From Chitinophaga pendula (GTDB lineage Bacteria; Bacteroidota; Bacteroidia; Chitinophagales; Chitinophagaceae), in the NCBI RefSeq assembly GCF_020386615.1, contig NZ_CP077769.1:5022001-5086000 (forward strand): a stretch of DNA of 64,000 nt, given 5' to 3'. Position numbers and translations under genes: made by a program. Under the pieces are notes generated by a model. That model ran no database searches. It was not told the origin of the DNA and saw only the letters and a program-made list of their open reading frames with translations. Below, piece by piece: positions 1 through 64,000 of this stretch. Each line of letters starts with the position of its first letter. The first letter of the stretch is position 1.

Positions 1-108
1 TGGCCACTCTGGAACCTGCCCATTTTTAAAACTCTCCATTCCAAAACCCCTTCCGTCTACTCGCCAGCGATCACCGCCAGCTCATTTCACATCGTGGATT
101 TTTCAAAG

Positions 109-182
109 AGCCAGCAGAGGGATTCGAACCCCCGACCCACTGATTACAAATCAGTAGCTCTGGCCAACTGAGCTATGCTGGC
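109..182 (-). tRNA. tRNA-Thr (anticodon UGU)
   Basis: On the minus strand the 74-nt cloverleaf is complete. The acceptor arms GCCAGCA and TGCTGGC pair, with U as discriminator base. The D arm contains AGCTCAGTTGG and the T arm contains GGTTCGAATCC. The anticodon stem ACTGA/TCAGT encloses the loop TTTGTAA, giving anticodon UGU (threonine). CCA is not encoded. In many Bacteroidota this tRNA heads a cluster with tRNA-Tyr, tRNA-Gly and tuf next to hpf/xerC/rpsU. The rest of such a cluster would lie off the left edge; that part is inference. Confidence 0.97.
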
Positions 183-368
183 ATAACATGCTTTTAATCA
201 GTTGTATGTGTATTAAAAGGAAGCGCAAAATTAAACGGTTTAAATTAATTTCAAAATGTTTTTTTAAACGCTTCGATACAACCCTTAAAAGTAATTATCG
301 ATTAGGCTAAAACGCCCTACAGTAAAGAACTTTACTACCTTCGCCGATCCCTTTTGAATTCGGGATGG

Positions 369-398
369 CAAAGGTAGCAAAGAGATATTTAATTCCAA
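369..398 (-). promoter_or_regulatory. promoter for the tRNA-Thr transcript
   Basis: Minus strand: TTG (396-398), a 19-nt spacer and TACCTTTG (369-376), a perfect match to the Bacteroidota -33/-7 consensus. It lies 16 nt past the hpf stop codon and reads toward the tRNA, leaving a leader of about 180 nt. An imperfect hairpin (335-377) overlaps the -7 box and predicted start point. No second gene is visible in 183-413. Confidence 0.6.
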
Positions 399-413
399 AA
401 TATTTTTGAAAAA

Positions 414-713
414 TTACTGAAATTTTTTCTCCTTCTGCTTCTTGATCTGGGCTACAAGAGAATCAAAAGCTAAGTCGAACGACTCCTCGAAGGATTTAGA
501 TTCATGCTTTACAAAGAGGTCTTGGCGGGGTACTCGGACTTTTATCTCGGCTATCTTGTCCTTAATTTGATGCGCTATATTATCCAACTTTAAAAAAACA
601 TCTACGCTTACAATACGATCATAAAAAGTGTTTAATTTCTGGATCTTCTTGTTCACATGGTCGATCAGTTTTGAATCAGCATCAAAATGCACAGTTTGAA
701 TTTGAACGTTCAT
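414..713 (-). CDS. raiA: ribosome hibernation-promoting factor (HPF/YfiA, RaiA family), short form
   Basis: This 99-residue protein of the short HPF/YfiA class binds the 30S decoding region and silences ribosomes in stationary phase. The N-terminus MNVQIQTVHF starts the usual beta strand. The segment DRIVSVDVFLKLDN and the basic C-terminal helix (LVAQIKKQKEKK) fit the alpha/beta RaiA fold. An upstream in-frame ATG at 764 would add 17 residues, but the internal start at 713 gives the standard length and N-terminus. The long-form dimerisation tail is absent. It lies downstream of xerC and rpsU on the same strand, a common Bacteroidota arrangement close to the EF-Tu/RNA polymerase region. Confidence 0.9.
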   Translation of the reverse strand: MNVQIQTVHFDADSKLIDHVNKKIQKLNTFYDRIVSVDVFLKLDNIAHQIKDKIAEIKVRVPRQDLFVKHESKSFEESFDLAFDSLVAQIKKQKEKKFQ

Positions 714-1182
714 AGCACTTGAAATTTTAATATTTAACAATCTAAACTCTGTTCGGGTAAGCATTGCTACATAGGCACTCTGTTTTAATAGTTAAGTAAA
801 GAACTTTCATCACTAATTTAAAAAACTTTACGTTCTTTTACGTAACGATTATTTAATGTTTTGTTAAACCATCCATACTCCCCCTCTCCCTCCCAAGAGC
901 TCGCCCATATTACACAATTTCGACTCCCTCTACCCAATTGTCAAACCTGGAGAAAATAACACCAGATGACCTCCCCTCCTCCTCCACCTCTCCTATATCA
1001 TTCCTATAACATTCGTATAGCATTCGTATAATCATCCTATAAGCAACCCTCATTACTCATCTTTTCACTTTCCTCCATATCCGCTACCAGCACAGCTTTC
1101 AGAAAACACCACTCCCACTGCCAGCAGCACCCCGCCCGCTCAAACTGATGGTATATTACCGAACCGTATGTAAATGGGAAAC
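714..1182. other. intergenic region between xerC and hpf, no gene seen
   Basis: This 469-nt stretch has no convincing coding frame. It holds a pyrimidine-rich block from about 880 and the phased repeat array at 984-1046. Near 829-847 the heptamer TTTACGT occurs in close copies upstream of hpf, of unknown meaning. No clear terminator follows xerC. Confidence 0.6.
984..1046 (+). repeat. 11-bp phased repeat array A (CCACCTCT header)
   Basis: The octamer CCACCTCT (984-991) is followed by five contiguous 11-mers: CCTATATCATT, CCTATAACATT, CGTATAGCATT, CGTATAATCAT and CCTATAAGCAA. The same header and phase recur at 17097-17225 (plus strand) and 37439-37490 (minus strand). A period of 11 is not a multiple of 3, so coding origin is unlikely. 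Confidence 0.85.
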
Positions 1183-2127
1183 TTACGCCTTCGGATGCGC
1201 CTTCCGAAACACATCCTTCAGCTGCTCAATAGAATTATGCGTATACACCTGCGTAGCCGCTAGACTCGAATGACCCAACAACTCCTTCACCGCATTCAAA
1301 TCCGCCCCGTTATTCATCAAATGTGTCGCAAACGTATGCCGCAACACATGCGGACTCTTCGCCGCAATCGTCGTCAACTGATGCACACTCAGATAATGCC
1401 GCACCAACTCATACACATACCGCGGCGCCAACGCACGCCCCGTCCGCGGATGCACCAACAATACACCCGTATCCGGCGCCTCCAGCTCCTGCCGCTTCCG
1501 CTGCATATAAGCCGACATCCGCCCATACAACTCCCCACTGATCGGTATCAACCGCTCCTTATTCCCCTTCCCCAATACCTTGATCGTCAGATTACCCGCA
1601 TCAATATGCCGCTCCTGCAACCCGATCAGCTCAGATCGCCGCACCCCCGTATGATACAAAATGTCAAACACCAGGTAATGCGTCATCCCCGCCAGATCAG
1701 CCGTAAAAATCACCGAAGCCTCCTGCCCCTTCCGCAAACTACGGTTCTCCTGCACCGCCTCCATCCCCTTGTCATCAATAAACCCCGGCAACCGACGACT
1801 CAACTTAGGCGCCACAATACGGGTCATCGGCGTCTGACGCACATGACCCTGCTTTACCGCATACCGGAAAAACGATTTTAAAGACGATAACTTCCGGTGA
1901 ATACTCTTCGGACTCACCTCCGCCTGCATCAACGCAGCCAGCCACGAACGCACCATCAAATGCGTAATATCGCCCAGGGATAACTCACCATATGTAGTAA
2001 TCAGGAAATCAGAAAACTGACGTAGGTCATTTTCATAAGCAGTCACCGTGTGCGCCGAGTAGCGCTTCTCCAAACGGATATAGGTAAGAAAAGACTGCCC
2101 TAACGGGTACAAAACTTCGTTCAACAC
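1183..2127 (-). CDS. xerC: tyrosine recombinase XerC (dif chromosome-dimer resolution)
   Basis: A tyrosine recombinase of about 314 residues. The N-terminal SAM-like core-binding domain is present (SFLTYIRLEKRYSAHTVTAY). The catalytic domain shows the family set: Arg in HTGVRRSELIGL, Lys in VLGKGNKERLIPI, the HVLRHTFATHL box, and LLGHSSLAATQVYTH with the nucleophilic Tyr. The product would resolve chromosome dimers at dif with a XerD partner. The start is uncertain: ATG codons at 2157 and 2145 lie inside the rpsU terminator hairpin, so the GTG at 2127, just past the U-tract, is preferred; it still leaves a full N-terminal domain. The gene follows rpsU by about 80 nt. There is no phage or integron context, so a housekeeping Xer role is favoured. 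Confidence 0.9.
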   Translation of the reverse strand: MLNEVLYPLGQSFLTYIRLEKRYSAHTVTAYENDLRQFSDFLITTYGELSLGDITHLMVRSWLAALMQAEVSPKSIHRKLSSLKSFFRYAVKQGHVRQTPMTRIVAPKLSRRLPGFIDDKGMEAVQENRSLRKGQEASVIFTADLAGMTHYLVFDILYHTGVRRSELIGLQERHIDAGNLTIKVLGKGNKERLIPISGELYGRMSAYMQRKRQELEAPDTGVLLVHPRTGRALAPRYVYELVRHYLSVHQLTTIAAKSPHVLRHTFATHLMNNGADLNAVKELLGHSSLAATQVYTHNSIEQLKDVFRKAHPKA

Positions 2128-2176
2128 AAAAAAATTGATGATCATAAAGTTACACAAATAACTTTATGATCATCAA
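2128..2176 (-). terminator. strong intrinsic terminator after rpsU, overlapping the xerC 5' end
   Basis: There is an 18-bp perfect inverted repeat (2135-2152 and 2159-2176) with a 6-nt loop. On the minus strand it is followed by a run of seven T residues (2128-2134). It sits 32 nt after the rpsU stop. The right-hand arm contains upstream ATG codons of the xerC frame. Confidence 0.9.
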
Positions 2177-2208
2177 ATATTTTGAAGTTGACTTATTCCT
2201 ATAAAGGC

Positions 2209-2406
2209 CTACAGTTCAATTTTACCACTAGCAATCTGCTGACGGTAAACAGCTTTCAGCACTTTTGTACGATGCTTGATAGAAGGCTTAGTAAATGACT
2301 GGCGCTCTCTCAATTGCATCAGGATACGCGCTTTCTCGAATTTCTTCTTGTATTTCTTAAGCGCCTTGTCAATATTTTCGCAATCTTTAGAATCGATAAT
2401 CAACAT
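2209..2406 (-). CDS. rpsU: small ribosomal subunit protein bS21
   Basis: This 65-residue basic protein is bS21 of the 30S platform (MLIIDSKDCENIDKALKKYK, then RERQSFTKPSIKHR). It contacts the 3' end of 16S rRNA. Unlike almost every other gene here it has a Shine-Dalgarno-like GGAG with an 8-nt spacer to ATG. That matches published work on Flavobacteriales, where the anti-SD is sequestered with help from bS21 and rpsU mRNA carries an SD as an autoregulatory device. The gene has its own consensus promoter and a strong terminator, so it is mainly monocistronic, with xerC downstream. Confidence 0.96.
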   Translation of the reverse strand: MLIIDSKDCENIDKALKKYKKKFEKARILMQLRERQSFTKPSIKHRTKVLKAVYRQQIASGKIEL

Positions 2407-2432
2407 AATTTTTGCTCCATTTTTAAGGATGG

Positions 2433-2463
2433 CAAAGATACGGACTGTATTTCAAAAAAACAA
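2433..2463 (-). promoter_or_regulatory. rpsU promoter
   Basis: Minus strand: TTG (2461-2463), a 20-nt spacer and TATCTTTG (2433-2440), a perfect match to the Bacteroidota consensus. The predicted start near 2428 leaves a leader of about 22 nt that contains the GGAG ribosome-binding site. Confidence 0.75.
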
Positions 2464-2670
2464 AAGCATTCCAATCTTTCCTCCAAAGATTCCAGCAAAT
2501 ATACCGGCAATAACCAGATTATCAGTAGCTTACCCCGCCCGCCCGTTCCTCACATCCCCTCTGCCTCCATTTAAATATCACCCCAGCCCCCCTTTCCCCA
2601 TCCTACTGCCCGGTCCTCCAGCATGGAGATGCAAGCGTTCATTAAAGCATCTTTCGCCTTTAACCACCCC

Positions 2671-2740
2671 CACTGTCCGGTTCACCTCCCCGTTTGCCTG
2701 ACTAAAGGCCCCCGTCATTGCCCCCACTCCCCCCTCCCCA
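2671..2740 (+). repeat. 70-bp dispersed repeat, copy 1
   Basis: It aligns without gaps to 3810-3879, with 53 of 70 positions identical when counted by eye. The conserved blocks are CTGTCCGG, CCCCGTT and CGTCATT followed by CCCCCACTCC. This copy includes the -33 TTG and most of the spacer of the hydrolase promoter. Confidence 0.65.
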
Positions 2741-2748
2741 TACTTTTG
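2718..2748 (+). promoter_or_regulatory. promoter of the lipoprotein hydrolase gene
   Basis: TTG (2718-2720), a 20-nt spacer and TACTTTTG (2741-2748) match the Bacteroidota consensus perfectly. The predicted start is near 2754, with a leader of about 46 nt before the ATG at 2801. Confidence 0.75.
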
Positions 2749-2800
2749 CGGCGTATTCGATGCTTCACCCAATTAAACATCCAATTAAAACCATTATCAC

Positions 2801-3724
2801 ATGCACACTTTCAAACCACTTACCGCCGCACTCTTTATCAGCCTCGGCCTCGGCGCTTGTAAAAAAGAAGATACACCGCCGCCCGCACCGGTAGACTACC
2901 ACCAAAACGCCCCGACAAAATTTGTCGATGTCAATGGCTCCAAACATGCCTACCGCGAACTGGGCGCTTCATCCGGTACCCCCGTCCTCATGGTCGCCCC
3001 CCTCGGCAGCAACATGGACGACTGGGACCCGGCTATCACCAATGGCCTCGCACAACAATATAAAGTGATCCTCTTCGACATACAGGGCGTAGGCGCCTCC
3101 ACCGGTACCACCCCTAACAATATCGCCGATATGGCCAAAGATGTCACCGGGTTCATCAAAGCCCTGGGCATCCCCAAAGTAAACCTCCTGGGCTTCTCCC
3201 TCGGTAGCTTCATCTCCCAGCAGATCGCCCTCACCGAACCAGCCCTCGTCAACAAGATCATCCTCACCGGTACCGGCCCCAAAGGTGCTACCGGATTGTC
3301 CAACCTGCCAGCACTTCTCGCCGCAGGCGCCAACCTCAGCGCAGAAGACAACTTCCTCCGTTTCGGCTTCACCAAGTCCGAACAAAGCATCCAAGCGGGT
3401 AAAGCTTCCTGGCTACGGGTGCAACAACGAACGCAAAACCGCGATGCCGCCATCACCAACGAAAGCTTTAGCGCCGCCGTTCAAGCTGTACTGGGCTGGG
3501 CACAACCCAACCCCGATGCACTCAATGAACTCAAAACCGTCAAACAACCCGTACTCATCGCACAGGGTAAAGAAGATCTACCCGTACCAGTACAAAACGC
3601 CGTTAATATGTCGCAAAACTTTCCCAACGCCACATTGATCGTCTACCCGGATGCTGCCCATGCCGCTCTATTCCAGCATACAGACGACTTTGTCAAACGT
3701 ACATCGGCATTCCTCGCACAGTAG
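2801..3724 (+). CDS. alpha/beta-fold hydrolase, predicted lipoprotein
   Basis: This 307-residue protein has a lipoprotein signal peptide: a hydrophobic stretch, then LGAC with Cys20, then KKED. An alpha/beta-hydrolase domain spans about 45-305. The oxyanion region is near VAPLGSNMDDW. The nucleophile elbow GFSLGS places Ser133, and the likely acid and base are Asp259 (QGKEDLP) and His287 (DAAHAALF). Overall it resembles the haloperoxidase/epoxide-hydrolase/3-oxoadipate-lactonase group, but the substrate cannot be told from sequence. It is probably anchored in the outer membrane or periplasm. It is transcribed alone, with its own promoter upstream and a terminator 25 nt after the stop. Confidence 0.85.
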   Translation: MHTFKPLTAALFISLGLGACKKEDTPPPAPVDYHQNAPTKFVDVNGSKHAYRELGASSGTPVLMVAPLGSNMDDWDPAITNGLAQQYKVILFDIQGVGASTGTTPNNIADMAKDVTGFIKALGIPKVNLLGFSLGSFISQQIALTEPALVNKIILTGTGPKGATGLSNLPALLAAGANLSAEDNFLRFGFTKSEQSIQAGKASWLRVQQRTQNRDAAITNESFSAAVQAVLGWAQPNPDALNELKTVKQPVLIAQGKEDLPVPVQNAVNMSQNFPNATLIVYPDAAHAALFQHTDDFVKRTSAFLAQ

Positions 3725-3748
3725 ACCACTACACACAACCACCACTAA

Positions 3749-3778
3749 CGCCCGGAAAGCTACCGCTACCGGGCGTTT
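3749..3778 (+). terminator. intrinsic terminator of the hydrolase gene
   Basis: A 7-bp perfect stem CGCCCGG/CCGGGCG (3749-3755, 3769-3775) with a 13-nt loop is followed by TTTT. Confidence 0.7.
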
Positions 3779-3809
3779 TGCAATCCACTCACCCCTGCTT
3801 TCCCCCGCC

Positions 3810-3879
3810 CGCTGTCCGGCCCAACGCCCCGTTGGCGTGCCGGAAGTGCCTCGTCATTACCCCCACTCCTCCCTTCCCT
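3810..3879 (+). repeat. 70-bp dispersed repeat, copy 2
   Basis: Partner of 2671-2740, about three-quarters identical and ungapped. It lies directly upstream of ribE. The -7 box present downstream of copy 1 is not conserved here. Confidence 0.65.
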
Positions 3880-3916
3880 TCCCCGCACCTTAACAATTAT
3901 CCCTAAATTAGCAGGT

Positions 3917-4519
3917 ATGTTTACAGGAATAGTAGAATCACTGGGAGAAGTGATCACCACCAGGAAAGAGGGCACCAACCTCGTCATCAGCGTCCAGTCC
4001 TCACTGGCGCCGGAATTGAAAATAGACCAAAGCGTGGCACACAACGGTGTCTGCCTCACGGTTACCGCTATACAGGAAAATAGCTACGAGATCGTTGCCG
4101 TAGCAGAGACCTTACAGAAGACCAACCTCGGCCAGCTGGCCCCGGGTCAGAAAGTAAACCTCGAAAGGGCAATGGCTTTCAACGGCCGCATAGACGGACA
4201 CCTCGTACAAGGCCACGTCGACAGCGTAGGTGAATGCATCAGCAAAACCGCCCAGGATGGCAGCTGGCTCTACCGCTTCCGCTTCCCCACCGCTTTCGCC
4301 GCTCTCGTCGTAGAAAAAGGCTCCCTCTGCGTCAATGGCGTCAGCCTCACCGTATTCGATGTCACCCACAACGAATGCTCCGTCGCCATCATTCCATACA
4401 CCTACCAGCACACCAACCTGTCCGCCATAAGCGCCGGCAGCACCGTGAACCTGGAATTTGATATACTGGGCAAATACGTACAACGACAACTACAAGTAAC
4501 CGCCCTCCACCCTGCCTGA
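3917..4519 (+). CDS. ribE: riboflavin synthase, alpha subunit
   Basis: The enzyme dismutates two 6,7-dimethyl-8-ribityllumazine molecules to riboflavin. The 200-residue length and the invariant N-terminus MFTGIVE are typical. It has two lumazine-binding barrels: about 1-97 with HNGVCLTV, and about 98-190 with GHLVQGHVD and CVNGVSLTV. The C-terminal helix needed for trimerisation is present (FDILGKYVQRQL). There is no FMN riboswitch-like leader: only 5 nt separate a near-consensus -7 box (TAAATTAG, 3904-3911) from the ATG. The stop codon lies inside a small hairpin (4510-4525). No other rib genes are nearby. Confidence 0.97.
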   Translation: MFTGIVESLGEVITTRKEGTNLVISVQSSLAPELKIDQSVAHNGVCLTVTAIQENSYEIVAVAETLQKTNLGQLAPGQKVNLERAMAFNGRIDGHLVQGHVDSVGECISKTAQDGSWLYRFRFPTAFAALVVEKGSLCVNGVSLTVFDVTHNECSVAIIPYTYQHTNLSAISAGSTVNLEFDILGKYVQRQLQVTALHPA

Positions 4520-4532
4520 GCAGGGCATCGCT

Positions 4533-4574
4533 GACCGTTTCCTTCCCCCCCGGCAGGGAGGGAGGGAAACGGTC
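4533..4574. other. hairpin between ribE and the next gene
   Basis: The arms 4533-4542 and 4565-4574 pair perfectly over 10 bp (GACCGTTTCC/GGAAACGGTC) around a C/G-rich loop. No U-tract follows in either direction, so it may be a weak terminator or an mRNA processing or stability structure. Confidence 0.5.
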
Positions 4575-4600
4575 CACCCGAATCACTAAATAGTACGCTT

Positions 4601-5323
4601 ATGCTCCTTCGCCTACAACTGATATGGCTTATCATGCTTATAACATCGTCCGTTGCCACGCGGGCACAACAACCCGTACCCACCAACATCCGGGTAGTAT
4701 ACGACAGCACCGCCCTCCCCGAACTGTATGACCAGTTATCCGTAGGCCTGGAGATCACCTTCAGCGATGGCAGCATCAAAAAAACAGAAGGATTGCTCAA
4801 AGGCAACTACCGCTGGAGCCGCCTGCACATCACCAGCAGCAGTGGCAAATTAGAAAATGGCTTCCTTACCCTCGATCGCCGCCAGCTGGCACAACAACAA
4901 TACCAGCTATCGCTCAGCGTCACCTTTCCCAATACCGACACCCCACTCAGCACTACCTTACAACTCCCTCGCCTCGAACGCATACGGTTCAACCATTATG
5001 CCGACAGCCTCAAAAGGAATGTGCATTTCTATCTCAATGTAGAAGGGGTCTTCAGCAGTGGCAAGATACTACCGCTGGATACCGCCGCCGTGCGTTTCCA
5101 AAGCTCTACCGGTCACCTCATCGGACAAGATCTCCTCCTCGAAAAAGAAGATACCGTCACCCGCATGATCTCCCTCAAAGCGATCAGCCGCACCGATCCG
5201 GCCATCAGCGCATCATCCGTCATACCAGTCAAACAACTACCAGACGACGAATCCCAGATTAAAAATGTACAGGATGTAATGCCCGCAGGCAGGAATAATA
5301 AACGTAACCGTAACAGACCCTGA
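4601..5323 (+). CDS. secreted protein of unknown function
   Basis: 240 residues with a clear signal peptide (MLLRLQLIWLIMLITSSVA, cleavage near TRAQ). The mature part is rich in short beta-type segments. Repeated strand patterns such as VGLEITFSDGS and LEKEDTVTR suggest a beta-sandwich. The C-terminus is basic and asparagine-rich (NNKRNRNRP). I do not recognise a family. It may be co-transcribed with ribE, 81 nt upstream. It ends 3 nt from the convergent DUF58 gene. Confidence 0.7.
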   Translation: MLLRLQLIWLIMLITSSVATRAQQPVPTNIRVVYDSTALPELYDQLSVGLEITFSDGSIKKTEGLLKGNYRWSRLHITSSSGKLENGFLTLDRRQLAQQQYQLSLSVTFPNTDTPLSTTLQLPRLERIRFNHYADSLKRNVHFYLNVEGVFSSGKILPLDTAAVRFQSSTGHLIGQDLLLEKEDTVTRMISLKAISRTDPAISASSVIPVKQLPDDESQIKNVQDVMPAGRNNKRNRNRP

Positions 5324-5326
5324 TCA

Positions 5327-6667
5327 TCAGATCAGCATACGTGATTTCAACTCCAGGTATTTGTTGATCAGGTCCAATGTAAGATGCTCAGGAGTGGTCA
5401 ATAAAGATAGAATACCATATTTGGAAAGCTCCCGTACAAAGAGCTTTTTCTCATAAGCGAATTTCTGCGCAATCACCTGCTTGTACACCTCTTCCACACC
5501 TCTCGCAGTATCCTGCGTCACTTTCTTCAGTTCCGTATTTTCAAAAAAGATCACCAGTACCAAATGATATTTCGATAACTGACGCAGATAAGACAACTGC
5601 CGCTGTAAACCCGTCATCGACTCAAAGTTGGTAAAGAAGATCAGCAGCGAACGTTGCGAGATCTTATTACGTAAAGTCACGCCTAACGTTTCATAATCAC
5701 TCTCCTGCCAGGAAGTGGTCTGCCCATACAACATCTCCAGTACCTTACTCAGCTGCACCTTCTTGTTACTGGCCGCCAGTATTTCAGCCGTCTGCGCCGA
5801 CAACGTCACCAGCCCGGCCTTATCCCCTTTCTGCAACGCAACATTACTGAATACCAAGGTAGAATTGATCGCATAATCCAGCAACGAGATACCGTCAAAA
5901 GGCATCTTCATCGTACGCCCCTTGTCGATCACACAGTACACCTGCTGTGCCTTCTCCTCCACATAGTTATTCACCATCAACGTACCCCGGCGTGCCGTCG
6001 CCTTCCAGTTCAACATACGTACATCATCCCCACGGTTATACTCGCGGATATGGTCAAACTCCATACTGTGCCCCACTACTCTCCGCTTATGCACACCCAG
6101 CTCATTCAACCGGTTCATAGCAGAGAATAACTCATAATGACGCAACTGCAGATATGCAGGGTATACCTTCACCGTCACCGCTTCACCACCGGCAATATAC
6201 CGGCGCACTAACCCCAACGGACTGGTCAGGAAAATATTCATGACACCAAAATCATACGCTCCCCGCTCCAACGGACGCAACATATACGTCAACGTACGCA
6301 CTTCCCCAGGTTGCAGTAAGGCCGTCAACCGGAAATTACGGGCCTGGAACTGAAACGGTAACTCATCCAGCAACTCCACCTGCACCGGAAAACGGTAACC
6401 ATGATCCAATACGATCTTTACCTCGTTCTCATCCCCATGGCTGAAACGCTGTCCTACCTGCCGCTCCGCCTTCAAAGGATGCTCCGGTGTACCATACAGT
6501 AATACCAGGTCCACCAGCACCACTACCCCGAAAAGACCCGTAGCGATCAGCGCGATCACATACAACGCCGGCCAGAAAAAAGAACTGATAAACAGCAACA
6601 CCAGCACACCCAGCGACAAATAAAGCCGGGTACTGAAGAATAACGCTTTGTAAAACCGTTGGATCAT
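5327..6667 (-). CDS. DUF58 domain-containing protein
   Basis: 446 residues. Two N-terminal membrane segments (about 8-60) precede a soluble region. The DUF58 signature covers HSMEFDHIREYNRGDDVRML and the following NWKATARRG. The C-terminal part resembles a von Willebrand A-like fold (QVYCVIDKGRTM). DUF58 proteins accompany MoxR ATPases, and the pair is thought to act in protein assembly or envelope maintenance. It is the last gene of the minus-strand operon, 21 nt after moxR. Confidence 0.9.
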   Translation of the reverse strand: MIQRFYKALFFSTRLYLSLGVLVLLFISSFFWPALYVIALIATGLFGVVVLVDLVLLYGTPEHPLKAERQVGQRFSHGDENEVKIVLDHGYRFPVQVELLDELPFQFQARNFRLTALLQPGEVRTLTYMLRPLERGAYDFGVMNIFLTSPLGLVRRYIAGGEAVTVKVYPAYLQLRHYELFSAMNRLNELGVHKRRVVGHSMEFDHIREYNRGDDVRMLNWKATARRGTLMVNNYVEEKAQQVYCVIDKGRTMKMPFDGISLLDYAINSTLVFSNVALQKGDKAGLVTLSAQTAEILAASNKKVQLSKVLEMLYGQTTSWQESDYETLGVTLRNKISQRSLLIFFTNFESMTGLQRQLSYLRQLSKYHLVLVIFFENTELKKVTQDTARGVEEVYKQVIAQKFAYEKKLFVRELSKYGILSLLTTPEHLTLDLINKYLELKSRMLI

Positions 6668-6688
6668 GTCAGCTGATTAAAAGGTAAA

Positions 6689-7669
6689 TTATCGCGGTAC
6701 TTCTACCGATTTGATGATCTGTGCAATCACTTCATCTGTACTGATACCTTCCATCTCACGCTCCGGTGTCAGCATAATACGATGCCGCAGCACATGCGGC
6801 AATATCGCTACAATATCATCAGGTGTTACAAAGTCGCGGTTGTTCATGGCAGCTGTCGCCTTCGCACAGTTCATCACGGCAATCGATGCACGTGGCGAAG
6901 CGCCCAAGTACAACGATGCATTCGCACGGGTCTCCTGTACCAACGCAGCGATGTAATGCATCAGGCGCTCTTCTACATGCACCGTACGCACGATCGCCTG
7001 GTACGACTGTATATCAGCAGCCGTCACCACCCGGTCTATCAGCTCGGTCATATCCCGTACTCCCTGGTGCTGATGCATCGCCTGCAACATAGCCACCTCT
7101 TCCGGTTGCGTCGGGTACTTTACCTCTATCTTAAACAGGAAACGATCTAGCTGCGCCTCCGGCAAACGATAAGTCCCCTCTTGCTCTATCGGGTTCTGCG
7201 TAGCGATCACCATAAAAGGTGCAGGCAATATATAAGATACCCCATCATTGGTCACCTGCCTTTCCTCCATCACCTCAAACAATGCAGCCTGCGTTTTCGC
7301 AGGCGCACGGTTGATCTCATCTATCAGGACCATATTGCTGAAAACAGGCCCTTTCTTGTATTCAAAATCACGACTCTGCGGATTGAAAACGGACGTACCC
7401 AACACATCCGCCGGCATGATATCCGGCGTGAACTGTATCCTGGAAAAACCAGCGTCCACACAACGGGATAATAACTTCGCCGTCAAGGTCTTGGCCACCC
7501 CGGGTACCCCCTCTATCAATACATGTCCCTGCGTCAGCAATCCCGTGATCAACAGATCCACCATCTGATGCTGCCCTACTATCACCTTGCCGATCTGCTC
7601 ACGTATCGCAGCCACCGCCGCATGAAGGCCCGAAAGATCGGACTTAGGTTGAAAGAAATTCCCTTCCAT
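6689..7669 (-). CDS. MoxR-family AAA+ ATPase
   Basis: 326 residues. Walker A is GVPGVAKT (54-61), Walker B is LIDEINRAPAKTQ, sensor 1 is ATQNPIEQEGTY and the arginine-finger region is LPEAQLDRFLF. The C-terminal lid domain has SPRASIAVMNCAKA. MoxR proteins are chaperone-like ATPases that work with VWA/DUF58 partners. Its ATG overlaps the DUF4350 stop codon by one base (TAATG), suggesting translational coupling. Confidence 0.95.
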   Translation of the reverse strand: MEGNFFQPKSDLSGLHAAVAAIREQIGKVIVGQHQMVDLLITGLLTQGHVLIEGVPGVAKTLTAKLLSRCVDAGFSRIQFTPDIMPADVLGTSVFNPQSRDFEYKKGPVFSNMVLIDEINRAPAKTQAALFEVMEERQVTNDGVSYILPAPFMVIATQNPIEQEGTYRLPEAQLDRFLFKIEVKYPTQPEEVAMLQAMHQHQGVRDMTELIDRVVTAADIQSYQAIVRTVHVEERLMHYIAALVQETRANASLYLGASPRASIAVMNCAKATAAMNNRDFVTPDDIVAILPHVLRHRIMLTPEREMEGISTDEVIAQIIKSVEVPR

Positions 7670-8877
7670 TATTTCGTGTTTAGATAAAACTGATTGATCA
7701 CTTTATAAAAGTCCATCAGGTAAGTATCACTCACCTGTTCCGACAACTGTATGTCATGTATACAATCCACAATATGCCGCACCGCCGCCTCTTCCATACC
7801 CGACTTCCGCGCCAGTGTAGTCGCAAATACCAGGTCCAGCTGCTGGGTGTTCAGATAAAAACGGCTACGCACATACTCCAGCCAATGCGCGATCATCTTC
7901 TGCGCCAGGTTTTTATTGTCATGCTGCTGATAATACAACTGCCCCAACGTATCTACAAACTCCAATGAATGGTTGGCCAGCACCGGACGCTCCGGGATGA
8001 TACGCTGCCGCCGCTTGCTCTCAAAAAGCACATACAACACCAATAATAACAACGCCAGCCACAACGCCCACCGCATCGCCGGATACCGCATCAGCACCTG
8101 CCACTCACTGAAATCATCCGATTGTTTCGTGTATTGGTACTTGTAATATTCATCCCAATACAACCGGTACCCTTCCTTCGCATACGCTACCTCCCGCTCC
8201 AGCGACCGGATATTCTTCGGCTGCACCAGGAAATAGTTCGTCAGCGAAGCAGGGTTCAGCAACAACAACACACTACCGTTGCCATAATGAATGCGCACAA
8301 AGTTCACCCGCTGGTTTTGCTGCCGCCCCAATATGGTAGTATTCGCCGAATCCAGTTTCGTAAAGTAACTGCCACCCGCCAGCCTCGATGCTGCAAATGC
8401 AGTATCAGGCGCAAAGTTCGGGTTCACAAAATGCTGCGTATTGCCGCCTGCATCGGTGTCCGCCACCTCAAATCCCAACCGATCTGCCAGCAATGAATCC
8501 GGCTGACGCACCGCCATAAAAAGCTGGTTACCCTTCTGCACAAATTCCAGCATACGTTTAATATCCCGCTCCGACGCATATAATTTGTCAGCCACCAACA
8601 TATACACAATATCGTCCGACTGCCGGATGTCTGCATCCCGGTCCATCGTACGTGCAAATGGTTTAGTAACGACCTTGGGAGTACTACCGTAGAATAAAGA
8701 AGGCAGGTACTTATAAAGTACATAGGTACCCCCGGGCTTCTTATCTTTATAGCCATAACCCAGCCGGCTCAGGTCCAGGTACTTCGCCTCCTGCTGCGCA
8801 GCCTGCCCGCCGGCGATCAACAGCAGGATCACAAAAAGACCCACCACAATACCTATGAAGATGATCACCTTTTTCAC
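7669..8877 (-). CDS. DUF4350 domain-containing membrane protein
   Basis: 402 residues starting at GTG (8875-8877). There is a membrane segment at about 2-24. A periplasmic DUF4350-like region includes DRDADIRQSDDIVYMLV, which resembles the GATase/DUF4350 fold of Bat-type operons. A second membrane helix lies near 270-290 (WALWLALLLLVLYVLF), followed by a cytosolic helical tail. The start overlaps the stop of the upstream DUF4129 gene by 4 nt (GTGA). Function is unknown; context links it to MoxR. Confidence 0.85.
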   Translation of the reverse strand: MKKVIIFIGIVVGLFVILLLIAGGQAAQQEAKYLDLSRLGYGYKDKKPGGTYVLYKYLPSLFYGSTPKVVTKPFARTMDRDADIRQSDDIVYMLVADKLYASERDIKRMLEFVQKGNQLFMAVRQPDSLLADRLGFEVADTDAGGNTQHFVNPNFAPDTAFAASRLAGGSYFTKLDSANTTILGRQQNQRVNFVRIHYGNGSVLLLLNPASLTNYFLVQPKNIRSLEREVAYAKEGYRLYWDEYYKYQYTKQSDDFSEWQVLMRYPAMRWALWLALLLLVLYVLFESKRRQRIIPERPVLANHSLEFVDTLGQLYYQQHDNKNLAQKMIAHWLEYVRSRFYLNTQQLDLVFATTLARKSGMEEAAVRHIVDCIHDIQLSEQVSDTYLMDFYKVINQFYLNTK

Positions 8878-9743
8878 GCTGTATAACCTAATTCGTTTTT
8901 AAATGCCCGGAACTGTCCGTATACCTGCTTAAATTGCTCATCATTCAGCAGCATCTCCCCATACCAGATATATTCATAATCCAGCGTGATCCCCGCAAAT
9001 GAACTATACCACTGCGTTTTATACAATGCCCGCAGATAGTCGGCATTCGTTTTATCCTTGGTAATGGCAATCAGCTGCTTGGACTCCAGGATACGTAAAG
9101 CCTGCAGGTATAACAAACGTACTGCCAGCCGGTACTGACCGGCTGCCACAGCTGCCTGTATCTTCTGCTCATAAGCGCCGGCAACGGTGATCTCCTCCTC
9201 TTCCTGGCCAGGCAGCTCTTCCGTTATCTTTTTACTATGTCTCCGGAATACCCCCTGATGCCGCAGAAAATAGAACAGTATGGCCAGCAATCCCAACACC
9301 ACCAGTATGATGATAAGGTCACTCACAGATAGCAGGTAATGGATAATATGCATCAGTATTTCCGCCGCCCAGTTACGGGTCTGCTTAGGCACCTTATCCT
9401 GGTAATTAAAACGCTTATCCCCCTGTATCTCCTTCACTATAGAAGAATCTACAGAACGGATCATAGGCCGGTTCAGCAGCCACCAGTCAGAAGATGTATC
9501 CGTACTCAAAGGCATCTCCGCATCCCATAAATGATGAGGCGGCGGCGTAGCCACCGTATCTTCCGCTTCCGCAGCTTCGGTAGCAGACAAGTCCTCCTCT
9601 TCTACACCGGCATTTCCGGAAAACAGCTCCGCACTATCCACCGTAATCGACGGCGTAGCCCCAGACTGTGCCCTGGCAGATACAAACATACCTGCCAATG
9701 CCGCTACCAGTATCCATAGTTTTATCTGTGCTGTTAATTGCAT
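8874..9743 (-). CDS. DUF4129-type membrane protein
   Basis: 289 residues from the ATG at 9743. That start gives a signal peptide (MQLTAQIKLWILVAALAGM) and follows the SpoIIM stop by 10 nt; a longer frame to 9803 would overlap SpoIIM. An acidic periplasmic segment is followed by a single membrane helix (DLIIILVVLGLLAILFYFL). The cytosolic C-terminal region typical of DUF4129 contains YRLAVRLLYLQALRILE and TNADYLRAL. It is part of the DUF58/MoxR operon. Confidence 0.8.
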   Translation of the reverse strand: MQLTAQIKLWILVAALAGMFVSARAQSGATPSITVDSAELFSGNAGVEEEDLSATEAAEAEDTVATPPPHHLWDAEMPLSTDTSSDWWLLNRPMIRSVDSSIVKEIQGDKRFNYQDKVPKQTRNWAAEILMHIIHYLLSVSDLIIILVVLGLLAILFYFLRHQGVFRRHSKKITEELPGQEEEEITVAGAYEQKIQAAVAAGQYRLAVRLLYLQALRILESKQLIAITKDKTNADYLRALYKTQWYSSFAGITLDYEYIWYGEMLLNDEQFKQVYGQFRAFKNELGYTA

Positions 9744-9753
9744 GGATCTTCTT

Positions 9754-10752
9754 TTAATGCGCCCGCCGGCCTCGTGCCGGTTTAACCACCTTACCAGCCG
9801 CATCCAGTTGATAACCCCGGCGATGCAGGTATATAGGATAGAGCATAAAATATCCGACGATAAACGAGAAAGACAATAACAATATACTCACACTCAACAC
9901 CAACGGCATCGTAGTATGCCGCGTCACAAAACCCTCCAGAAAAGCCGCTGCAATAAATACCGGCACCAATGCTACGATGATCTTCATCCCGTCCTTCGCT
10001 GCCGCCTTCAAAGCATCCACCCGCTTACGCGTACCCGGAAAAAGCAACCCGTTGGCCATGATCAGACCCGCACAACCCGCAATCACAATAGCCGATATCT
10101 CCAGCGTACCGTGTATCCAGATCACCAGCACCGACTTCATACCCAACCCCTTCGCAAAGAAATAATACTGGAAAGATCCCAGCATGATCCCATTCTGCAA
10201 CAACAACCACAACGTACCCGCACCAAAAGTAATACCACTCACAAAACACATCATCGCCACCCGGATATTGTTATACCCGATAAACAGGAACATAGTCCAT
10301 TCATTCTCTCCTTTATACACACCAAAAGGATCCCCATTGGTAATATTCTGCTCCGTCATACTCACATACTCATCCCCCAGCACCCCACGCACAAACGTCT
10401 CATCATGGGCCGCTGAAAAAGCACCAATGATACAGAACAACAAAAAGTAAATGAAAGTGAATAAAAGCTGACGATGATACTTACGGAATAATAAAGGCAA
10501 CTCATACCGGAAAAAAGTACGCAACCGGCCTTCTTCCGTCTTACGGTTACGATAGATATGCTGATAGATAGCAGCCGCCATCCCATTAATATAACGGGTC
10601 ACCTTACTGTAACTGTAAAAAGTCTTTGCATATGCGAGGTCGTCCAGTAAGCTGGTAAAACGTTCCGCCATGACATCAGGATCCTCTGCCTGCTCCTGCT
10701 GGTAATGCTGCCAGCGAGGTAAGTTCTTTTTAATAAACGATGATTCTCTCAT
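9754..10752 (-). CDS. stage II sporulation protein M (SpoIIM)-family membrane protein
   Basis: 332 residues. A soluble N-terminal helical region (about 1-100) is followed by membrane helices with the SpoIIM/DUF95 core: FISGITFGAGTLWLLLQNG-like sequence and IHGTLEISAIVIAGCAGL. In Bacilli SpoIIM acts in engulfment, but homologues are common in non-sporulating Bacteroidota beside MoxR and RDD genes, so no sporulation role is implied. It is probably the first gene of the five-gene minus-strand operon and diverges from the RDD gene at 10834. Confidence 0.9.
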   Translation of the reverse strand: MRESSFIKKNLPRWQHYQQEQAEDPDVMAERFTSLLDDLAYAKTFYSYSKVTRYINGMAAAIYQHIYRNRKTEEGRLRTFFRYELPLLFRKYHRQLLFTFIYFLLFCIIGAFSAAHDETFVRGVLGDEYVSMTEQNITNGDPFGVYKGENEWTMFLFIGYNNIRVAMMCFVSGITFGAGTLWLLLQNGIMLGSFQYYFFAKGLGMKSVLVIWIHGTLEISAIVIAGCAGLIMANGLLFPGTRKRVDALKAAAKDGMKIIVALVPVFIAAAFLEGFVTRHTTMPLVLSVSILLLSFSFIVGYFMLYPIYLHRRGYQLDAAGKVVKPARGRRAH

Positions 10753-10821
10753 TGGGCTGGCTTACTCGGGTAATGATACAAACTTACTAAATCAGTCCAC
10801 ATTAATAAGTACATTAGTATG

Positions 10822-10829
10822 TAAATTTG
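10822..10829 (+). promoter_or_regulatory. -7 promoter element abutting the RDD gene start
   Basis: TAAATTTG matches the TANNTTTG consensus exactly and ends 4 nt before the ATG at 10834. The start point would fall at or next to the start codon. The -33 side is weak (TTA with a 17-nt spacer). Confidence 0.5.
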
Positions 10830-10833
10830 GGCA

Positions 10834-11565
10834 ATGAGCACCATCCAGCTAAAAATACCTACTGCCTTTAATATAGACCTGGAATTCGAAGCTGCCAACG
10901 TAGGACAGCGCCTGTTGGCCTGGCTGATAGACCTGGCAGTACGGCTGCTCTACCTGTTCCTCACCCTGATCTCATTATCCGCTGCCGGGTTGCCCGCCAC
11001 CTTGTATAGCGTAGTATTGTTTCTACTGGTGATACTACCACTCAGCTTTTATTTCATTATTGCAGAGATCAGCATGCATGGACAAACACCCGGCAAACGC
11101 GCCCTGGGCATTACCGTAGTAAGCCTCTCCGGCAATCAACCGACCTTCAGTCAACACCTGCTCCGCTGGGTATTCCGCCTCGTTGAAACCCCCTTCCTGC
11201 TATTTGGGATACCCACACTGATCTCCATGGTACGATCCTCCTATCACCAGCGTATCGGGGATATCGTAGCCGGTACCATCGTTGTCAACACCCGCAACAA
11301 AAACAGCATCAACGATACCATCTTCCGCGATATGTCGCAGATCGACTATCAACCCCACTTCCCACAAATACTCAAATTATCCGACAAAGACCTCAATAAG
11401 GTAAAAGAGCTACTCGACAAAGCCATCCTGTCGGGCAACAACGAACTGGCATATCGTGTTGCCACCCGCGTACGTGAAGTACTGCATATCGAAACAGATA
11501 TGGAACCAATGGTATTCCTGGAAACAGTATTGAACGATTACAACTACTACACTACAAAAAACTAG
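10834..11565 (+). CDS. RDD-family membrane protein
   Basis: 243 residues. The N-terminus is typical of RDD proteins (TAFNIDLEFEAANVGQRLLA, then WLIDLAVR). Three membrane helices lie between about 25 and 145, with the conserved GQTPGKRALGI motif. A cytosolic C-terminal tail of about 100 residues is helical and charged. RDD proteins are proposed transporters or ion-coupled exchangers. This gene is divergent from the SpoIIM/MoxR operon, a pairing widespread in Bacteroidota. It may be translated from a leaderless mRNA. Confidence 0.9.
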   Translation: MSTIQLKIPTAFNIDLEFEAANVGQRLLAWLIDLAVRLLYLFLTLISLSAAGLPATLYSVVLFLLVILPLSFYFIIAEISMHGQTPGKRALGITVVSLSGNQPTFSQHLLRWVFRLVETPFLLFGIPTLISMVRSSYHQRIGDIVAGTIVVNTRNKNSINDTIFRDMSQIDYQPHFPQILKLSDKDLNKVKELLDKAILSGNNELAYRVATRVREVLHIETDMEPMVFLETVLNDYNYYTTKN

Positions 11566-11569
11566 GCTA

Positions 11570-12022
11570 TTACCGCTTTCCCACCGTCGTCTTCGTCCAC
11601 TCATCATGCCAGGGCGCAAAACCCAGACCGGAAAATACTTCAAACGGAATCAACCGGATCACCGCCCGTAAGAAAGTATCCTTCCACGTGAGAGGCTGTC
11701 CATCCAGCCGGTATACCCTCGTACCCGTGATGATCTTACCAATAGTACGCCCGGTCAATCCCTCGAATACCGTAAAGTAACCGATAAGGATAACATACGA
11801 TATAAACAGGTACAATACCTGGCTGTCGTCCACCGGCTCTCCTTTCGACATTTTTACAAAAACAAGCGCAAACGCAACGGCAAAAAAGATGACATACACA
11901 CATATCGTGTCAATCAACAAATTCGCGAAACGAATCCCCTTTCCTACCGGTTCAATAATTACTTCATGCTGCAGATCATCCAGCAAATCCTTTTTGGGCG
12001 CGGCATATTCATTTACATCCAT
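11570..12022 (-). CDS. RDD-family membrane protein, short
   Basis: 150 residues with the RDD pattern: PVGKGIRFANLLIDTICVYV, a second helix pair, and LTGRTIGKIITGTRVYRLDG. The C-terminus WHDEWTKTTVGKR is typical of short RDD proteins, so it is not truncated. It is convergent with the longer RDD gene, with 4 nt between stop codons. A strong terminator separates it from the DUF5684 gene upstream. Confidence 0.88.
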   Translation of the reverse strand: MDVNEYAAPKKDLLDDLQHEVIIEPVGKGIRFANLLIDTICVYVIFFAVAFALVFVKMSKGEPVDDSQVLYLFISYVILIGYFTVFEGLTGRTIGKIITGTRVYRLDGQPLTWKDTFLRAVIRLIPFEVFSGLGFAPWHDEWTKTTVGKR

Positions 12023-12045
12023 GATAAGGGAAATTAATAGCTATA

Positions 12046-12086
12046 CAGTACAAAAAAGCGCTGACCCGATTGCCTCGGATCAGCGC
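12046..12086 (-). terminator. intrinsic terminator after the DUF5684 gene
   Basis: Arms GCGCTGA and TCAGCGC (12058-12086) extend inward with CCGA/TCGG and one mismatch. On the minus strand a run of six T residues follows. It lies 19 nt after the DUF5684 stop codon. Confidence 0.85.
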
Positions 12087-12104
12087 ACGTCATGCAAATA
12101 TCAA

Positions 12105-12533
12105 TTATTTTAAGTCATCACCAATACTATTTATCTGGTCTCTGAAAGACGCATTAGGGTTACCAACAGGTCCCTGGTACACAATAGTACGGTCAAAAGC
12201 CATTATCGGCAGGAAGATAAAACCCAGGAAAATAAGCCCCAGCGTAAATCCAATGTCTTTGCCAAAACTTTTGCTCAACAGATTGGTAGCCCAGATACCG
12301 AATACAATGTTCAGATAAGGAATACACAACAATATCAACCACCACCAGGGCTTACCGATGATCTTGGTGAGTATGTACGCATTGTAAATAGGGATAATGG
12401 CTGCCCAGCCTGGTTGCCCTGCCTTTTCAAATACTTTCCAGTAACAGAACAGATAAAAAGCAAGCAATACAAGGATAACGATCAGGAATACGCCTCCAAA
12501 AAGTACCCCGAATACTGATGATGAATCTTCCAT
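12105..12533 (-). CDS. DUF5684 / signal peptidase I-like membrane protein (copy 1)
   Basis: 142 residues with three or four membrane helices. The conserved core includes WKVFEKAGQPGWAAIIPIYN, IIGKPWWWLILL and FGIWATNLLSKSFGKDIGFT. Such proteins are annotated in Bacteroidota as DUF5684 and function is unknown. It is a paralogue of the next gene upstream (12673-13074), with the same order of motifs, including a C-terminal YQGPVGNP and DQI.S.IG ending. Confidence 0.85.
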   Translation of the reverse strand: MEDSSSVFGVLFGGVFLIVILVLLAFYLFCYWKVFEKAGQPGWAAIIPIYNAYILTKIIGKPWWWLILLCIPYLNIVFGIWATNLLSKSFGKDIGFTLGLIFLGFIFLPIMAFDRTIVYQGPVGNPNASFRDQINSIGDDLK

Positions 12534-12672
12534 AAGAATTAATTAAAGTGATAGTGATAGTTTATAGATTAAGAGATATTTAATGCTAGCTACGCTACAC
12601 GCTCTTATCCACGTTATATTCACCTGACTCGGTCATTTGAGGAAAAAACAACCCTTTAAAGATATATATTTT

Positions 12673-13074
12673 TTAATTTATTTCGGAACCGATAGCAGAT
12701 ATCTGATCCCGCAATGCAGCAGTATCAGGATCTCCTGCCGGCCCCTGGTAATGCACACTCCTGTCAAACGCCAACATCGGCATAAAAACAAAAGGTAACA
12801 GTAACATCCCTACGGTAAAGCCCTCGCTCTTACCAAAACTCCTGCTCAACAAATTAGTCGCCCAGATCGCAAAAACAATGTTCACTATCGGGATCAGCAT
12901 CAACAATAACCACCACCAGGGTTTACCTATAATCCTCAATAACACCAGCGTCGCATAAACAGGTACCAGCGACGCCCAGCCCGGTTGCTCAGCCTTGGTA
13001 TATATCCTCCAGGGACAAACTACAAACATCAATACAAGTACGAATACAAAAAAGAACAGCCACGTGGCCAACAT
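12673..13074 (-). CDS. DUF5684 / signal peptidase I-like membrane protein (copy 2)
   Basis: 133 residues, tandem paralogue of 12105-12533. It shares the core EQPGWASLVPVY, RIIGKPWWWLLL, FAIWATNLLSRSFGKSEGFT and the tail YQGPAGDPD with RDQISAIGSEI. The N-terminus begins directly with a membrane helix (MLATWLFFFVFVLVLMFVV). A 139-nt AT-rich gap separates the copies, so the second copy may have its own promoter. Function is unknown. Confidence 0.85.
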   Translation of the reverse strand: MLATWLFFFVFVLVLMFVVCPWRIYTKAEQPGWASLVPVYATLVLLRIIGKPWWWLLLMLIPIVNIVFAIWATNLLSRSFGKSEGFTVGMLLLPFVFMPMLAFDRSVHYQGPAGDPDTAALRDQISAIGSEIN

Positions 13075-13336
13075 AGTGATATAGATTGTTAAGTACCTGC
13101 AAAGATAATGTAATTTATAATATGTAAAGTACAGTATATCTACTTAAATGAGTACTACCGTCCTTCTACGCATTATTCACATGTATCCACACGAAATCAA
13201 CATTTTTATGTGGAAAAATAGACACCTCCGCACACAATCCCTCTCAAACCCGCTACCAATAAGCATGTCATATATCCAGCTGCTTGTCCCACAACAAGTT
13301 CCGACACCCGATTTGCATGTAAACTCCCATAGACAC

Positions 13337-13366
13337 TTGTAAGTTGTTAAATTTCCATTACCTTTG
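13337..13366 (+). promoter_or_regulatory. promoter of the SRP RNA gene
   Basis: TTG (13337-13339), a 19-nt spacer and TACCTTTG (13359-13366) give a perfect consensus, placing the start at the 5' end of the predicted RNA (about 13372). Confidence 0.85.
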
Positions 13367-13372
13367 CAGCGA

Positions 13373-13467
13373 GGCAAGTCTTATACGACCAGCTCCTACT
13401 GAACTCCCCCAGGACAGGAATGTAGCAAGGGTAGGTGGTTGTAGCGGTGCGATGTAAGTAACTTGCC
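13373..13467 (+). ncRNA. ffs: signal recognition particle RNA, small bacterial (4.5S-like)
   Basis: An RNA of about 95 nt whose ends pair (GGCAAGT, 13373-13379, with ACTTGCC, 13461-13467). The conserved apical domain is present: an asymmetric loop around AGGACA, the GGAA tetraloop closed by ACA/TGT, then AGCAAGGGTA. This is the Ffh-binding hairpin that guides co-translational membrane targeting. A consensus promoter lies immediately upstream, and a run of seven or more T residues follows the closing stem, consistent with a stand-alone transcript. Confidence 0.93.
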
Positions 13468-13624
13468 TTATTTTTTTGCCCTCTCCTCTCCCCCAATTTT
13501 CCCTTCGCATTATTCCTGAAAATCAAGAAATCTTAACTTAAATTTGCAATAGCCATTTCGTTGTGGATACAACAGCTGCTAAGCATAGGTATATTTTAAT
13601 TGAACAGCATAAATCTTATTGCAA

Positions 13625-14275
13625 ATGAAATTCTTTATAGATACTGGCAATCTGAAACAGATAGAAGAAGCCAACGACCTGGGCATACTCGATGGGGTAA
13701 CTACTAACCCTTCCCTCATGGCCAAAGAAGGCATCAAAGGTGAAGCCAACATCGCACAACACTATAAGACCATCTGCGAGATCGTAGACGGTCCCGTAAG
13801 CGCAGAAGTCCTCTCCACCGACTTCAACGCTATCATCGAAGAAGGTAAGAAACTGGCCGCTATTCATCCAAATATCGTCGTGAAAGTGCCCATGATCAAA
13901 GACGGCATAAAAGCCATCAAATGGTTCACTGTCAACGGTATCAAAACCAATTGCACATTGGTGTTCTCCGCTGGCCAGGCTATCCTCGCTGCTAAAGCAG
14001 GCGCTACCTTCGTATCTCCATTTATAGGCCGCATCGACGATAGCAGCTGGGATGGAGTAGACCTCATCGCACAGATCGCTCATATATACAGCATCCAGGG
14101 CTTCAAAACAGAGATCCTCGCCGCTTCCATCCGCAACGCCCTCCATATCGTTAAATGCGCAGAAGCCGGTGCCGACATCTGTACCTGCCCGCTCGATTCT
14201 ATCCTCGGATTACTCAAACATCCGCTGACAGACATCGGCCTGGCTAAATTCCTCGAAGACGCCAAAAAAATGTAA
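13625..14275 (+). CDS. tal: transaldolase, small FSA/TalC (MipB) type
   Basis: 216 residues from the ATG at 13625 (MKFFIDTGNL); an in-frame TTG 6 nt upstream is less likely. It is a TIM-barrel class I aldolase. The Schiff-base lysine is Lys87 in VVKVPM, and DGVTTNPSLMAKEG and CTLVFSAGQAILAAKAGA are conserved. At the position that separates fructose-6-phosphate aldolase from transaldolase in this subfamily (Gln in E. coli FsaA), this protein has Glu61 (SAEV). That favours transaldolase activity in the pentose phosphate pathway; this reading is inference. A strong terminator follows. Confidence 0.93.
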   Translation: MKFFIDTGNLKQIEEANDLGILDGVTTNPSLMAKEGIKGEANIAQHYKTICEIVDGPVSAEVLSTDFNAIIEEGKKLAAIHPNIVVKVPMIKDGIKAIKWFTVNGIKTNCTLVFSAGQAILAAKAGATFVSPFIGRIDDSSWDGVDLIAQIAHIYSIQGFKTEILAASIRNALHIVKCAEAGADICTCPLDSILGLLKHPLTDIGLAKFLEDAKKM

Positions 14276-14311
14276 GCCTCGGCTTCATCACATACTTTTT
14301 AGATGGGTTAT

Positions 14312-14346
14312 CCCCGGTGCAACTTTTGGCGCCGGGGAATTTTTTT
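14312..14346 (+). terminator. intrinsic terminator of the transaldolase gene
   Basis: A 9-bp stem CCCCGGTGC/GCGCCGGGG (14312-14320, 14329-14337, one G-U pair) is followed by a T-rich tract from 14340. Confidence 0.9.
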
Positions 14347-14758
14347 ATCTACCCATACCATTCCCCCCAACATACCAACTCATCCACATCGCTGCTACCT
14401 ATCTCATCCCCTTTCCAATTTCCTCCGCTTCCCCCTTTCTCATCGCTGCCGTCTCGTCCTATCACTACCACCATTCCACCTCCGTTCCCACAATGGCAAC
14501 GCCGCTAACTCCTCCGGCCTTCACACATGACTTACCGTCCCCGCCGCCGCCATTCCCTAACTCCCTCCCATACACGTTCTCCCTATTTGCTTTTCTAAAT
14601 ATTTTCCATACCTTGATACCTCGTTAAACAATGCACCACGTTATGCAATACTTACCCGAAAGCCTAATTGTCAGGAAATTGAACTATCCTTGTCTCAGGA
14701 GTGTAAGTAAGCAGTTGCAGACTGGATCAATCATACGATAACAAAACAATCCAACAGC
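14347..14758. other. intergenic region before glpK, C/T-rich, no gene
   Basis: About 410 nt. 14350-14580 is a pyrimidine-rich tract (many CCC, CCAT and CTCC runs) resembling the spacers near 900, 2600 and 17100, but without the regular 11-bp phase. Near glpK there is a weak -7-like TATCCTTG (14685-14692). I see no riboswitch or clear operator. Confidence 0.5.
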
Positions 14759-16255
14759 ATGGAAGGTAAATTCATCCTCTCGCTGGATCAGGGCACTACC
14801 AGCTCCCGCGCTATCATCTTCGACCACAACGGCAGTATCAACGCCATCGCACAAAAAGAATTCAAACAGATCTATCCCCACCCGGGATGGGTAGAACACG
14901 ATCCGATAGAGATATGGTCCACACAAGCCAGCGTAGCAGCAGAAGTATTGCTCAAAGCCGGCATCGCCGGCGATAAGATCGCCGCCATCGGCATTACCAA
15001 CCAACGCGAAACAACCATCGTATGGGATCGTACATCAGGCAAACCCGTCTACAACGCCATTGTATGGCAGGACCGCCGCACCGCCGCCTTCTGCGATCAA
15101 CTCAAAGCTGCCGGCAAAACTGATCTCTTCCGGGATAAGACCGGCTTGCTTATAGATGCCTACTTCTCCGGTACTAAGATCAAATGGATACTGGACAACG
15201 TAGAAGGCGTCCGCGAAAAAGCAGACAAAGGTGAACTGGCCTTCGGCACCGTTGATAGCTGGCTGGTATGGAACCTTTCCAAAGGCAAACTCCATATCAC
15301 CGATGTCACCAATGCCTCCAGGACCTTACTCTTCAATATCCACACCATGCAATGGGATAAAGAATTGCTCGACACACTGGGCGTACCCGCCTCCATGCTC
15401 CCGGAAGTAAGACCTTCGAGTGAACTATATGGTCATTCAGAAGCCGTACTCACACCCTACCAGATACCGATCGCAGGTATCGCCGGCGACCAGCAGGCAG
15501 CCCTGTTCGGACAAATGTGTACCTCCCCCGGTATGGTCAAAAACACCTACGGCACCGGCTGCTTCCTCGTACTGAACACCGGCAATAAACCCATCCCTTC
15601 TAAAAATAACCTGCTCACCACCGTCGCCTGGCAGATCAATGGTGAAACCAGCTACGCGCTGGAAGGCAGCATATTTATAGGTGGCGCCGTTGTACAATGG
15701 CTACGTGATGGCCTGGGTATCATCCGCCACTCCGCCGATGTAGAACCACTCGCCGAAGCTGTTAAAACAAGTGATGGCGTCTATCTTGTACCTGCCTTCG
15801 CCGGCCTGGGCGCTCCCTACTGGAACCCTTACGCCAGAGGCACCATGGTAGGTCTCACCCGTGGCTCCACCGCCGCTCATATCGCCCGCGCCGCCCTGGA
15901 AAGCATCGCCTTTCAGACCATGGACGTACTCAGGGCCATGGAAGCCGATGCCGGCATACAAATCAGCGAACTGCGCGTGGATGGAGGCGCTACCGGCAAC
16001 AACCTCCTCATGCAGTTCCAGTCCGATATCCTCAACGCCGAAGTAGTACGCCCCAAAGTGACAGAAACAACCGCCCTGGGTGCCGCTTACCTCGCCGGAC
16101 TGGCAGTAGGCTTCTGGGATAGCATAGCGTCCATCAGCCGCCAGTGGCAGGTAGACCACCGCTTCACCCCCGAAATGGACGACCAACGCCGTACCCAGCT
16201 CACCAAAGACTGGAAACGGGCAGTACGCTCCGCACAGGTATGGGCAGAAGAATAA
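14759..16255 (+). CDS. glpK: glycerol kinase
   Basis: 498 residues, normal family length. The enzyme makes sn-glycerol 3-phosphate from glycerol and ATP in the cytosol. FGGY-family features are complete: phosphate-1 loop [12 protein letters not shown] at the N-terminus, [13 protein letters not shown] with glycerol-binding residues, [37 protein letters not shown], and [17 protein letters not shown] near the C-terminus. It is followed 65 nt later by the glycerol facilitator, so the two form an uptake and phosphorylation operon. No glpD or glpR is present in the window. Confidence 0.97.
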
Positions 16256-16320
16256 TCCCCCAACATCCAACAGTGAAACAAATAACCAATGGTCCTGATT
16301 CATCAACTTAATATCTTCCT

Positions 16321-17028
16321 ATGTCCTCATTTTTGGCAGAACTGATCGGCACCGCCATGATCATCCTGTTAGGCGATGGAGTAGTCGCCAACGTCGTATT
16401 GAACAAAACAAAAGGACAATCCTCCGGTTGGATCGTCATCACCATGGGATGGGCCATGGCCGTATTTGTAGGCGTATTCTGCACCGCCAAATATAGCGGC
16501 GCTCACCTTAATCCCGCCGTAACCATCGCACTGGCCACCGTGGGCAAATTCGCATGGGCCAAAGTACCCGCCTATATCGTTGCCCAATTACTAGGCGCCA
16601 TGCTGGGTGCCACGCTGGTATGGCTCAGCTACAAACAACACTTCGAACAAACCGATGATGCCGATGGCAAACTAGCTGTGTTCTGCACCGCCCCCGCCAT
16701 CCGCAGCAAAGGCCATAACCTGCTCACCGAGATCATCGGTACCCTGGTACTGATACTAGGCGTGCTATACATCGTCGCCCCGGCCAACTCCCTCGGCGCC
16801 CTCGATGCCCTGCCCGTAGCATTCCTCGTCCTGGGCATAGGCCTCTCCCTCGGCGGTCCCACCGGCTACGCCATCAACCCAGCCCGGGACCTCGGCCCCC
16901 GTATCATGCACTTCCTCCTCCCAATCCCCCAAAAACGTAACAGCGACTGGGGATACGCCTGGGTACCTATCATAGGCCCCATAGCAGGTGCATTGCTGGC
17001 AGCCGTCATCTGGAACGCACTACAATAA
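16321..17028 (+). CDS. glpF: glycerol uptake facilitator (aquaglyceroporin, MIP family)
   Basis: 235 residues, six membrane helices. The two half-helix NPA motifs are GAHLNPAVT in the first half and GYAINPARDLGPR in the second. The Asp after NPAR is typical of glycerol-conducting rather than water-only channels. Between the motifs lies GLSLGGPTGYA. It is co-oriented with glpK and ends in a symmetric terminator. Confidence 0.95.
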   Translation: MSSFLAELIGTAMIILLGDGVVANVVLNKTKGQSSGWIVITMGWAMAVFVGVFCTAKYSGAHLNPAVTIALATVGKFAWAKVPAYIVAQLLGAMLGATLVWLSYKQHFEQTDDADGKLAVFCTAPAIRSKGHNLLTEIIGTLVLILGVLYIVAPANSLGALDALPVAFLVLGIGLSLGGPTGYAINPARDLGPRIMHFLLPIPQKRNSDWGYAWVPIIGPIAGALLAAVIWNALQ

Positions 17029-17050
17029 ACCCGAAACAACCTTCTACTAT

Positions 17051-17085
17051 AAAAAAGGCTGTCCATAACAGACAGCCTCTATTTT
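17051..17085 (+). terminator. bidirectional-looking terminator after glpF
   Basis: Stem AGGCTGTC/GACAGCCT (17056-17063, 17071-17078), preceded by A residues and followed by a T-rich stretch. Confidence 0.8.
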
Positions 17086-17096
17086 ATTCCCTACCT

Positions 17097-17225
17097 CCAC
17101 CTCTCCCGTAGCTCTCCTGTATCATTCCTATATCTCACGTCCACCTCTCCCGTAGCTCTCCTATATCATTCCCATACCTCACGTCCACCTCTCCCGTAGC
17201 TCTCCCGTATCATTCCTATATCCTT
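17097..17225 (+). repeat. 11-bp phased repeat array B (three 44-bp supra-units)
   Basis: Starts with CCACCTCT (17097-17104) and continues without phase change through 11 eleven-mers such as CCCGTAGCTCT, CCTGTATCATT, CCTATATCTCA and CGTCCACCTCT. Each group of four makes a 44-bp supra-unit, starting at 17097, 17141 and 17185. It lies between the glpF terminator and ndh. Related to arrays A and C. Confidence 0.9.
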
Positions 17226-17456
17226 CCTCCTTTTGGGGACCTCCACCGGAACTGTAGCAATCCGGCAACATTTTATAATTAATCTTTCATTATTTTCTGA
17301 AAGTTTTGTAATTTTGATAACTCATTCATCAGTGCTAACCGCTGTTTGCCGGAGACAAGCCGGACCCAGCCCGATAAGGGTACACAATAAGTGGAAATTG
17401 GAATAACATTTGTCGCCGGTAATAATCGCTGATTCTTCATTCAAAATATCAGATAT
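17226..17456. other. upstream region of ndh
   Basis: AT-rich, no gene seen. TAATTTTG (17309-17316) fits the TANNTTTG consensus and may be the ndh -7 element, with a leader of about 135 nt. The -33 side is not clear. Confidence 0.4.
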
Positions 17457-18767
17457 ATGATCCAGCCGAATATTCCGGATACACAGCAACCTCGTGTAGT
17501 AATTGTAGGTGGTGGTTTTGGCGGTATTAACCTGGCCAAAAATCTTAAGAACGCCCCCGTACAGGTAGTGTTGCTGGACAGAAACAACTACCACCTCTTC
17601 CAACCACTCCTCTACCAGGTAGCTACCGCCGGCCTGGAACCCGATAGCATCGCCTTCCCCCTCAGAGGTATCTTCAACCGCCAGAAGAACTTCCACTTCC
17701 GGATGGCCGAAATAACCAGTGTAGACCCCAATACCAAGATGCTCGAAACCAGCATCGGGGCCGTAAGATACGACTACCTTGTACTGGCTACCGGCAGTAA
17801 CACCAACTTCTTCGGCAACAATACCATCGCCGAACACGCCATCGGCATGAAATCACTCATCGAAGCCGTTCAGATCAGGAACTACGTCGTAAAACAATTT
17901 GAAGAATGCCTCCTGCTGACCGATGAAGAAGCTATCCGCGCCAAACTCAACTTCGTAATGGTAGGCGGAGGGCCCACCGGTGTAGAGCTCGCAGGCGCTT
18001 TCGCAGAACTGCGAAAATACATACTGCCCAAAGACTACCCGGAATTACCCATCCATCTCATGAACATATACCTCATCGAAGCGGGCCCAAAACTGCTCGC
18101 CGCCATGAGCGAACATTCTTCTGCTAAAACCCTCGATGGCCTCCGCCAACTGGGGGTGAAAGTAATGACCAATACCGCCGTAAAAGAATACGATGGTAAA
18201 ACACTTACGCTCAACGATGGCCAGCAGATAGCCACACAATCTCTCCTCTGGGCTGCCGGCGTAAAGGGTTATCCGCCTGCCGGCCTCGCGGCCGATGCCA
18301 TCATCCCCAATGGCCGCATCCTGGTCAACGAATACAACCAACTCAAAGACCATCCGGATATCTTCGCCATCGGTGATGCTGCTCAGATGACCAACGACGA
18401 GCGCTTCCCTAAAGGCTATCCTATGGTAGCCCAGGTAGCCATACAACAAGGAGTACTGCTCGCGCAGAATATCAAGCATATTATCAAAAACAAACCACTC
18501 ACCGCCTTTAAATACAAAGACCTCGGCAGCATGGCCACCATAGGTCGCAACCGCGCCGTCGCCGAATTCTTCGGGATGCGCATCAGCGGCCGGTTTGCCT
18601 GGTTCGCCTGGATGATCGTCCACCTAATGAGCCTGCTCGGATTCCGTAATAAACTGGTCGTATTCATCAATTGGTTCTACCGATACTTCACCTTCGACAG
18701 AGGTACCCGCATTATTATCAAAAGAGGCGCCGCCAACATCGTCAAACTACGCCAATCCGTCAACTGA
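17457..18767 (+). CDS. ndh: type II NADH dehydrogenase-like NAD(P)/FAD oxidoreductase
   Basis: 436 residues. The FAD-binding Rossmann motif is VVIVGGGFGGINLAKNL (14-30) and the NADH-binding motif is FVMVGGGPTGVELAGAFAEL. LVLATGSNTNFFG and the second FAD motif (HPDIFAIGDAAQM) are present. A C-terminal amphipathic/hydrophobic segment (WFAWMIVHLMSLLGFRNKLV) is typical of the membrane-attached single-subunit dehydrogenase that passes electrons from NADH to quinone without pumping protons. Monocistronic in appearance, facing the T9SS plug gene. Confidence 0.92.
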   Translation: MIQPNIPDTQQPRVVIVGGGFGGINLAKNLKNAPVQVVLLDRNNYHLFQPLLYQVATAGLEPDSIAFPLRGIFNRQKNFHFRMAEITSVDPNTKMLETSIGAVRYDYLVLATGSNTNFFGNNTIAEHAIGMKSLIEAVQIRNYVVKQFEECLLLTDEEAIRAKLNFVMVGGGPTGVELAGAFAELRKYILPKDYPELPIHLMNIYLIEAGPKLLAAMSEHSSAKTLDGLRQLGVKVMTNTAVKEYDGKTLTLNDGQQIATQSLLWAAGVKGYPPAGLAADAIIPNGRILVNEYNQLKDHPDIFAIGDAAQMTNDERFPKGYPMVAQVAIQQGVLLAQNIKHIIKNKPLTAFKYKDLGSMATIGRNRAVAEFFGMRISGRFAWFAWMIVHLMSLLGFRNKLVVFINWFYRYFTFDRGTRIIIKRGAANIVKLRQSVN

Positions 18768-18775
18768 CGACCGCA

Positions 18776-18825
18776 TAAAAAAATCCGTTCTGTCTGCCAT
18801 GACAAACATGGTAAACAGAACGGAT
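18776..18825 (-). terminator. terminator between ndh and the T9SS plug gene
   Basis: An 11-bp perfect stem ATCCGTTCTGT/ACAGAACGGAT (18783-18793, 18815-18825) has an inner hairpin (CCATG/CATGG). The A-run at 18777-18782 gives a U-tract for the minus-strand transcript. It may also stop ndh. Confidence 0.85.
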
Positions 18826-18846
18826 CATACCATAAATATCGTAACG

Positions 18847-20151
18847 CTATTTCCTGCTTAAGATAGAGTTCAGCGTAGTCGTCGCCACCAACTCATCCGC
18901 CCTTCCGCCCAGCGGACGGTAATACACCAGGATGGTATAGTTGTTCTCTGTCTCCCACCAGTCACCTTCTGTCAACTCCGTACTGAATTTAGACCCCACC
19001 ACCGTATTATCGATCAATCCATACACATAGTTATAAAAGCCCTGCTTGAGGAACAGTGTACCTTCATAAGCACGCGTAGCAGGGTTAAAAGTCAGCTTAT
19101 TACCCTCATTACACTCATAATTCGTCAACTCACCAAATATGTACATATCATAACCGGCATAAGGCTCCGGCACAGGAAACGTAAAATGCACAGAGGCATA
19201 ATCCCCTTCAAAATACGGATCGTAATTATCCAGCGTCGCCAGGTAATACATGCCGTTGATATCCTTGATAAACTGGTAAGTCTTATTGGCCCGCTCAAAA
19301 TCCGGTTGCGCATATACGTTGGTACTGGTACGTCCATAGTCCGTATGTTTCACCCGCTCCGTCTGCAATCGCAGACTACGCAGGTCTATCCATCGCCATT
19401 CCTTACCCGCCGGTATCACACAATCCACTTCCGTATTATACTCTATCACCTCTCCTTTCAGGAACATAGGCTTCAGGTTGGTCACCGCATTATCCCAACG
19501 GTAATTCTGCATGATCACCACTTTGATCTGGTCAAAAGGATTCACAATGTTCAACCCCTTCGTATTCACGGAGAAATTCACCTTTTGATGCGTACGGAAT
19601 ATCTTCGGGGTTACCGGCTGCTGTATAAAGCCAGCCACCGTCGCTTTATTACTGACTACCAATATACGGCGGGTGAAAGCCAGCTGCGAAGTATCACTGT
19701 TCAGATACACCTTCAACAGGTAGTTGCCCGGACGCGTAGGATAAGTATTGGCATTGGGAATGTCTACCGAATAATGCGTGTATTTCTGTAACGCTATACT
19801 GGAGAAACGATAGGTCGTGATACGGTTCTCCGTAAATCCCCGCATGTAATCAAACGTGTTCAGCTGCGCAGGCGTCCAGTCTGCATTACAAAGCATATAG
19901 GTATAATAATAGTCCTTCACATCATTTTCCATATCGTCAAAACTCAATTCCAGCTGATTGCCGCCTCCCAATGTGATAAAAGGATAGGAAAGCTGATCCC
20001 CTTTTTGCGTCAGCTGCACAGAACGGATATTGCTGAGATAAACATGATCCGGCGTATTGATATTTGCCTGTGCCCACACATCACCTGCCATCATCAACAA
20101 GATAGCAGCGGTTAACAGGGCGACACGATGGTTGCTGTTAGTAGTAAACAT
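18847..20151 (-). CDS. type IX secretion system plug protein (DUF5103 family)
   Basis: 434 residues with a signal peptide (cleavage near VWAQ). Motifs typical of DUF5103 are present: YPFITLGGGNQLELSFDDM, YYYTYMLCNADWTPAQL, FDYMRGFTENRITTYRFS and RPGNYLLKVYL, then a second beta domain (NMYIFGELTNYECNEGNK-like). The family was renamed after the plug subunit found associated with the SprA translocon, where it seals the periplasmic opening. Its presence implies that the cell has a T9SS and likely gliding or secreted cargo. A -7 element TACTTTTG (minus strand, 20197-20204) lies 46 nt upstream. Confidence 0.85.
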   Translation of the reverse strand: MFTTNSNHRVALLTAAILLMMAGDVWAQANINTPDHVYLSNIRSVQLTQKGDQLSYPFITLGGGNQLELSFDDMENDVKDYYYTYMLCNADWTPAQLNTFDYMRGFTENRITTYRFSSIALQKYTHYSVDIPNANTYPTRPGNYLLKVYLNSDTSQLAFTRRILVVSNKATVAGFIQQPVTPKIFRTHQKVNFSVNTKGLNIVNPFDQIKVVIMQNYRWDNAVTNLKPMFLKGEVIEYNTEVDCVIPAGKEWRWIDLRSLRLQTERVKHTDYGRTSTNVYAQPDFERANKTYQFIKDINGMYYLATLDNYDPYFEGDYASVHFTFPVPEPYAGYDMYIFGELTNYECNEGNKLTFNPATRAYEGTLFLKQGFYNYVYGLIDNTVVGSKFSTELTEGDWWETENNYTILVYYRPLGGRADELVATTTLNSILSRK

Positions 20152-20257
20152 CTTTTAAATTACTATTTTTTAAACGAAAAAAGGGCTTGCCACTGGCAAA
20201 AGTACGGCGGTTCAGCTAATATCCTCCTGCAGGAGCACCGGCTCAGCGACTGCCCGA

Positions 20258-20289
20258 TTACGCCTTTTCACAAAAATAAATTAGGTTTG
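20258..20289 (+). promoter_or_regulatory. promoter of the LolC/E-like permease gene
   Basis: TTA (20258-20260), a 21-nt spacer and TAGGTTTG (20282-20289, full TANNTTTG match). The predicted leader is only about 13 nt. Confidence 0.5.
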
Positions 20290-20307
20290 ATGCGGAATTA
20301 TTAATGC

Positions 20308-21543
20308 ATGAGGTTATCTTTTTTCATCGCACGGCGGATCGCATTTAACAGAGGCTCCTCCTTCTCCCGGTTCATTATCAACATAGCCATCGTAGCTACT
20401 GCTATCAGTGTGGCCGTGATGATCCTGGCTACAGGCCTCGTCAATGGCTTCCAACAGGTGATCCAGAATAAGATATTCAGCTTCTGGGGACATATCCACA
20501 TCACACAGTTCCAACCCAATGCAGGCCCCCTCACCGAAGAAATCCCCTTCGCCGCCGATACCAACCTGCTAAAACATATCCGCCAACAGCTGCCAGGCAT
20601 CGCCAGCATCAACCTCTTTGCCAGCAAATCCGCTATCATCAAAGCCGATAAAGACATTGCCGGCCTCATCTTCAAAGGCATCGACCGCGCCTACGACTGG
20701 AAAAAACTATCCACTTTTATCCAGCAAGGCCGCATGATCAAGTATAACGACAGCAGCTATGCCCCCGAGATCATGCTCTCCGCCGCCACTGCCGCAGAAC
20801 TGAAAGTGAAACTCAATGACCAGGTCATCATCTATTTCATCCAGGCCAGCGGCCAGCCTCCACGCGCCCGCAAACTCACCGTCGCCGGGATCTATAAAAC
20901 AGGGATAGAAGAATATGATAAAACATATGTCATCGGAGATCTCAACCTCATCCGCAGACTGAACCAGTGGGCCCCCAACGAAACCGGAGGCTATGAAGTA
21001 TTCCTGCAGGACTACCGCCAGATGGACCCCGCCGCTATCACTATCGATAGCCTCCTGCCACAACAACTGTTCACCCGCACCATCAAAGAGATCTATCCCA
21101 ATATCTTCGACTGGCTGCAATTACAGAATAAGAACGAGGTCATCATCCTTATTATTATGACCGTAGTCGCCGCCATCAACATGATCACCGCCATCCTCAT
21201 ACTCATCCTCGAACGTACCAACATGGTCGGTATCCTTAAAGCATTAGGTACACGCAATTGGTCCATCCAGCATATCTTCATCTATCAATCAGGATATATT
21301 ATACTGGCAGGCGTACTGCTGGGGAACATACTCGGCCTGGGGATCGCATGGCTCCAACAGGCCACCGGCTTCTTCAAACTGCCGGAAGACTCCTACTATA
21401 TGTCCGTAGCCGCCATCAATATCAACTGGTGGGAAGTACTGCTCATCAATCTCGGTACCTTCCTGGTATGTACTATCGTACTACTGATCCCCTCCCTGAT
21501 CATCCGGAAGATCACACCCGTAAAAGCTATCCAGTTCAAATAA
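20308..21543 (+). CDS. LolC/LolE-type ABC transporter permease (FtsX family)
   Basis: 411 residues. One N-terminal membrane helix (FIINIAIVATAISVAVMILA) is followed by a large periplasmic MacB-like domain (about 45-260). Three C-terminal helices make the FtsX domain (IILIIMTVVAAINMITAILI, then ERTNMVGILKALGTRNWSIQ). This topology fits permeases that extract lipoproteins from the inner membrane (LolCDE). No ATPase gene is adjacent, so LolD must be encoded elsewhere. Its stop codon directly abuts that of the convergent rRNA methylase gene. Confidence 0.9.
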   Translation: MRLSFFIARRIAFNRGSSFSRFIINIAIVATAISVAVMILATGLVNGFQQVIQNKIFSFWGHIHITQFQPNAGPLTEEIPFAADTNLLKHIRQQLPGIASINLFASKSAIIKADKDIAGLIFKGIDRAYDWKKLSTFIQQGRMIKYNDSSYAPEIMLSAATAAELKVKLNDQVIIYFIQASGQPPRARKLTVAGIYKTGIEEYDKTYVIGDLNLIRRLNQWAPNETGGYEVFLQDYRQMDPAAITIDSLLPQQLFTRTIKEIYPNIFDWLQLQNKNEVIILIIMTVVAAINMITAILILILERTNMVGILKALGTRNWSIQHIFIYQSGYIILAGVLLGNILGLGIAWLQQATGFFKLPEDSYYMSVAAININWWEVLLINLGTFLVCTIVLLIPSLIIRKITPVKAIQFK

Positions 21544-22296
21544 TTACTTCGCTACCGGCAATGTCAGGTGACTGCAGATAATACCCGCCGCCACCGCAGC
21601 ATTCAACGACTCAGCACCACCAATACGCGGAATCGTTACCCGGTACTGGCTGGCCGCAATAACATCCTCGCTCAACCCTCTCGACTCATTGCCGATCAGG
21701 ATGATCCCTTCTTTTAAAGTAGCAAAGCTCGTGATATCCTGCCCATGTAAAGTAGCCGCATAAGCAGGTACCCCGCAGGTCTGCAACCAGGGCAATAAAG
21801 GCAGGGTGATAATACGCACACGGGCAATACTGCCCATCGTAGCTTGTATCGTCTTAGGGTTATACACATCCACACAATCCGGTGAACAAACAATCTGCGG
21901 AATGCCAAACCAGTCAGCAATCCGGATCAGCGTCCCCATATTACCAGGGTCCTGTATCGTATCCAGCGCAAGTGTAACGGAGTGGGCTATATCCTTTGTT
22001 TCCCCCTCCGCCGGTATGTCCAGCAACGCCAGGGCCCGGTTGGGAGTAGACAAAGCAGACAACTGCTTTAATGTCGCCTCATCAATCGCTTCCACCTGCA
22101 CAGCAGGCTTACCCGCCAGCAACGCCGACTGCTCACGCAGCCAGCTTTCCGTAGCATATACCGCCTTTACCGATAGCCCCGTTTGTAATAACTCCTGCAC
22201 CACCTTTTCCCCTTCTGCAATGAACTGGCCGGATTTTTGACGGTATTTTTTGTGCTGTAATGATTGAATATACTTAATTTGCGCCTTTGATAACAT
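21544..22296 (-). CDS. TrmH-family (SPOUT) RNA methyltransferase
   Basis: 250 residues. An N-terminal substrate-binding domain (about 1-95, KAQIKYIQSLQHKKYRQKSG) precedes the knotted SPOUT domain with its three motifs: LDTIQDPGNMGTLIRIADWF, IILIGNESRGLSEDV and IPRIGGAESLNAAVAAGI. These give a 2'-O-ribose methyltransferase using S-adenosylmethionine. Whether it modifies 23S rRNA (RlmB-like) or tRNA is not decided by sequence. Confidence 0.92.
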   Translation of the reverse strand: MLSKAQIKYIQSLQHKKYRQKSGQFIAEGEKVVQELLQTGLSVKAVYATESWLREQSALLAGKPAVQVEAIDEATLKQLSALSTPNRALALLDIPAEGETKDIAHSVTLALDTIQDPGNMGTLIRIADWFGIPQIVCSPDCVDVYNPKTIQATMGSIARVRIITLPLLPWLQTCGVPAYAATLHGQDITSFATLKEGIILIGNESRGLSEDVIAASQYRVTIPRIGGAESLNAAVAAGIICSHLTLPVAK

Positions 22297-22409
22297 GGTG
22301 CCAAACCTACCTAAATTCTTTTAATCAGCCAAGCTGAGGACGGGTTTGAAGCTATTTGAAGCGAGTGATTATCAGCCTTTAAACATTATTCTTAACTATT
22401 TAATTCATA

Positions 22410-24854
22410 ATGCAGCCGCCACAACGCTCCCCATTTACACTGCTAAACCGGGTTATGCTGTTGATCGTTATATGGACGATGGCTGCCTGCTCCAATACAA
22501 AATACCTGCAAAAAGGACAACGGCTGTTCGTGTCCGCCAACGTAGAAGTAAAAGGCGACCTCCAGTCCGCAGACAAACAAGAACTCCGCAGTGCCCTGAC
22601 CTCTAAGTCACTCATGCTGCAACAACCCAACAAATCCTTCCTAGGTACCCGTATCAAAGTATGGCTCTACAACCAGAAACAATACGAGAAAAAATCCAAC
22701 TGGCTATGGAACCTCCTGCTCTCCTCCAGGAACATAGAAACACCAGTCATCTACGATTCCGTGAAAACTCGCGAATCCGCTATCCGCATGATCAGCTATC
22801 TCAATAACCAGGGATATTTCTATGCAGGCGTCAGCTATGAAGAGAAAACAAAAAGCCAGAAAACCACCCTCACCTATCACGTCAATACAGGCAAAAACTT
22901 TACCCTCGATAAGATTACTTACGAAATACCGGACTCGAATATACGCGCCGTCGTGCTGGGCGCACAACAGTTCTCCCTGCTGAAAAAAGATATGCCCTAC
23001 AAACAGGAGACAGTAGGCAGCGAACGGGAAAGATTGGTAAGACTCGTCAAAGATGCCGGCTACTTCAAATTCAACCGCGATGCGATAGAATTTCAAATGG
23101 ATACGCTCAACAAGACCATGTTCCGTAACCTGCTGAATCCCTTCGAAGGCATGGCCAACGCCGTCAGCGACAATGCCAAAAAACAACCGGAGAAACCTAC
23201 CATGGATGTGCTGGTGAAGATCAAAAATCCCGAAGATCCCAACATCCCCTACGAGAAATATACCATCGACTCCGTATTCGCATACCCCGATTTTCCTATC
23301 AACGGCAATGCCCGCGATACTGCCTATAAAACATCCAGGTACAAAGACCTCACCATACGGGCCAAACAGAATATACTCCGCCCCAGGATACTGGAACATT
23401 CCATCCTGCTCAAAGATGGTGATGTATATTCCCCCAGACAGTATAACAATACCATCAATAAACTCTACGACCTCGGGGTATGGCAGTTCGTCACCTTACA
23501 GTACGTAGAAAACAAACAACGGCCACATAGCCTCGACGCCTACGCCTTCCTGACACCCAAACGCCGCCAGGAACTGGGCGCCAACTTCGAGGTCAGCACC
23601 AGCTCCGATTACTTCGTCGGCTCCGGTGTAGGACTTAACTACCGGCATATCAACCTCAACAGGGCCGCCAACCAGCTGAGTATCACCCTCAATACTGGCC
23701 TGGAACTGATCCGCAACGAAGGTCAGTTCGACCTTCAGGCCAAACAATTTGGCGGAGAGATCAACCTGACCTTCCCCAGGTTCATCACCCCCTTCGGCAT
23801 CGGACAAACCGCCCGCTCTACCGTAAAAACCCGCCTGAGCGCCGGCGTCAACTACCTGTCCCGTATCGACCGCTTCGATATATCCAGCATCAACGCCTCC
23901 TTCGGATATGAGTGGAACGAATCCATCTACAAACGCTGGATCGTAAAACCCATCTCCCTCAACTACGTAGGTGTCAACCTCAACGATGCCTTCCGCGACT
24001 CCGTCGTAAGTAAAAACCCTTACCTGGAACGCAGCTTCACCCCCGCATTCATAGGAGGCGAAAACGTAACGTTCATCTTCACCAACAACGATATACTGCA
24101 CAACAGGCACTATTCTTTCTTCAGGGCGAATATCGAAGAATCCGGGCTCTGGCTCAATGGGATCAGCAGCCTCGTAGACCGCATCACCAACGGCCGCACC
24201 GACCTGGAATCCTCCAGTGGACTCACCATCTCCAACTTCGTAAAGCTGGAACTGGACTACCGTCACTACTGGAAACTGACCCAGCACAGCTCCCTGGCGA
24301 CCCGCCTTTACACCGGTGTAGGTATCCCCTACAGCAAGTCGGAAGTATTGCCCTATATCCGGCAGTTCACTTCCGGCGGCCCTAATAGCATACGCGCCTG
24401 GCGGCTCCGTACCCTCGGGCCCGGCTCCTACCGCGACACCACCGCCCAGGCAGCCATATTCCCCGACCAGACCGGCGACCTCAAACTGGAAGGCAACATC
24501 GAATACCGCTTCGACCTGCTCCGCATGTTCAACGGCACCGTCAACCTGAAAGGCGCCACCTTCCTCGACTTCGGTAATATCTGGATGCTGAAGAAAGATA
24601 CCGTACGCCCAGGTTCCGAATTCAGGATCAGTAACCTCTACCGCGACCTCGCAATCGGCACCGGCGCCGGTATACGGCTCGACTTCTCCTTCTTCCTCAT
24701 TCGCCTGGACTGGGGTATCCCACTCAAAGTACCTTACAACATCTACAATCCCGACAACAAGAACGGCTGGTATCTCAGCGAATGGGATCTCAAAGACCCG
24801 CAATGGCGTAAACAGAACATCATCTGGAACATCGCCATCGGCTACCCTTTCTAA
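22410..24854 (+). CDS. tamL: TamL-type BamA/TamA-family outer-membrane protein (lipoprotein)
   Basis: 814 residues. The N-terminus carries a lipobox (IWTMAAC, Cys27) instead of an ordinary signal peptide, followed by NTKYLQKGQRLFVSANVEVK. POTRA-like repeats fill about 40-400, and a C-terminal Omp85 beta-barrel contains the RFTSGGPNSIRAWRLR-like motif (FTSGGPNSIRAWRLRTLGPG) and ends in GYPF. TamL is the Bacteroidota lipoprotein version of TamA and works with TamB in envelope biogenesis. tamB is not adjacent here. An alternative is a general BamA-family assembly factor; the lipobox favours TamL. Confidence 0.88.
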   Translation: MQPPQRSPFTLLNRVMLLIVIWTMAACSNTKYLQKGQRLFVSANVEVKGDLQSADKQELRSALTSKSLMLQQPNKSFLGTRIKVWLYNQKQYEKKSNWLWNLLLSSRNIETPVIYDSVKTRESAIRMISYLNNQGYFYAGVSYEEKTKSQKTTLTYHVNTGKNFTLDKITYEIPDSNIRAVVLGAQQFSLLKKDMPYKQETVGSERERLVRLVKDAGYFKFNRDAIEFQMDTLNKTMFRNLLNPFEGMANAVSDNAKKQPEKPTMDVLVKIKNPEDPNIPYEKYTIDSVFAYPDFPINGNARDTAYKTSRYKDLTIRAKQNILRPRILEHSILLKDGDVYSPRQYNNTINKLYDLGVWQFVTLQYVENKQRPHSLDAYAFLTPKRRQELGANFEVSTSSDYFVGSGVGLNYRHINLNRAANQLSITLNTGLELIRNEGQFDLQAKQFGGEINLTFPRFITPFGIGQTARSTVKTRLSAGVNYLSRIDRFDISSINASFGYEWNESIYKRWIVKPISLNYVGVNLNDAFRDSVVSKNPYLERSFTPAFIGGENVTFIFTNNDILHNRHYSFFRANIEESGLWLNGISSLVDRITNGRTDLESSSGLTISNFVKLELDYRHYWKLTQHSSLATRLYTGVGIPYSKSEVLPYIRQFTSGGPNSIRAWRLRTLGPGSYRDTTAQAAIFPDQTGDLKLEGNIEYRFDLLRMFNGTVNLKGATFLDFGNIWMLKKDTVRPGSEFRISNLYRDLAIGTGAGIRLDFSFFLIRLDWGIPLKVPYNIYNPDNKNGWYLSEWDLKDPQWRKQNIIWNIAIGYPF

Positions 24855-24868
24855 TCACCGGCATACAT

Positions 24869-24903
24869 AAAAAAAGGCTGACCTGGCCTATACCAGATCA
24901 GCC
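24869..24903 (-). terminator. terminator after truB
   Basis: An 11-bp stem with one mismatch (24876-24886, 24893-24903). On the minus strand it is followed by a T-run (A residues at 24869-24875). It lies 27 nt beyond the truB stop and may also serve tamL. Confidence 0.8.
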
Positions 24904-24929
24904 CCTTGGCGGTATGTTTGCATGTACAG

Positions 24930-25613
24930 TTACACTTTCTTGAACTGGTCAATGAATACCTGCATATCCCAGGCATCTGCCAGCTTGAAATCGCCGATAC
25001 GCGTGCGGCACAACTTGCTCAGGTGCCCACCGCAACCCAATGCTGCGCCAAAATCATGCGCCAGTGAGCGGATATAAGTACCCGTGCTGCATACCACACG
25101 GAAGTATACCAGCGGCAACTCGATCGCCGTGATCTCAAACTCCGTGATCGTCACCCGGCGTGGCTCTACCTTTACTTCCACCCCCTGGCGGGCCAGGTGA
25201 TAGATAGGTTTGCCATTCTGCTTGATAGCAGAATGTATAGGCGGCAGCTGATCCAGTACACCGGTGAATTGCACCGCCGTCGCCTTCAGCATCGCCTCAT
25301 CGATATGACTGATATCCTTAAAGTCAGTAGGCGCTGACTCCAGGTCATAAGTAGGTGTTACCGCCCCCAATGTAAAAGAACCGGTATACTCCTTCTCCTG
25401 TGCCTGGTATTCATTAATCTCTTTAGTCATTTTGCCGGTACAGCAGATCAATAATCCGGTAGCCAGCGGGTCCAGCGTACCGGCATGTCCCACTTTGGCT
25501 TTCGTTGTATTCCTGATCTTACGTACCACATCAAAGGAAGTCCACGTCAATGGCTTGTCGATCAGTATCACCTGACCTTCCTCATAGATATTCTTTTGTT
25601 CGGTCTGCATCAT
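24930..25613 (-). CDS. truB: tRNA pseudouridine(55) synthase
   Basis: 227 residues from the ATG at 25613 (MMQTEQKN); longer in-frame sequence overlaps aroE and is not conserved-looking. TruB converts U55 of tRNA to pseudouridine. Motif I is ILIDKPLTWTSFDVV. The catalytic motif GHAGTLDPLATGLL contains the nucleophilic Asp. KEYTGSFTLGAVTPTYD and CSTGTYIRSLAHDFGAALG are also present. The C-terminal PUA domain is absent, as in other short Bacteroidota TruB. It starts 16 nt after aroE and is likely co-transcribed. Confidence 0.95.
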   Translation of the reverse strand: MMQTEQKNIYEEGQVILIDKPLTWTSFDVVRKIRNTTKAKVGHAGTLDPLATGLLICCTGKMTKEINEYQAQEKEYTGSFTLGAVTPTYDLESAPTDFKDISHIDEAMLKATAVQFTGVLDQLPPIHSAIKQNGKPIYHLARQGVEVKVEPRRVTITEFEITAIELPLVYFRVVCSTGTYIRSLAHDFGAALGCGGHLSKLCRTRIGDFKLADAWDMQVFIDQFKKV

Positions 25614-25629
25614 CTGCAAAGATAAAATT

Positions 25630-26367
25630 TTAAATCTGCCTGTTCCATATCTCCCAGCTGGCCTCCGCCTGCAATACCAGCATCTCATGGCCGTTTTTGG
25701 TCGCCGCCCCCTGTGCCGCACCATATTCCAGGAAACGGGTCATAGCCGGGTTATATACCAGGTCGTACAACAGGTGCCTGCTGCCAAGAGCGGCATAAGG
25801 AAGCTCTGGTGCTGTCTCTACCTTAGGATACATACCCAGCGGGGTCGTATTGATAATAAGGGTATGGGTCTCCAGCAAGGCCGCATCTACCGCTGTATAA
25901 TCGATCGTGTGATTGCCCGCCTGCCGGCTTACAACGGTATATCCGATACTCAGTTGCTGCAAAGCGTACAATACGGCTTTGGCAGCACCACCGGTACCCA
26001 ATACCAGCGCCTGCGTGTGATGAGGTTGTAACAAAGGAGTCAGCGACCGGCTGAATCCTATCACATCCGTATTATACCCTGTCTTGCGACCTTCCGTTAT
26101 TTTGATACAGTTCACCGCACCAATATGCCGCGCCGCATCACTGAGTTCATCCAGGTAAGGGATCACCACCTCTTTATGCGGGATTGTAACATTCAGCCCG
26201 CAGAGCGCCGGCTGATCAGCCAGCAGTGCGGGAAATGCGCTGATATCCGCCAAAGGGAAATTCTCATACACACAACCAGAAATGCCCTCCCGGGCAAATT
26301 TGTCGGCAAAAAATCCTTTTGAGAAAGAATGTCCCAGCGGATAACCGATTAGTCCGTATACTTTCAT
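25630..26367 (-). CDS. aroE: shikimate dehydrogenase
   Basis: 245 residues, the compact Bacteroidota form. It reduces 3-dehydroshikimate with NADPH in aromatic amino-acid synthesis. The substrate-binding N-terminus is YGLIGYPLGHSFSKGFF. The catalytic Lys is in LNVTIPHKE, with IGAVNCIK and GYNTDVIGF following. The nucleotide-binding loop is LVLGTGGAAKAVLYAL. It is followed by truB, and a terminator separates it from the phosphosulfolactate synthase homologue downstream of 26408. Confidence 0.95.
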   Translation of the reverse strand: MKVYGLIGYPLGHSFSKGFFADKFAREGISGCVYENFPLADISAFPALLADQPALCGLNVTIPHKEVVIPYLDELSDAARHIGAVNCIKITEGRKTGYNTDVIGFSRSLTPLLQPHHTQALVLGTGGAAKAVLYALQQLSIGYTVVSRQAGNHTIDYTAVDAALLETHTLIINTTPLGMYPKVETAPELPYAALGSRHLLYDLVYNPAMTRFLEYGAAQGAATKNGHEMLVLQAEASWEIWNRQI

Positions 26368-26375
26368 ACAAAGAG

Positions 26376-26408
26376 GGGAAAAAACCGGCAGCGCGCTGGC
26401 TGCCGGTT
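26376..26408 (-). terminator. terminator between the ComA-like gene and aroE
   Basis: A 10-bp perfect stem AACCGGCAGC/GCTGCCGGTT (26383-26392, 26399-26408) is followed on the minus strand by TTTT. It lies 16 nt after the upstream gene's stop. Confidence 0.85.
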
Positions 26409-26424
26409 AATATAAGGGAATGAT

Positions 26425-27198
26425 TTATTCTCCATCCAGGAAAAGGTGGAAGGTATCGCCACGCAGGCCGATACGCATAGCTTCCAGGGAGATCACTTCA
26501 TGAGGGGCCAGGTTACCCAGGTTGGCATTACAGCCTACCAACTCCAGGAAGTACAGTTGTTGGGCTTTTTGTGGGGCCTCCCAGATGATCTTTTCAGCAG
26601 GGATCTGTGTCAGGATCTCCTGTACAAGACCTTCACGTACCTCGCCGGTACCACGATAGATACCTACGTTGCCGCTCTCGCGGGCCTCTGCAATTACATA
26701 AGTGGCGCCGGCTTCCAGCTCTGCACGCATCAACTCAATCCACTTATAAGGCGGAATGATATGTTCTGCATCTTTGGACCCTACTTCACTCAGTACCAGG
26801 CCATGTTTGGCCAGCTTCTCCACATAACCGCATTTTTCCGCATGCGGAATGGTGATAGAACCATCAGATACCTCCATATAAGTGATACCAAAGTCCTTTA
26901 CCATACGCAGATAATCATCGAACTGGTTGCGTATCAGGAAAGCTTCAAAGAGCGTACCTCCAAAGTAAATAGGTACATTGTGGGATTGGTATAATTCTAT
27001 CTTCTCACGCAGATTAGGCGTTACAGCTGCAGTGCCAAATCCTAACTTAACAATATCCACATGCGGTAATGAGACGGACAAGAAATTTTTCGTTTCTGCT
27101 AAACTCAGCCCTTTATCCATCACCATGGTCAGGCCACTGGCACGGGGCTTCTTCGTACGCTCAGGAATTTGAGTCAGATTAAAATTCATTTGAGACAT
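26425..27198 (-). CDS. phosphosulfolactate synthase (ComA family)
   Basis: About 257 residues. ComA-family TIM-barrel enzymes add sulfite to phosphoenolpyruvate to give (2R)-phospho-3-sulfolactate. Family features include TMVMDKGLSL, HVDIVKLGFGTAAV, YFGGTLFEAFL, YMEVSDGSI, VLSEVGSKD, YVIAEARESGNVGIY and IIWEAPQKAQQ. The start is uncertain between 27207, 27198 and 27189. In archaea this is the first step to coenzyme M; in Bacteroidota a plausible use is sulfolactate or cysteate supply for sulfonolipids (inference). A homologous fold without sulfite activity cannot be excluded. Confidence 0.88.
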   Translation of the reverse strand: MSQMNFNLTQIPERTKKPRASGLTMVMDKGLSLAETKNFLSVSLPHVDIVKLGFGTAAVTPNLREKIELYQSHNVPIYFGGTLFEAFLIRNQFDDYLRMVKDFGITYMEVSDGSITIPHAEKCGYVEKLAKHGLVLSEVGSKDAEHIIPPYKWIELMRAELEAGATYVIAEARESGNVGIYRGTGEVREGLVQEILTQIPAEKIIWEAPQKAQQLYFLELVGCNANLGNLAPHEVISLEAMRIGLRGDTFHLFLDGE

Positions 27199-27456
27199 TT
27201 TTTTCATCTGGATGGTCAGTGGAAGCAATAGTTACCGCATACAGCCATTGGAGAAAAGCTGCACATGCACGATTCACATCCGGTAGTATTGTTAGCTCAG
27301 CCAATTCTTAGTCAATAAATAAAACCGGCGCAAAAATAAGAAGTATCCTTAATTAATTATCCCAGAGATTTTTTTGTGGAAAATAAGGGGGAAGGGAGGC
27401 TATGCACCTCCGGTAGATAAGCTGTCTGAAAAGGGAAATAGCAGGCAGAGCCAGGG

Positions 27457-28905
27457 CTACTGCGTACTGCCTGCGGATTTGTCTTTGCCTTTACGGCGAT
27501 AGCGGGCGATCATTTCCACCACGCTGATATGTTGTAGTATAGTAGGATCCAGTTCTACCATTTTTTTAACCTGGCGGGGCGCCTGTTGTAAAGCTGTCTC
27601 CAGCATCAGTAGCCCTTCTTTGGTCTTACCGGCAGATATCAGCAGGGCAGCCCGGTAGTACACAAATACCGGACGACGGCCTAGTTTCTGCTCCGCCTGC
27701 TGCAACTGTGCCAGCGCTTCGTCATGGAAGCCGGCTATATACAGCCCACGGATGAATTCCTGCCAGGTGTGCAAGCTCTTCGGACGGATACGCACCGCAC
27801 TCATAAACTGCATCAGTGCATCCTTGTTCTTACCTAATCCCAGGTAACACTCACCCAGTGCGATATAATAGTCTGCGTTCTGCTTGTTGATCTTAAGGGC
27901 GCTCTGCAGGGATTTCACTGCATTCTCCCAGTTGGTCTCCATCATGTAAGCCACTGCAATCTTATAGTGCAGCTTGTCATCCGACGGACTGAGATGGGAA
28001 GCCTTCCGGTAGTAATAACGGGCCTGGGTGAACTTCCGCTGACGCTCATAACAATGCCCGATAGCCTCGTAGATCACGTCTTCGGGTTTGGCGATCTCCA
28101 GGTGCTTCTTCAACACCTCTACCGCATCGCTGTATTTGCGCAACCGGATATAGGCATCGCCCATGTTCCGGTAAGCATAATCGAATTTTTCGTCAATAGC
28201 TACCGCGTACTGGTACGCATCGATAGCCTTTTCATACAGCTTAAGCCCCTGATAGGCTGTACCCAGGTTAAACCAGGCCAGCTGGTTGTAAGGATACTCA
28301 TTGATTACCGCCGTATGCAAACGGATACTCTCCTCATTCCGGCCGGTAAATTCCGTCCAGAAACAGATCTTGTGTAACGCTTCTTCGTTATTCGGGTCGT
28401 GCTCCAACACCATCTTCAGGCAGTCAAATACCTTGTCAAACTCCTCCCAGTCATCATACACATCCGCCAGCTCCAGCAACAGCTCCGTTTTGTCATCTCC
28501 CTCAAACTGATCCAGCTGATCTTCCAGCACAGCAGCTGCCTTTTCATGCTGGTTCATCGCCAGATACACATCGGTCTGCAAGATGTACAGGTTAATATCC
28601 GTACTGTCCAGGATCGCTGCTTTTTCCAGCAATTCCAGCGCTTCATTGTATTTTTTCGACTCTATTAGGAGATTAGCTTTTTTGAGCAGTAAAGTAGAAG
28701 AGTAAGGGAACAGTTCGATGGCCATTTCTGCCGCCTGTATGGCATTAGGTAACTCATCGTGCTCATCGTAGTAGTCGATGATCTGTTCGAAAGAATCCTC
28801 ATCGAGAAAAGAATGTGACTGGCCAGCCTTGAGGTTTTCAAACTGCTGCAACAAGTCCTTCAATTCATCAAAATCCTCGTTAAATAATGGAAAGTCCTGA
28901 TTCAT
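27457..28905 (-). CDS. tetratricopeptide-repeat protein
   Basis: 482 residues from the ATG at 28905 (MNQDFPLFNEDF), preferred over an upstream ATG with a hydrophobic run. Almost the whole chain is TPR: successive helices such as LLLKKANLLIESKKYNEALE, AWFNLGTAYQGLKLYEKAID and YIALGECYLGLGKNKDALMQ, roughly a dozen repeats. An acidic N-terminus and a basic tail (RYRRKGKDKSAGS) flank the repeats. No signal peptide is seen, so it is probably cytosolic. Such proteins are widespread in Bacteroidota as scaffolds of unknown partner. Monocistronic. Confidence 0.9.
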   Translation of the reverse strand: MNQDFPLFNEDFDELKDLLQQFENLKAGQSHSFLDEDSFEQIIDYYDEHDELPNAIQAAEMAIELFPYSSTLLLKKANLLIESKKYNEALELLEKAAILDSTDINLYILQTDVYLAMNQHEKAAAVLEDQLDQFEGDDKTELLLELADVYDDWEEFDKVFDCLKMVLEHDPNNEEALHKICFWTEFTGRNEESIRLHTAVINEYPYNQLAWFNLGTAYQGLKLYEKAIDAYQYAVAIDEKFDYAYRNMGDAYIRLRKYSDAVEVLKKHLEIAKPEDVIYEAIGHCYERQRKFTQARYYYRKASHLSPSDDKLHYKIAVAYMMETNWENAVKSLQSALKINKQNADYYIALGECYLGLGKNKDALMQFMSAVRIRPKSLHTWQEFIRGLYIAGFHDEALAQLQQAEQKLGRRPVFVYYRAALLISAGKTKEGLLMLETALQQAPRQVKKMVELDPTILQHISVVEMIARYRRKGKDKSAGSTQ

Positions 28906-29010
28906 TAATGTAAATATAAACAATTTATACATCCGGCAAAAAGGGCCCTCTGTGTAATCGTTATGTAATTTTTAACATTTTATTAAGAATTAATCGTACC
29001 TTGCGTTAAG

Positions 29011-29048
29011 GATATGTTATATAACACATCGAAAAAGTACTATATTTG
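29011..29048 (+). promoter_or_regulatory. promoter with overlapping palindrome (candidate operator)
   Basis: TTA (29017-29019), a 21-nt spacer and TATATTTG (29041-29048) form a promoter. A palindrome covers its -33 region: TGTTATATAACA is perfect at 29015-29026 and extends to 29011-29030 with one mismatched pair. That is the size of a dimeric repressor site. Confidence 0.5.
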
Positions 29049-29055
29049 TGATACA

Positions 29056-29472
29056 ATGAAAGTTTTAACATACATATTCCGGCATTTTTCATTGTCTTGC
29101 GTGATGGCAGGAGCACTCGCCCTTGCTTCCGTAAAGGCTTCAGCCTCCGCCAACACGGTGGAAGGTCCTGGAGATAGCTATGACCGGATGTCTAATAAGA
29201 TTGAAAAAACCTCCTTCCGGCTAGGCTCTTCCATGAAAAAGACCAGCCTCAGCCTGGATGGCGCTTTTAAACACAACGGAAACGTTAATTCTGACTTCAA
29301 ATTTTCGAACGAAAGCAGCACCGTAAGTACACTGAACTTCAAATCAGTAGTTACCTACAAAAAAGGCAATGTGACCTACATACTGCCTTATGCCGTGCAA
29401 ATCCAGCAGCCTTCTAACCTGAACCTGGGCTTTCACAACCTGCAGATAACACTGCCACTCCGTAAGAACTAA
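29056..29472 (+). CDS. small secreted protein of unknown function
   Basis: 138 residues from the ATG at 29056, which gives a signal peptide (MKVLTYIFRHFSLSCVMAGA, with likely cleavage near KASASA). The mature part has a Ser/Lys-rich region (MSNKIEKTSFRLGSSMKKTS) and beta-prone stretches (STLNFKSVVTYKKGNVTYIL). No family is recognised. The perfect -7 box ends 7 nt before the ATG, so the mRNA leader would be very short. A bidirectional terminator follows. Confidence 0.7.
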   Translation: MKVLTYIFRHFSLSCVMAGALALASVKASASANTVEGPGDSYDRMSNKIEKTSFRLGSSMKKTSLSLDGAFKHNGNVNSDFKFSNESSTVSTLNFKSVVTYKKGNVTYILPYAVQIQQPSNLNLGFHNLQITLPLRKN

Positions 29473-29483
29473 GATCATTCTTT

Positions 29484-29524
29484 ATAAAAAAAGGCTCCGT
29501 AGTGATTACGGAGCCTTTTTTTTA
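29484..29524. terminator. bidirectional terminator
   Basis: A 9-bp perfect stem GGCTCCGTA/TACGGAGCC (29493-29501, 29507-29515) with A-run before and T-run after. It serves both convergent genes. Confidence 0.9.
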
Positions 29525-29548
29525 TATCCTCGCTATGCTGTATCCAGA

Positions 29549-30214
29549 TTAACCCCGCAATTTCTCCAACTCCTCACGGCTCATCTCCTTATAACCTGAA
29601 CGGGGAACGTCAAAGTAAGAAATAGGTACCGGGAACAGGTCCACCTTGGTAGCGATCATCCGCGTACGGGAACCGGTACGGGCAATGATCTCAAACTCCA
29701 GCGGAATACCTTTCAGGTTGACAAAACGACGGTTATACTGCTTATTTTCTGGTACCAGGTCGATCGCATAGTACACCTCAAATGTCTTACCCTCTACCGT
29801 AGTACCGATCGCCTGCCGGCATTTATACCCCGCGATCTCTTTGGTCTGGGTACCGTCTTTAAATACAATCCCCGAATACTGCTTCAGGTCCTTTTCATAT
29901 TCTTCCTTGCTCCCCCTGATCAGGTATTTATCTCCATGATTATCTATCAGGGTCACCAGGGTTTGCTCTTTACTGTTGATCAGGTAAGTATAATGCGCTA
30001 CATTCAGGTTCATATCGATCCGGCTCAAATTACCACGCATATATTGGGTGAAAGTGCTGTTCTCCAGCATAGCATCCATCTGGGCCTGCTCAGGAGGTAG
30101 CTCTACTTTGTAGACAATCTTTGCATCCGATACCACCTTTTGCCCGAACAACGGCCCAATTGTGACCGAAAGACACAGGAGCAGTGATAACCGGATAAGT
30201 GTGAAGCTTTGCAT
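29549..30214 (-). CDS. secreted DUF4412/GLPGLI-like protein
   Basis: 221 residues from the ATG at 30214, with signal peptide (LSLLLCLSVTIGPLFGQ). The mature part has the arrangement of DUF4412/GLPGLI-type periplasmic proteins: KIVYKVELPPE, a central KEIAGYKCRQAIG followed by EVYYAIDL, then FVNLKGIPLEFEI. The canonical GLPGLI string itself is replaced by LKGIPLEF, so family membership is tentative. It lies 77 nt downstream of the enoyl-CoA hydratase gene. Confidence 0.75.
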   Translation of the reverse strand: MQSFTLIRLSLLLCLSVTIGPLFGQKVVSDAKIVYKVELPPEQAQMDAMLENSTFTQYMRGNLSRIDMNLNVAHYTYLINSKEQTLVTLIDNHGDKYLIRGSKEEYEKDLKQYSGIVFKDGTQTKEIAGYKCRQAIGTTVEGKTFEVYYAIDLVPENKQYNRRFVNLKGIPLEFEIIARTGSRTRMIATKVDLFPVPISYFDVPRSGYKEMSREELEKLRG

Positions 30215-30291
30215 AGTGTATTGAATTTTACATAGGTACAGTGAAAAATGTGTGCCAGTGAATGTTAAAAAGTGTGTAGTTCGACGTGACT

Positions 30292-31068
30292 TTACCATCC
30301 CGGTTTTTCCTTTTGCAGAAAGGCCTGTATCCCTTTTTTACAATCCGGGTGTTCTCTTGTAGCTGCATTCAATGCAGCCGCCTGTTCTAATGCTTCTGTC
30401 AACGGCTGGTCCAATACCTTACCGATCAATTGTTTCGTTACTTTCAAAGAGTTCGCAGCTGTTTCCGTACACAAAGCAGCAGCTATTTTTTGTACCTGCT
30501 CATTGATCTCCGCAGCAGCTACCACATCGTTGATCAATCCATATTCCTTTGCCTTTGCTGCAGATACCAGCTGCCCGGTCAGCAGTAATTCCCGGGATCG
30601 TCCCTCTCCTATCTTCCTCACCAGGAATACAGATACCAGGGCTGGTATAAAGCCTATTTTCACTTCGGTATATCCCAGTAAGGCTTCCGGCACCACGTAA
30701 CTCAGATCGCAAAGGGTCACCAGCCCGCAACCACCGGCGACCGCATGCCCCTCTACCTGCCCGATCACCACTTTATCCATCTGGTACAGCTGTTGCATTA
30801 GTTGCATCAACGACCTGGAATCAGCCAGGTTTTCGTCGTAGGTATTACGTTGCAACTGCTGTAGATATTCGAGGTCAGCGCCGGCACAGAAAGCTTCACC
30901 CCTGCCTTTAAGTACGACTACCTTTACAGTATCGTCCTTGTCGGCGGCAGCAAAAGCCTGCTTCAGCTCAGCTACCATGGCACCGTTGAGTGCATTGCGT
31001 TTCTCCGGCCTGTTGAGAGTAATAGTAGCGATCCTGTCTGCCTTCTCGTATACGATGTATTGATACAT
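30292..31068 (-). CDS. enoyl-CoA hydratase/isomerase family protein
   Basis: 258 residues from the ATG at 31068 (MYQYIVYEKADR). The crotonase fold is clear: ITLNRPEKRNALNGAMV, the first oxyanion-hole strand EAFCAGADLEYL, and the second oxyanion loop GHAVAGGCGLVTLCDL. At the catalytic positions KIGFIPALVSVFL replaces the usual LGxxP-type sequence, as in methylglutaconyl-CoA hydratase-like members. The substrate is unknown; candidates are leucine catabolism or fatty-acid oxidation. Confidence 0.92.
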   Translation of the reverse strand: MYQYIVYEKADRIATITLNRPEKRNALNGAMVAELKQAFAAADKDDTVKVVVLKGRGEAFCAGADLEYLQQLQRNTYDENLADSRSLMQLMQQLYQMDKVVIGQVEGHAVAGGCGLVTLCDLSYVVPEALLGYTEVKIGFIPALVSVFLVRKIGEGRSRELLLTGQLVSAAKAKEYGLINDVVAAAEINEQVQKIAAALCTETAANSLKVTKQLIGKVLDQPLTEALEQAAALNAATREHPDCKKGIQAFLQKEKPGW

Positions 31069-31098
31069 AACTTTTTTACGCTGGTTATAGAATGACAA

Positions 31099-31203
31099 AT
31101 GGCTAACGGTCCGTTATAATGATGACATATTCTCCGCTTTCCGTTTTTCAATAATACGATATTGCGGACACATTGCCATCATATAGACATTCCCGTTAGC
31201 CAT
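31099..31203. repeat. imperfect inverted repeat, about 105 bp
   Basis: Outer arms ATGGCTAACGG (31099-31109) and CCGTTAGCCAT (31193-31203) are exact complements. Inner arms TATAATGATG (31115-31124) and CATCATATA (31177-31185) nearly pair. It lies between the phosphatase and hydratase genes. It could be a structured mRNA element or a miniature transposon-like remnant; no target duplication is evident. Confidence 0.55.
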
Positions 31204-31229
31204 CGGCTATCAAAGATGTACTTGCTGCA

Positions 31230-32897
31230 TTAGCGGGTGATCTCTTCTATCACTTTTCCTACGTTACCGCTGGGCATCTGTATACGCAGCATGGCAGCAA
31301 TAGTAGGAGAAATATCGGTCATACCAACGGTACGGTTTGTTTTACCATGATGTATACCCCATCCCATCCATACTAACGGGATGTGTGCATCGTAAGGATA
31401 CCACAGGCCATGTGTAGTACCTGTTTTGCCACCATCGATGTAGCCGGGCTGCAATATCACCTGGATGTCGCCGCTACGTTTGGCGTTATAGCCATTTACC
31501 AGCATACTGCGCATAGGCTCCGGCAGAGCGGTATATTGCAGTTCTTCCAGCGGGAAAGCATTTGCCAATGCAGGTATTTTTTTCAGCTGCGCCACCATAA
31601 AGCGTTTTACTTCTGTTTCATTCTTACCTGCTTTGGCGATCGCATCGTGGTTCAGCCAGAACTGGTAGTTGTCCGCAGCCTGAATGGCTTTGTCTATACC
31701 CAGGACGCTTTTCAGCTGCTCGTTCAGTTGTACCATAGTGGCTTTATCATCCCAGGTACCGCCAGGCAGCTTATTTTCTTCCATAAATCCCGGTACATGC
31801 GCTACCCCGTGGTCAGCGGTGATAAAATACAGGTACTGTCCTTTTCCTACATGGCTGTCCAGGTAATTGAAGAAAGCTTCCAGGTCTTTATCCAAACGGA
31901 GATATACATCTTCCGCTTCGATAGAGTTAGGCCCGAACTGGTGCCCTACATAGTCTGTTGACGACAGGCTGATGGCCAGGAAGTCAGTAACATTGCCTTT
32001 ACCCATCTCATAAGCTTCCAATGCTTTTTTGGCAAACTCCAGGGTCATGGTATTACCGTAAGGAGAAGCGGCAATAGAAGCAGACGGATTCGCTATCTGA
32101 TGTGGGAAAGAACTATGTCCTTCTCCTTTATAACGTCCTTCGTAGGCTTTTTCGTCTGCTGTGCTCAGTTTATAAGTTTCAATAGGATACAAAGTATTCC
32201 AGCCACCTTTCAGGTAGGTCTCCGGCCAGCGCTGACTGTTGAACTGCTGCGCAAACGCAGGCAGCTCCTGCATGTAATAAGTGCTAGTTACCCAGTTGCC
32301 GCTGGTATTATCATACCAGTAAGCAGCATTGGCACTATGACCGGCAGGCAAGATAGCGCCCCTGTCTTTAATAGCCACACCTACCACTTTGCTCTGGAAA
32401 TTGTTAGAAAGGCGGAGTTCATCACCAATGGTGGTCACCAGCATATTACGGGGGCTCATTTTACCAGCAGCAGAACTGCTGCCTACCGTTGTTACTGTCG
32501 TATCTTCTGCACAATACACCGTACGCGCCAGGCTGGGATTATACCAGGTATTGCCGATAATACCATGCACCGCAGGTACAGAGCCGGTATACACACAGGT
32601 ATGACCGCAGGCGGTAATAGTCGGGGTATAGTTGATCAGCGTATTCTCGCAGGAAAAACCATCCTGTACCAGGCGTTTAAAACCACCTTTTCCATATCGG
32701 CTGGCATAGCGATACAGGTAATCCCAACGCATCTGATCCACAACCATTCCTACTACCAATTTAGGCCGTGTAGCCTGTGCTGCTGGTGTTTTTTCCCAAA
32801 CAGACTTAAATCCGGATTTGGGCGATGTCGCCTTTTGCGCCCAAGCTCCCTGAGAGATAAATAGTAAAACCGCGATAAGTAAATAATTTCCTTTCAT
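31230..32897 (-). CDS. pafA: PafA-type alkaline phosphatase
   Basis: 555 residues with signal peptide (cleavage near GAWAQ). The protein belongs to the alkaline phosphatase superfamily. Metal ligands and catalytic residues align with Elizabethkingia PafA at constant offsets: Asp54, nucleophile Thr95 (in TPTITACGHT), Asn116 (IIGNTW), Lys177 and Arg179 (IKDRG), Asp315 and His319 (STDYVGHQFG), Asp362-His363 (TADHGVAH), and a late His in GTTHGLWYPYDAH. Thr as nucleophile and the Lys-Arg pair mark the phosphate-irrepressible monoesterase PafA rather than PhoA or a phosphodiesterase. Periplasmic phosphate scavenging is the likely role. Confidence 0.93.
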   Translation of the reverse strand: MKGNYLLIAVLLFISQGAWAQKATSPKSGFKSVWEKTPAAQATRPKLVVGMVVDQMRWDYLYRYASRYGKGGFKRLVQDGFSCENTLINYTPTITACGHTCVYTGSVPAVHGIIGNTWYNPSLARTVYCAEDTTVTTVGSSSAAGKMSPRNMLVTTIGDELRLSNNFQSKVVGVAIKDRGAILPAGHSANAAYWYDNTSGNWVTSTYYMQELPAFAQQFNSQRWPETYLKGGWNTLYPIETYKLSTADEKAYEGRYKGEGHSSFPHQIANPSASIAASPYGNTMTLEFAKKALEAYEMGKGNVTDFLAISLSSTDYVGHQFGPNSIEAEDVYLRLDKDLEAFFNYLDSHVGKGQYLYFITADHGVAHVPGFMEENKLPGGTWDDKATMVQLNEQLKSVLGIDKAIQAADNYQFWLNHDAIAKAGKNETEVKRFMVAQLKKIPALANAFPLEELQYTALPEPMRSMLVNGYNAKRSGDIQVILQPGYIDGGKTGTTHGLWYPYDAHIPLVWMGWGIHHGKTNRTVGMTDISPTIAAMLRIQMPSGNVGKVIEEITR

Positions 32898-33226
32898 CAG
32901 TAAAACAGTTTGCTAACGTTATATCAAATAATTCCAATATGAACATTTTGATGGAGCAGCCTTGTTTTAAGACCATATTGCCGGGAATGGCTGTACATTT
33001 CCGCAGATGTTTGGTGCTTATTGCCGCTAAAAGCCCCTGAGGGACCATCCATTTCCGTATCGGTGGCGTCCCTTACCGGCTGGTACTGGTATATTTCTTG
33101 CCTGGTATAAGTAGCGTTAGACCATCATGAGATCAACAAAAGTAACCTAAGTTTACAAAAAGTAATATTTTAATACCTTTGTGCTCAAATTTTTAATGTC
33201 CAAACATTTAATAATTACTTAACAAC
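32898..33226. other. intergenic region between divergent pafA and the alpha-oxoamine synthase
   Basis: No gene is seen in these 329 nt. The synthase promoter is at 33152-33181. The pafA-proximal half has no clear TANNTTTG box. No operator-like palindrome was noted. Confidence 0.5.
33152..33181 (+). promoter_or_regulatory. promoter of the alpha-oxoamine synthase gene
   Basis: TTT (33152-33154), a 19-nt spacer and TACCTTTG (33174-33181). The predicted leader is about 40 nt. Confidence 0.65.
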
Positions 33227-34468
33227 ATGGATATTTTCGAGAAACTGCTGAAGCACATGGGTCCTATTGGTGAGCATTCCGATAGAGCGCATGGCTATTT
33301 TGCATTCCCTAAGCTGGAAGGTGAGATAGGTCCCCGTATGAAATTCCGGGGCAAGGATAAGATAGTGTGGAGCCTGAACAATTACCTGGGCCTGGCCAAC
33401 CACCCGGAAGTACGTGCCACCGATGCAAAGGCAGCAGCAGATTTTGGTCTGGCAGCGCCAATGGGAGCGCGTATGATGAGTGGAAATACCAACTATCATG
33501 AGCAACTCGAAAAGGAATTGTCCGACTACATGGGCAAAGAAGATACTACCCTGCTGAACTATGGTTATCAAGGTATTATGAGTGCTATTGACGCCATCTG
33601 TAATCGCCGGGATGTGATCGTATACGATGCAGAGTGCCACGCCAGCATTATTGATGGCCTGCGTTTGCACCAGGGCCATCGCTATGTATTCAAACACAAT
33701 GATATCGCTGATTGTGAAAAACAGCTGAATCGTGCGGTAGAACTCACCAAAACCACCGGTGGTGGTATCCTGGTGATCACCGAAGGAGTGTTTGGTATGG
33801 CCGGCGATCAGGGTAAACTGAAAGAGATTGCCGCACTGAAAGATAAATACGAGTTCCGCCTGCTGGTAGATGATGCACATGGTTTCGGTACCATGGGTAA
33901 AACCGGCGCCGGTACTGGTGAAGAACAAGGTGTACAGGATAAGATCGACCTGTTGTTCAATACATTCGCAAAATCCGGTGCTTCTATCGGTGCGTTTATG
34001 TCTGGGGACAAAGCGATCATCAACTACCTGCGTTATAACATGCGTGCGCAGATATTTGCCAAGTCCATTCCTTTACCGCTAGTGATCGGTCACCTGAAAC
34101 GTGTAGAGCTGATGCGCAGCAAACCCGAGCTGAAACAACAACTGTGGGACAACGTAAATAAACTGCAGGATGGCCTGAAAAAGAGAGGATTTAACATCGG
34201 GCATACTAACTCCCCGGTTACACCGATCTACCTGCAAGGGGATATTCCTGAAGCAACAGCGATGTGCCTGGACCTGCGTGAGAACTACAATGTATTCTGT
34301 TCTATCGTCGTATATCCGGTGATCCCTAAAGGACAGATCATCTATCGCCTAATCCCGACCGCAGCACACTCCGATGAAGATATCGAACGCACCCTGCAGG
34401 CATTCAGCGAGACCAAACAAAAGCTGGATAACAAAGAATACCAGGTAGCAGAGATCCCGATGGTATAA
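33227..34468 (+). CDS. alpha-oxoamine synthase, serine palmitoyltransferase-like
   Basis: 413 residues, PLP-dependent fold type I. The PLP-stacking His138 (YDAECHASIIDGLRL), Asp215/His218 (LLVDDAHGFGTMG) and Schiff-base Lys249 (NTFAKSGASIGAFMSG) are in the spacing known for serine palmitoyltransferase. ITEGVFGMAGDQGKL is conserved. The family condenses an acyl-CoA or acyl-ACP with an amino acid. In Bacteroidota the likely products are the 3-ketosphinganine backbone of sphingolipids or, with cysteate, the capnine backbone of sulfonolipids. KBL and BioF are alternatives, but neither a threonine dehydrogenase nor bio genes are nearby. Monocistronic, with its own promoter and terminator. Confidence 0.88.
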   Translation: MDIFEKLLKHMGPIGEHSDRAHGYFAFPKLEGEIGPRMKFRGKDKIVWSLNNYLGLANHPEVRATDAKAAADFGLAAPMGARMMSGNTNYHEQLEKELSDYMGKEDTTLLNYGYQGIMSAIDAICNRRDVIVYDAECHASIIDGLRLHQGHRYVFKHNDIADCEKQLNRAVELTKTTGGGILVITEGVFGMAGDQGKLKEIAALKDKYEFRLLVDDAHGFGTMGKTGAGTGEEQGVQDKIDLLFNTFAKSGASIGAFMSGDKAIINYLRYNMRAQIFAKSIPLPLVIGHLKRVELMRSKPELKQQLWDNVNKLQDGLKKRGFNIGHTNSPVTPIYLQGDIPEATAMCLDLRENYNVFCSIVVYPVIPKGQIIYRLIPTAAHSDEDIERTLQAFSETKQKLDNKEYQVAEIPMV

Positions 34469-34488
34469 TCTGCCTGACCTAATTATCA

Positions 34489-34528
34489 TAAAAATGCCCC
34501 CTGCTGATCGCAGGGGGCATTTTGTTTA
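34489..34528. terminator. terminator between the synthase and yceI-1
   Basis: An 11-bp perfect stem ATGCCCCCTGC/GCAGGGGGCAT (34494-34504, 34510-34520) is flanked by A-run and T-run, so it can act both ways. Confidence 0.92.
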
Positions 34529-34561
34529 TTGTACCCTTGTTCCTCTTTCTATATTGTCCTG

Positions 34562-35146
34562 TTATTCTTTTACAGCCTCTACGTTGAGAATGATATCTAC
34601 GGTAGGCGCTACGGCATATACACCGCTGGGCAATTTGTCAGCATATTTAACACCGAAGTCCAGGCGGTTGATATTGGCAGCAGCTGTAAAACCTGCCCGT
34701 TGTTTGCCCCAGGGATCTGTGATAGTGCCGTTATAGGTCACATCAAATGTGACCCGTTTGGTGGTCTCGCGGATGGTGAGGTCAGCAGTCAGCGCATATT
34801 TATTGCCTTTTACCTTTTTGAAAGACACCGACTTCAAACGCATATCCGGATATTTTTCTACGTTGAAGAAGTCATCGCTTTTCAGGTGTTTGTCCCGGGG
34901 CTCCACATCCGTTTGTATGCTATTCACATCAACCGTAACGTCGATACTGGCATCCTGGAAATCAGGTTTGGGTGCAGTAATGGTACCGTTGAATTTGGTA
35001 AAGTTCCCCTCCACATAGTTGATGCCCAGATGTTTTACTTTGAAGTTAACATCTGTGTGTGCGGGGTCCACATTCCATTTATCTTGTGCAACGGCAGCCA
35101 TTCCGGAAAACAGGACGAAGGCTGTGAATAAAAGGTACTTTTTCAT
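34562..35146 (-). CDS. YceI-family periplasmic lipid-binding protein (copy 1)
   Basis: 194 residues with signal peptide (MKKYLLFTAFVLFSGMAAVA, then QDKW). The YceI lipocalin-like barrel has WNVDPAHTDVNFKVKHLGI, FNGTITAPKPDFQDASIDV, RDKHLKSDDFF and the C-terminal VDIILNVEA. Family members bind isoprenoid or amide lipids in the periplasm. It is a close paralogue of 57924-58493. It lies directly downstream of a MarR gene, separated by a terminator and a GTTGCAAC palindrome. The leader contains an 8-bp hairpin (35226-35249). Confidence 0.92.
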   Translation of the reverse strand: MKKYLLFTAFVLFSGMAAVAQDKWNVDPAHTDVNFKVKHLGINYVEGNFTKFNGTITAPKPDFQDASIDVTVDVNSIQTDVEPRDKHLKSDDFFNVEKYPDMRLKSVSFKKVKGNKYALTADLTIRETTKRVTFDVTYNGTITDPWGKQRAGFTAAANINRLDFGVKYADKLPSGVYAVAPTVDIILNVEAVKE

Positions 35147-35314
35147 AATACACTTTTTTAAGATGAGCGTGAATGATGCTGCTGCTTAATTAACAACTAA
35201 TATCAACACTAAGTTGTAAAAAATGGACCGGGACAGGATTATCCCGGTCACTGCTTAAACCTACAACTGTTTCACTTTTAAGAACTTGATCAAATGCTAT
35301 ATATGCGTGTAAAT

Positions 35315-35342
35315 ACTTAATTCGTTGCAACAAATATTAAGT
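35315..35342. promoter_or_regulatory. GTTGCAAC operator-like site upstream of yceI-1
   Basis: GTTGCAAC (35324-35331) is flanked by the inverted arms ACTTAAT (35315-35321) and ATTAAGT (35336-35342). On the minus strand AATATTTG directly precedes the palindrome and differs from the -7 consensus by one base. The octamer also lies in the promoters of marR-1 and yceI-2. Confidence 0.55.
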
Positions 35343-35343
35343 T

Positions 35344-35361
35344 AAAAAAAGGGGTTACCCC
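35344..35361 (-). terminator. short terminator containing the marR-1 stop codon
   Basis: Minus strand: GGGG, GTAA loop, CCCC, then seven T residues. The TAA stop (35355-35357) lies in the loop. The stem is short (4-5 bp), so partial read-through into yceI-1 is likely. Confidence 0.55.
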
Positions 35362-35807
35362 CTCAATGCGTCCAGCAATGCGCTGAGCTGTTCTGCCTCT
35401 TCCGGTGATATCCGTTTCTTCAGCTGGTTGTGCAGCTTGCTGATCGGCTTCTCCAGGGTTTGTATAAGTTCCTCTCCTGCCGGTGTGATTGTTACATCCA
35501 TTTTCCTGCGATTCGCTTCGCAAAGGCCGCGATTTACCAGACCTTTGGCTACCAGCTTATCGATGAGACGGGTCACATCGCTGGCTTTATCCAGCATTAC
35601 TTCTTTGATCTCGCCGGGAGAAATGGGTTCGGGATGTTTCCCTTTGATGATGCGGAGCACATTGTAGTGCTGGGACAAAATATCATGCTCGCGGAAGAGT
35701 TTTCCATTAGCGTCTCTGAGCCAGTTACTGGTATAGATAAGGTTGACCAGTGCCTTATGGTAACTGTCCCTGAATTTTACCTGTTTTATGACTTCTCCTA
35801 TCTTCAT
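35355..35807 (-). CDS. MarR-family transcriptional regulator (copy 1)
   Basis: 150 residues with a winged-helix MarR fold. The DNA-reading region is HYNVLRIIKGKHPEPISPGE with LDKASDVTRLIDKLVAKGLV, followed by the wing (RRKMDVTITPAGEEL) and a C-terminal dimerisation helix. It is paralogous to 58776-59237. Its promoter contains a GTTGCAAC palindrome covering the -33 element, which suggests autoregulation. The -7 box ends 4 nt before the ATG. The likely target is the adjacent yceI gene (inference). Confidence 0.92.
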   Translation of the reverse strand: MKIGEVIKQVKFRDSYHKALVNLIYTSNWLRDANGKLFREHDILSQHYNVLRIIKGKHPEPISPGEIKEVMLDKASDVTRLIDKLVAKGLVNRGLCEANRRKMDVTITPAGEELIQTLEKPISKLHNQLKKRISPEEAEQLSALLDALRG

Positions 35808-35811
35808 AACA

Positions 35812-35846
35812 CAAAGATAGGCAATCCAACTGTTGTTGCAACATAT
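35812..35846 (-). promoter_or_regulatory. marR-1 promoter with GTTGCAAC palindrome over -33
   Basis: Minus strand: the TTG inside TGTTGCAACA (35834-35843) is the -33 element, followed by a 19-nt spacer and TATCTTTG (35812-35819). The palindrome half ATATGTTGCAAC equals the left half of the yceI-2 site. Confidence 0.7.
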
Positions 35847-35928
35847 TTTTTTACCTTGTATATCACGGGATACGTGTTATAACCATCACTAACGGATGGA
35901 AATAACACGTATTCAAGCGGTTATTATA

Positions 35929-36831
35929 CTACTTGTTTTTTAGCTGTTGTTCCAAGGCATTGATACGTTTATCTTGCTGGATAATATATAACGTCACCTC
36001 CTCGAGTTTTTTAAGCAGCAGCCGGTTCATTTCGCCGAGATCCTGGCCGTCGCGTGCAATGTCTTGAGCAGAAGGTATTTCCGGCAGATGCTGGTGTTGT
36101 TGGATATAGGTGTCCAATTCCTGCAGGGAGGGAAGTTGATAATCCTTCTTGAACACGAAATCCGGCCAGGTCAGGTTCTGGCTTACTCTCATCCTGGTAG
36201 CCAGTACAACGCCATTGACCGTAAGTTTAGCAGGTGGTGCCTGTACACCGATGCCTACATTGCCGTTACCGCCGGGAAGCAATACAATATCTCCTCCATC
36301 GATCTCATTAGTGATGCTGAGTGTTTTATCTCCGCTGGCACCATATCCCATCCATCCGGAGCGGGTTTCTGGCGTGTTACTGCGGGCAAAAAAAGACATG
36401 AATGAATGGTCAGCTACACCGGGGCCTAATGCCAAGTTGGCGCCTCCACGTGTTATTTTCGTATACCCATCCAATGTAGTAACTCCTGATGGTGCGGTCA
36501 TCACTAATTTATGCCAGTCTTCCCAAGTGCCACCGTGAGCCCCTTGCCGGTAGTATACACCAGCCTCCAGGAAGCCCAGCTGATAGTTTTTATTACCGGT
36601 ATTATCTCTCCAGGGAGCGATCGTCATCAGACCTACATAGCCTCTTAAAGGTGAAAAACCCACTGCATCAGGGTTTTTAAACCGATAGTCAACTTGTTGC
36701 TTAAAATAACTTGGTGGCTCCTGGTAAGCCCTGGCAGTGTCTTTTACGATCAGGTACTCGCTTTGTGCGAAACTGTAATTACAGCATAGAACAAATAAAA
36801 GTGCTAAAAGTACAGTACGTCTGTTTATCAT
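35929..36831 (-). CDS. secreted surface protein with the common Bacteroidota fiber-like C-terminus
   Basis: 300 residues from the ATG at 36831 with signal peptide (LLALLFVLCCNYSFAQ). The middle part has Gly-rich, beta-type sequence (GGDIVLLPGGNGNVGIGVQA, then PPAKLTVNGVVLA). The C-terminal portion WPDFVFKKDYQLPSLQELD, HLPEIPSAQDI and LGEMNRLLLKKLEEVTLYII ends in a coiled coil. That ending recurs in many Bacteroidota tail-fiber-like exported proteins and resembles a trimerising or self-assembly module. Exact function is unknown. It stands alone. Confidence 0.75.
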   Translation of the reverse strand: MINRRTVLLALLFVLCCNYSFAQSEYLIVKDTARAYQEPPSYFKQQVDYRFKNPDAVGFSPLRGYVGLMTIAPWRDNTGNKNYQLGFLEAGVYYRQGAHGGTWEDWHKLVMTAPSGVTTLDGYTKITRGGANLALGPGVADHSFMSFFARSNTPETRSGWMGYGASGDKTLSITNEIDGGDIVLLPGGNGNVGIGVQAPPAKLTVNGVVLATRMRVSQNLTWPDFVFKKDYQLPSLQELDTYIQQHQHLPEIPSAQDIARDGQDLGEMNRLLLKKLEEVTLYIIQQDKRINALEQQLKNK

Positions 36832-37142
36832 GGATGTTGTTTTAGAATTAGATAATGTGCTACAAATATGTTTAAATCCCCCTTCTCCCACAGATATAGC
36901 AGGTAATAGTAATAATTTAATGACAATAGTAATTGGATGTGCTATAGTACAATATCCCTTCTCTTAACTTTCACAAAGTATACGGACCGTACCAGATATT
37001 GAGTTACTCCCTGGTACAACTTCCAACAAAAATAACGTAAGTAAGCATAAATATACCTCCTCCACTATTCTTTATTTTCCACACCAGCCAGTTGATATTT
37101 CCATTATCACCGGCTATGTGCTGTAACAGTTAAATGGCTAAA

Positions 37143-37174
37143 AAATCAAAAGGGCTGATTGGTTAGATCAGCCC
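37143..37174 (-). terminator. orphan intrinsic terminator
   Basis: An 8-bp stem GGGCTGAT/ATCAGCCC (37152-37159, 37167-37174). On the minus strand it is followed by TTTTGATTTTT. No gene ends nearby on that strand; purL has its own terminator 370 nt upstream. Confidence 0.7.
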
Positions 37175-37438
37175 CCGCAACAAATCGTTCTTTCACTAGG
37201 TGTACTTGTTCACTAGCGTTTCATTAGGACATGGTAGAACAATTGGTCTTCATAGGATGTGGAACATATTGGGTATTCCGAATAATATATAAGAGGATTA
37301 TTTTTTTGTTGAATAGGTCGTCTCAAATGGTAGCTCTGCACTGGTATATCAAAAATAACTTACATTTTTTCACTTCGCCATCACACAAAGATGGTATTTT
37401 GTTAATGAGTTGTTAAACGCACAATAAACCGGATAGCC

Positions 37439-37490
37439 TTACTTATACCTTAGTTATACGAATGTTATACCCTAATTAAGGGAGAGGTGG
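37439..37490 (-). repeat. 11-bp phased repeat array C (CCACCTCT header)
   Basis: Read on the minus strand, CCACCTCT (37490-37483) is followed by CCCTTAATTAG, GGTATAACATT, CGTATAACTAA and GGTATAAGTAA, then GGCTATCCGG. It shares header and phase with arrays A and B. Confidence 0.8.
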
Positions 37491-37543
37491 ACTTGATCAA
37501 TAACAACATCATTACCAGTAGCTTACAATGACAATTGTTCACA

Positions 37544-37589
37544 TAAAAAAGGCCGGCCTGTTCACCCTGTAGGGTATACAGACCGGCCT
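37544..37589 (-). terminator. purL terminator
   Basis: An 11-bp stem with one mismatch (37550-37560, 37579-37589) around a small inner hairpin. On the minus strand it is followed by a T-run. It lies 37 nt past the purL stop. Confidence 0.88.
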
Positions 37590-37626
37590 GTCAATATTGA
37601 TTTGCCGGAGCAGGGCCTGGTTGTTA

Positions 37627-39852
37627 TTACTTCAGGTGGCTTTCCAGAGCAGTATTATAACGTTGTTTCCAGCTGGCGATGGTACCCCAATCTTCACCAT
37701 CTACGATCACATGTTCACCTTTTACGGCGCCCAGCAGCTCGTGGCGTACGGAGAAGTCAGACGCATCTACCAGGGTATGCAGGAGGGATTCGAAGGCCTC
37801 TTTATCCTCGGGGCGAATGGTTACTACCACACGGCTCTGGCTTTCGCCAAACAGGAAGCCATCTTTACGGAAGTTGTGGTTAGTATGGATATCGAAACCT
37901 ATGTTAGCTGCCATAGCGCTTTCCAACAAGGTGATGAACAGACCGCCTTCACTTACGTCGTGCGCTGACTGGAGGAGATTGGCGGCATTCAGTTTAGTGA
38001 TTGCCTGTTGCAGCTTTGCTTCTTCTTCCAGGTGGAAGTGAGGAGCCGGGCTATGTTCAACGCCCAATATCTTATGCAGGTATTCAGAGCTGTTGATATC
38101 GTTACGGCTGCGGCCGATGAGATATACTAGATGTCCGGCTTCTTTAAAGTCCAGGGTGATACGTTGTTCGAGGCTATCGAGTACGCCAAGCATACCGATA
38201 GTAGGCGTAGGATATACAGCACCGTCAGGAGACTGGTTGTAGAAGCTTACGTTACCGCCGGTCACTGGTGTATTGAACTTGCGGCAGGCTTCACCCATAC
38301 CCTGGATAGCATGTACGAACTGGTAGTATACTTCCGGATCGTAAGGATTACCGAAGTTGAGACAGTTGGTGATCGCTACAGGTTCACCACCGCTACATAC
38401 GATGTTACGGGCAGCTTCTGCAACGGCGATCTGTCCACCGGTATGCGGATCGGCATATACGTAACGGCTGTTACAGTCGGTTGTTACGGCCAGTGCTTTA
38501 CGGCTACCTTTTACCAATACGATGGCGGCATCAGACGGAGCGTTGGTGCTGGCGTTAGCGGTACCTACCATGCTGTCGTACTGGTTGTAGATCCAGCGTT
38601 TGGAAGCGATGTTAGGCAGTTCGGCGATACGTTCGGCCACGAAGCGGGGGCTGTTGGTATCAGACACGTTGAGGATACTGAATGCCTTTACTTTTTCAAA
38701 GTAGGCAGGTTCGGTATACGCTCTGTGATATTGAGGAGCGCCGCCGCCGAGTACGAGGCTTTGAGCAGGTACATCAGCTTCGAGTTCGCCATTCAGATAA
38801 AATTTCAGGTGCTGTTCTTTGGTTACTTCACCGATCTGTACGCAGTGCAGATCCCATTTTTCAAATATGCGGAGTACTTCTTCCTCACGTCCTTTGTGTA
38901 CTACGATCAGCATACGCTCCTGGCTTTCGCTCAGCAGCATTTCCCATGCTTTCATATTTTCCTGGCGGGTAGGTACTTTGTCCAGGTAGATGTTCATACC
39001 ATGTTCGCCTTTGGCGCTCATTTCTGCGGTGGAGCAGGTAATACCGGCTGCGCCCATATCCTGCATGCCGACGAGTGCACCGGTAGGGATGATCTCGAGG
39101 CAGGCTTCCAGCAGTTTCTTTTCCTGGAAGGGGTCTCCTACCTGAACAGCTGGCAGGTCTTCCACGCTTTCTTCTGTGATGTTGGCAGAAGCAAAGGAAG
39201 CACCGCCGATACCATCTTTACCGGTAGCGGAGCCTACGATGAAAACCGGGTTGCCAACACCGTGAGAGGTGGCGGAAACAGTCTGGCCTACTTTTACGAT
39301 ACCTACGCTCATAGCATTTACCAGCGGATTGGTACCATAGCAATCTTCGAAGTAAGTTTCACCGGCAACGGTAGGAACGCCGAAGCAGTTACCATAGTGA
39401 CCGATACCATGTACGATACCTTTCACGAGGTGTTGTGTCTTTTTATCTTTCAGGTTGCCGAACCGCAGAGAGTTGAGGGCGGCGATAGGACGGGCACCCA
39501 TGGTAAAGATATCACGGTGGATACCACCTACACCGGTAGCTGCTCCCTGGAAGGGTTCAATTGCGGACGGATGATTATGAGATTCTATTTTAAATACACA
39601 GGCATATCCATCACCGATGTCTACCAAGCCTGCATTTTCTTCCCCTGCTTTTACGAGGAGGCGTTCGCCATCCCGGGGGAGTGTTTTCAGCCAAACAATA
39701 GAGTTCTTGTAGCTGCAATGTTCACTCCACATAACGGAGTACATGCTTAATTCTGTAAAATTAGGTGTACGGCCCAGGATGCCTTCAATACGTTCAAATT
39801 CGTCGGCTGTAAGACCTAACTGTTCCGCTGTTTCTACGGTGGTAGTTTGCAT
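37627..39852 (-). CDS. purL: phosphoribosylformylglycinamidine synthase, PurL subunit (small type)
   Basis: 741 residues from the ATG at 39852 (MQTTTVETAEQLGL). It is the small PurL that works with PurS and PurQ in purine synthesis, turning FGAR into FGAM with ATP and glutamine-derived ammonia. Family motifs are SVMWSEHCSYKNS, FKIESHNHPSAIEPFQGAAT, GGIHRDIFTMGARPIA, VGIVKVGQ, GKDGIGGASFAS and MQDMGAAGITCSTAEM. In the second half are GGNVSFYN and SAHDVSEGGLF. A longer frame to 39915 lacks conserved sequence. Neither purS nor purQ is in the window. Confidence 0.96.
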   Translation of the reverse strand: MQTTTVETAEQLGLTADEFERIEGILGRTPNFTELSMYSVMWSEHCSYKNSIVWLKTLPRDGERLLVKAGEENAGLVDIGDGYACVFKIESHNHPSAIEPFQGAATGVGGIHRDIFTMGARPIAALNSLRFGNLKDKKTQHLVKGIVHGIGHYGNCFGVPTVAGETYFEDCYGTNPLVNAMSVGIVKVGQTVSATSHGVGNPVFIVGSATGKDGIGGASFASANITEESVEDLPAVQVGDPFQEKKLLEACLEIIPTGALVGMQDMGAAGITCSTAEMSAKGEHGMNIYLDKVPTRQENMKAWEMLLSESQERMLIVVHKGREEEVLRIFEKWDLHCVQIGEVTKEQHLKFYLNGELEADVPAQSLVLGGGAPQYHRAYTEPAYFEKVKAFSILNVSDTNSPRFVAERIAELPNIASKRWIYNQYDSMVGTANASTNAPSDAAIVLVKGSRKALAVTTDCNSRYVYADPHTGGQIAVAEAARNIVCSGGEPVAITNCLNFGNPYDPEVYYQFVHAIQGMGEACRKFNTPVTGGNVSFYNQSPDGAVYPTPTIGMLGVLDSLEQRITLDFKEAGHLVYLIGRSRNDINSSEYLHKILGVEHSPAPHFHLEEEAKLQQAITKLNAANLLQSAHDVSEGGLFITLLESAMAANIGFDIHTNHNFRKDGFLFGESQSRVVVTIRPEDKEAFESLLHTLVDASDFSVRHELLGAVKGEHVIVDGEDWGTIASWKQRYNTALESHLK

Positions 39853-40226
39853 GTGTTGGTATATAAATACAGGTAAATTAAAAAGAAGATGCAAACCTAC
39901 ATGATTTTCTGCCAATTGACAAGGACCTGGCGGGCGTAATTCGGGATGGAGCGGTGTTAGGGGAGGTAAGAATGGATGTTTAAAGAGTGATAAACAGGGG
40001 GGTGATTTTTTGAATGGTCAAAAGGATTATATTCCGCGACCAGCCCGCATACATATTAGTAATTTTTTAATTTATCAGTTTTAGCAGTTGGTCACCTGTA
40101 TTTTTTGGTCATCTCATAAAAAAAGGTTGGATTTTAGACATTAAATGTAATTTTTTAGTTAAAAAGAACAATTTCCTTGCTTTTATAACCTAAGCGCCGT
40201 TTTTTTGTGTAAAATTCTATTATCGC
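39853..40226. other. intergenic region between divergent purL and glutamine synthetase
   Basis: 374 nt, AT-rich toward the glutamine synthetase gene. No gene, no clear TANNTTTG box and no riboswitch-like conserved structure were recognised. Confidence 0.45.
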
Positions 40227-42419
40227 ATGCAATCGTTACGCTTCACCGCGCTTGAACATCTGACAGGCGTTGACTCTAAGTTAAGCTCCGAACTGAATGG
40301 TAAGATCACCGAGGTGTTTGGCAGCAATGTATTTACAGGCAAAGTTGTTAGGGAATACTTAAATGACGAGGCTTATAAGAGCCTGATGAATTCCATCAAA
40401 AACGGCACCAAGCTGGAACGTAAAATGTCTGAGCAGATCGCTTCCGGCATGAAGGCTTGGGCGATGAAAAAGGGTGTGACTCACTACACACACTGGTTTC
40501 AGCCGCTTACCGGTACTACTGCTGAAAAGCATGACTCGTTCTTCACGTTGAAAAGTGACGGATCTGCTCTGGAGACTTTTGACGGCGATGCGTTAGTACA
40601 GCAGGAGCCTGATGCTTCCAGCTTCCCCAGTGGTGGTCTGCGTGCTACTTTCGAAGCTCGTGGTTATACCGCCTGGGATCCCTCCTCTCCTGCTTTCATC
40701 ATTGAGCAGGGTTATGGTAAAACACTTTGCATTCCTACCATATTTGTTGCTTACACCGGCGAATCCCTGGATTATAAAGCTCCGCTGCTGAAAGCGCTGG
40801 CTTCTCTGGATAAAGCTGCCGTTGATGTATGTAACTATTTCGACAAGAACGTTACCAAAGTAACTGCCACCCTCGGATGGGAGCAGGAATACTTCCTGGT
40901 AGACGAAAGCCTGGCCAATGCCCGTCCTGACCTGATCATGACCGGCCGCACCGTGGTAGGTCACGCTCCGTCCAAAGGACAGCAGCTGGAAGATCACTAT
41001 TTCGGTTCTATTCCTGAAAGAGCGTATGCTTATATGCGTGATTTCGAGATGGAAGCTTACAAACTGGGTATTCCGCTGAGAACCCGTCACAACGAGGTAG
41101 CTCCTTCCCAATTCGAGTGCGCTCCTATATTTGAAGAAGTGAACATCGCAGTGGATCACAACTCCCTGTTGATGGACATCATGAATAAAGTGGCTAAACG
41201 TCACAAACTGAAAGTGTTGTTGCACGAGAAACCATTTGCCGGTATCAACGGTTCTGGTAAGCACAACAACTGGAGTATGGCTACCGACACCGGTGTGAAC
41301 CTGCTGGCTCCCGGTAAGACGCCTAAGACCAACCTGATGTTCCTGACCTTCTTTGTGAACACAATCAAGGCGGTACATGACTATGCTGATCTGTTGCGCG
41401 CAGCTATCGCATCTCCAAGCAATGATTTCCGTCTGGGTGCCAACGAAGCGCCTCCGGCTATCATCTCCGTATTTACCGGTAAATACCTGAATGAAGTACT
41501 GCAGGAAGTTAAAACCCGCGTAAACAATAAATTTGACGAGCAGGACGAAGCTATTCTGAAACTGGATCTGCACCGTCATATTCCGGAACTGTTGCTGGAC
41601 AACACTGACCGTAACCGTACCTCTCCATTTGCCTTCACCGGTAACAAATTTGAGTTCCGTGCGGTAGGTTCCTCTGCTAACTGCGCCTCTGCGATGACCG
41701 TTTTGAATACGATCATGGCGAAAACCCTTACCGAATTCAAGAAGGAAGTTGATAGCCTGATAGAAAAAGGTGAGAAAAAAGAGATCGCCATTATGCAAAC
41801 TCTTCGGAAATATATTGTAGATTCGGAAAAAGTTTTATTCGAAGGCGACGGATATAGCGATGAGTGGGAAAAAGAAGCGGCAAAAAGAGGTCTGCCAAAT
41901 GTGAAAACCACACCGCAGGCACTGGATGCAATGACGACTCCGAAAGCTGCCGAACTGTTCAGTGAAGTAGGCGTTTACAATGAGAAAGAACTACACGCCC
42001 GTCACGAGATATTGCTCGAAGATTATGTGAAGAAAGTACAAATTGAGGCCCGCGTTATAGGAGACTTGGCGACCAATTCCATTCTGCCTTCTGCTATCAG
42101 CTACCTCAACGAATTGATCGAGAATATCCGCGGCCTGAAAGAAATAGGTCTGGGCGAAGGAGCCGTAAAAGCTCAAAAACAAATTGCCGAAAAGATTTCT
42201 GAACATATCAACGTCATCAGTGAAAATGTACAGGCTATGATCGAGGCGCGTAAAGTTGCCAACAAACTGAGCGACAGCCGCCAGAAAGCGATCGACTACT
42301 GTGAGAAGATCAAGCCTTACTTTGATGTTATCAGATACCACTCTGATAAACTGGAGTTCCTGGTAGATGACAAAAAATGGGCACTGCCCAAATACAGAGA
42401 GCTGCTTTTCTTGCGATAA
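40227..42419 (+). CDS. glutamine synthetase type III (GSIII)
   Basis: 730 residues, the length of the large GSIII found in Bacteroidota and cyanobacteria. It forms glutamine from glutamate, ammonia and ATP. The N-terminal GSIII-specific part includes GVTHYTHWFQPLTG. Catalytic-domain motifs are SSFPSGGLRATFEARGYTAW, GWEQEYFLVD, RTRHNEVAPSQFECAPIFE, INGSGKHNNWSMATD and NRTSPFAFTGNKFEFRAVGS. A long C-terminal helical region completes it. It is the assimilation enzyme expected here; no GSI, PII or amt gene is adjacent. Confidence 0.96.
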   Translation: MQSLRFTALEHLTGVDSKLSSELNGKITEVFGSNVFTGKVVREYLNDEAYKSLMNSIKNGTKLERKMSEQIASGMKAWAMKKGVTHYTHWFQPLTGTTAEKHDSFFTLKSDGSALETFDGDALVQQEPDASSFPSGGLRATFEARGYTAWDPSSPAFIIEQGYGKTLCIPTIFVAYTGESLDYKAPLLKALASLDKAAVDVCNYFDKNVTKVTATLGWEQEYFLVDESLANARPDLIMTGRTVVGHAPSKGQQLEDHYFGSIPERAYAYMRDFEMEAYKLGIPLRTRHNEVAPSQFECAPIFEEVNIAVDHNSLLMDIMNKVAKRHKLKVLLHEKPFAGINGSGKHNNWSMATDTGVNLLAPGKTPKTNLMFLTFFVNTIKAVHDYADLLRAAIASPSNDFRLGANEAPPAIISVFTGKYLNEVLQEVKTRVNNKFDEQDEAILKLDLHRHIPELLLDNTDRNRTSPFAFTGNKFEFRAVGSSANCASAMTVLNTIMAKTLTEFKKEVDSLIEKGEKKEIAIMQTLRKYIVDSEKVLFEGDGYSDEWEKEAAKRGLPNVKTTPQALDAMTTPKAAELFSEVGVYNEKELHARHEILLEDYVKKVQIEARVIGDLATNSILPSAISYLNELIENIRGLKEIGLGEGAVKAQKQIAEKISEHINVISENVQAMIEARKVANKLSDSRQKAIDYCEKIKPYFDVIRYHSDKLEFLVDDKKWALPKYRELLFLR

Positions 42420-42447
42420 AACCGTAAGATTGTTTTGGTGTATGATT

Positions 42448-42479
42448 AGCCCCCGGTTTTCACCGGGGGCTTTGTTTTA
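42448..42479 (+). terminator. terminator of the glutamine synthetase gene
   Basis: A 10-bp perfect stem AGCCCCCGGT/ACCGGGGGCT (42448-42457, 42462-42471) followed by a T-rich tail. Confidence 0.92.
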
Positions 42480-42576
42480 AAGTCCATATGCGGATGCCGT
42501 CCGCCAGACACAGCAAATCCGTCCGGACATTGTTATCCAGCCGTACATGTAATACACTTAAAATTATCTTATCTCA

Positions 42577-44763
42577 TCAGGTACCCAGTTCGAGTTGATT
42601 ACGGATCAGTTCATAATATTTCTGCCGCTGGGTCACCAGCTGATGATGTGTGCCACATTCAATGACCTTTCCTTTTTCCAGTACAATGATCTGATCTGCA
42701 TGTTTTACCGTGCTTAAACGATGCGCTACGACAATCACCGTTTTGCCCTGCAGAAAAGTACTCAGGTTCGTCAGTATATCCTTTTCATTCCTCGCATCAA
42801 GAGAACTGGTAGCCTCATCCAGGAACAAGATCCTGGGATTCCTATAGATCGCTCTCGCAATCAGCAATCGTTGTTTTTGCCCTCCACTGAGGTCAGCACC
42901 CGCATTACCTATTTTCGTATCAAACTGCATGGGTAACTCCCTGATAAAGGCATCTATACAAGCCGTACGCGCTGCAAACCATAACAGATCAGAATCGGGT
43001 TCACTATCTGTGAGCGCAATATTTTCAGCAATGGTACCGCTAAAAATATATCCGTCCTGTAAGACCACTCCGCATTGCTCTCGCCACGCATCAGGATCGA
43101 TGTTTTTCATCTCTTGCTGCCCTACTCTCAATTGTCCCTTTTGCGGGTAATAGAAGGATAAGAGCAGTTTCAATAAGGTAGATTTGCCACTGCCACTACT
43201 CCCTACAATAGCAGTAATTTTTCCCCGGGGTATCTGCAGCGTAATATCTTCCAGTACGAAAGGATGCATACTCCCATCATACTTAAAAGCCGCATTTTCC
43301 AGATAGATATGATCCCAGTCTTCTGGTGGCGCCACTTTGCCAGCCGTATTTTCATCTTCTTTACGATGTATTTCATCTATACGGTCGAATGCCGTCTTCG
43401 CTTCCACAGTAGCCTGTATAAAATCTGTAATATTTGTCAACGGACCCGACAACATGCCCGTAATGTATCCGATACTCAGCATCTCCCCGATCGTGAGATT
43501 TCCCTGTATCACTCCAATAGCACAAATACCATTAATACCAATATTCTTTATCTGTGTAATTGCATGTACTCCCACTACCTGGTAAAGATTGACATATAGC
43601 GATCTTACCTTCAATCCATATATCTGCTTTTTGATCTCCTGCCAGGAACCTATTTTATTCTCCTGTGCATTGTTGATCTTTACCTCCTTCATACCGGTAA
43701 CTAATTCGATCAATGCATTCCGGTTTTCAGAGGAGAGCCGGAAATTATAGTAATCCAGATTGCGCCTTCGGGCATTAAAGAGGAATATCCAGGCAATAGC
43801 TGCCAGGCTCAATACAATAAAGCAAATAAATATCCACCAGCCGTATTGCAGCAACCGGATCGATAACGTAATGATCAACAAGCAGGAGAACACTGCTTGT
43901 ATGATCTGCTGCGTCAGAAAACTCTCGATACGTTGATGATCTTCGATACGCTGCAGGATATCGGTATTAAGACGATTATCAAAAAAACGAATCGGTAAGC
44001 GGATAAGTTTTTGCAGAAAATGAGTAATCACCTGCAAACTCACCTGCATGCTGAAATGTACACTGACAAATCCTCTCAGCCAATCAAAGATCAGCTGTCC
44101 CATCAGAATGCCGGCCTGAAAAAGTAGCACTCCCCATACCACCTGGTAATTACTACGATTGATACCTCCGTCTACTAATCGTTGCATCGTATTCGGGAAC
44201 AGATAGGACAGCGAAGTGCTGATAGTAAGGAACAGTGCTAATAACAGTAGTTTACCCCGATGGATTTTCAGATGCTGCACCAAAAAAAACAATCCTTTCT
44301 TTTTACCTGCCCATCCACTGGTATAAGGTAATAGGAGACCTTCAAATGTTTCTCTGGGCGCCAGCATCAATGCGACACCTTTATCACTTGTACCTTTCCA
44401 AAGATGGGAGAACTTATGACGGGGTAACCTTATCTTACCGTATCCGGGGTCAGCTATATAAAAATAACGTGAGGAAATGCGGTAAAGTACAACAAAATGA
44501 TCCTGCCGCCAATGCAGTATACAAGGCAAGGTGGCTTTCTCCATCAATGCTTCCGGCGTTGTCTGCACCGCCATGCAGTTGAAGTGGAGTGCACGTCCAG
44601 CATTGACGATATCTCCCATAGAAACACCTGTACGGGTAACCGTACACAGGTCTCGCAAATAAAGCAAGTCACAATCCTTTCCATAGTAACGGAGGATCAT
44701 CTTAAGACAGGCAGGTCCGCAATCCGATAACTCCAATTGCGAAAAATGGCGGAATACACGCAT
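42577..44763 (-). CDS. peptidase C39-containing ABC exporter (PCAT) of the RiPP cluster
   Basis: 728 residues from the ATG at 44763 (MRVFRHFSQLELSDCGPACL). The N-terminal C39 cysteine peptidase (1-140) has Gln9, Cys15, His89 (RQDHFVVLY) and Asp105, the full catalytic set for cutting after a double-glycine leader. About six membrane helices lie in 160-450. The ATPase domain has Walker A GSSGSGKS (521-528), signature LSGGQ (625-629) and Walker B ILFLDE (645-650). It should remove the leader of the upstream precursor and export the core across the inner membrane. No HlyD or TolC partner lies in the cluster. Last gene of the operon, 16 nt after its neighbour. Confidence 0.93.
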   Translation of the reverse strand: MRVFRHFSQLELSDCGPACLKMILRYYGKDCDLLYLRDLCTVTRTGVSMGDIVNAGRALHFNCMAVQTTPEALMEKATLPCILHWRQDHFVVLYRISSRYFYIADPGYGKIRLPRHKFSHLWKGTSDKGVALMLAPRETFEGLLLPYTSGWAGKKKGLFFLVQHLKIHRGKLLLLALFLTISTSLSYLFPNTMQRLVDGGINRSNYQVVWGVLLFQAGILMGQLIFDWLRGFVSVHFSMQVSLQVITHFLQKLIRLPIRFFDNRLNTDILQRIEDHQRIESFLTQQIIQAVFSCLLIITLSIRLLQYGWWIFICFIVLSLAAIAWIFLFNARRRNLDYYNFRLSSENRNALIELVTGMKEVKINNAQENKIGSWQEIKKQIYGLKVRSLYVNLYQVVGVHAITQIKNIGINGICAIGVIQGNLTIGEMLSIGYITGMLSGPLTNITDFIQATVEAKTAFDRIDEIHRKEDENTAGKVAPPEDWDHIYLENAAFKYDGSMHPFVLEDITLQIPRGKITAIVGSSGSGKSTLLKLLLSFYYPQKGQLRVGQQEMKNIDPDAWREQCGVVLQDGYIFSGTIAENIALTDSEPDSDLLWFAARTACIDAFIRELPMQFDTKIGNAGADLSGGQKQRLLIARAIYRNPRILFLDEATSSLDARNEKDILTNLSTFLQGKTVIVVAHRLSTVKHADQIIVLEKGKVIECGTHHQLVTQRQKYYELIRNQLELGT

Positions 44764-44779
44764 AATATTCGATATTAGT

Positions 44780-45787
44780 TCACACAACAGCCAATGGCGA
44801 AACCGTTTGAGGTAATCCCCATTTATTAGCGACCAGATCAACAAACTGCGAATGGTTACTCAAACTTGTCAGATCATAGGCATGTTGTTGCGCTAGTCCG
44901 AAGAACTGGTGGATCAATATCTTCTGTAGTTTTTTATGTATGGTCTTGAAAGATTCAAAGTGATTGTTCAATAAGCGCACAAAAGTGGTTATCTCTCCAC
45001 TGTAGAAAGCATGCAGGCATTGAAAGGTCCAGAAAGAGGCCTTTGCACAGCTGGGAGTAGCCACCTCTTTAACCAGATATGCTGCTAATCCGCTTAATAT
45101 CTCATCTTCCATAGCGGAGCCTACCACCTCTCTTACCCGTTGCAGACCCATTACGATATTGAGCAAAATATGCATTAGCATCGATTCCTGTTCATCATAC
45201 GGTACCGCATACATAGCTTCCGTAACATAGGCCTTATCCTGCTGGTATATACCTGTAAACGAAAAATGCAGGAGAGCAGCCGCTTCAGCCCTTACCCGCT
45301 CCATGTCTCCTTTTCTAAAGTATACACGCACTTTATTCAGCCATTGCTCCTGAATAGACGATACCACAAATGGCGTTAGCTGGGTTTGCTTTTCGCAATG
45401 CAGTATTGCGATATCCAATTCCTCGATTGCTTCATCCAGTTTCCCATTGACATGCAAGTGATAAGCAGACATCGCCCTGTACAATAACTCCATACCCGCG
45501 TCCACCCGTTCATCAAAACTCCGGGATTGTGCGGTTATTTTCTGATATAGAAATGCACCGGTATGTAGTTCACGATTCCGGTATTGTTTCAGGCACTCTT
45601 CATAGCGGGTAAAATGATAGTACATACTCATCAATGCCTCCTGATCAAGTTCTTGCCGGTAGGCAGCTTCTATCCTATGGTAAATGTGGTAGGAATTGCC
45701 GGTAGACCCATTAGGTTCCAATGCTTCCACACTATCGAAGCGCGCTATGAATGTAGTTATCTCGTTGATAGTATACTGATCAAACAT
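44780..45787 (-). CDS. unknown helical protein of the RiPP cluster
   Basis: 335 residues, no signal peptide, almost entirely alpha-helical, with TPR-like pairs (AMSAYHLHVNGKLDEAIEEL, then VRVYFRKGDMERVRAEAAAL). I do not recognise a family and see no catalytic motif. It lies between the radical SAM maturase (35 nt upstream) and the exporter (16 nt downstream), which implies a cluster-specific role. Possibilities are a precursor-binding scaffold, an immunity factor or an assembly partner; none is supported directly. Confidence 0.75.
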   Translation of the reverse strand: MFDQYTINEITTFIARFDSVEALEPNGSTGNSYHIYHRIEAAYRQELDQEALMSMYYHFTRYEECLKQYRNRELHTGAFLYQKITAQSRSFDERVDAGMELLYRAMSAYHLHVNGKLDEAIEELDIAILHCEKQTQLTPFVVSSIQEQWLNKVRVYFRKGDMERVRAEAAALLHFSFTGIYQQDKAYVTEAMYAVPYDEQESMLMHILLNIVMGLQRVREVVGSAMEDEILSGLAAYLVKEVATPSCAKASFWTFQCLHAFYSGEITTFVRLLNNHFESFKTIHKKLQKILIHQFFGLAQQHAYDLTSLSNHSQFVDLVANKWGLPQTVSPLAVV

Positions 45788-45822
45788 AAGAATTGTTATT
45801 AGGCTTAAAAGCTGTTGAGTGA

Positions 45823-47199
45823 TTACAGGGTAATAACCGATGACGACGGACCGTTCTGTTCGAGGTGATACATCTTCCTCATAAATAAACGCTCATCGAT
45901 ATTAAACTTGAAGGAAGGACAAGCCGGTGTACCAAAATGCCATTCCTTGGGGCAGCTGCCACCGCAAACTGGCAGGAAAGTACACTTCTTGCACCAGCTA
46001 TCGTTTGTAGGTATTTCATCAAACCACTGGCGCATAATAGCCTTACTGGTATCTACCTTTTCCTTTTGTTTAAGATTCCCGGATACAAAGGGCGTATCTA
46101 CATAGACATTAGTATATGGAACATCCCAGCAAGTAGAAATATTACCGAATGCATCATAGACCTCTGCTGTATCACTCACAACCATACAGGTATAGGTATT
46201 TCTTCGCGGTACGAGATTGTGGCTGTTGGTTATCCCATATTCCTGTAAGGTCATGAGTACTTCTATTTCAAATTGGGCAAAGTCTTCTTTACCGATACCG
46301 TTTACCTTACTTGCACCATTATCTCCCCAGTCGTGTACTGCAGATATATAAAATCCCATCTTATCCAGCATACCAGCCTCATGGAATAGTGTAATCAACT
46401 GTATTACATTTTCTCTATTCTCTCCATCTACATTACATCTGATATTTATACGGGCGCCCGACTGCTGATAGAATGGCGAGTGTACGATGTTTTTCACATT
46501 ATCAAATATGATATCGAAAGACGGAGTACCATTCTTTAACATCCGGCGCTTATCGTGAAATTCAGCAGTACCGTCAATAGTGATCTGGTATTCCATGATC
46601 TTATACTGCGTGACTAATTTTTCAAACAACTCCGGTTTTAAGGCCAACGCATTGGTGATAATCTCCGCTTTATATCCCAGTTTGTATTCTTCCGCTAGCC
46701 CCATTAGTTTTACCGAGCTGTTTTCTATAGCACTCAGGCCCGTAATGGGTTCTCCACCATACCAGGTGATAAACAGGTCAGTGGATTGCGCTGCTTTCTG
46801 TATAATAATATCCCGGATGCGGGCGACCATGAGGTCTGCCACATCATCCCTCATTACATGTTTTGAATGAGATTGTCCACAGTAATGGCATCCCAGCTGA
46901 CAGTTAGCGGAAGGCTGTATGGTAAAACTGATGGTTTTACGATCTTTTATTTTGGCTTTATTATAGCTCAGTACGGTATCTAATTCATCCTCATCGGCGG
47001 GCACCAATACTTCATAATGCACGAGGTTTTTCACCAAAGATGCTGGTAGTTGCTTGAAGTTGCCGGACTGTAAGATGGATAGGTAATTATTTGCAATCTC
47101 GATGGCTGCGCCCGATCGGGTTACATATAAGATCGCGTGATCAGGCAATATATCTTCGTCTTTACTGATGTGTATATATCTGGAAAGTTTGAAGTCCAT
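45823..47199 (-). CDS. radical SAM/SPASM peptide maturase
   Basis: 458 residues from the ATG at 47199 (MDFKLSRYIHISKD). Residues 1-85 resemble the winged-helix RiPP recognition element seen at the N-terminus of peptide maturases (ILYVTRSGAAIEIANNYLSI). The radical SAM cluster motif is Cys100-x3-Cys104-x2-Cys107 (CQLGCHYC), followed by ITWYGGEP. The C-terminal SPASM domain has Cys403, 406, 412, 416 and 427 (CKKCTFLPVCGGSC, then CPSF) for auxiliary Fe-S clusters. Such enzymes install thioether or other crosslinks in cysteine-rich precursors. The short peptide gene is 102 nt upstream on the same strand. Longer frame to 47265 is judged leader sequence. Confidence 0.92.
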   Translation of the reverse strand: MDFKLSRYIHISKDEDILPDHAILYVTRSGAAIEIANNYLSILQSGNFKQLPASLVKNLVHYEVLVPADEDELDTVLSYNKAKIKDRKTISFTIQPSANCQLGCHYCGQSHSKHVMRDDVADLMVARIRDIIIQKAAQSTDLFITWYGGEPITGLSAIENSSVKLMGLAEEYKLGYKAEIITNALALKPELFEKLVTQYKIMEYQITIDGTAEFHDKRRMLKNGTPSFDIIFDNVKNIVHSPFYQQSGARINIRCNVDGENRENVIQLITLFHEAGMLDKMGFYISAVHDWGDNGASKVNGIGKEDFAQFEIEVLMTLQEYGITNSHNLVPRRNTYTCMVVSDTAEVYDAFGNISTCWDVPYTNVYVDTPFVSGNLKQKEKVDTSKAIMRQWFDEIPTNDSWCKKCTFLPVCGGSCPKEWHFGTPACPSFKFNIDERLFMRKMYHLEQNGPSSSVITL

Positions 47200-47301
47200 A
47201 GGAAATATTTTAAGATGTATACAGAAGCTGTTGTTAATACCTGTCGTAGTTGTCTTACGGGACAACAGACAGGATAGTTGTTGCCTTAATACGACGGATT
47301 A

Positions 47302-47556
47302 TTACTTGTAATTCTGACAACCATTCTGGTTACAGTCGCTACAAGATGTGTAAATACCGCAGGTATTACCGGTACAGGTACCAGCTTCTAATACTTCGGT
47401 TTCAGCACAGGGGCCGACAGTAGCTGGGCGTAGACCACCCTGGAGGTGGCTGAGGTTTTCATCATTAATTACTCTGAAGTCATCCTGATCAGAAGAATGT
47501 TGCGCCAGTTGTTGGCTTTTCTGTAACATCAGCGCTTTAAGCCTGGAGTTTTTCAT
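47302..47556 (-). CDS. RiPP precursor peptide with double-glycine leader and six-cysteine core
   Basis: 84 residues from the ATG at 47556 (MKNSRLKALMLQ). Residues 1-41 form a charged helical leader ending LSHLQGG (Gly40-Gly41), the classic C39-peptidase cleavage site. The 43-residue core (42-84) has cysteines at 50, 61, 66, 72, 75 and 80, with many Thr, Asn, Gly and Ser residues and no basic or strongly hydrophobic segment. The arrangement of acidic leader, GG site, Cys-rich core and adjacent radical SAM/SPASM and C39 exporter genes indicates a modified peptide natural product. The leader resembles the Bacteroidota GG natural-product precursor type. A frame extending to 47634 adds only sequence upstream of the leader. 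Confidence 0.88.
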   Translation of the reverse strand: MKNSRLKALMLQKSQQLAQHSSDQDDFRVINDENLSHLQGGLRPATVGPCAETEVLEAGTCTGNTCGIYTSCSDCNQNGCQNYK

Positions 47557-47697
47557 GTTTTTGAGTTTAGGGTAAAAACAAATAGGCATAACGATTAGCA
47601 TCTGCATGCCTGTCAGATGCGGCTGCTTATGCATACAACAGCCTGATATATATCCGGTATATATATTAGCGGGTCATGGGAATACCAGTACGGGCAA

Positions 47698-47711
47698 CAA
47701 CGTATACGTTG
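47698..47711. promoter_or_regulatory. 14-bp perfect palindrome upstream of the RiPP precursor
   Basis: CAACGTATACGTTG is a perfect dyad in the 248-nt gap between the receptor and precursor genes, 142 nt upstream of the precursor ATG. Two more inverted repeats lie closer to the gene: ATATATAT arms at about 47646-47666, and GCATCTG/CAGATGC at 47598-47620. No perfect TANNTTTG box was found, so this may be an operator or an mRNA structure. Confidence 0.4.
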
Positions 47712-47804
47712 ATGGTCTTGCCGATTAGATAAAATAATAGATACGCTGTGTGCTACGTGTGATTTTACAGGTACTCCGGGCTAACGGGTTTTAAGGGTTA
47801 ATTA

Positions 47805-50219
47805 TTATCGCGCTCTTCCGACTTCTTCGTTGTTACTAGCTTCCTTTTTCTTTGCTGTCTTTATTTTATTGCTTCCTAATTTTTTATTTATTGCTATTCT
47901 AATACTCCGTGTATCACTAAAGGCAATCATCTCTGAAGATGACAGATTATTCCGGGCATAGAAACGTTTCAAACGTTGCGTATTAAATATATCGCTTCCG
48001 TATAGGGTAATCTGCAGATTGTGTTGGGGAATCCTTCTTGTAAGACCAATATTTACCTCCCCAAAACCACTGACACTACTATTGGCATATACAGCCTTAC
48101 TAACATAGATAGCATCGATTGTGGCGTCTATTTTTGTATTAAACAAGTTATTGAATTGCTGGAACAGGTTGCACATATACAGGTAATCACTGGTTCTGAT
48201 ATTGACCTGCGGTGCTGCAACATTTTGGTTTTGCAAAGTCAGCGTATTGGTGAGCCTTACAGTCCAGAAGTTTTTTACGATGTTTTTGTTGATCATGCTC
48301 ACCAGGCTCCAGTTATCTGCACTGCCATAATTAAACCGGTCCAACAATGTCGTATCCGGTGGGATAACGATTGCCAGCTGTTCGAACAGGCGTTGACTAT
48401 TCGTATAACGTGCCAGGAAAATATAATCACGTTTAAGTGTATACGATAATTCAGCCATGATGCTATTGGAAGGCCTTAACATCGGATTCCCTTTCACCAG
48501 GTACTTATCACTTATATAATAAACGAACGGATTGAGCTGGGAGTATGCAGGCCTCCGTATATCACTTTTAACAGACAGGGAAAAAATGTGCGCAGGAGCG
48601 GGTGTATAGCTGATATATACCGTCGGGAAAAAGTTAGTATAGTCCTGGGTATATTTCTGTTTTGTTGTCAGCTGTTCATTTCGAAGCGCAGTATGCTCTA
48701 CCCGACCGCCGATCTTTGTTTCAAGTTTGTTACTCCATTTCTTCTGCAAAGTGAGATATATCGCACCAATATTTTCCCGGTAAACAAAATCATTGGACAT
48801 CACCGGATTGAATACCCAGTCTCCATTTTTATATGCTTGTGCACCCAGACTATTGTCTGTAGTAGTATGAGCAAACCGTACGCCCGTTTCCAGCTGTATC
48901 CCTCCCTTTAATGACTGGCTATAATCTGCTTTGCCGGCATAATTCCGGATATGCTGGTCCACTTCCAATTGGTTACCATTGTGAATCAACTGGGGAGTGG
49001 TTATATCATAAGAAGTAAAACGGGAGCGTTGTTTATTCTGATAATCAAAATAGTCTACCCCAATGATAAGGTCTTTGTTGTTTTTCTTATCCGCATACTG
49101 ATAATCCAGGTGTAGACTCAGGAAATTGTTATTGGTAACTTCAGGATTCTCATTGCGGTAGGAGGAAAATTTAGGACCGGTATTGGTATTCTGGGATATA
49201 TTATTTGATCCGACATTGTAGTCATTAGAATGGGTAGTCCGAAAGTCAACACCCAGTATCAAAGATGCTTTACTACTCAAACCGATATCTGTAACGGAGG
49301 TAACCCCGGCACTGTTTTCAGGCTTTTTAAAGGTGGCGTTATTGATCTGCTCTTCCTGCTTCAAAGCTCCCAGGTAAGTGATTTTATTTTCACTATCAAA
49401 GTACCCGCGTCTTACGCTGCCACTTGCAACCAATTGCTGACCGAACTTACCTTTTCTAATATTCAGTAATACACTGCCACTTTGTGAATTGTAAGTAGCC
49501 TGCCGGTCTGAGATACTGATACTGGCGTTTGTACCTTCTGTTTCGTTCCTTTTAAGTATGATATTAATGATCCCACCCGGATTGCCTGCCTCATATTTAC
49601 TGGAAGGTACGGTGATCACTTCGATCCTTACAATGTTGTCAGCAGGCATGTTCTGCAGATATTGCTGCAGATCTCTTCCACTGAGGATACTTTTCCTGTC
49701 ATTTATATATACGCTTACACCTTGTAATCCAAGTATGGAAAGTGTACCAGAGGCCTGTACATTGACCAGTGGCGTTTGCCGGAGTACGTCCCATACATTG
49801 TTGCCCGTTACCAGGCTGCTGTTTTGTACATTAAAGACAAAGCGATCGATCTTTTTCTCAAAGCTGGGCTTTGCCGTTTGTACTACTACCTCTTTTAATT
49901 GCTGTGGATTGGGCCGCAAGCCAAACGTAACAAAGGTATCTTTACTTATCTGTATATACAGGCTATCTGCGATATAATTGGAAGATGTAACCTTCAGATA
50001 ATAGGCGCCTGCATTTATTGATCCGAAAGAGAATCCACCTGCCTTTCCGCTGATCTGATGTCGGGTATTGCCATCTGCAGCAGTGAGAGTTAACGGAATA
50101 TCCGTCAATAGCTTTTGGTGGTGATCTATTACTATTCCTTCCAGTTTATTTTGACTGAATACAGCTGTACAAGTTAACATTGCCAGTAGCAGTAAATATG
50201 TAGCCTTGTTAGTAATCAT
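47805..50219 (-). CDS. TonB-dependent-type outer-membrane beta-barrel protein
   Basis: 804 residues with signal peptide (YLLLLAMLTCTAVFSQ). A carboxypeptidase-regulatory-like beta domain (about 23-105, LEGIVIDHHQKLLTDIPLTL) precedes a plug domain (about 110-230, VWDVLRQTPLVNVQASGT and PSSKYEAGNPGGIINIILKR). A long barrel of the outer-membrane beta-barrel family follows, ending in ISIRIAINKKLGSN-like strands and a basic tail. It lies upstream of the precursor on the same strand. It may import, export or sense the peptide, or be an unrelated receptor; context alone supports the link. Confidence 0.88.
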   Translation of the reverse strand: MITNKATYLLLLAMLTCTAVFSQNKLEGIVIDHHQKLLTDIPLTLTAADGNTRHQISGKAGGFSFGSINAGAYYLKVTSSNYIADSLYIQISKDTFVTFGLRPNPQQLKEVVVQTAKPSFEKKIDRFVFNVQNSSLVTGNNVWDVLRQTPLVNVQASGTLSILGLQGVSVYINDRKSILSGRDLQQYLQNMPADNIVRIEVITVPSSKYEAGNPGGIINIILKRNETEGTNASISISDRQATYNSQSGSVLLNIRKGKFGQQLVASGSVRRGYFDSENKITYLGALKQEEQINNATFKKPENSAGVTSVTDIGLSSKASLILGVDFRTTHSNDYNVGSNNISQNTNTGPKFSSYRNENPEVTNNNFLSLHLDYQYADKKNNKDLIIGVDYFDYQNKQRSRFTSYDITTPQLIHNGNQLEVDQHIRNYAGKADYSQSLKGGIQLETGVRFAHTTTDNSLGAQAYKNGDWVFNPVMSNDFVYRENIGAIYLTLQKKWSNKLETKIGGRVEHTALRNEQLTTKQKYTQDYTNFFPTVYISYTPAPAHIFSLSVKSDIRRPAYSQLNPFVYYISDKYLVKGNPMLRPSNSIMAELSYTLKRDYIFLARYTNSQRLFEQLAIVIPPDTTLLDRFNYGSADNWSLVSMINKNIVKNFWTVRLTNTLTLQNQNVAAPQVNIRTSDYLYMCNLFQQFNNLFNTKIDATIDAIYVSKAVYANSSVSGFGEVNIGLTRRIPQHNLQITLYGSDIFNTQRLKRFYARNNLSSSEMIAFSDTRSIRIAINKKLGSNKIKTAKKKEASNNEEVGRAR

Positions 50220-50574
50220 AGATTTTCAGGATGCCACAGGGTTGCTGACATTTGCCCTTTTAACGTTTAGTATCAAATAGTATAGTGCCCAGCTAAAGCT
50301 AAGTTCCGCTTGCAAACAGTCTATCGTATTGGTGGTCGTAATGCGGCCTAAAGATCAGATGCTAATAAAGTTCAGAACAATCGGATAGTGATGTCTTTTC
50401 ATTCAGGGGTTACTCTCATCGGATTTGGTATGGCCGTGACTGGTATACTGCTAAAATAAGGTTTTTCTTTAATAAAAAATTAAATTTTCTTATCTGTATA
50501 AAAGAAAAAAGCCGGCCCGGAGCAATTGCTCCGGGCCGGCTTCAAAACGATGTGACGATCGGGTATCGCCTCCT
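50220..50574. other. intergenic region between accC and the receptor gene
   Basis: 355 nt with no gene. It holds the accC terminator (50500-50542) and an AT-rich stretch (50455-50510) that may contain the receptor promoter. No consensus -7 box stood out. Confidence 0.5.
50500..50542 (-). terminator. accC terminator
   Basis: A near-continuous 34-bp palindrome (AAGCCGGCCCGGAGCAA and its complement, 50509-50542). On the minus strand it is followed by TTTTCTTTT. It lies 32 nt past the accC stop. Confidence 0.93.
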
Positions 50575-51912
50575 TTATACTAACTTGAACGTCTCTGTGA
50601 ATTTGGTAGTAAAGTTGCCTTTACGGAAGTTTTCATCACGCATCAGTTGCTGATGGAAAGGAATGGTAGTTTTCACCCCTTCTATCACGAATTCACTCAG
50701 TGCGCGTTCCATGGTATTGATAGCTTCTTCCCTGGTCTGGGCGATGGTAATGATCTTAGCTACCATGGAATCGTAATACGGAGGTATTACATATCCTGCG
50801 TAGATATGAGAATCCACCCTTACGCCGTGACCACCAGGTATATGCAATACCGTGATCTTACCCGGAGACGGGCGGAAATCATTATAAGGATCTTCCGCAT
50901 TGATACGGCACTCGATGGCGTGCATCTGAGGCGTATAGTTCTTGCCGGAAATGGGTATACCAGCGGCGATCTTGATCTGTTCTTTTACAAGGTCGAAGTT
51001 GATCACTTCTTCTGTAACACCGTGTTCTACCTGGATACGGGTATTCATTTCCATGAAATAGAAGTTACGATGTTTGTCTACGAGGAACTCGATCGTACCC
51101 ACGCTTTCGTAGTTAATGGCGCTGGCAGCTTTAATAGCAGCTTCTCCCATTTTTTCCCTCAGTTCGGGGGTCATGAAAGGAGACGGGCTTTCTTCCACCA
51201 GTTTCTGGTGACGACGCTGGATAGAACAGTCCCTTTCGCTGAGGTGACATACTTTGCCGTATTGGTCACCGGCGATCTGGATTTCGATGTGACGGGGTTC
51301 TTCCACGAATTTCTCCATGTAAATACCATCATTATTGAACGCAGCCCTAGCTTCGTTTTTAGCCATGTTATAGGCGTTCTCGAGCTCTTCGTCTTTCCAT
51401 ACCACGCGCATACCTTTACCACCACCGCCAGCAGTAGCTTTGAGGATGATAGGGAGGCCCATTTGTTTGGCGATCACCCTAGCTTCTTCCAGGCTCTCAA
51501 GCAGTCCTTCAGAACCGGGTATTACAGGTACACCGGCAGCTATCATGGTCTCTTTTGCGGTCATCTTGTCTCCCATCTTACGGATCATTTCCGGAGTGGG
51601 TCCAATGAACTTGATACCATGCTCACCACAGATTTCTGCGAAGCGGGCGTTTTCAGCCAGGAATCCATATCCCGGGTGAATAGCATCCGCATTAGTGATT
51701 TCGGCGGCAGCCATCAGGTGAGGTATGTTCAGATAAGATTCGCTGCTTTGTGGTTTACCAATACATACCGCTTCATCTGCAAACTTCACATGCAGGCTGT
51801 CTTTATCTGCAGTAGAGTAAACAGCCACCGTTTTGATCCCCATTTCCTTACAGGTACGGATAATCCGCAGGGCAATCTCACCACGATTGGCAATCAATAT
51901 TTTTTTGAACAT
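50575..51912 (-). CDS. accC: acetyl-CoA carboxylase, biotin carboxylase subunit
   Basis: 445 residues. It carboxylates biotin on AccB using ATP and bicarbonate. The N-terminal domain has [20 protein letters not shown]. The ATP-grasp lid has [53 protein letters not shown] and [18 protein letters not shown] carry the catalytic and metal-binding residues. The C-terminal domain has [12 protein letters not shown]. It is the third gene after efp and accB, an order common in Bacteroidota. A repeat-rich gap of 115 nt separates it from accB. Confidence 0.97.
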
Positions 51913-51951
51913 GTTGTTTGTATAAGTTTAAAAAAGTAATACGTACTAAAT

Positions 51952-52022
51952 CATAAGTCGTAAGGAATAAGCGTGCAGTACATTGCTGACCCTCACTTAT
52001 AACTTACGACTTATGACTTATC
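51952..52022. repeat. heptamer array forming a 13-bp inverted repeat between accB and accC
   Basis: CATAAGTCGTAAG (51952-51964) and CTTACGACTTATG (52003-52015) are perfect complements. The right side is part of four tandem heptamers: ACTTATA, ACTTACG, ACTTATG, ACTTATC (51995-52022). The hairpin would form in the accB-accC mRNA only 12 nt after the accB stop. Confidence 0.85.
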
Positions 52023-52027
52023 ACTGG

Positions 52028-52504
52028 TTAAGGTTCTACCAGGAATAAAGGCTGATCATACTCTACAGGAGAAGCATCATCAACCAGTACCTTTACTATC
52101 TTACCGCTCACCTCACTTTCGATCTCATTGAAAAGCTTCATGGCTTCAATAATGCATACCACTTTACCTGGAGCGATTTCATCTCCTACATTTACAAATG
52201 CAGGTTTGTCCGGGCCAGGGCTGCGGTAGAAGGTACCGATCATAGGAGACTTTACTGTTACCAGGTTGTCTGCTTTCGGAGCTGCAGGAGCTGCTGCGGT
52301 AGTTGCCGCCGGTGCTGCTGCCACAGGAGCTACCTGTACTGCTGCAGCCTGCACGGGAGCAACTGCAGGTACAGTGAACACCTGTTGTACCTCATTATCT
52401 TTTTGCTTTATTGTTATTTTAAACGTGTCTTGTTCTATGCTCAGTTCGCTGATATTGGATTTGTTTACCATCTTTACCAGTTCCTGAATCTGTTTAAAGT
52501 CCAT
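52028..52504 (-). CDS. accB: acetyl-CoA carboxylase biotin carboxyl carrier protein
   Basis: 158 residues. An N-terminal helix ([20 protein letters not shown]) precedes a flexible Ala/Pro/Val-rich linker (about 45-78). The C-terminal biotinyl domain contains [13 protein letters not shown], with Lys123 as the biotin attachment site. The thumb-type insertion [16 protein letters not shown] is typical of AccB. It lies 54 nt downstream of efp in the efp-accB-accC operon. Confidence 0.97.
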
Positions 52505-52558
52505 GTAGACAGTTTTTTGTTTAGAAATGTTGTACGGGTTCGATATGGAGGGTGGTAA

Positions 52559-53125
52559 TTATTCTTTTACTCTTTCAATGTATTCACCAGTTTTGGTGTT
52601 CACACGGATCAGCTCACCTTCATCCACGAACAGGGGTACCATTACAGTAGCGCCGGTTTCAACGGTAGCAGGTTTCAAAGTACGTGTAGCTGTATCACCT
52701 TTTACACCAGGTTCTGAATACGTTACTTTTACAACGATCTTATCGGGAAGTTCAACAGACATGGGTTGCTCTGTTTCTGTATTGAACTGCACGGCTACTT
52801 CCTGTCCTTCTTTCAGGAACTGAGGGGCATCTACCATGCTCTCTGCCATTGCAATCTGTTCGAAGGTCTCATTGTCCATAAAGTTGTAACCTGTATCGTC
52901 TTGGTACAGATATTGAAAAGCTCTCTTCTCTATACGCACAGGATAGATGGTATCTCCGGAGTTCCAGGTATGCTCAATAGAACGGTTGCTATCAACTCCC
53001 TTGAGTTTAGCCCAAACTTTTGCTGCGGCACGAGCAGTTTTGTTCTGACCAAACTCTACAACAGAATATAAGCCGTTATCCAGCTTAATGATCAATCCTG
53101 TTCTGATATCTGCAGTGGTAGCCAT
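52559..53125 (-). CDS. efp: elongation factor P
   Basis: 188 residues, three beta-barrel domains. EF-P rescues ribosomes stalled at polyproline. The N-terminal KOW-like domain begins MATTADIRTGLIIKLDNGLY, and the tip loop reads FGQNKTARAAAKVW with Lys-Thr at the usual modification loop. RAFQYLYQDDTGYNFMDNET and the C-terminal TGEYIERV are conserved. First gene of the operon with accB and accC, driven by a good consensus promoter. Confidence 0.96.
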   Translation of the reverse strand: MATTADIRTGLIIKLDNGLYSVVEFGQNKTARAAAKVWAKLKGVDSNRSIEHTWNSGDTIYPVRIEKRAFQYLYQDDTGYNFMDNETFEQIAMAESMVDAPQFLKEGQEVAVQFNTETEQPMSVELPDKIVVKVTYSEPGVKGDTATRTLKPATVETGATVMVPLFVDEGELIRVNTKTGEYIERVKE

Positions 53126-53169
53126 AAAAAGGTTACTGTTTAATTAAAGTTAAAAATTACGTTAGGATG

Positions 53170-53198
53170 CAAAAGTAAAAATTTTCGCATATGAACAA
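53170..53198 (-). promoter_or_regulatory. promoter of the efp-accB-accC operon
   Basis: Minus strand: TTG (53196-53198), an 18-nt spacer and TACTTTTG (53170-53177). The leader is about 40 nt. Confidence 0.7.
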
Positions 53199-53362
53199 AC
53201 ATTTCCTTTACGGAAAAGCACCAAACATAGGCAATTTGGCTCGGTTTTAGACTATTTTTGAACAAAAAAGACTAAAAGTCTGTCAAATTTCTACTATAGC
53301 GGTACTAATTGTGCCAGGAAAGTAGTTTAATTTTAGCTTTCACCACAAAACAGATTGGCATC

Positions 53363-53887
53363 ATGCGTTACCTTTTATTATTATGTTTCTGCTTTAGCCC
53401 GATATTCCTGATGGCACAATCCAGCGGTCGCAGCCATCGCGTTGTCAACAATAATACCACTGCTCCATTTAAACAATATCCGATAATACCTGCTTTCCCA
53501 CTTACATTACCTGATGGTACGGTTATCACCAAAAACGATCTCAAAAAGAACGTGCCCACCATCGTCTTCGTTTTTAGTGTAGACTGTGACCATTGTAAAC
53601 ACCTGACCGAAGATCTGTTAAAAAATATTGATAAGTTCAAGAAAACCCAGATACTGATGATTACTCCTTTCCAGGCAGAACAGATGAAGGAGTACTATAA
53701 CCAATACAAGATCAAAGACTATTCAAATATTATCATGGCCAGTGAACCGACCAGGCAGATCATGTACTTCTATGACATGAAATACTTTCCAGGTATTTTC
53801 ATATACAACAAGAAGCAGCAGCTTATTAAAAATTATGAAGGTACTGTTAAGTTAGATCAGATGCTGGAGGCCATCAAACAGGGTTAA
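53363..53887 (+). CDS. secreted thioredoxin-like protein
   Basis: 174 residues from the ATG at 53363 with signal peptide (LLLLCFCFSPIFLMAQ). The thioredoxin fold has the active-site motif CDHC (VFSVDCDHCKHLTED) and the cis-proline segment YFPGIFIYNKK. This fits a periplasmic TlpA/ResA-like or AhpC/TSA-type thiol oxidoreductase. Its partner is unknown. TAGCTTTC (53334-53341) is a one-mismatch -7 box. Confidence 0.85.
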   Translation: MRYLLLLCFCFSPIFLMAQSSGRSHRVVNNNTTAPFKQYPIIPAFPLTLPDGTVITKNDLKKNVPTIVFVFSVDCDHCKHLTEDLLKNIDKFKKTQILMITPFQAEQMKEYYNQYKIKDYSNIIMASEPTRQIMYFYDMKYFPGIFIYNKKQQLIKNYEGTVKLDQMLEAIKQG

Positions 53888-54051
53888 ACTTAGGATAAAT
53901 GTCTAAAGGGTTAATTTAATGCTGGCGCCTTTCCGCTCCCATTCAGGGCATCTGGCGGATTGTGGGCGTAAATGTACAAATTCAAATGATAAATTGCTAA
54001 TACTTCTTTTGATATTACTAAAACAACGGCAAGAATCTAAACCCGAATCGT

Positions 54052-54059
54052 TACATTTG
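54052..54059 (+). promoter_or_regulatory. -7 promoter element of mdh
   Basis: TACATTTG matches TANNTTTG. No good -33 TTG lies at the usual distance. The leader would be about 37 nt. Confidence 0.5.
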
Positions 54060-54100
54060 TCTATACCAAATATTCTTCACTTCTAAATTATTAAGTTAAA

Positions 54101-55039
54101 ATGAAAGTTACTGTTGTAGGTGCGGGTAATGTTGGTGCAACCTGCGCTAATGTGCTTGCTCATAGAGATTTTCTACAGGAAGTTGTATTATTGGATATCA
54201 AAGAAGGAACTGCTGAAGGTAAGGCCCTGGATACCTGGCAACAAGCACCTATTGACTATTATAGTACCAAGGTAACAGGCGTTACCAACGACTATACGAA
54301 AACTGCCAACAGTGATGTTGTCGTAATTACTTCCGGACTTCCACGTAAACCAGGAATGAGCCGCGATGACCTGATCTCTACTAATGCCAATATTGTAAAG
54401 TCAGTAACCGAAAATATCACTAAACATTCTCCGAATGCTATCATCATTGTAGTTAGTAACCCGCTGGATGTAATGACATACTGCGCGTTCCTCACTGCCA
54501 AAAAAGATAGCAATAAGGTATTTGGTATGGCTGGTATCCTCGATACAGCCCGTTATCGTGCTTTCCTCGCAGACGAAATCGGATGCTCGCCCAAAGATAT
54601 CCAGGCTATCCTGATGGGTGGTCACGGCGATACAATGGTACCATTGCCCCGTTATACAACGGTGAGCGGTATCCCGGTAACAGAACTGGTAGCCGGTGAT
54701 AAGCTAGAGGCCATTATCCAACGTACTAAAGTAGGTGGCGGTGAAATCGTAAACCTGCTGGGTACTTCTGCCTGGTATGCTCCGGGAGCTGCCGCCGCAC
54801 AAATGGTAGAAGCCATCCTGAAAGATGAAAAACGCATCTTCCCCTGCTGCGCATGGCTAACCGGCGAATACGGCCTTAAAGACATCTATCTGGGCGTACC
54901 CGTAGTACTGGGTAAAAATGGTATTGAAAAGATCATCGAGTTACAACTCAATGAGAGCGAAAAAGAACTGCTTACCACTTCTGCCAAACACGTAAAAGAA
55001 GTAATGGATGTACTGGACAACATGAAAGTTGTTGCCTGA
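54101..55039 (+). CDS. mdh: malate dehydrogenase (LDH-like type)
   Basis: 312 residues, NAD-dependent, TCA-cycle enzyme. The nucleotide-binding loop is VVGAGNVGATCA (5-16) and Asp32 marks NAD preference. The substrate loop PRKPGMSRDD carries Arg82 and Arg88, which bind malate. NPLDVMTY and the catalytic His175 in GGHGDTMVPL are present. Arg82 and its surroundings favour malate over lactate. Monocistronic, ended by a very strong terminator. Confidence 0.96.
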   Translation: MKVTVVGAGNVGATCANVLAHRDFLQEVVLLDIKEGTAEGKALDTWQQAPIDYYSTKVTGVTNDYTKTANSDVVVITSGLPRKPGMSRDDLISTNANIVKSVTENITKHSPNAIIIVVSNPLDVMTYCAFLTAKKDSNKVFGMAGILDTARYRAFLADEIGCSPKDIQAILMGGHGDTMVPLPRYTTVSGIPVTELVAGDKLEAIIQRTKVGGGEIVNLLGTSAWYAPGAAAAQMVEAILKDEKRIFPCCAWLTGEYGLKDIYLGVPVVLGKNGIEKIIELQLNESEKELLTTSAKHVKEVMDVLDNMKVVA

Positions 55040-55058
55040 TATAAAACTCTTCTTATTT

Positions 55059-55106
55059 AAGCGGATCGCCCTGGAAGATTATCTCTCCAGGGCGATCCGC
55101 TTTTTG
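55059..55106 (+). terminator. mdh terminator
   Basis: A 17-bp perfect stem (55059-55075, 55086-55102) with a 10-nt loop ends in TTTTT. It lies 19 nt past the mdh stop. It may also stop the convergent sdp operon. Confidence 0.93.
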
Positions 55107-55119
55107 ATACCCTGCATAT

Positions 55120-56100
55120 CTATCCGGTAGTAAAAAGGGTGTCCGATATATTTGGTAATCGTTTTTTGCGCCCGCGCAGCCTGATACCTGTATAACTGAA
55201 ATTCCTGTATACCGGCGCCAGGTAAAGTAAAAGTGCGCCTGCCATTGCTAGGAAAAAAGAGAAAAGACCGTGTATCGCTATTATTCCAAAATGAAACAGC
55301 AACGCCGCTATCAGCAGGTATACACGGTATCTTTTGTGCATGCTCATCCCCATAAAAAGTAACCATTCAAAACCGATCACCCCCCACGTGATCAACACCA
55401 CTGTAAATGGATTAACCAACAACGGCATCAGTATGGTACGCATCCATTCGCACATGCCGAATGTGGGATTATTAAACCAATAGTAAACAGCAGTCCCATC
55501 CGCCCATTGCTCCACCGGCATCTTACCCGCTGCTGCATGAAAATAGATTACAGCCACCTGTATCCTGATCAGCTTGTGAAAACAGTTGGCTATTAATTTC
55601 CTTTCAGCAGCAAACCTTGCTGATAGTGTTTCATAATTGATCGCGTACCAATGGTTCTTTCTCGGATCGCACAGACAAATTGGGATCAGCAGCAGGCTGA
55701 TATTGGAAATCACCTGATCTCCTCCTTCGATCATTACCGCCACATTACAATAGCTGACAGCTACCCAAAACTGTAATACAGCCATTATACCTATATTCCA
55801 GCCTGCTATTACCAGTAGTAGTATTATCATTGCCACACCGGTCAATACATGGATATATTCATAAGGTAATAAGTAGAAAAAATTGAACCGGTGTAACGCC
55901 AGATAATGTATTTTTTCCGGTGCCACACCACCGGGACGGAACAATGTATCCGGATGATTGAACAATAATGTCAGTAAGAGGCTTAACGCAAGAATAGACC
56001 TCGCCAACCCCAGATAATTAGTGAATATATTCTCGGCCGTTAATCGATGGATCATCGTATCCAAACTATCAGTGATCAGTTTCCACATATAGTCGTGCAA
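55120..56100 (-). CDS. sdpB: SdpB-like membrane protein (HTTM family)
   Basis: Up to 326 residues with about seven or eight membrane helices and HTTM-type architecture. Sequences typical of SdpB are present: NYLGLARSILALSLLLTLLF, IYFHAAAGKMPVEQWADGTA, then VYYWFNNPTFGMCEW. In Bacillus subtilis SdpA and SdpB convert SdpC into the 42-residue SDP toxin. The start is uncertain (56100, 56088 or 56055); the first two overlap the sdpA gene, suggesting translational coupling. The C-terminus is basic (RLRGRKKRLPN). Last gene of the operon. Confidence 0.88.
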   Translation of the reverse strand: MHDYMWKLITDSLDTMIHRLTAENIFTNYLGLARSILALSLLLTLLFNHPDTLFRPGGVAPEKIHYLALHRFNFFYLLPYEYIHVLTGVAMIILLLVIAGWNIGIMAVLQFWVAVSYCNVAVMIEGGDQVISNISLLLIPICLCDPRKNHWYAINYETLSARFAAERKLIANCFHKLIRIQVAVIYFHAAAGKMPVEQWADGTAVYYWFNNPTFGMCEWMRTILMPLLVNPFTVVLITWGVIGFEWLLFMGMSMHKRYRVYLLIAALLFHFGIIAIHGLFSFFLAMAGALLLYLAPVYRNFSYTGIRLRGRKKRLPNISDTLFTTG

Positions 56101-56617
56101 TTTTATAAGGCATTATGACTTTTTTGTTGTTCCTCGCCCATGCCCAGGGAACAGGCGGCGTCACCTGTACGATAATATCGCCCAGACAAAGCGGTTGGGC
56201 CGCATTATTCTTCAGCAATTGTACCGGCAAAGTATCGTGCTGAAAGTGTGCTGTAAGCGGCTCCCGACTAGCCTGCCATATACTGTCAGTAATGGCAGCC
56301 TGTAACATAGCTAACTCTACTCCTATTGCCCTTCCTTTACGATCCAACCCAAACAGGTACCTGGCACTTGCGCCAGGTACATTGACCTGCTCCCATATAC
56401 CAGCGCTGTTTTTTTTATATACAATGATCATGTCTTCCCGGGCGTCCCGGGTAAAGAATGCCCATCCTTCCGGTACCAATGAGATCGTGTTAATACGGGA
56501 TATCCTGCCAAAACTAATCGGACTGTGAGGTAATGCTGCCAGCGCAATACAATACACCATCAATGTAATACCGGTGATCAATACCAGTAGTATAATTCTT
56601 AAACGTGTATAGTGCAT
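56069..56617 (-). CDS. sdpA: SdpA-like protein
   Basis: 182 residues. One N-terminal membrane segment (RIILLVLITGITLMVYCIAL) is followed by a soluble domain with VPEGWAFFTRDAREDMIIVY and the later PPVPWAWARNNKKVIMP. This matches the SdpA arrangement of a membrane anchor and a P-x-W-x-FFT region. SdpA is cytosolic or membrane-associated in Bacillus and is needed together with SdpB for toxin maturation. It follows sdpC by 97 nt and overlaps the sdpB 5' end. Confidence 0.85.
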   Translation of the reverse strand: MHYTRLRIILLVLITGITLMVYCIALAALPHSPISFGRISRINTISLVPEGWAFFTRDAREDMIIVYKKNSAGIWEQVNVPGASARYLFGLDRKGRAIGVELAMLQAAITDSIWQASREPLTAHFQHDTLPVQLLKNNAAQPLCLGDIIVQVTPPVPWAWARNNKKVIMPYKIARLYVETDH

Positions 56618-56714
56618 GATCGATGATTTGCGGATTAATCAATACGGACCAATAGCCGGCCTATACCCTACTGCTGCCCGGCACAGGCCGGCTATAGTCA
56701 ACAATCATTACTCA

Positions 56715-57551
56715 CTAGGGAAGATGAGTGATGAGGGATTGTACAAATTGTTCTGATTTCAATCTACTATTATTGCTATGGTCCATAGGATCGGATTCCC
56801 GGAACATCATAACGTTTTCTGTTACCGCAGCATAGCTGTATATGGCCAGATTTACAGCTGCCGCTGCATTTACAGCCAGAGCAAAATTGGCAACTATTGC
56901 TACATTGATAAATCCACATGTCTGCTGATACTGCGGATCGATCTTGGCATTGGCTTCCGTACCAGCAAATAATACACTGATCTCTTCGCCAAACAGCTGT
57001 TTACCTTGTGCGATCATTTGTTCCCGGTTTAGTTTGCCATCTCTTATATCAGCGATGTATTGATCAAATACTTGCTGCTTCTGATTTCTGACGCTGGAGA
57101 TTAATCTTTCGATCTTTTTTTGATCCACCCCCGTAGTAGACTGTTGGAGCCATATCGCTTTAGTCAGCAAATTGCCAGCCTCCAGTAAAGCTGCTTCCAC
57201 TCTTACAGGATCTTTACTTAGTACTTCCTTCTTAAATACTTCCAGGTAGCCTGGAGATAATTGTTCTATGCGGGCTATCAAAATGTCTTCAGCAGCGGTT
57301 CTTTCCCGCTGTGTAACCCCTTTGGCCATACCATTCAATGCCTTCAGCTCTTTGTAAGCAGGGATGTGATCAGCCACTTCTCCACTGGCCATTATTATGC
57401 CTCTAAATAATGCGGCAGCACTATAGGTATCCCTTTCTGCAACGGGTTGCTGGGTTGTTTCTTTCTGGCACCCTACTATTATCATTGCTGATAAAATGAC
57501 TACCAATGTACTGGTGAGGATAGCGTGTTTGCGGTTAAAAACTTTTTCCAT
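56715..57551 (-). CDS. sdpC: SdpC-family antimicrobial peptide precursor
   Basis: 278 residues. The N-terminus has a lipobox (AMIIVGC, Cys28). The SdpC-like region starts TYSAAALFRGIIMASGEVADHI, with the family FxG...GEVA pattern, then a long helical section. The toxin-like hydrophobic stretch is about 211-247 and begins TCGFINVAIVANFALAVN, followed by Ala-rich sequence and a polar tail. In Bacillus SDP is cut from the equivalent C-terminal hydrophobic region and has two cysteines in a disulfide; here only Cys212 is present in that part. First gene of an sdpC-sdpA-sdpB order, differing from Bacillus sdpABC. No SdpI-like immunity gene is adjacent. Confidence 0.82.
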   Translation of the reverse strand: MEKVFNRKHAILTSTLVVILSAMIIVGCQKETTQQPVAERDTYSAAALFRGIIMASGEVADHIPAYKELKALNGMAKGVTQRERTAAEDILIARIEQLSPGYLEVFKKEVLSKDPVRVEAALLEAGNLLTKAIWLQQSTTGVDQKKIERLISSVRNQKQQVFDQYIADIRDGKLNREQMIAQGKQLFGEEISVLFAGTEANAKIDPQYQQTCGFINVAIVANFALAVNAAAAVNLAIYSYAAVTENVMMFRESDPMDHSNNSRLKSEQFVQSLITHLP

Positions 57552-57923
57552 GCTTTTTGGATTTGGTTATTTGATGCGTTTTTATCTGTGGGCAACAGTT
57601 CCTTTTTTTGGGTCAAAGCCATAGGACGGCAGTATGCCTGGGCGGGGCATATGGGTTCGATACAATAACATAATGAGGAATGATGGTTAACGACAGTATA
57701 GTCTGACGTATGCTTTTTTTAACTCCTTCTAGTGGGCGGCATAGGAAGATAGCGCTAAATTATTTCATCCTATCCCAGGGACCAATACCTGGAACTCAGT
57801 ATTTTATCTATCCTAATAAACCATTATCAGGGTACCAGATGTTATGATTCAGAAAAATCTTGCCTTATATGTTGCAACATATTATGTTTTCCCATAGCTT
57901 TGCAACACTAAATACACATCACT
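57552..57923. other. divergent intergenic region between sdpC and yceI-2
   Basis: 372 nt, no gene. The yceI-2 promoter and palindromes occupy 57867-57906. On the minus strand a weak -7-like TGGCTTTG lies near 57616-57625, upstream of sdpC. Confidence 0.5.
57867..57906 (+). promoter_or_regulatory. yceI-2 promoter with two TTGCAAC sites
   Basis: A 16-bp perfect palindrome ATATGTTGCAACATAT (57867-57882) contains the -33 TTG (57872-57874). A 20-nt spacer follows, then the consensus -7 box TAGCTTTG (57895-57902). A second TTGCAAC (57900-57906) covers the end of the -7 box and the start point. This looks like a repressor-controlled promoter. Confidence 0.75.
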
Positions 57924-58493
57924 ATGAAGAAATTACTTTTTAGCTTGCTGGCCCTGGCGCCCATATCTCTTTTTGCACAAAGCAATAACTGGAAACTGGA
58001 TAACTCACATGCTTCCGTAAAATTTACCGTATCTCACCTGGCAATTTCCGAAGTAGAGGGTAAATTCAAGACTTTTGAAGGCGATTTCGTAGCCACTAAA
58101 CCAGATTTCACTGATGCTCAGATCAATTTTTCTGTAGATGTGAATAGCGTTGACACTGATAGCGAAGGTCGTGATAAACACCTGAAAGGGGATGATTTCT
58201 TTGCTACCGACAAATATCCTAAGATGACCTTCAAAAGCACTTCCTTCAAAAAAGTGAATGGTAAAGAGTATGCACTGGAAGGTAACCTGACTATCCGCGA
58301 CGTAACCAAGAAAGTAAAATTCAAAGTTACCGGTGGTAGCAGCATTAAAGATCCATGGGGTAACAACCGCGCCGGTTTCAAAGCTACTACTACTATCGAC
58401 CGTACTCAATTCAACGTTTCCGGTGGCAGACCAGCAGTTGGTGCTGATGTAGAGATCGTACTGAACCTGGAGTTTGTACAAGCCAAAGCGTAA
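57924..58493 (+). CDS. YceI-family periplasmic lipid-binding protein (copy 2)
   Basis: 189 residues with signal peptide (MKKLLFSLLALAPISLFAQ). It is a paralogue of copy 1 (34562-35146), with the same order of motifs: WKLDNSHASVKFTVSHLAI, ATKPDFTDAQINFSVDVNS, GRDKHLKGDDFFATDKYP, DPWGNNRAGF and VEIVLNLEF. It should form the periplasmic lipocalin-like barrel. It is followed by its own terminator and then by a MarR gene on the same strand. The promoter carries the GTTGCAAC palindrome. Confidence 0.92.
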   Translation: MKKLLFSLLALAPISLFAQSNNWKLDNSHASVKFTVSHLAISEVEGKFKTFEGDFVATKPDFTDAQINFSVDVNSVDTDSEGRDKHLKGDDFFATDKYPKMTFKSTSFKKVNGKEYALEGNLTIRDVTKKVKFKVTGGSSIKDPWGNNRAGFKATTTIDRTQFNVSGGRPAVGADVEIVLNLEFVQAKA

Positions 58494-58529
58494 TTGCAAT
58501 AAGGCAACCAGTTTTTACAACACATATGT

Positions 58530-58566
58530 ATGCAGCAAGGTCATGTACTTTGCTGCATTTTTGTTT
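58530..58566 (+). terminator. yceI-2 terminator
   Basis: Stem ATGCAGCAA/TTGCTGCAT (58530-58538, 58550-58558) followed by TTTTTG. Confidence 0.8.
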
Positions 58567-58775
58567 TATCCCGATCCAGTACTCTTTACGAATATGATAT
58601 TAATTAGCCCCTACTCCCCCATAATTAGGCTTAAAATTTGTAAATTTATATTAGTTAAGTGTAGTTGTTACAGCTAACAATTTAAAAGTGAATAACTTCC
58701 ATTTGTTCATTGTATCAGGTCTTTTCCTATCTTCACCATCTTTTTTAAGGAGTTATTTTATTATTAAGCTTTACT

Positions 58776-59237
58776 ATGTCTAACATTGAAAAATTGATAG
58801 CACAGAAAACGTTTAGCAGCGAATATAATAAGGGGCTGATCAGCCTGATATTCGTCGGTAACTGGGTGGTATCCCGGCATCAGCAGTTTTTCAAAAGGTT
58901 TGATATCACCATGCAGCAGTTCAACATATTACGTATTCTGCGTGGTCAGCACCCCAAAGCGGCGAGTATCAATACATTAAAGGAACGGATGTTGGATAAA
59001 ATGAGTGATGTGTCCCGGCTGGTGGAGCGGTTACGAAAAGCGGAACTGATAGAACGGAAAAGTTGTGAAGCAGACCGTCGTGCGGTAGACGTTAAAATAA
59101 CCCCGAAAGGACTTCTATTACTTAAAGAGATAGATGGAGAGATTGGCCAGTTAGAAGATTACATGAAACAATCGTTGACCGAAAAGGAAGTGATACAACT
59201 CAACAAGCTGTTGGACAAGATGTTGGATAGCTATTAA
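58776..59237 (+). CDS. MarR-family transcriptional regulator (copy 2)
   Basis: 153 residues with a MarR winged helix: MQQFNILRILRGQHPKAASI, LDKMSDVSRLVERLRKAELI and the wing RRAVDVKITPKGLLL. It is a clear paralogue of copy 1 (35355-35807); both have a ...YNKGLISLIFVGNWV/...YHKALVNLIYTSNWL-like N-terminal helix. It lies 282 nt downstream of yceI-2. An inverted repeat TTGTTA/TAACAA (58665-58680) lies upstream but is not the GTTGCAAC site. Its stop codon is 2 nt from that of the convergent MFS gene. Confidence 0.92.
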   Translation: MSNIEKLIAQKTFSSEYNKGLISLIFVGNWVVSRHQQFFKRFDITMQQFNILRILRGQHPKAASINTLKERMLDKMSDVSRLVERLRKAELIERKSCEADRRAVDVKITPKGLLLLKEIDGEIGQLEDYMKQSLTEKEVIQLNKLLDKMLDSY

Positions 59238-59239
59238 GC

Positions 59240-60481
59240 TCAGATAGTTTCTACATAATCCAGATCTTTACCAAATGTTTCTTCTATCTTCCAAGCTGCG
59301 ACTAAACCGATCAATAAGGTGATAGCCCCGACAATAGCCCCACTAGCCAGATAGCTAAAATGTGACTGCAAAGCAACGAATAGCATAGATATCAGCGGTA
59401 GCATACCTCTTGCGAAGTTAGGGACAGTGATTGCCACTGTCGCTCTTAGATTCGTCCCAAAACTTTCTGCAGCAATCGTTACAAAGATGGCCCAGAAGCC
59501 TGCCCCAAAACCTAATGCAAAACATACGGTATAAAACAACCAGGTTTCGGCACCAGATAGCTGGAAATAGACAAAGACGAATACTACGCTCATCAGCAGG
59601 AACAGCAACATTACCTTACGGCGGCTTTTCCATAACTGACTGATCAGCCCTGAAGTCAGGTCGCCCAATGTCAGTCCTGCATAACAGAAAGCTATTGCGT
59701 CTCCGGGATTGATACTTCCGTTCACTTTGAGTTCTGCGGCAAATTTGTTGGAGAAGGCAACGAGTATCCCTACTACGTACCAGGTGGGTGCCCCGAGGAA
59801 AAGGCACTTCACATATCTGATGAATCGTTCTTTTTTATTAAACAAGGCAAAGAAGCTGCCTCTTGCAACCGTGCTTTGTTTGACGGTATGAAACATACCG
59901 GATTCTATCACGCTGATTCGCAGGAACAGCAGTAACAAACCCAAGCCACCGCCGATGAAATAGCAGATCCGCCAATCCTGCACCAGTTTGGCGATCAGGT
60001 TGGCCGCAATAGCACCGGATACCCCTACGGTAGCTACTATCATCGTACCATAGCCCCGTTTTTCCTTTGGCAGCAATTCGGCCACCAATGTTATACCGGC
60101 TCCTAATTCCCCCGCCAACCCTAATCCGGCTACAAAGCGCCAGACCAGATAGGCATTGGTACTATGTACAAAACCATTGGCAATATTGGCGAGAGAATAT
60201 AATAAGATGGAACCAAACAATACGCTCAAGCGTCCGCGTTTATCTCCCAGGACACCCCAGAAAATACCTCCGGCCAGGAGTCCTGCCATCTGCACACTGA
60301 TCAGCAGTAAGCCGATACCGTTGTCTATCTCATCCTGGGGCACGCCTAGTTCACGAAGACTGGGTACCCGCACTATAGTAAATAGCAACAGGTCGTAGAT
60401 GTCGACGAAATATCCTAATGAGGCTACTATAACGGCAGCATTGATGACAGAAACGGAACGTTTGCCGGACCCGGATTGCAT
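59240..60481 (-). CDS. MFS transporter (metabolite:H+ symporter-like)
   Basis: 413 residues from the ATG at 60481 (MQSGSGKRSVSV), twelve predicted membrane helices. The family motif between helices 2 and 3 is GVLGDKRGRLSVLFG. The region DIYDLLLFTIVRVPSLRELG in helix 1 and GELGAGITLVAELLPKEKRG resemble the sugar/metabolite:H+ symporter branch. The substrate is not deducible. It lies 43 nt downstream of dedA on the same strand. Confidence 0.9.
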   Translation of the reverse strand: MQSGSGKRSVSVINAAVIVASLGYFVDIYDLLLFTIVRVPSLRELGVPQDEIDNGIGLLLISVQMAGLLAGGIFWGVLGDKRGRLSVLFGSILLYSLANIANGFVHSTNAYLVWRFVAGLGLAGELGAGITLVAELLPKEKRGYGTMIVATVGVSGAIAANLIAKLVQDWRICYFIGGGLGLLLLFLRISVIESGMFHTVKQSTVARGSFFALFNKKERFIRYVKCLFLGAPTWYVVGILVAFSNKFAAELKVNGSINPGDAIAFCYAGLTLGDLTSGLISQLWKSRRKVMLLFLLMSVVFVFVYFQLSGAETWLFYTVCFALGFGAGFWAIFVTIAAESFGTNLRATVAITVPNFARGMLPLISMLFVALQSHFSYLASGAIVGAITLLIGLVAAWKIEETFGKDLDYVETI

Positions 60482-60524
60482 AGATTTTGGTTGATAAAGT
60501 AATGACTGATAAGACGGTGAGGCC

Positions 60525-61205
60525 TTATAGCGGAGTATCTGTAGGAGCAGCACCGTTGGCGTGATGCGAAGGATGCTTAGTCTTACCAAATACCAGCTTG
60601 ATGATCACCGGCAATGTAGTAATTAATACGATGACTATGATAATCAGTTCGAGGTGATTTTTCAGGTTCGGGAAGATCTTATCCAGGTAATGCCCGGCGA
60701 GCATCATGGAAAACACCCAGGAGATAGATCCTACTATATTATACAGCATGAACTTCTTACGTTCCATGCCAACAATACCTGCTATAATAGGTGCAAATGT
60801 GCGTATGATAGGAAGAAAGCGGGCGAAGAAGATAGCACCGCCACCATATTTCTCATAGAATTCCTTTGCCTGATACAGGTGTTTTTTCTTAAACAGGAAA
60901 GTATCTTTTCTATTGAACAGGGTCGGGCCGGATTTACGACCAAACCAGAAGCCTACCATATTACCCAGGATACCGGCTAAAGCGATCAATGACATGATAA
61001 CGAACAGGGGCATCTGGAAAAAACTATCGCTCAGCATCTCACTATAGATACCAGCTATAAAGAGCAAGGAGTCTCCCGGAAGAAAGAAACCGATAAACAG
61101 CCCAGTCTCCGCAAATACGATCAACAATAATAGGTAAAGGCCCCCGTGGTCAATGATCCATTGAGGGTTAATAAGATGTTTAAATAGTTCGATAATCTGA
61201 TCCAT
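60525..61205 (-). CDS. DedA-family membrane protein
   Basis: 226 residues from the ATG at 61205 (MDQIIELFKHLINPQW). The DedA/VTT core is present: FAETGLFIGFFLPGDSLLFI, GNMVGFWFGRKSG, FYEKYGGGAIFFARFLPIIR and TFAPIIAGIVGMERKKFMLY. Members act in membrane homeostasis, and some flip undecaprenyl phosphate or phosphatidylethanolamine. A 9-bp GC-rich inverted repeat (61233-61241, 61282-61290) lies just upstream, between it and the symporter gene. Confidence 0.93.
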   Translation of the reverse strand: MDQIIELFKHLINPQWIIDHGGLYLLLLIVFAETGLFIGFFLPGDSLLFIAGIYSEMLSDSFFQMPLFVIMSLIALAGILGNMVGFWFGRKSGPTLFNRKDTFLFKKKHLYQAKEFYEKYGGGAIFFARFLPIIRTFAPIIAGIVGMERKKFMLYNIVGSISWVFSMMLAGHYLDKIFPNLKNHLELIIIVIVLITTLPVIIKLVFGKTKHPSHHANGAAPTDTPL

Positions 61206-61317
61206 GCTTTTTTTTATCTGATTCCTAAACAATTGCCGGCCAGGAGGTATGCAACACCCTAAACGGGGGCATAGCTACCCGGGCCGGCAAATTAATCATT
61301 TAAGTGTTATTGATTTG

Positions 61318-62577
61318 TTATACTTTCTTTACTTCGGGAAGTGGCTCCTGCAGAGAATTCTCCCATTTGGAGACTACAGCGGTTGCCATAGCGTTACCGA
61401 TCACGTTAGTAGCAGAACGGCCCATATCCAGTACATGGTCTACTCCCAGCAACAACAGAAGACCTGCTTCCGGGATATTGAACATAGACAAGGTGCCGGC
61501 GATCACCACCAGGGAGGCACGGGGTACGCCTGCGATCCCCTTACTGGTGATCATGAGTACCAGCAGCATAGAGATCTGTTGTTCCAGTCCCAGGTGCATA
61601 CCATAAGCCTGTGCGATGAACAAGCTGGCAAAGGTCATATACATCATAGAACCATCCAGGTTAAAGGAGTAACCCAGCGGCAGTACAAAACTTACAATTT
61701 TGCTGTCGCAGCCAAATTTTTCCAGTTCTTCCATGGTCCGGGGATAAGCTGCTTCACTGGTGGCGGTGCTAAATGCCAGGATCAGGGGAGCTTTAAGACG
61801 TCCTAACAGGCTGAATACCACTTTCCCCAGTATCAGGAAGCCTGCTGTCGTCAGTACCGCCCAGAGCAGGGCTAGTCCGATATAGAACTGACCGATGAAC
61901 TTACCATACGTCAGTAATATTCCCAATCCTTTTTGTGCGATCACCGCGGATATAGCACCGAAAACGGCAAATGGCGCAAAATTCATCACATACCCGGTTA
62001 CTTTCAGCATGATATGCGCGATACTATCCATTACTTTGATCACTGGTTTACCCATATCTCCGATAGCAGCTGTTGCTACACCAAAGAACAGGGAAAATAC
62101 CACGATCTGCAGTATCTCATTGTGTGCCATAGCATTAATGACACTATCAGGGAATACATGCCGAAAAAAGTTCTGCAAGGTCATATCGGTCTTTGACACG
62201 CCGCTGGCGGCGTGGGTATCCGGCAGGGGCAGGTTCAGGGCATGCCCCGGTTGCATGACATTTACCAGCACCAGGCCAAGGAACAGGGAAACAAATGTGG
62301 CAGTGATGAACCAGAGCATTGTTTTACCTCCGATTCGACCCACTGCTTTGATATCGCCTAATTTGGCCACCCCTACTACCAGGGTGGAAAATACCAGCGG
62401 GGCAATAATCATTTTGACTAAGCGCAGGAAGATATCGGTAAGGATGGATATGTTATCTGCAAATTTCTTTATACTGGCTGCTTCGTTTTGGTAGACATTG
62501 TTCACGATATATCCTGTCAATATACCAAGCACCATAGCTCCAAAGATGAACAAGGTAAGCAGGTTTGATTTCTTCAT
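61318..62577 (-). CDS. dicarboxylate/amino acid:cation symporter (DAACS family)
   Basis: 419 residues with the glutamate-transporter (GltP/DctA) fold. Signature regions include AFSTATSEAAYPRTMEEL (the serine-rich hairpin HP1), FVLPLGYSFNLDGSMMYMTF (TM7 with NMDGS-like sequence), SKGIAGVPRASLVVIAGTL (HP2) and GVDHVLDMGRSATNVIGNAM (TM8). It imports glutamate, aspartate or C4-dicarboxylates with Na+ or H+. It lies 112 nt upstream of dedA on the same strand. Confidence 0.94.
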   Translation of the reverse strand: MKKSNLLTLFIFGAMVLGILTGYIVNNVYQNEAASIKKFADNISILTDIFLRLVKMIIAPLVFSTLVVGVAKLGDIKAVGRIGGKTMLWFITATFVSLFLGLVLVNVMQPGHALNLPLPDTHAASGVSKTDMTLQNFFRHVFPDSVINAMAHNEILQIVVFSLFFGVATAAIGDMGKPVIKVMDSIAHIMLKVTGYVMNFAPFAVFGAISAVIAQKGLGILLTYGKFIGQFYIGLALLWAVLTTAGFLILGKVVFSLLGRLKAPLILAFSTATSEAAYPRTMEELEKFGCDSKIVSFVLPLGYSFNLDGSMMYMTFASLFIAQAYGMHLGLEQQISMLLVLMITSKGIAGVPRASLVVIAGTLSMFNIPEAGLLLLLGVDHVLDMGRSATNVIGNAMATAVVSKWENSLQEPLPEVKKV

Positions 62578-62704
62578 GCAGTCTTATTTAATTGATTTTT
62601 AGCTCGCTTGTGCCTTTTTTAAAAATTCCCCAAAAATAAGGTTACTAGCGTAAAAAAGCGCTGCCAGCCCATAAAATAAAAAAGGTGTATTTGATTTTAG
62701 ATAT

Positions 62705-62712
62705 TATATTTG
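62705..62712 (+). promoter_or_regulatory. -7 promoter element of the amino-acid permease gene
   Basis: TATATTTG matches TANNTTTG exactly, with a leader of about 57 nt to the ATG at 62774. There is no clear -33 TTG at 19-21 nt. Confidence 0.5.
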
Positions 62713-62773
62713 GCGATCTGTAAAAAACAACAAGCTAAACCTTCTTAAACATCAACCACAATACTTCTATCGT

Positions 62774-64000
62774 ATGAGCAAGCTTTTTGCTAAGAAACCA
62801 ATGTCACTTTTGCTTTCTGAGGCATCTGATTCAGAAAAAGGATTAAAAAGAACATTAGGCTCTGGCGCATTGATAGCCTTAGGAATAGGGGCTATCATCG
62901 GTGCGGGGCTTTTTTCCCTTACCGGTATTGCTGCTGCTGAAAATGCCGGACCTGCTGTAACCATATCATTTATGCTGGCTGCTTTCGGATGTGCCTTTGC
63001 GGGTTTATGTTACGCTGAGTTTGCTTCCATGATACCTGTTGCTGGAAGTGCTTATACTTATTCCTATGCTACTATGGGTGAATTTATTGCCTGGATCATC
63101 GGATGGGACCTCGTGCTGGAATATGCGTTAGGTGCAGCAACTGTTGCTGTAAGCTGGTCCAGATACCTGCTGGAGTTCCTACATAAGTTTGGTATTCATC
63201 TTCCCCATCAGCTGGTGGTTTCTCCCTGGGAAACCTTAAAGATGAGCGATGGTACGATTGTTAGCGGAGGATTGTTCAATCTGCCAGCCGTTATTATTGT
63301 GATCCTGCTCTCTCTCCTGCTAATAAAGGGTACCAAGGAGTCTGCAGGTATGAATAATTTCCTGGTAATATTAAAAGTGTCAGTTGTACTATTATTCATC
63401 ATTTTAGGTTGGAGCCATATAGATCCTGCCAACTATGAGCCTTATATTCCTGCTAATACCGGTAAATATGAGCATTTTGGCTGGACGGGTATTGCTACGG
63501 GTGCGGCAGTCGTATTTTTTGCATTCGTTGGTTTTGACGCCGTGTCAACGGCTGCCCAGGAAGCAAAGAATCCACAAAAAGGTATGCCCATGGGTATCCT
63601 TGGATCACTGGTAATCTGTACGGTATTATATGTACTTTTTGCACACGTGATGACCGGCTTGCTGAATTATAAATTATTCGCCGGCGATGCGAAACCTGCT
63701 GCTACTGCTTTTGCACAAACGGGTTATGACTTCTTACAAACAGGTCTGATCGTTGCGATCCTGGCTGGTTATACCTCGGTGATCCTGGTGATGTTGCTGG
63801 GTCAGAGCCGGGTATTCTACTCTATGAGTAAGGATGGTCTGTTGCCTAAGTTCTTCAGCGAGGTACATCCCAAGTTCAGAACTCCCTGGAAGACCAACGC
63901 CTTTTTCATGGTATTTGTATCACTGTTTTCTGGCCTTGTGCCCGTAAGCGACCTGGGTCACATGGTGAGTATCGGTACGCTGTTCGCTTTTGTGCTGGTT
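62774..64000 (+). CDS. APC-family amino acid permease, partial (runs off the right edge)
   Basis: 409 codons are visible with no stop before the edge. The N-terminus MSKLFAKKPMSLLLSEASDS precedes KRTLGSGALIALGIGAIIGA and a first helix with GLFSLTG. AGLCYAEFASMIPVAGSAYT, VFFAFVGFDAVSTAAQEAKN and LLGQSRVFYSMSKDGLLPKF are conserved APC sequences of the cationic amino-acid transporter (CAT/YfnA) branch. The large hydrophilic loop near 155-175 is typical. The missing part should be about 60-100 residues. The substrate is unknown. Confidence 0.93.
   Translation, partial: MSKLFAKKPMSLLLSEASDSEKGLKRTLGSGALIALGIGAIIGAGLFSLTGIAAAENAGPAVTISFMLAAFGCAFAGLCYAEFASMIPVAGSAYTYSYATMGEFIAWIIGWDLVLEYALGAATVAVSWSRYLLEFLHKFGIHLPHQLVVSPWETLKMSDGTIVSGGLFNLPAVIIVILLSLLLIKGTKESAGMNNFLVILKVSVVLLFIILGWSHIDPANYEPYIPANTGKYEHFGWTGIATGAAVVFFAFVGFDAVSTAAQEAKNPQKGMPMGILGSLVICTVLYVLFAHVMTGLLNYKLFAGDAKPAATAFAQTGYDFLQTGLIVAILAGYTSVILVMLLGQSRVFYSMSKDGLLPKFFSEVHPKFRTPWKTNAFFMVFVSLFSGLVPVSDLGHMVSIGTLFAFVLV

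Follow-up and report, generated by a model that had tools for sequence, protein, structure and literature searches.

The window, the 64,000-nucleotide stretch of Chitinophaga pendula DNA analysed here, belongs to a 7.66-Mb single-contig genome and carries five genes in a row, all on the minus strand (42577-50219), that encode an outer-membrane barrel, a precursor peptide with a double-glycine (GG) leader, a radical SAM/SPASM maturase, a helical protein and a C39 exporter (Table 1). An ORF check of the window recovered this row as a preliminary description had given it, together with its 84-residue peptide, in which LSHLQGG closes the leader at Gly41 and a 43-residue core holds Cys residues at positions 50, 61, 66, 72, 75 and 80. 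The locus displays the general hallmark of a RiPP, i.e., a gene-encoded leader-core precursor beside a predicted peptide-modifying enzyme. An RNA-family scan at gathering cut-offs yielded no match within the cassette; a Bacteroidetes-type promoter pattern matched four times in the window and nowhere in the cassette, and a sigma-70 scan found 22 sites where 20.9 were expected.

Table 1. Features of the cassette, with positions in the window.
Feature	Position	Strand	Basis
Outer-membrane beta-barrel protein, 804 aa	47805..50219	-	Pfam domains above cut-off
Precursor peptide gene, 84 aa from ATG	47302..47556	-	Sequence and two six-Cys homologues
Leader (residues 1-41), closed by the double-glycine site LSHLQGG	47434..47556	-	Sequence
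Core, residues 42-84, six Cys, with stop codon	47302..47433	-	Sequence
Core unit 1, residues 61-69, CTGNTCGIY (C-x2-N-x-C-x2-Y)	47350..47376	-	Sequence; same pattern in P0002 and L024
Core unit 2, residues 75-83, CNQNGCQNY (C-x2-N-x-C-x2-Y)	47308..47334	-	Sequence; counterparts in P0002 and L024
Radical SAM/SPASM peptide maturase, 458 aa from ATG	45823..47199	-	N-terminal part where CteB has its RRE
All-helical TPR-like protein, 335 aa, unnamed family (U335)	44780..45787	-	AlphaFold2 model; structural matches
C39-peptidase ABC exporter, 728 aa	42577..44763	-	PF03412, PF00664, PF00005; catalytic residues
Inserted stretch (approximate), flanked by conserved genes that converge	42480..50572		Similarity to congener sites

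Cassette proteins and their genomic setting

The maturase carries both a CX3CX2C motif, found as C100/104/107 within the CQLGCHYC noted earlier, and a seven-Cys SPASM motif, and in this broad sense is a radical SAM/SPASM peptide maturase (TIGR04085, 37.5 bits against a cut-off of 27). The SPASM Cys residues first listed between 403 and 427 are present, but the set is larger: C338 and C357 complete the motif, which reads C338-x13-G-x4-C357 and then C403-x2-C406-x5-C412-x3-C416-x10-C427. All ten cluster Cys residues are invariant in alignments of 12 and of 28 maturase sequences. The best NCBIfam match was TIGR04463 (“rSAM_vs_C_rich”), at 202.7 bits against a cut-off of 525, and the same model came first for all 10 relatives scanned (110-243 bits), none of which reached that cut-off. 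TIGR04085 apart, all 24 models among the 25 listed of 44 left the protein below their curated cut-offs, thioether-forming models included; the ranthipeptide models scored 48.8 bits (SCIFF, TIGR03974; cut-off 425) and 90.3 bits (PapB, NF047865; cut-off 340). Membership of a named NCBIfam maturase family is thus ruled out among the models listed. The predicted fold is nearest to that of CteB, over an aligned range that takes in the N-terminal part, and a sequence search of solved structures gave a single match, again CteB, over residues 85-242.

At E 0.001, 47 of 79 Chitinophaga genomes contained some match to the maturase; at E 1.5e-78 or better, only 15 strong matches were found in 13 genomes, the window's own included. 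Eleven of the 14 other strong matches (L023-L033) are accompanied by a GG precursor, a C39-type exporter and a barrel. The remaining three, with maturases 34-38% identical (L034, L035 and L036), have neither a GG precursor nor a C39 exporter match, so the maturase family does not always travel with the cassette. Outside the genus the maturase is rare: at E 1e-60, matches occurred in 7 of 394 family genomes and 4 of 395 class genomes sampled (window's own included in both). A profile search of the protein database returned 387 relatives at that threshold, and the names shown among the 120 listed were generic. From named genomes we collected 80 loci, in Chitinophaga, Mucilaginibacter, Pedobacter, Chryseobacterium, Flavobacterium and other genera, and annotated the first 42 (L038-L079; the more distant 38 are L080-L117). 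L045 and L046 represent copies from a single species.

Hand annotation places a GG/Cys precursor no more than 2.7 kb upstream of the maturase in 37 of these 42 loci (a fixed filter reaching 1.6 kb, in 32); in L062, L064 and L073 it lies before the barrel gene. A C39-ABC-type exporter, detected with a profile of four such proteins, lies downstream in 34, and an OMP-like barrel gene within 2 kb upstream in 32; a relative of the 335-residue protein follows the maturase directly in 19 by profile, and all four partners occur together in 15. Put the other way, no precursor was recognised in five loci, a downstream exporter is missing from eight, of which three are at contig ends, and an upstream barrel from ten. 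The refuting conditions set at the outset that sequence comparison can address came out in favour of the initial reading: precursor homologues keep GG and Cys, and they co-occur with the maturase. On these four frequencies the cassette belongs to a patchily distributed Bacteroidota RiPP family. Several sister clusters also contain glycosyltransferases, so that Cys or adjoining Ser/Thr residues could be glycosylated there.

For the 335-residue protein, neither Pfam nor NCBIfam gave a match above cut-off; two Pfam models matched below it, there was no Pfam TPR match, and the best result of a sequence search of solved structures, nitrophorins at E 0.16, was taken as chance. Its AlphaFold2 model is all-helical (pLDDT 86.8), and TPR proteins, including NprR, PlcR and Rap, head both lists of structural matches, but the scores are modest (best Foldseek E 0.014, best Z 14.8) and in a range common for helical repeats. 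NprR, PlcR and Rap proteins sense peptides. A single-sequence search found three homologues besides the protein itself. The profile that gave the 19 loci was at first seeded partly by gene position; restarted from five close sequences, it had 15 matches after one round and had reached all 19 loci by the second of three rounds run, which supports homology. The protein diverges faster than its neighbours in the cassette, being 44% identical to its copy in the congeneric locus L024, compared with 69% for the maturase, 67% for the exporter and 59% for the barrel. On the maturase tree its occurrence is clustered, with 5 changes versus 11.7 in shuffles. We weakly favour a role as a peptide-binding adaptor or immunity protein.

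The exporter scored above cut-off for PF03412 (114.7 bits), PF00664 (78.5 bits) and PF00005 (114.4 bits). It carries three ATPase motifs together with Q9, C15, H89 and D105, which we take to be the C39 catalytic set, and is a complete C39 ABC protein of the PCAT type, its peptidase being intact as first described. The barrel matched PF14905 (247 bits, cut-off 27), PF07715 (31.7 bits, cut-off 23.9) and PF00593 (47.2 bits, cut-off 27). From its N-terminus it shows a stretch that by eye resembles a signal peptide, a CarboxypepD_reg-like stretch under cut-off, a plug and an OMP_b-brl_3 barrel; by domain matches it thus has the plug and beta-barrel of a TonB-dependent outer-membrane receptor. It was initially designated a receptor, but it may serve as an exit route just as easily. 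Its gene stands first in the row, and none of the five genes encodes a membrane-fusion or TolC-like protein.

The cassette lies between a 730-residue plus-strand gene (40227-42419), presumably glutamine synthetase III although it had no NCBIfam match at E 1e-40, and accC (50575-51912; TIGR00514 above cut-off). Counting the window's own genome, each flanking gene is present in 78 of 79 genus genomes, and the two share one contig in 77 and lie on opposite strands in 75. The gap between them is below 2 kb in 57 of the 77, and below 300 bases in 12; in the window's genome it measures 8,161 bases, with only two genomes longer (8,350 and 19,099). Similarity to six congener sites with short gaps (134-822 bases) ends at about 42473-42482 and restarts at about 50572-50585, and the cassette genes have a G+C content of 0.41-0.46 versus 0.47 in both neighbours. 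Three other long gaps (G038, G006 and G030) contain other ORFs, as judged from their ORF lists. The cassette would most simply be an insertion at a variable site, and the gene set is probably mobile. No integrase occurs among the five genes, and we propose no mechanism of integration because the insertion ends displayed no direct repeats (longest shared word, 8 bases).

Precursor conservation and the C-x2-X pattern

All six Cys residues of the window precursor are kept in two other sequences, P0002, which is 71% identical to it, and L024. In the comparison with L024, pN was 0.257 and pS was 0.946 over 46 sites, i.e., with synonymous change saturated, which points to constraint at the protein level. 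GG is invariant in 15 aligned precursors. With the fixed filter, 57 small GG/Cys ORFs turned up in the 67,200 nt immediately upstream of the 42 maturases, versus 11 in 1,172,723 strand-nt from other parts of those loci; by eye, these 11 sorted into six more precursors of the family, four GG peptides of other kinds and one that looks spurious. The preliminary description could not assign the core to a described family; no NCBIfam or Pfam model matched the precursor. A protein search over 5.77 billion sequences returned one homologue besides the precursor itself, but that search requires shared exact words and so easily misses such short, diverged relatives, most of which were found by gene position.

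For the comparison of cores we picked 64 precursors by hand, setting the GG by rule (the first from residue 25) and trimming the L060 precursor to an inner Met. Copies and near-copies were omitted (the first of L038, equal to L025; three of four in L042; two of four in L043; L046; L052, L055, L058 and L059, equal to L028, L030, L033 and L031; the second of L069; and L079), as were Cys-poor GG peptides (two in L038, one in L054) and GG ORFs judged spurious. Of the six family precursors that the filter detected away from the upstream regions, four lie outside the set (two in L047, one each in L068 and L069), and those of L054 and L067 lie inside it. Across this set, which was selected for GG and Cys, the style of the leader is conserved and the core is variable, with Cys accounting for 1 of 2,273 leader residues and 238 of 1,966 core residues. 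The compared cores carry two to six Cys residues; the six-cysteine description thus holds for the window precursor, but six Cys residues as the defining trait of the family are ruled out.

The window core consists of two C-x2-N-x-C-x2-Y units plus two extra Cys residues (C50 and C72), and both units are retained in P0002 and L024. The commonest feature shared among cores is C-x2-(aromatic/aliphatic/Asn): in the 64 hand-picked precursors, one of F/W/Y/L/I/M/V/N occupies C+3 for 178 of 237 core Cys residues. With 32 core families, still related by descent, weighted equally, this residue pool, which was chosen after a first table had been looked at, reached 0.658 versus 0.296 in shuffles, and 0 of 1,000 shuffles were as high. 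By class, the 209 positions from 56 non-redundant cores comprised 65 F/W/Y (16.9 expected), 57 L/I/M/V (29.5) and 38 N (18.0), where the expected counts come from shuffles that hold Cys positions fixed. Over offsets +1 to +6 the pooled set was enriched at +3 only; taken alone at +4, F/W/Y and N were marginal (43 and 22 of 1,000 shuffles). This bias suggests four-residue Cys-to-(i+3) rings in the cores. Other positions are constrained too: Gly is enriched at C+1 (58 of 210 versus 24.8 expected), and there are further signals for Ser/Thr at C-1 and C+4, aliphatics at C-3, Asp/Glu at C-1, and Pro at C+1 and C-5. The C+3 signal may therefore stem from core motifs that are conserved for another reason than as ring acceptors.

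The pattern also has exceptions. Five of the 32 core families place the pool at C+3 for at most one quarter of their Cys residues (L056, 1/4; L060, 0/2; L062, 0/3; L074, 0/3; L078, 0/3) and two more for one third (L063 and L064, 2/6 each), and in the window itself C50-x2-T and C72-x2-C do not match. Of the 64 cores, 50 contain a loose two-Cys unit one or more times, and 34 contain it two or more times. Within the window's maturase clade, seven rows of a 34-row tree with 100/100 support (window, L024, L068, L039, L040, L043 and L038), N-x-C-x2-(Y/F) recurs in the window, L024, L039, L040 and L043, while an L068 core has CPKLTSCGTY and an L038 core the short CTTMCYVN. A third, distant precursor of L068, CSELTACGTYNSCSDKC, closely resembles the window's CTGNTCGIYTSCSDC. 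As for a PapA-like CX3D logic, the window core has one Cys-X3-Asp/Glu spacing (C50-AET-E54), and across the 56 cores Asp/Glu at C+4 was not enriched (17 of 202 versus 23.2 expected from shuffles), by which that logic is ruled out.

Proposed pathway and its alternatives

We consider it probable that the five genes form a RiPP cassette in which RRE-led Cys-(i+3) thioether crosslinking, C39 cleavage and export, and barrel-mediated release or re-uptake are combined with an optional TPR-like adaptor or immunity protein. Sequence and comparison establish the gene content, co-occurrence, motifs, conservation and insertion; how the core is modified and where its rings lie, how it is cleaved and transported, and what it does for the cell are inferred as follows. 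The precursor leader would be bound by the RRE-like N-terminal part of the maturase, which, with SAM and [4Fe-4S] clusters, would introduce crosslinks into the Cys-rich core. The most likely bonds would join a Cys sulfur to the third residue on (C61-N64, C66-Y69, C75-N78 and C80-Y83), giving small in-line thioether rings. Cleavage after Gly40-Gly41 would fall to the exporter's C39 domain and transport of the core into the periplasm to the ABC protein, and the linked outer-membrane barrel would then take part in its release (or re-uptake). The TPR-like 335-residue protein, optional and fast-evolving, would bind peptide as an adaptor or provide immunity. The product probably serves in interbacterial competition.

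A broader and, to our minds, rather doubtful extension would be that the family represents a new peptide class of repeated in-line four-residue Cys-(i+3) rings with Tyr/Phe/Asn/Leu acceptors, formed in paired units by one maturase, with a TPR adaptor that handles the modified peptide and the TonB-receptor-type barrel as the exit through the outer membrane. The paired units in that extension read C-x2-(N/L)-x(1-2)-C-x2-(Y/F/N) and sit on hypervariable cores.

The cluster might instead be a RiPP cluster whose maturase does not make Cys-X2-X thioethers but crosslinks Tyr/Trp/Asn through C-C or C-O bonds, epimerises residues or forms larger, nested thioether rings, with the Cys residues forming disulfides or binding metal; jointly, we judge these unlikely. 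Against them stand the near absence of Cys from the leaders, in a set picked for Cys-bearing cores, the anchoring of the motif by Cys, and the best structural match of the maturase, the thioether-forming maturase CteB.

A further possibility, to which we give a low probability, concerns function: the peptide would bind metal or act as a signal, the barrel would be its uptake receptor, and the product would not be antibacterial. The plug and TonB-receptor-type domains of the barrel, the leading position of its gene, the lack of an evident immunity gene among the five and the peptide sensors among the structural matches of the 335-residue protein would all fit such a role. It is highly improbable that the 84-codon ORF arose by chance or has decayed, with the maturase acting on some other substrate. 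The single homologue from the large protein search would agree with such a reading, but exact-word searches readily miss short diverged peptides; against it, three sequences share the six conserved Cys residues, the protein sequence is constrained, and the gene has the same position in the relatives.

Relation to known systems

The thioether pathway favoured here has close counterparts among sactipeptides and ranthipeptides such as streptosactin and freyrasin/PapA, with which the window family shares Cys-rich cores; the small thioether rings described for those peptides, in the parts of the papers available, are here a prediction. Streptosactin has one ring of the i to i+3 kind, an S-C-alpha bond between Cys31 and Gly34, and thuricin Z has Tyr34 as an acceptor (both from the available text of PMC8172795), while PapB makes repeated Cys-X3-Asp rings (available text of PMC9413430). 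Unlike freyrasin/PapA, the window family has no Asp/Glu enrichment at C+4, and its acceptor candidates are Tyr/Phe/Asn/Leu at C+3. This gives a testable prediction of the linked residues for a radical SAM peptide family in several Bacteroidota genera, and an enzyme family that acts on cores of such variety could be useful for making stable cyclic peptides.

As to the enzyme itself, the TIGR04463 family is alike in being the best match and, by its name, in targeting Cys-rich peptides, and differs in the distance of the window family from its cut-off; the accession was not found mentioned in the open-access literature. From CteB and SCIFF the window system differs in its precursors and in having a C39 exporter and a barrel linked within the cassette, and its maturase shows 16-17% sequence identity in the structural alignment with CteB. 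That linked barrel raises the question of how C39-exported peptides pass the outer membrane with no membrane-fusion or TolC-like gene in the cassette.

In the open-access literature we found no description of the window family, its two-unit C-x2-X core pattern or its spread, and the Mucilaginibacter cluster of PMC9062424, as far as the available text goes, is a different one. The cluster had been put forward as a new RiPP cluster. It stands as a RiPP cassette, but “new” has to be narrowed: the cluster is a member of a broad Bacteroidota family, and similar Bacteroidales layouts are in print in the available part of PMC10352776. The Bacteroidales clusters described there have GG leaders and C39 exporters, with radical SAM enzymes in eight of nine, an outer-membrane protein with no membrane-fusion protein in four, a TPR gene in two, and glycosyltransferase and LanC-like genes in some. 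Compared by description only, they resemble the window cassette in layout and come from another taxonomic order, Bacteroidales, and the window core motif is not given in that part of the paper. The general kind, a radical SAM-modified peptide with a GG leader, a C39 exporter and an outer-membrane protein in Bacteroidota, is thus already known.

A second cluster in the same genome and its glycosyltransferase-bearing relatives

Beyond the window, the genome of Chitinophaga pendula was found to contain a second cluster (locus L023), in which the maturase is likewise accompanied by a C39 exporter and a barrel, and whose precursor carries two Cys and a tail rich in Thr (TPTSPTTTTASFF). Downstream of its exporter, we observed two glycosyltransferase-like genes (PF02485 and PF02709) and a LanC-like gene, and the L023 precursor may be glycosylated as an additional modification. 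Glycosyltransferase and LanC-like genes recur in the sister clusters L026, L028 (with its copy L052), and L033 (with its copy L058), with the PF02485-type gene absent from L058. In the precursors of L023, L026, and L028, (S/T)-K comes directly after the first Cys of the core, a pattern that makes the Ser/Thr adjoining the Cys a candidate sugar site, i.e., a residue that, judging from these cores, could be glycosylated.

Additional radical SAM genes

The clusters of Chitinophaga fulva, C. oryziterrae, and another congener (L030, L031, and L032) each encode an additional, divergent radical SAM enzyme (27 to 29% identity), and their cores display the motif C-x-C-(N/D)-x-G-S-x-Y twice. L030 furthermore contains a GlcNAc-type glycosyltransferase gene (PF11397) and a Fer2 ferredoxin-like gene; genes of matching size occupy the corresponding positions in L032. 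A third, distant radical SAM gene of the C. pendula genome, also outside the window (locus L037), is neighbored by S41 and S8 peptidase genes, a glycosyltransferase-like gene, a UPF0489 protein gene, and MacB/FtsX-like genes.

A variable site

The window cassette lies between accC and the 730-aa gene, at a position that varies among members of the genus: Across 77 genomes, the gap between these two genes ranged from 134 bases to 19 kb. Different cargo occupies the site in three genomes listed, and that of the congener G030 appears, by eye, to consist of repeated short lipoprotein-like ORFs.

Coordinates of the features discussed and of a small RNA elsewhere in the window
Feature	Location	Strand	Remarks
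L023 maturase	G000:C1:3441000-3460900 (locus)		42% identical to window maturase
L037, third radical SAM gene	G000:C1:4276000-4295000 (locus)
Variable site	window 42420-50574		between accC and 730-aa gene
Bacteroidales small SRP RNA	window 13365-13472	plus	Rfam RF04183, 103.7 bits
Two small GG-containing ORFs	L038 10422-10840		no core Cys; between 335-aa gene and exporter; C. ginsengisegetis
Other kind of GG peptide	L047 1802-1978	minus	Flavobacterium locus
Other kind of GG peptide	L069 1755-1949	minus	Flavobacterium locus

Other GG peptides and a betaproteobacterial locus

The Cys-free GG ORFs of L038 are possibly further substrates. The GG peptides of L047 and L069, with a leader MKxKKTKK... 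and a core bearing NCN...CG, lie ~5 to 6 kb away from the maturase on the opposite strand and, from inspection of their sequences by eye, appear unrelated.

In the betaproteobacterium Janthinobacterium fluminis (L067), we observed a maturase of the Bacteroidota type with three GG precursors of the CGLLLTCGNY type; the locus yielded no match to a C39 exporter or to a barrel. This is a likely case of transfer between phyla.
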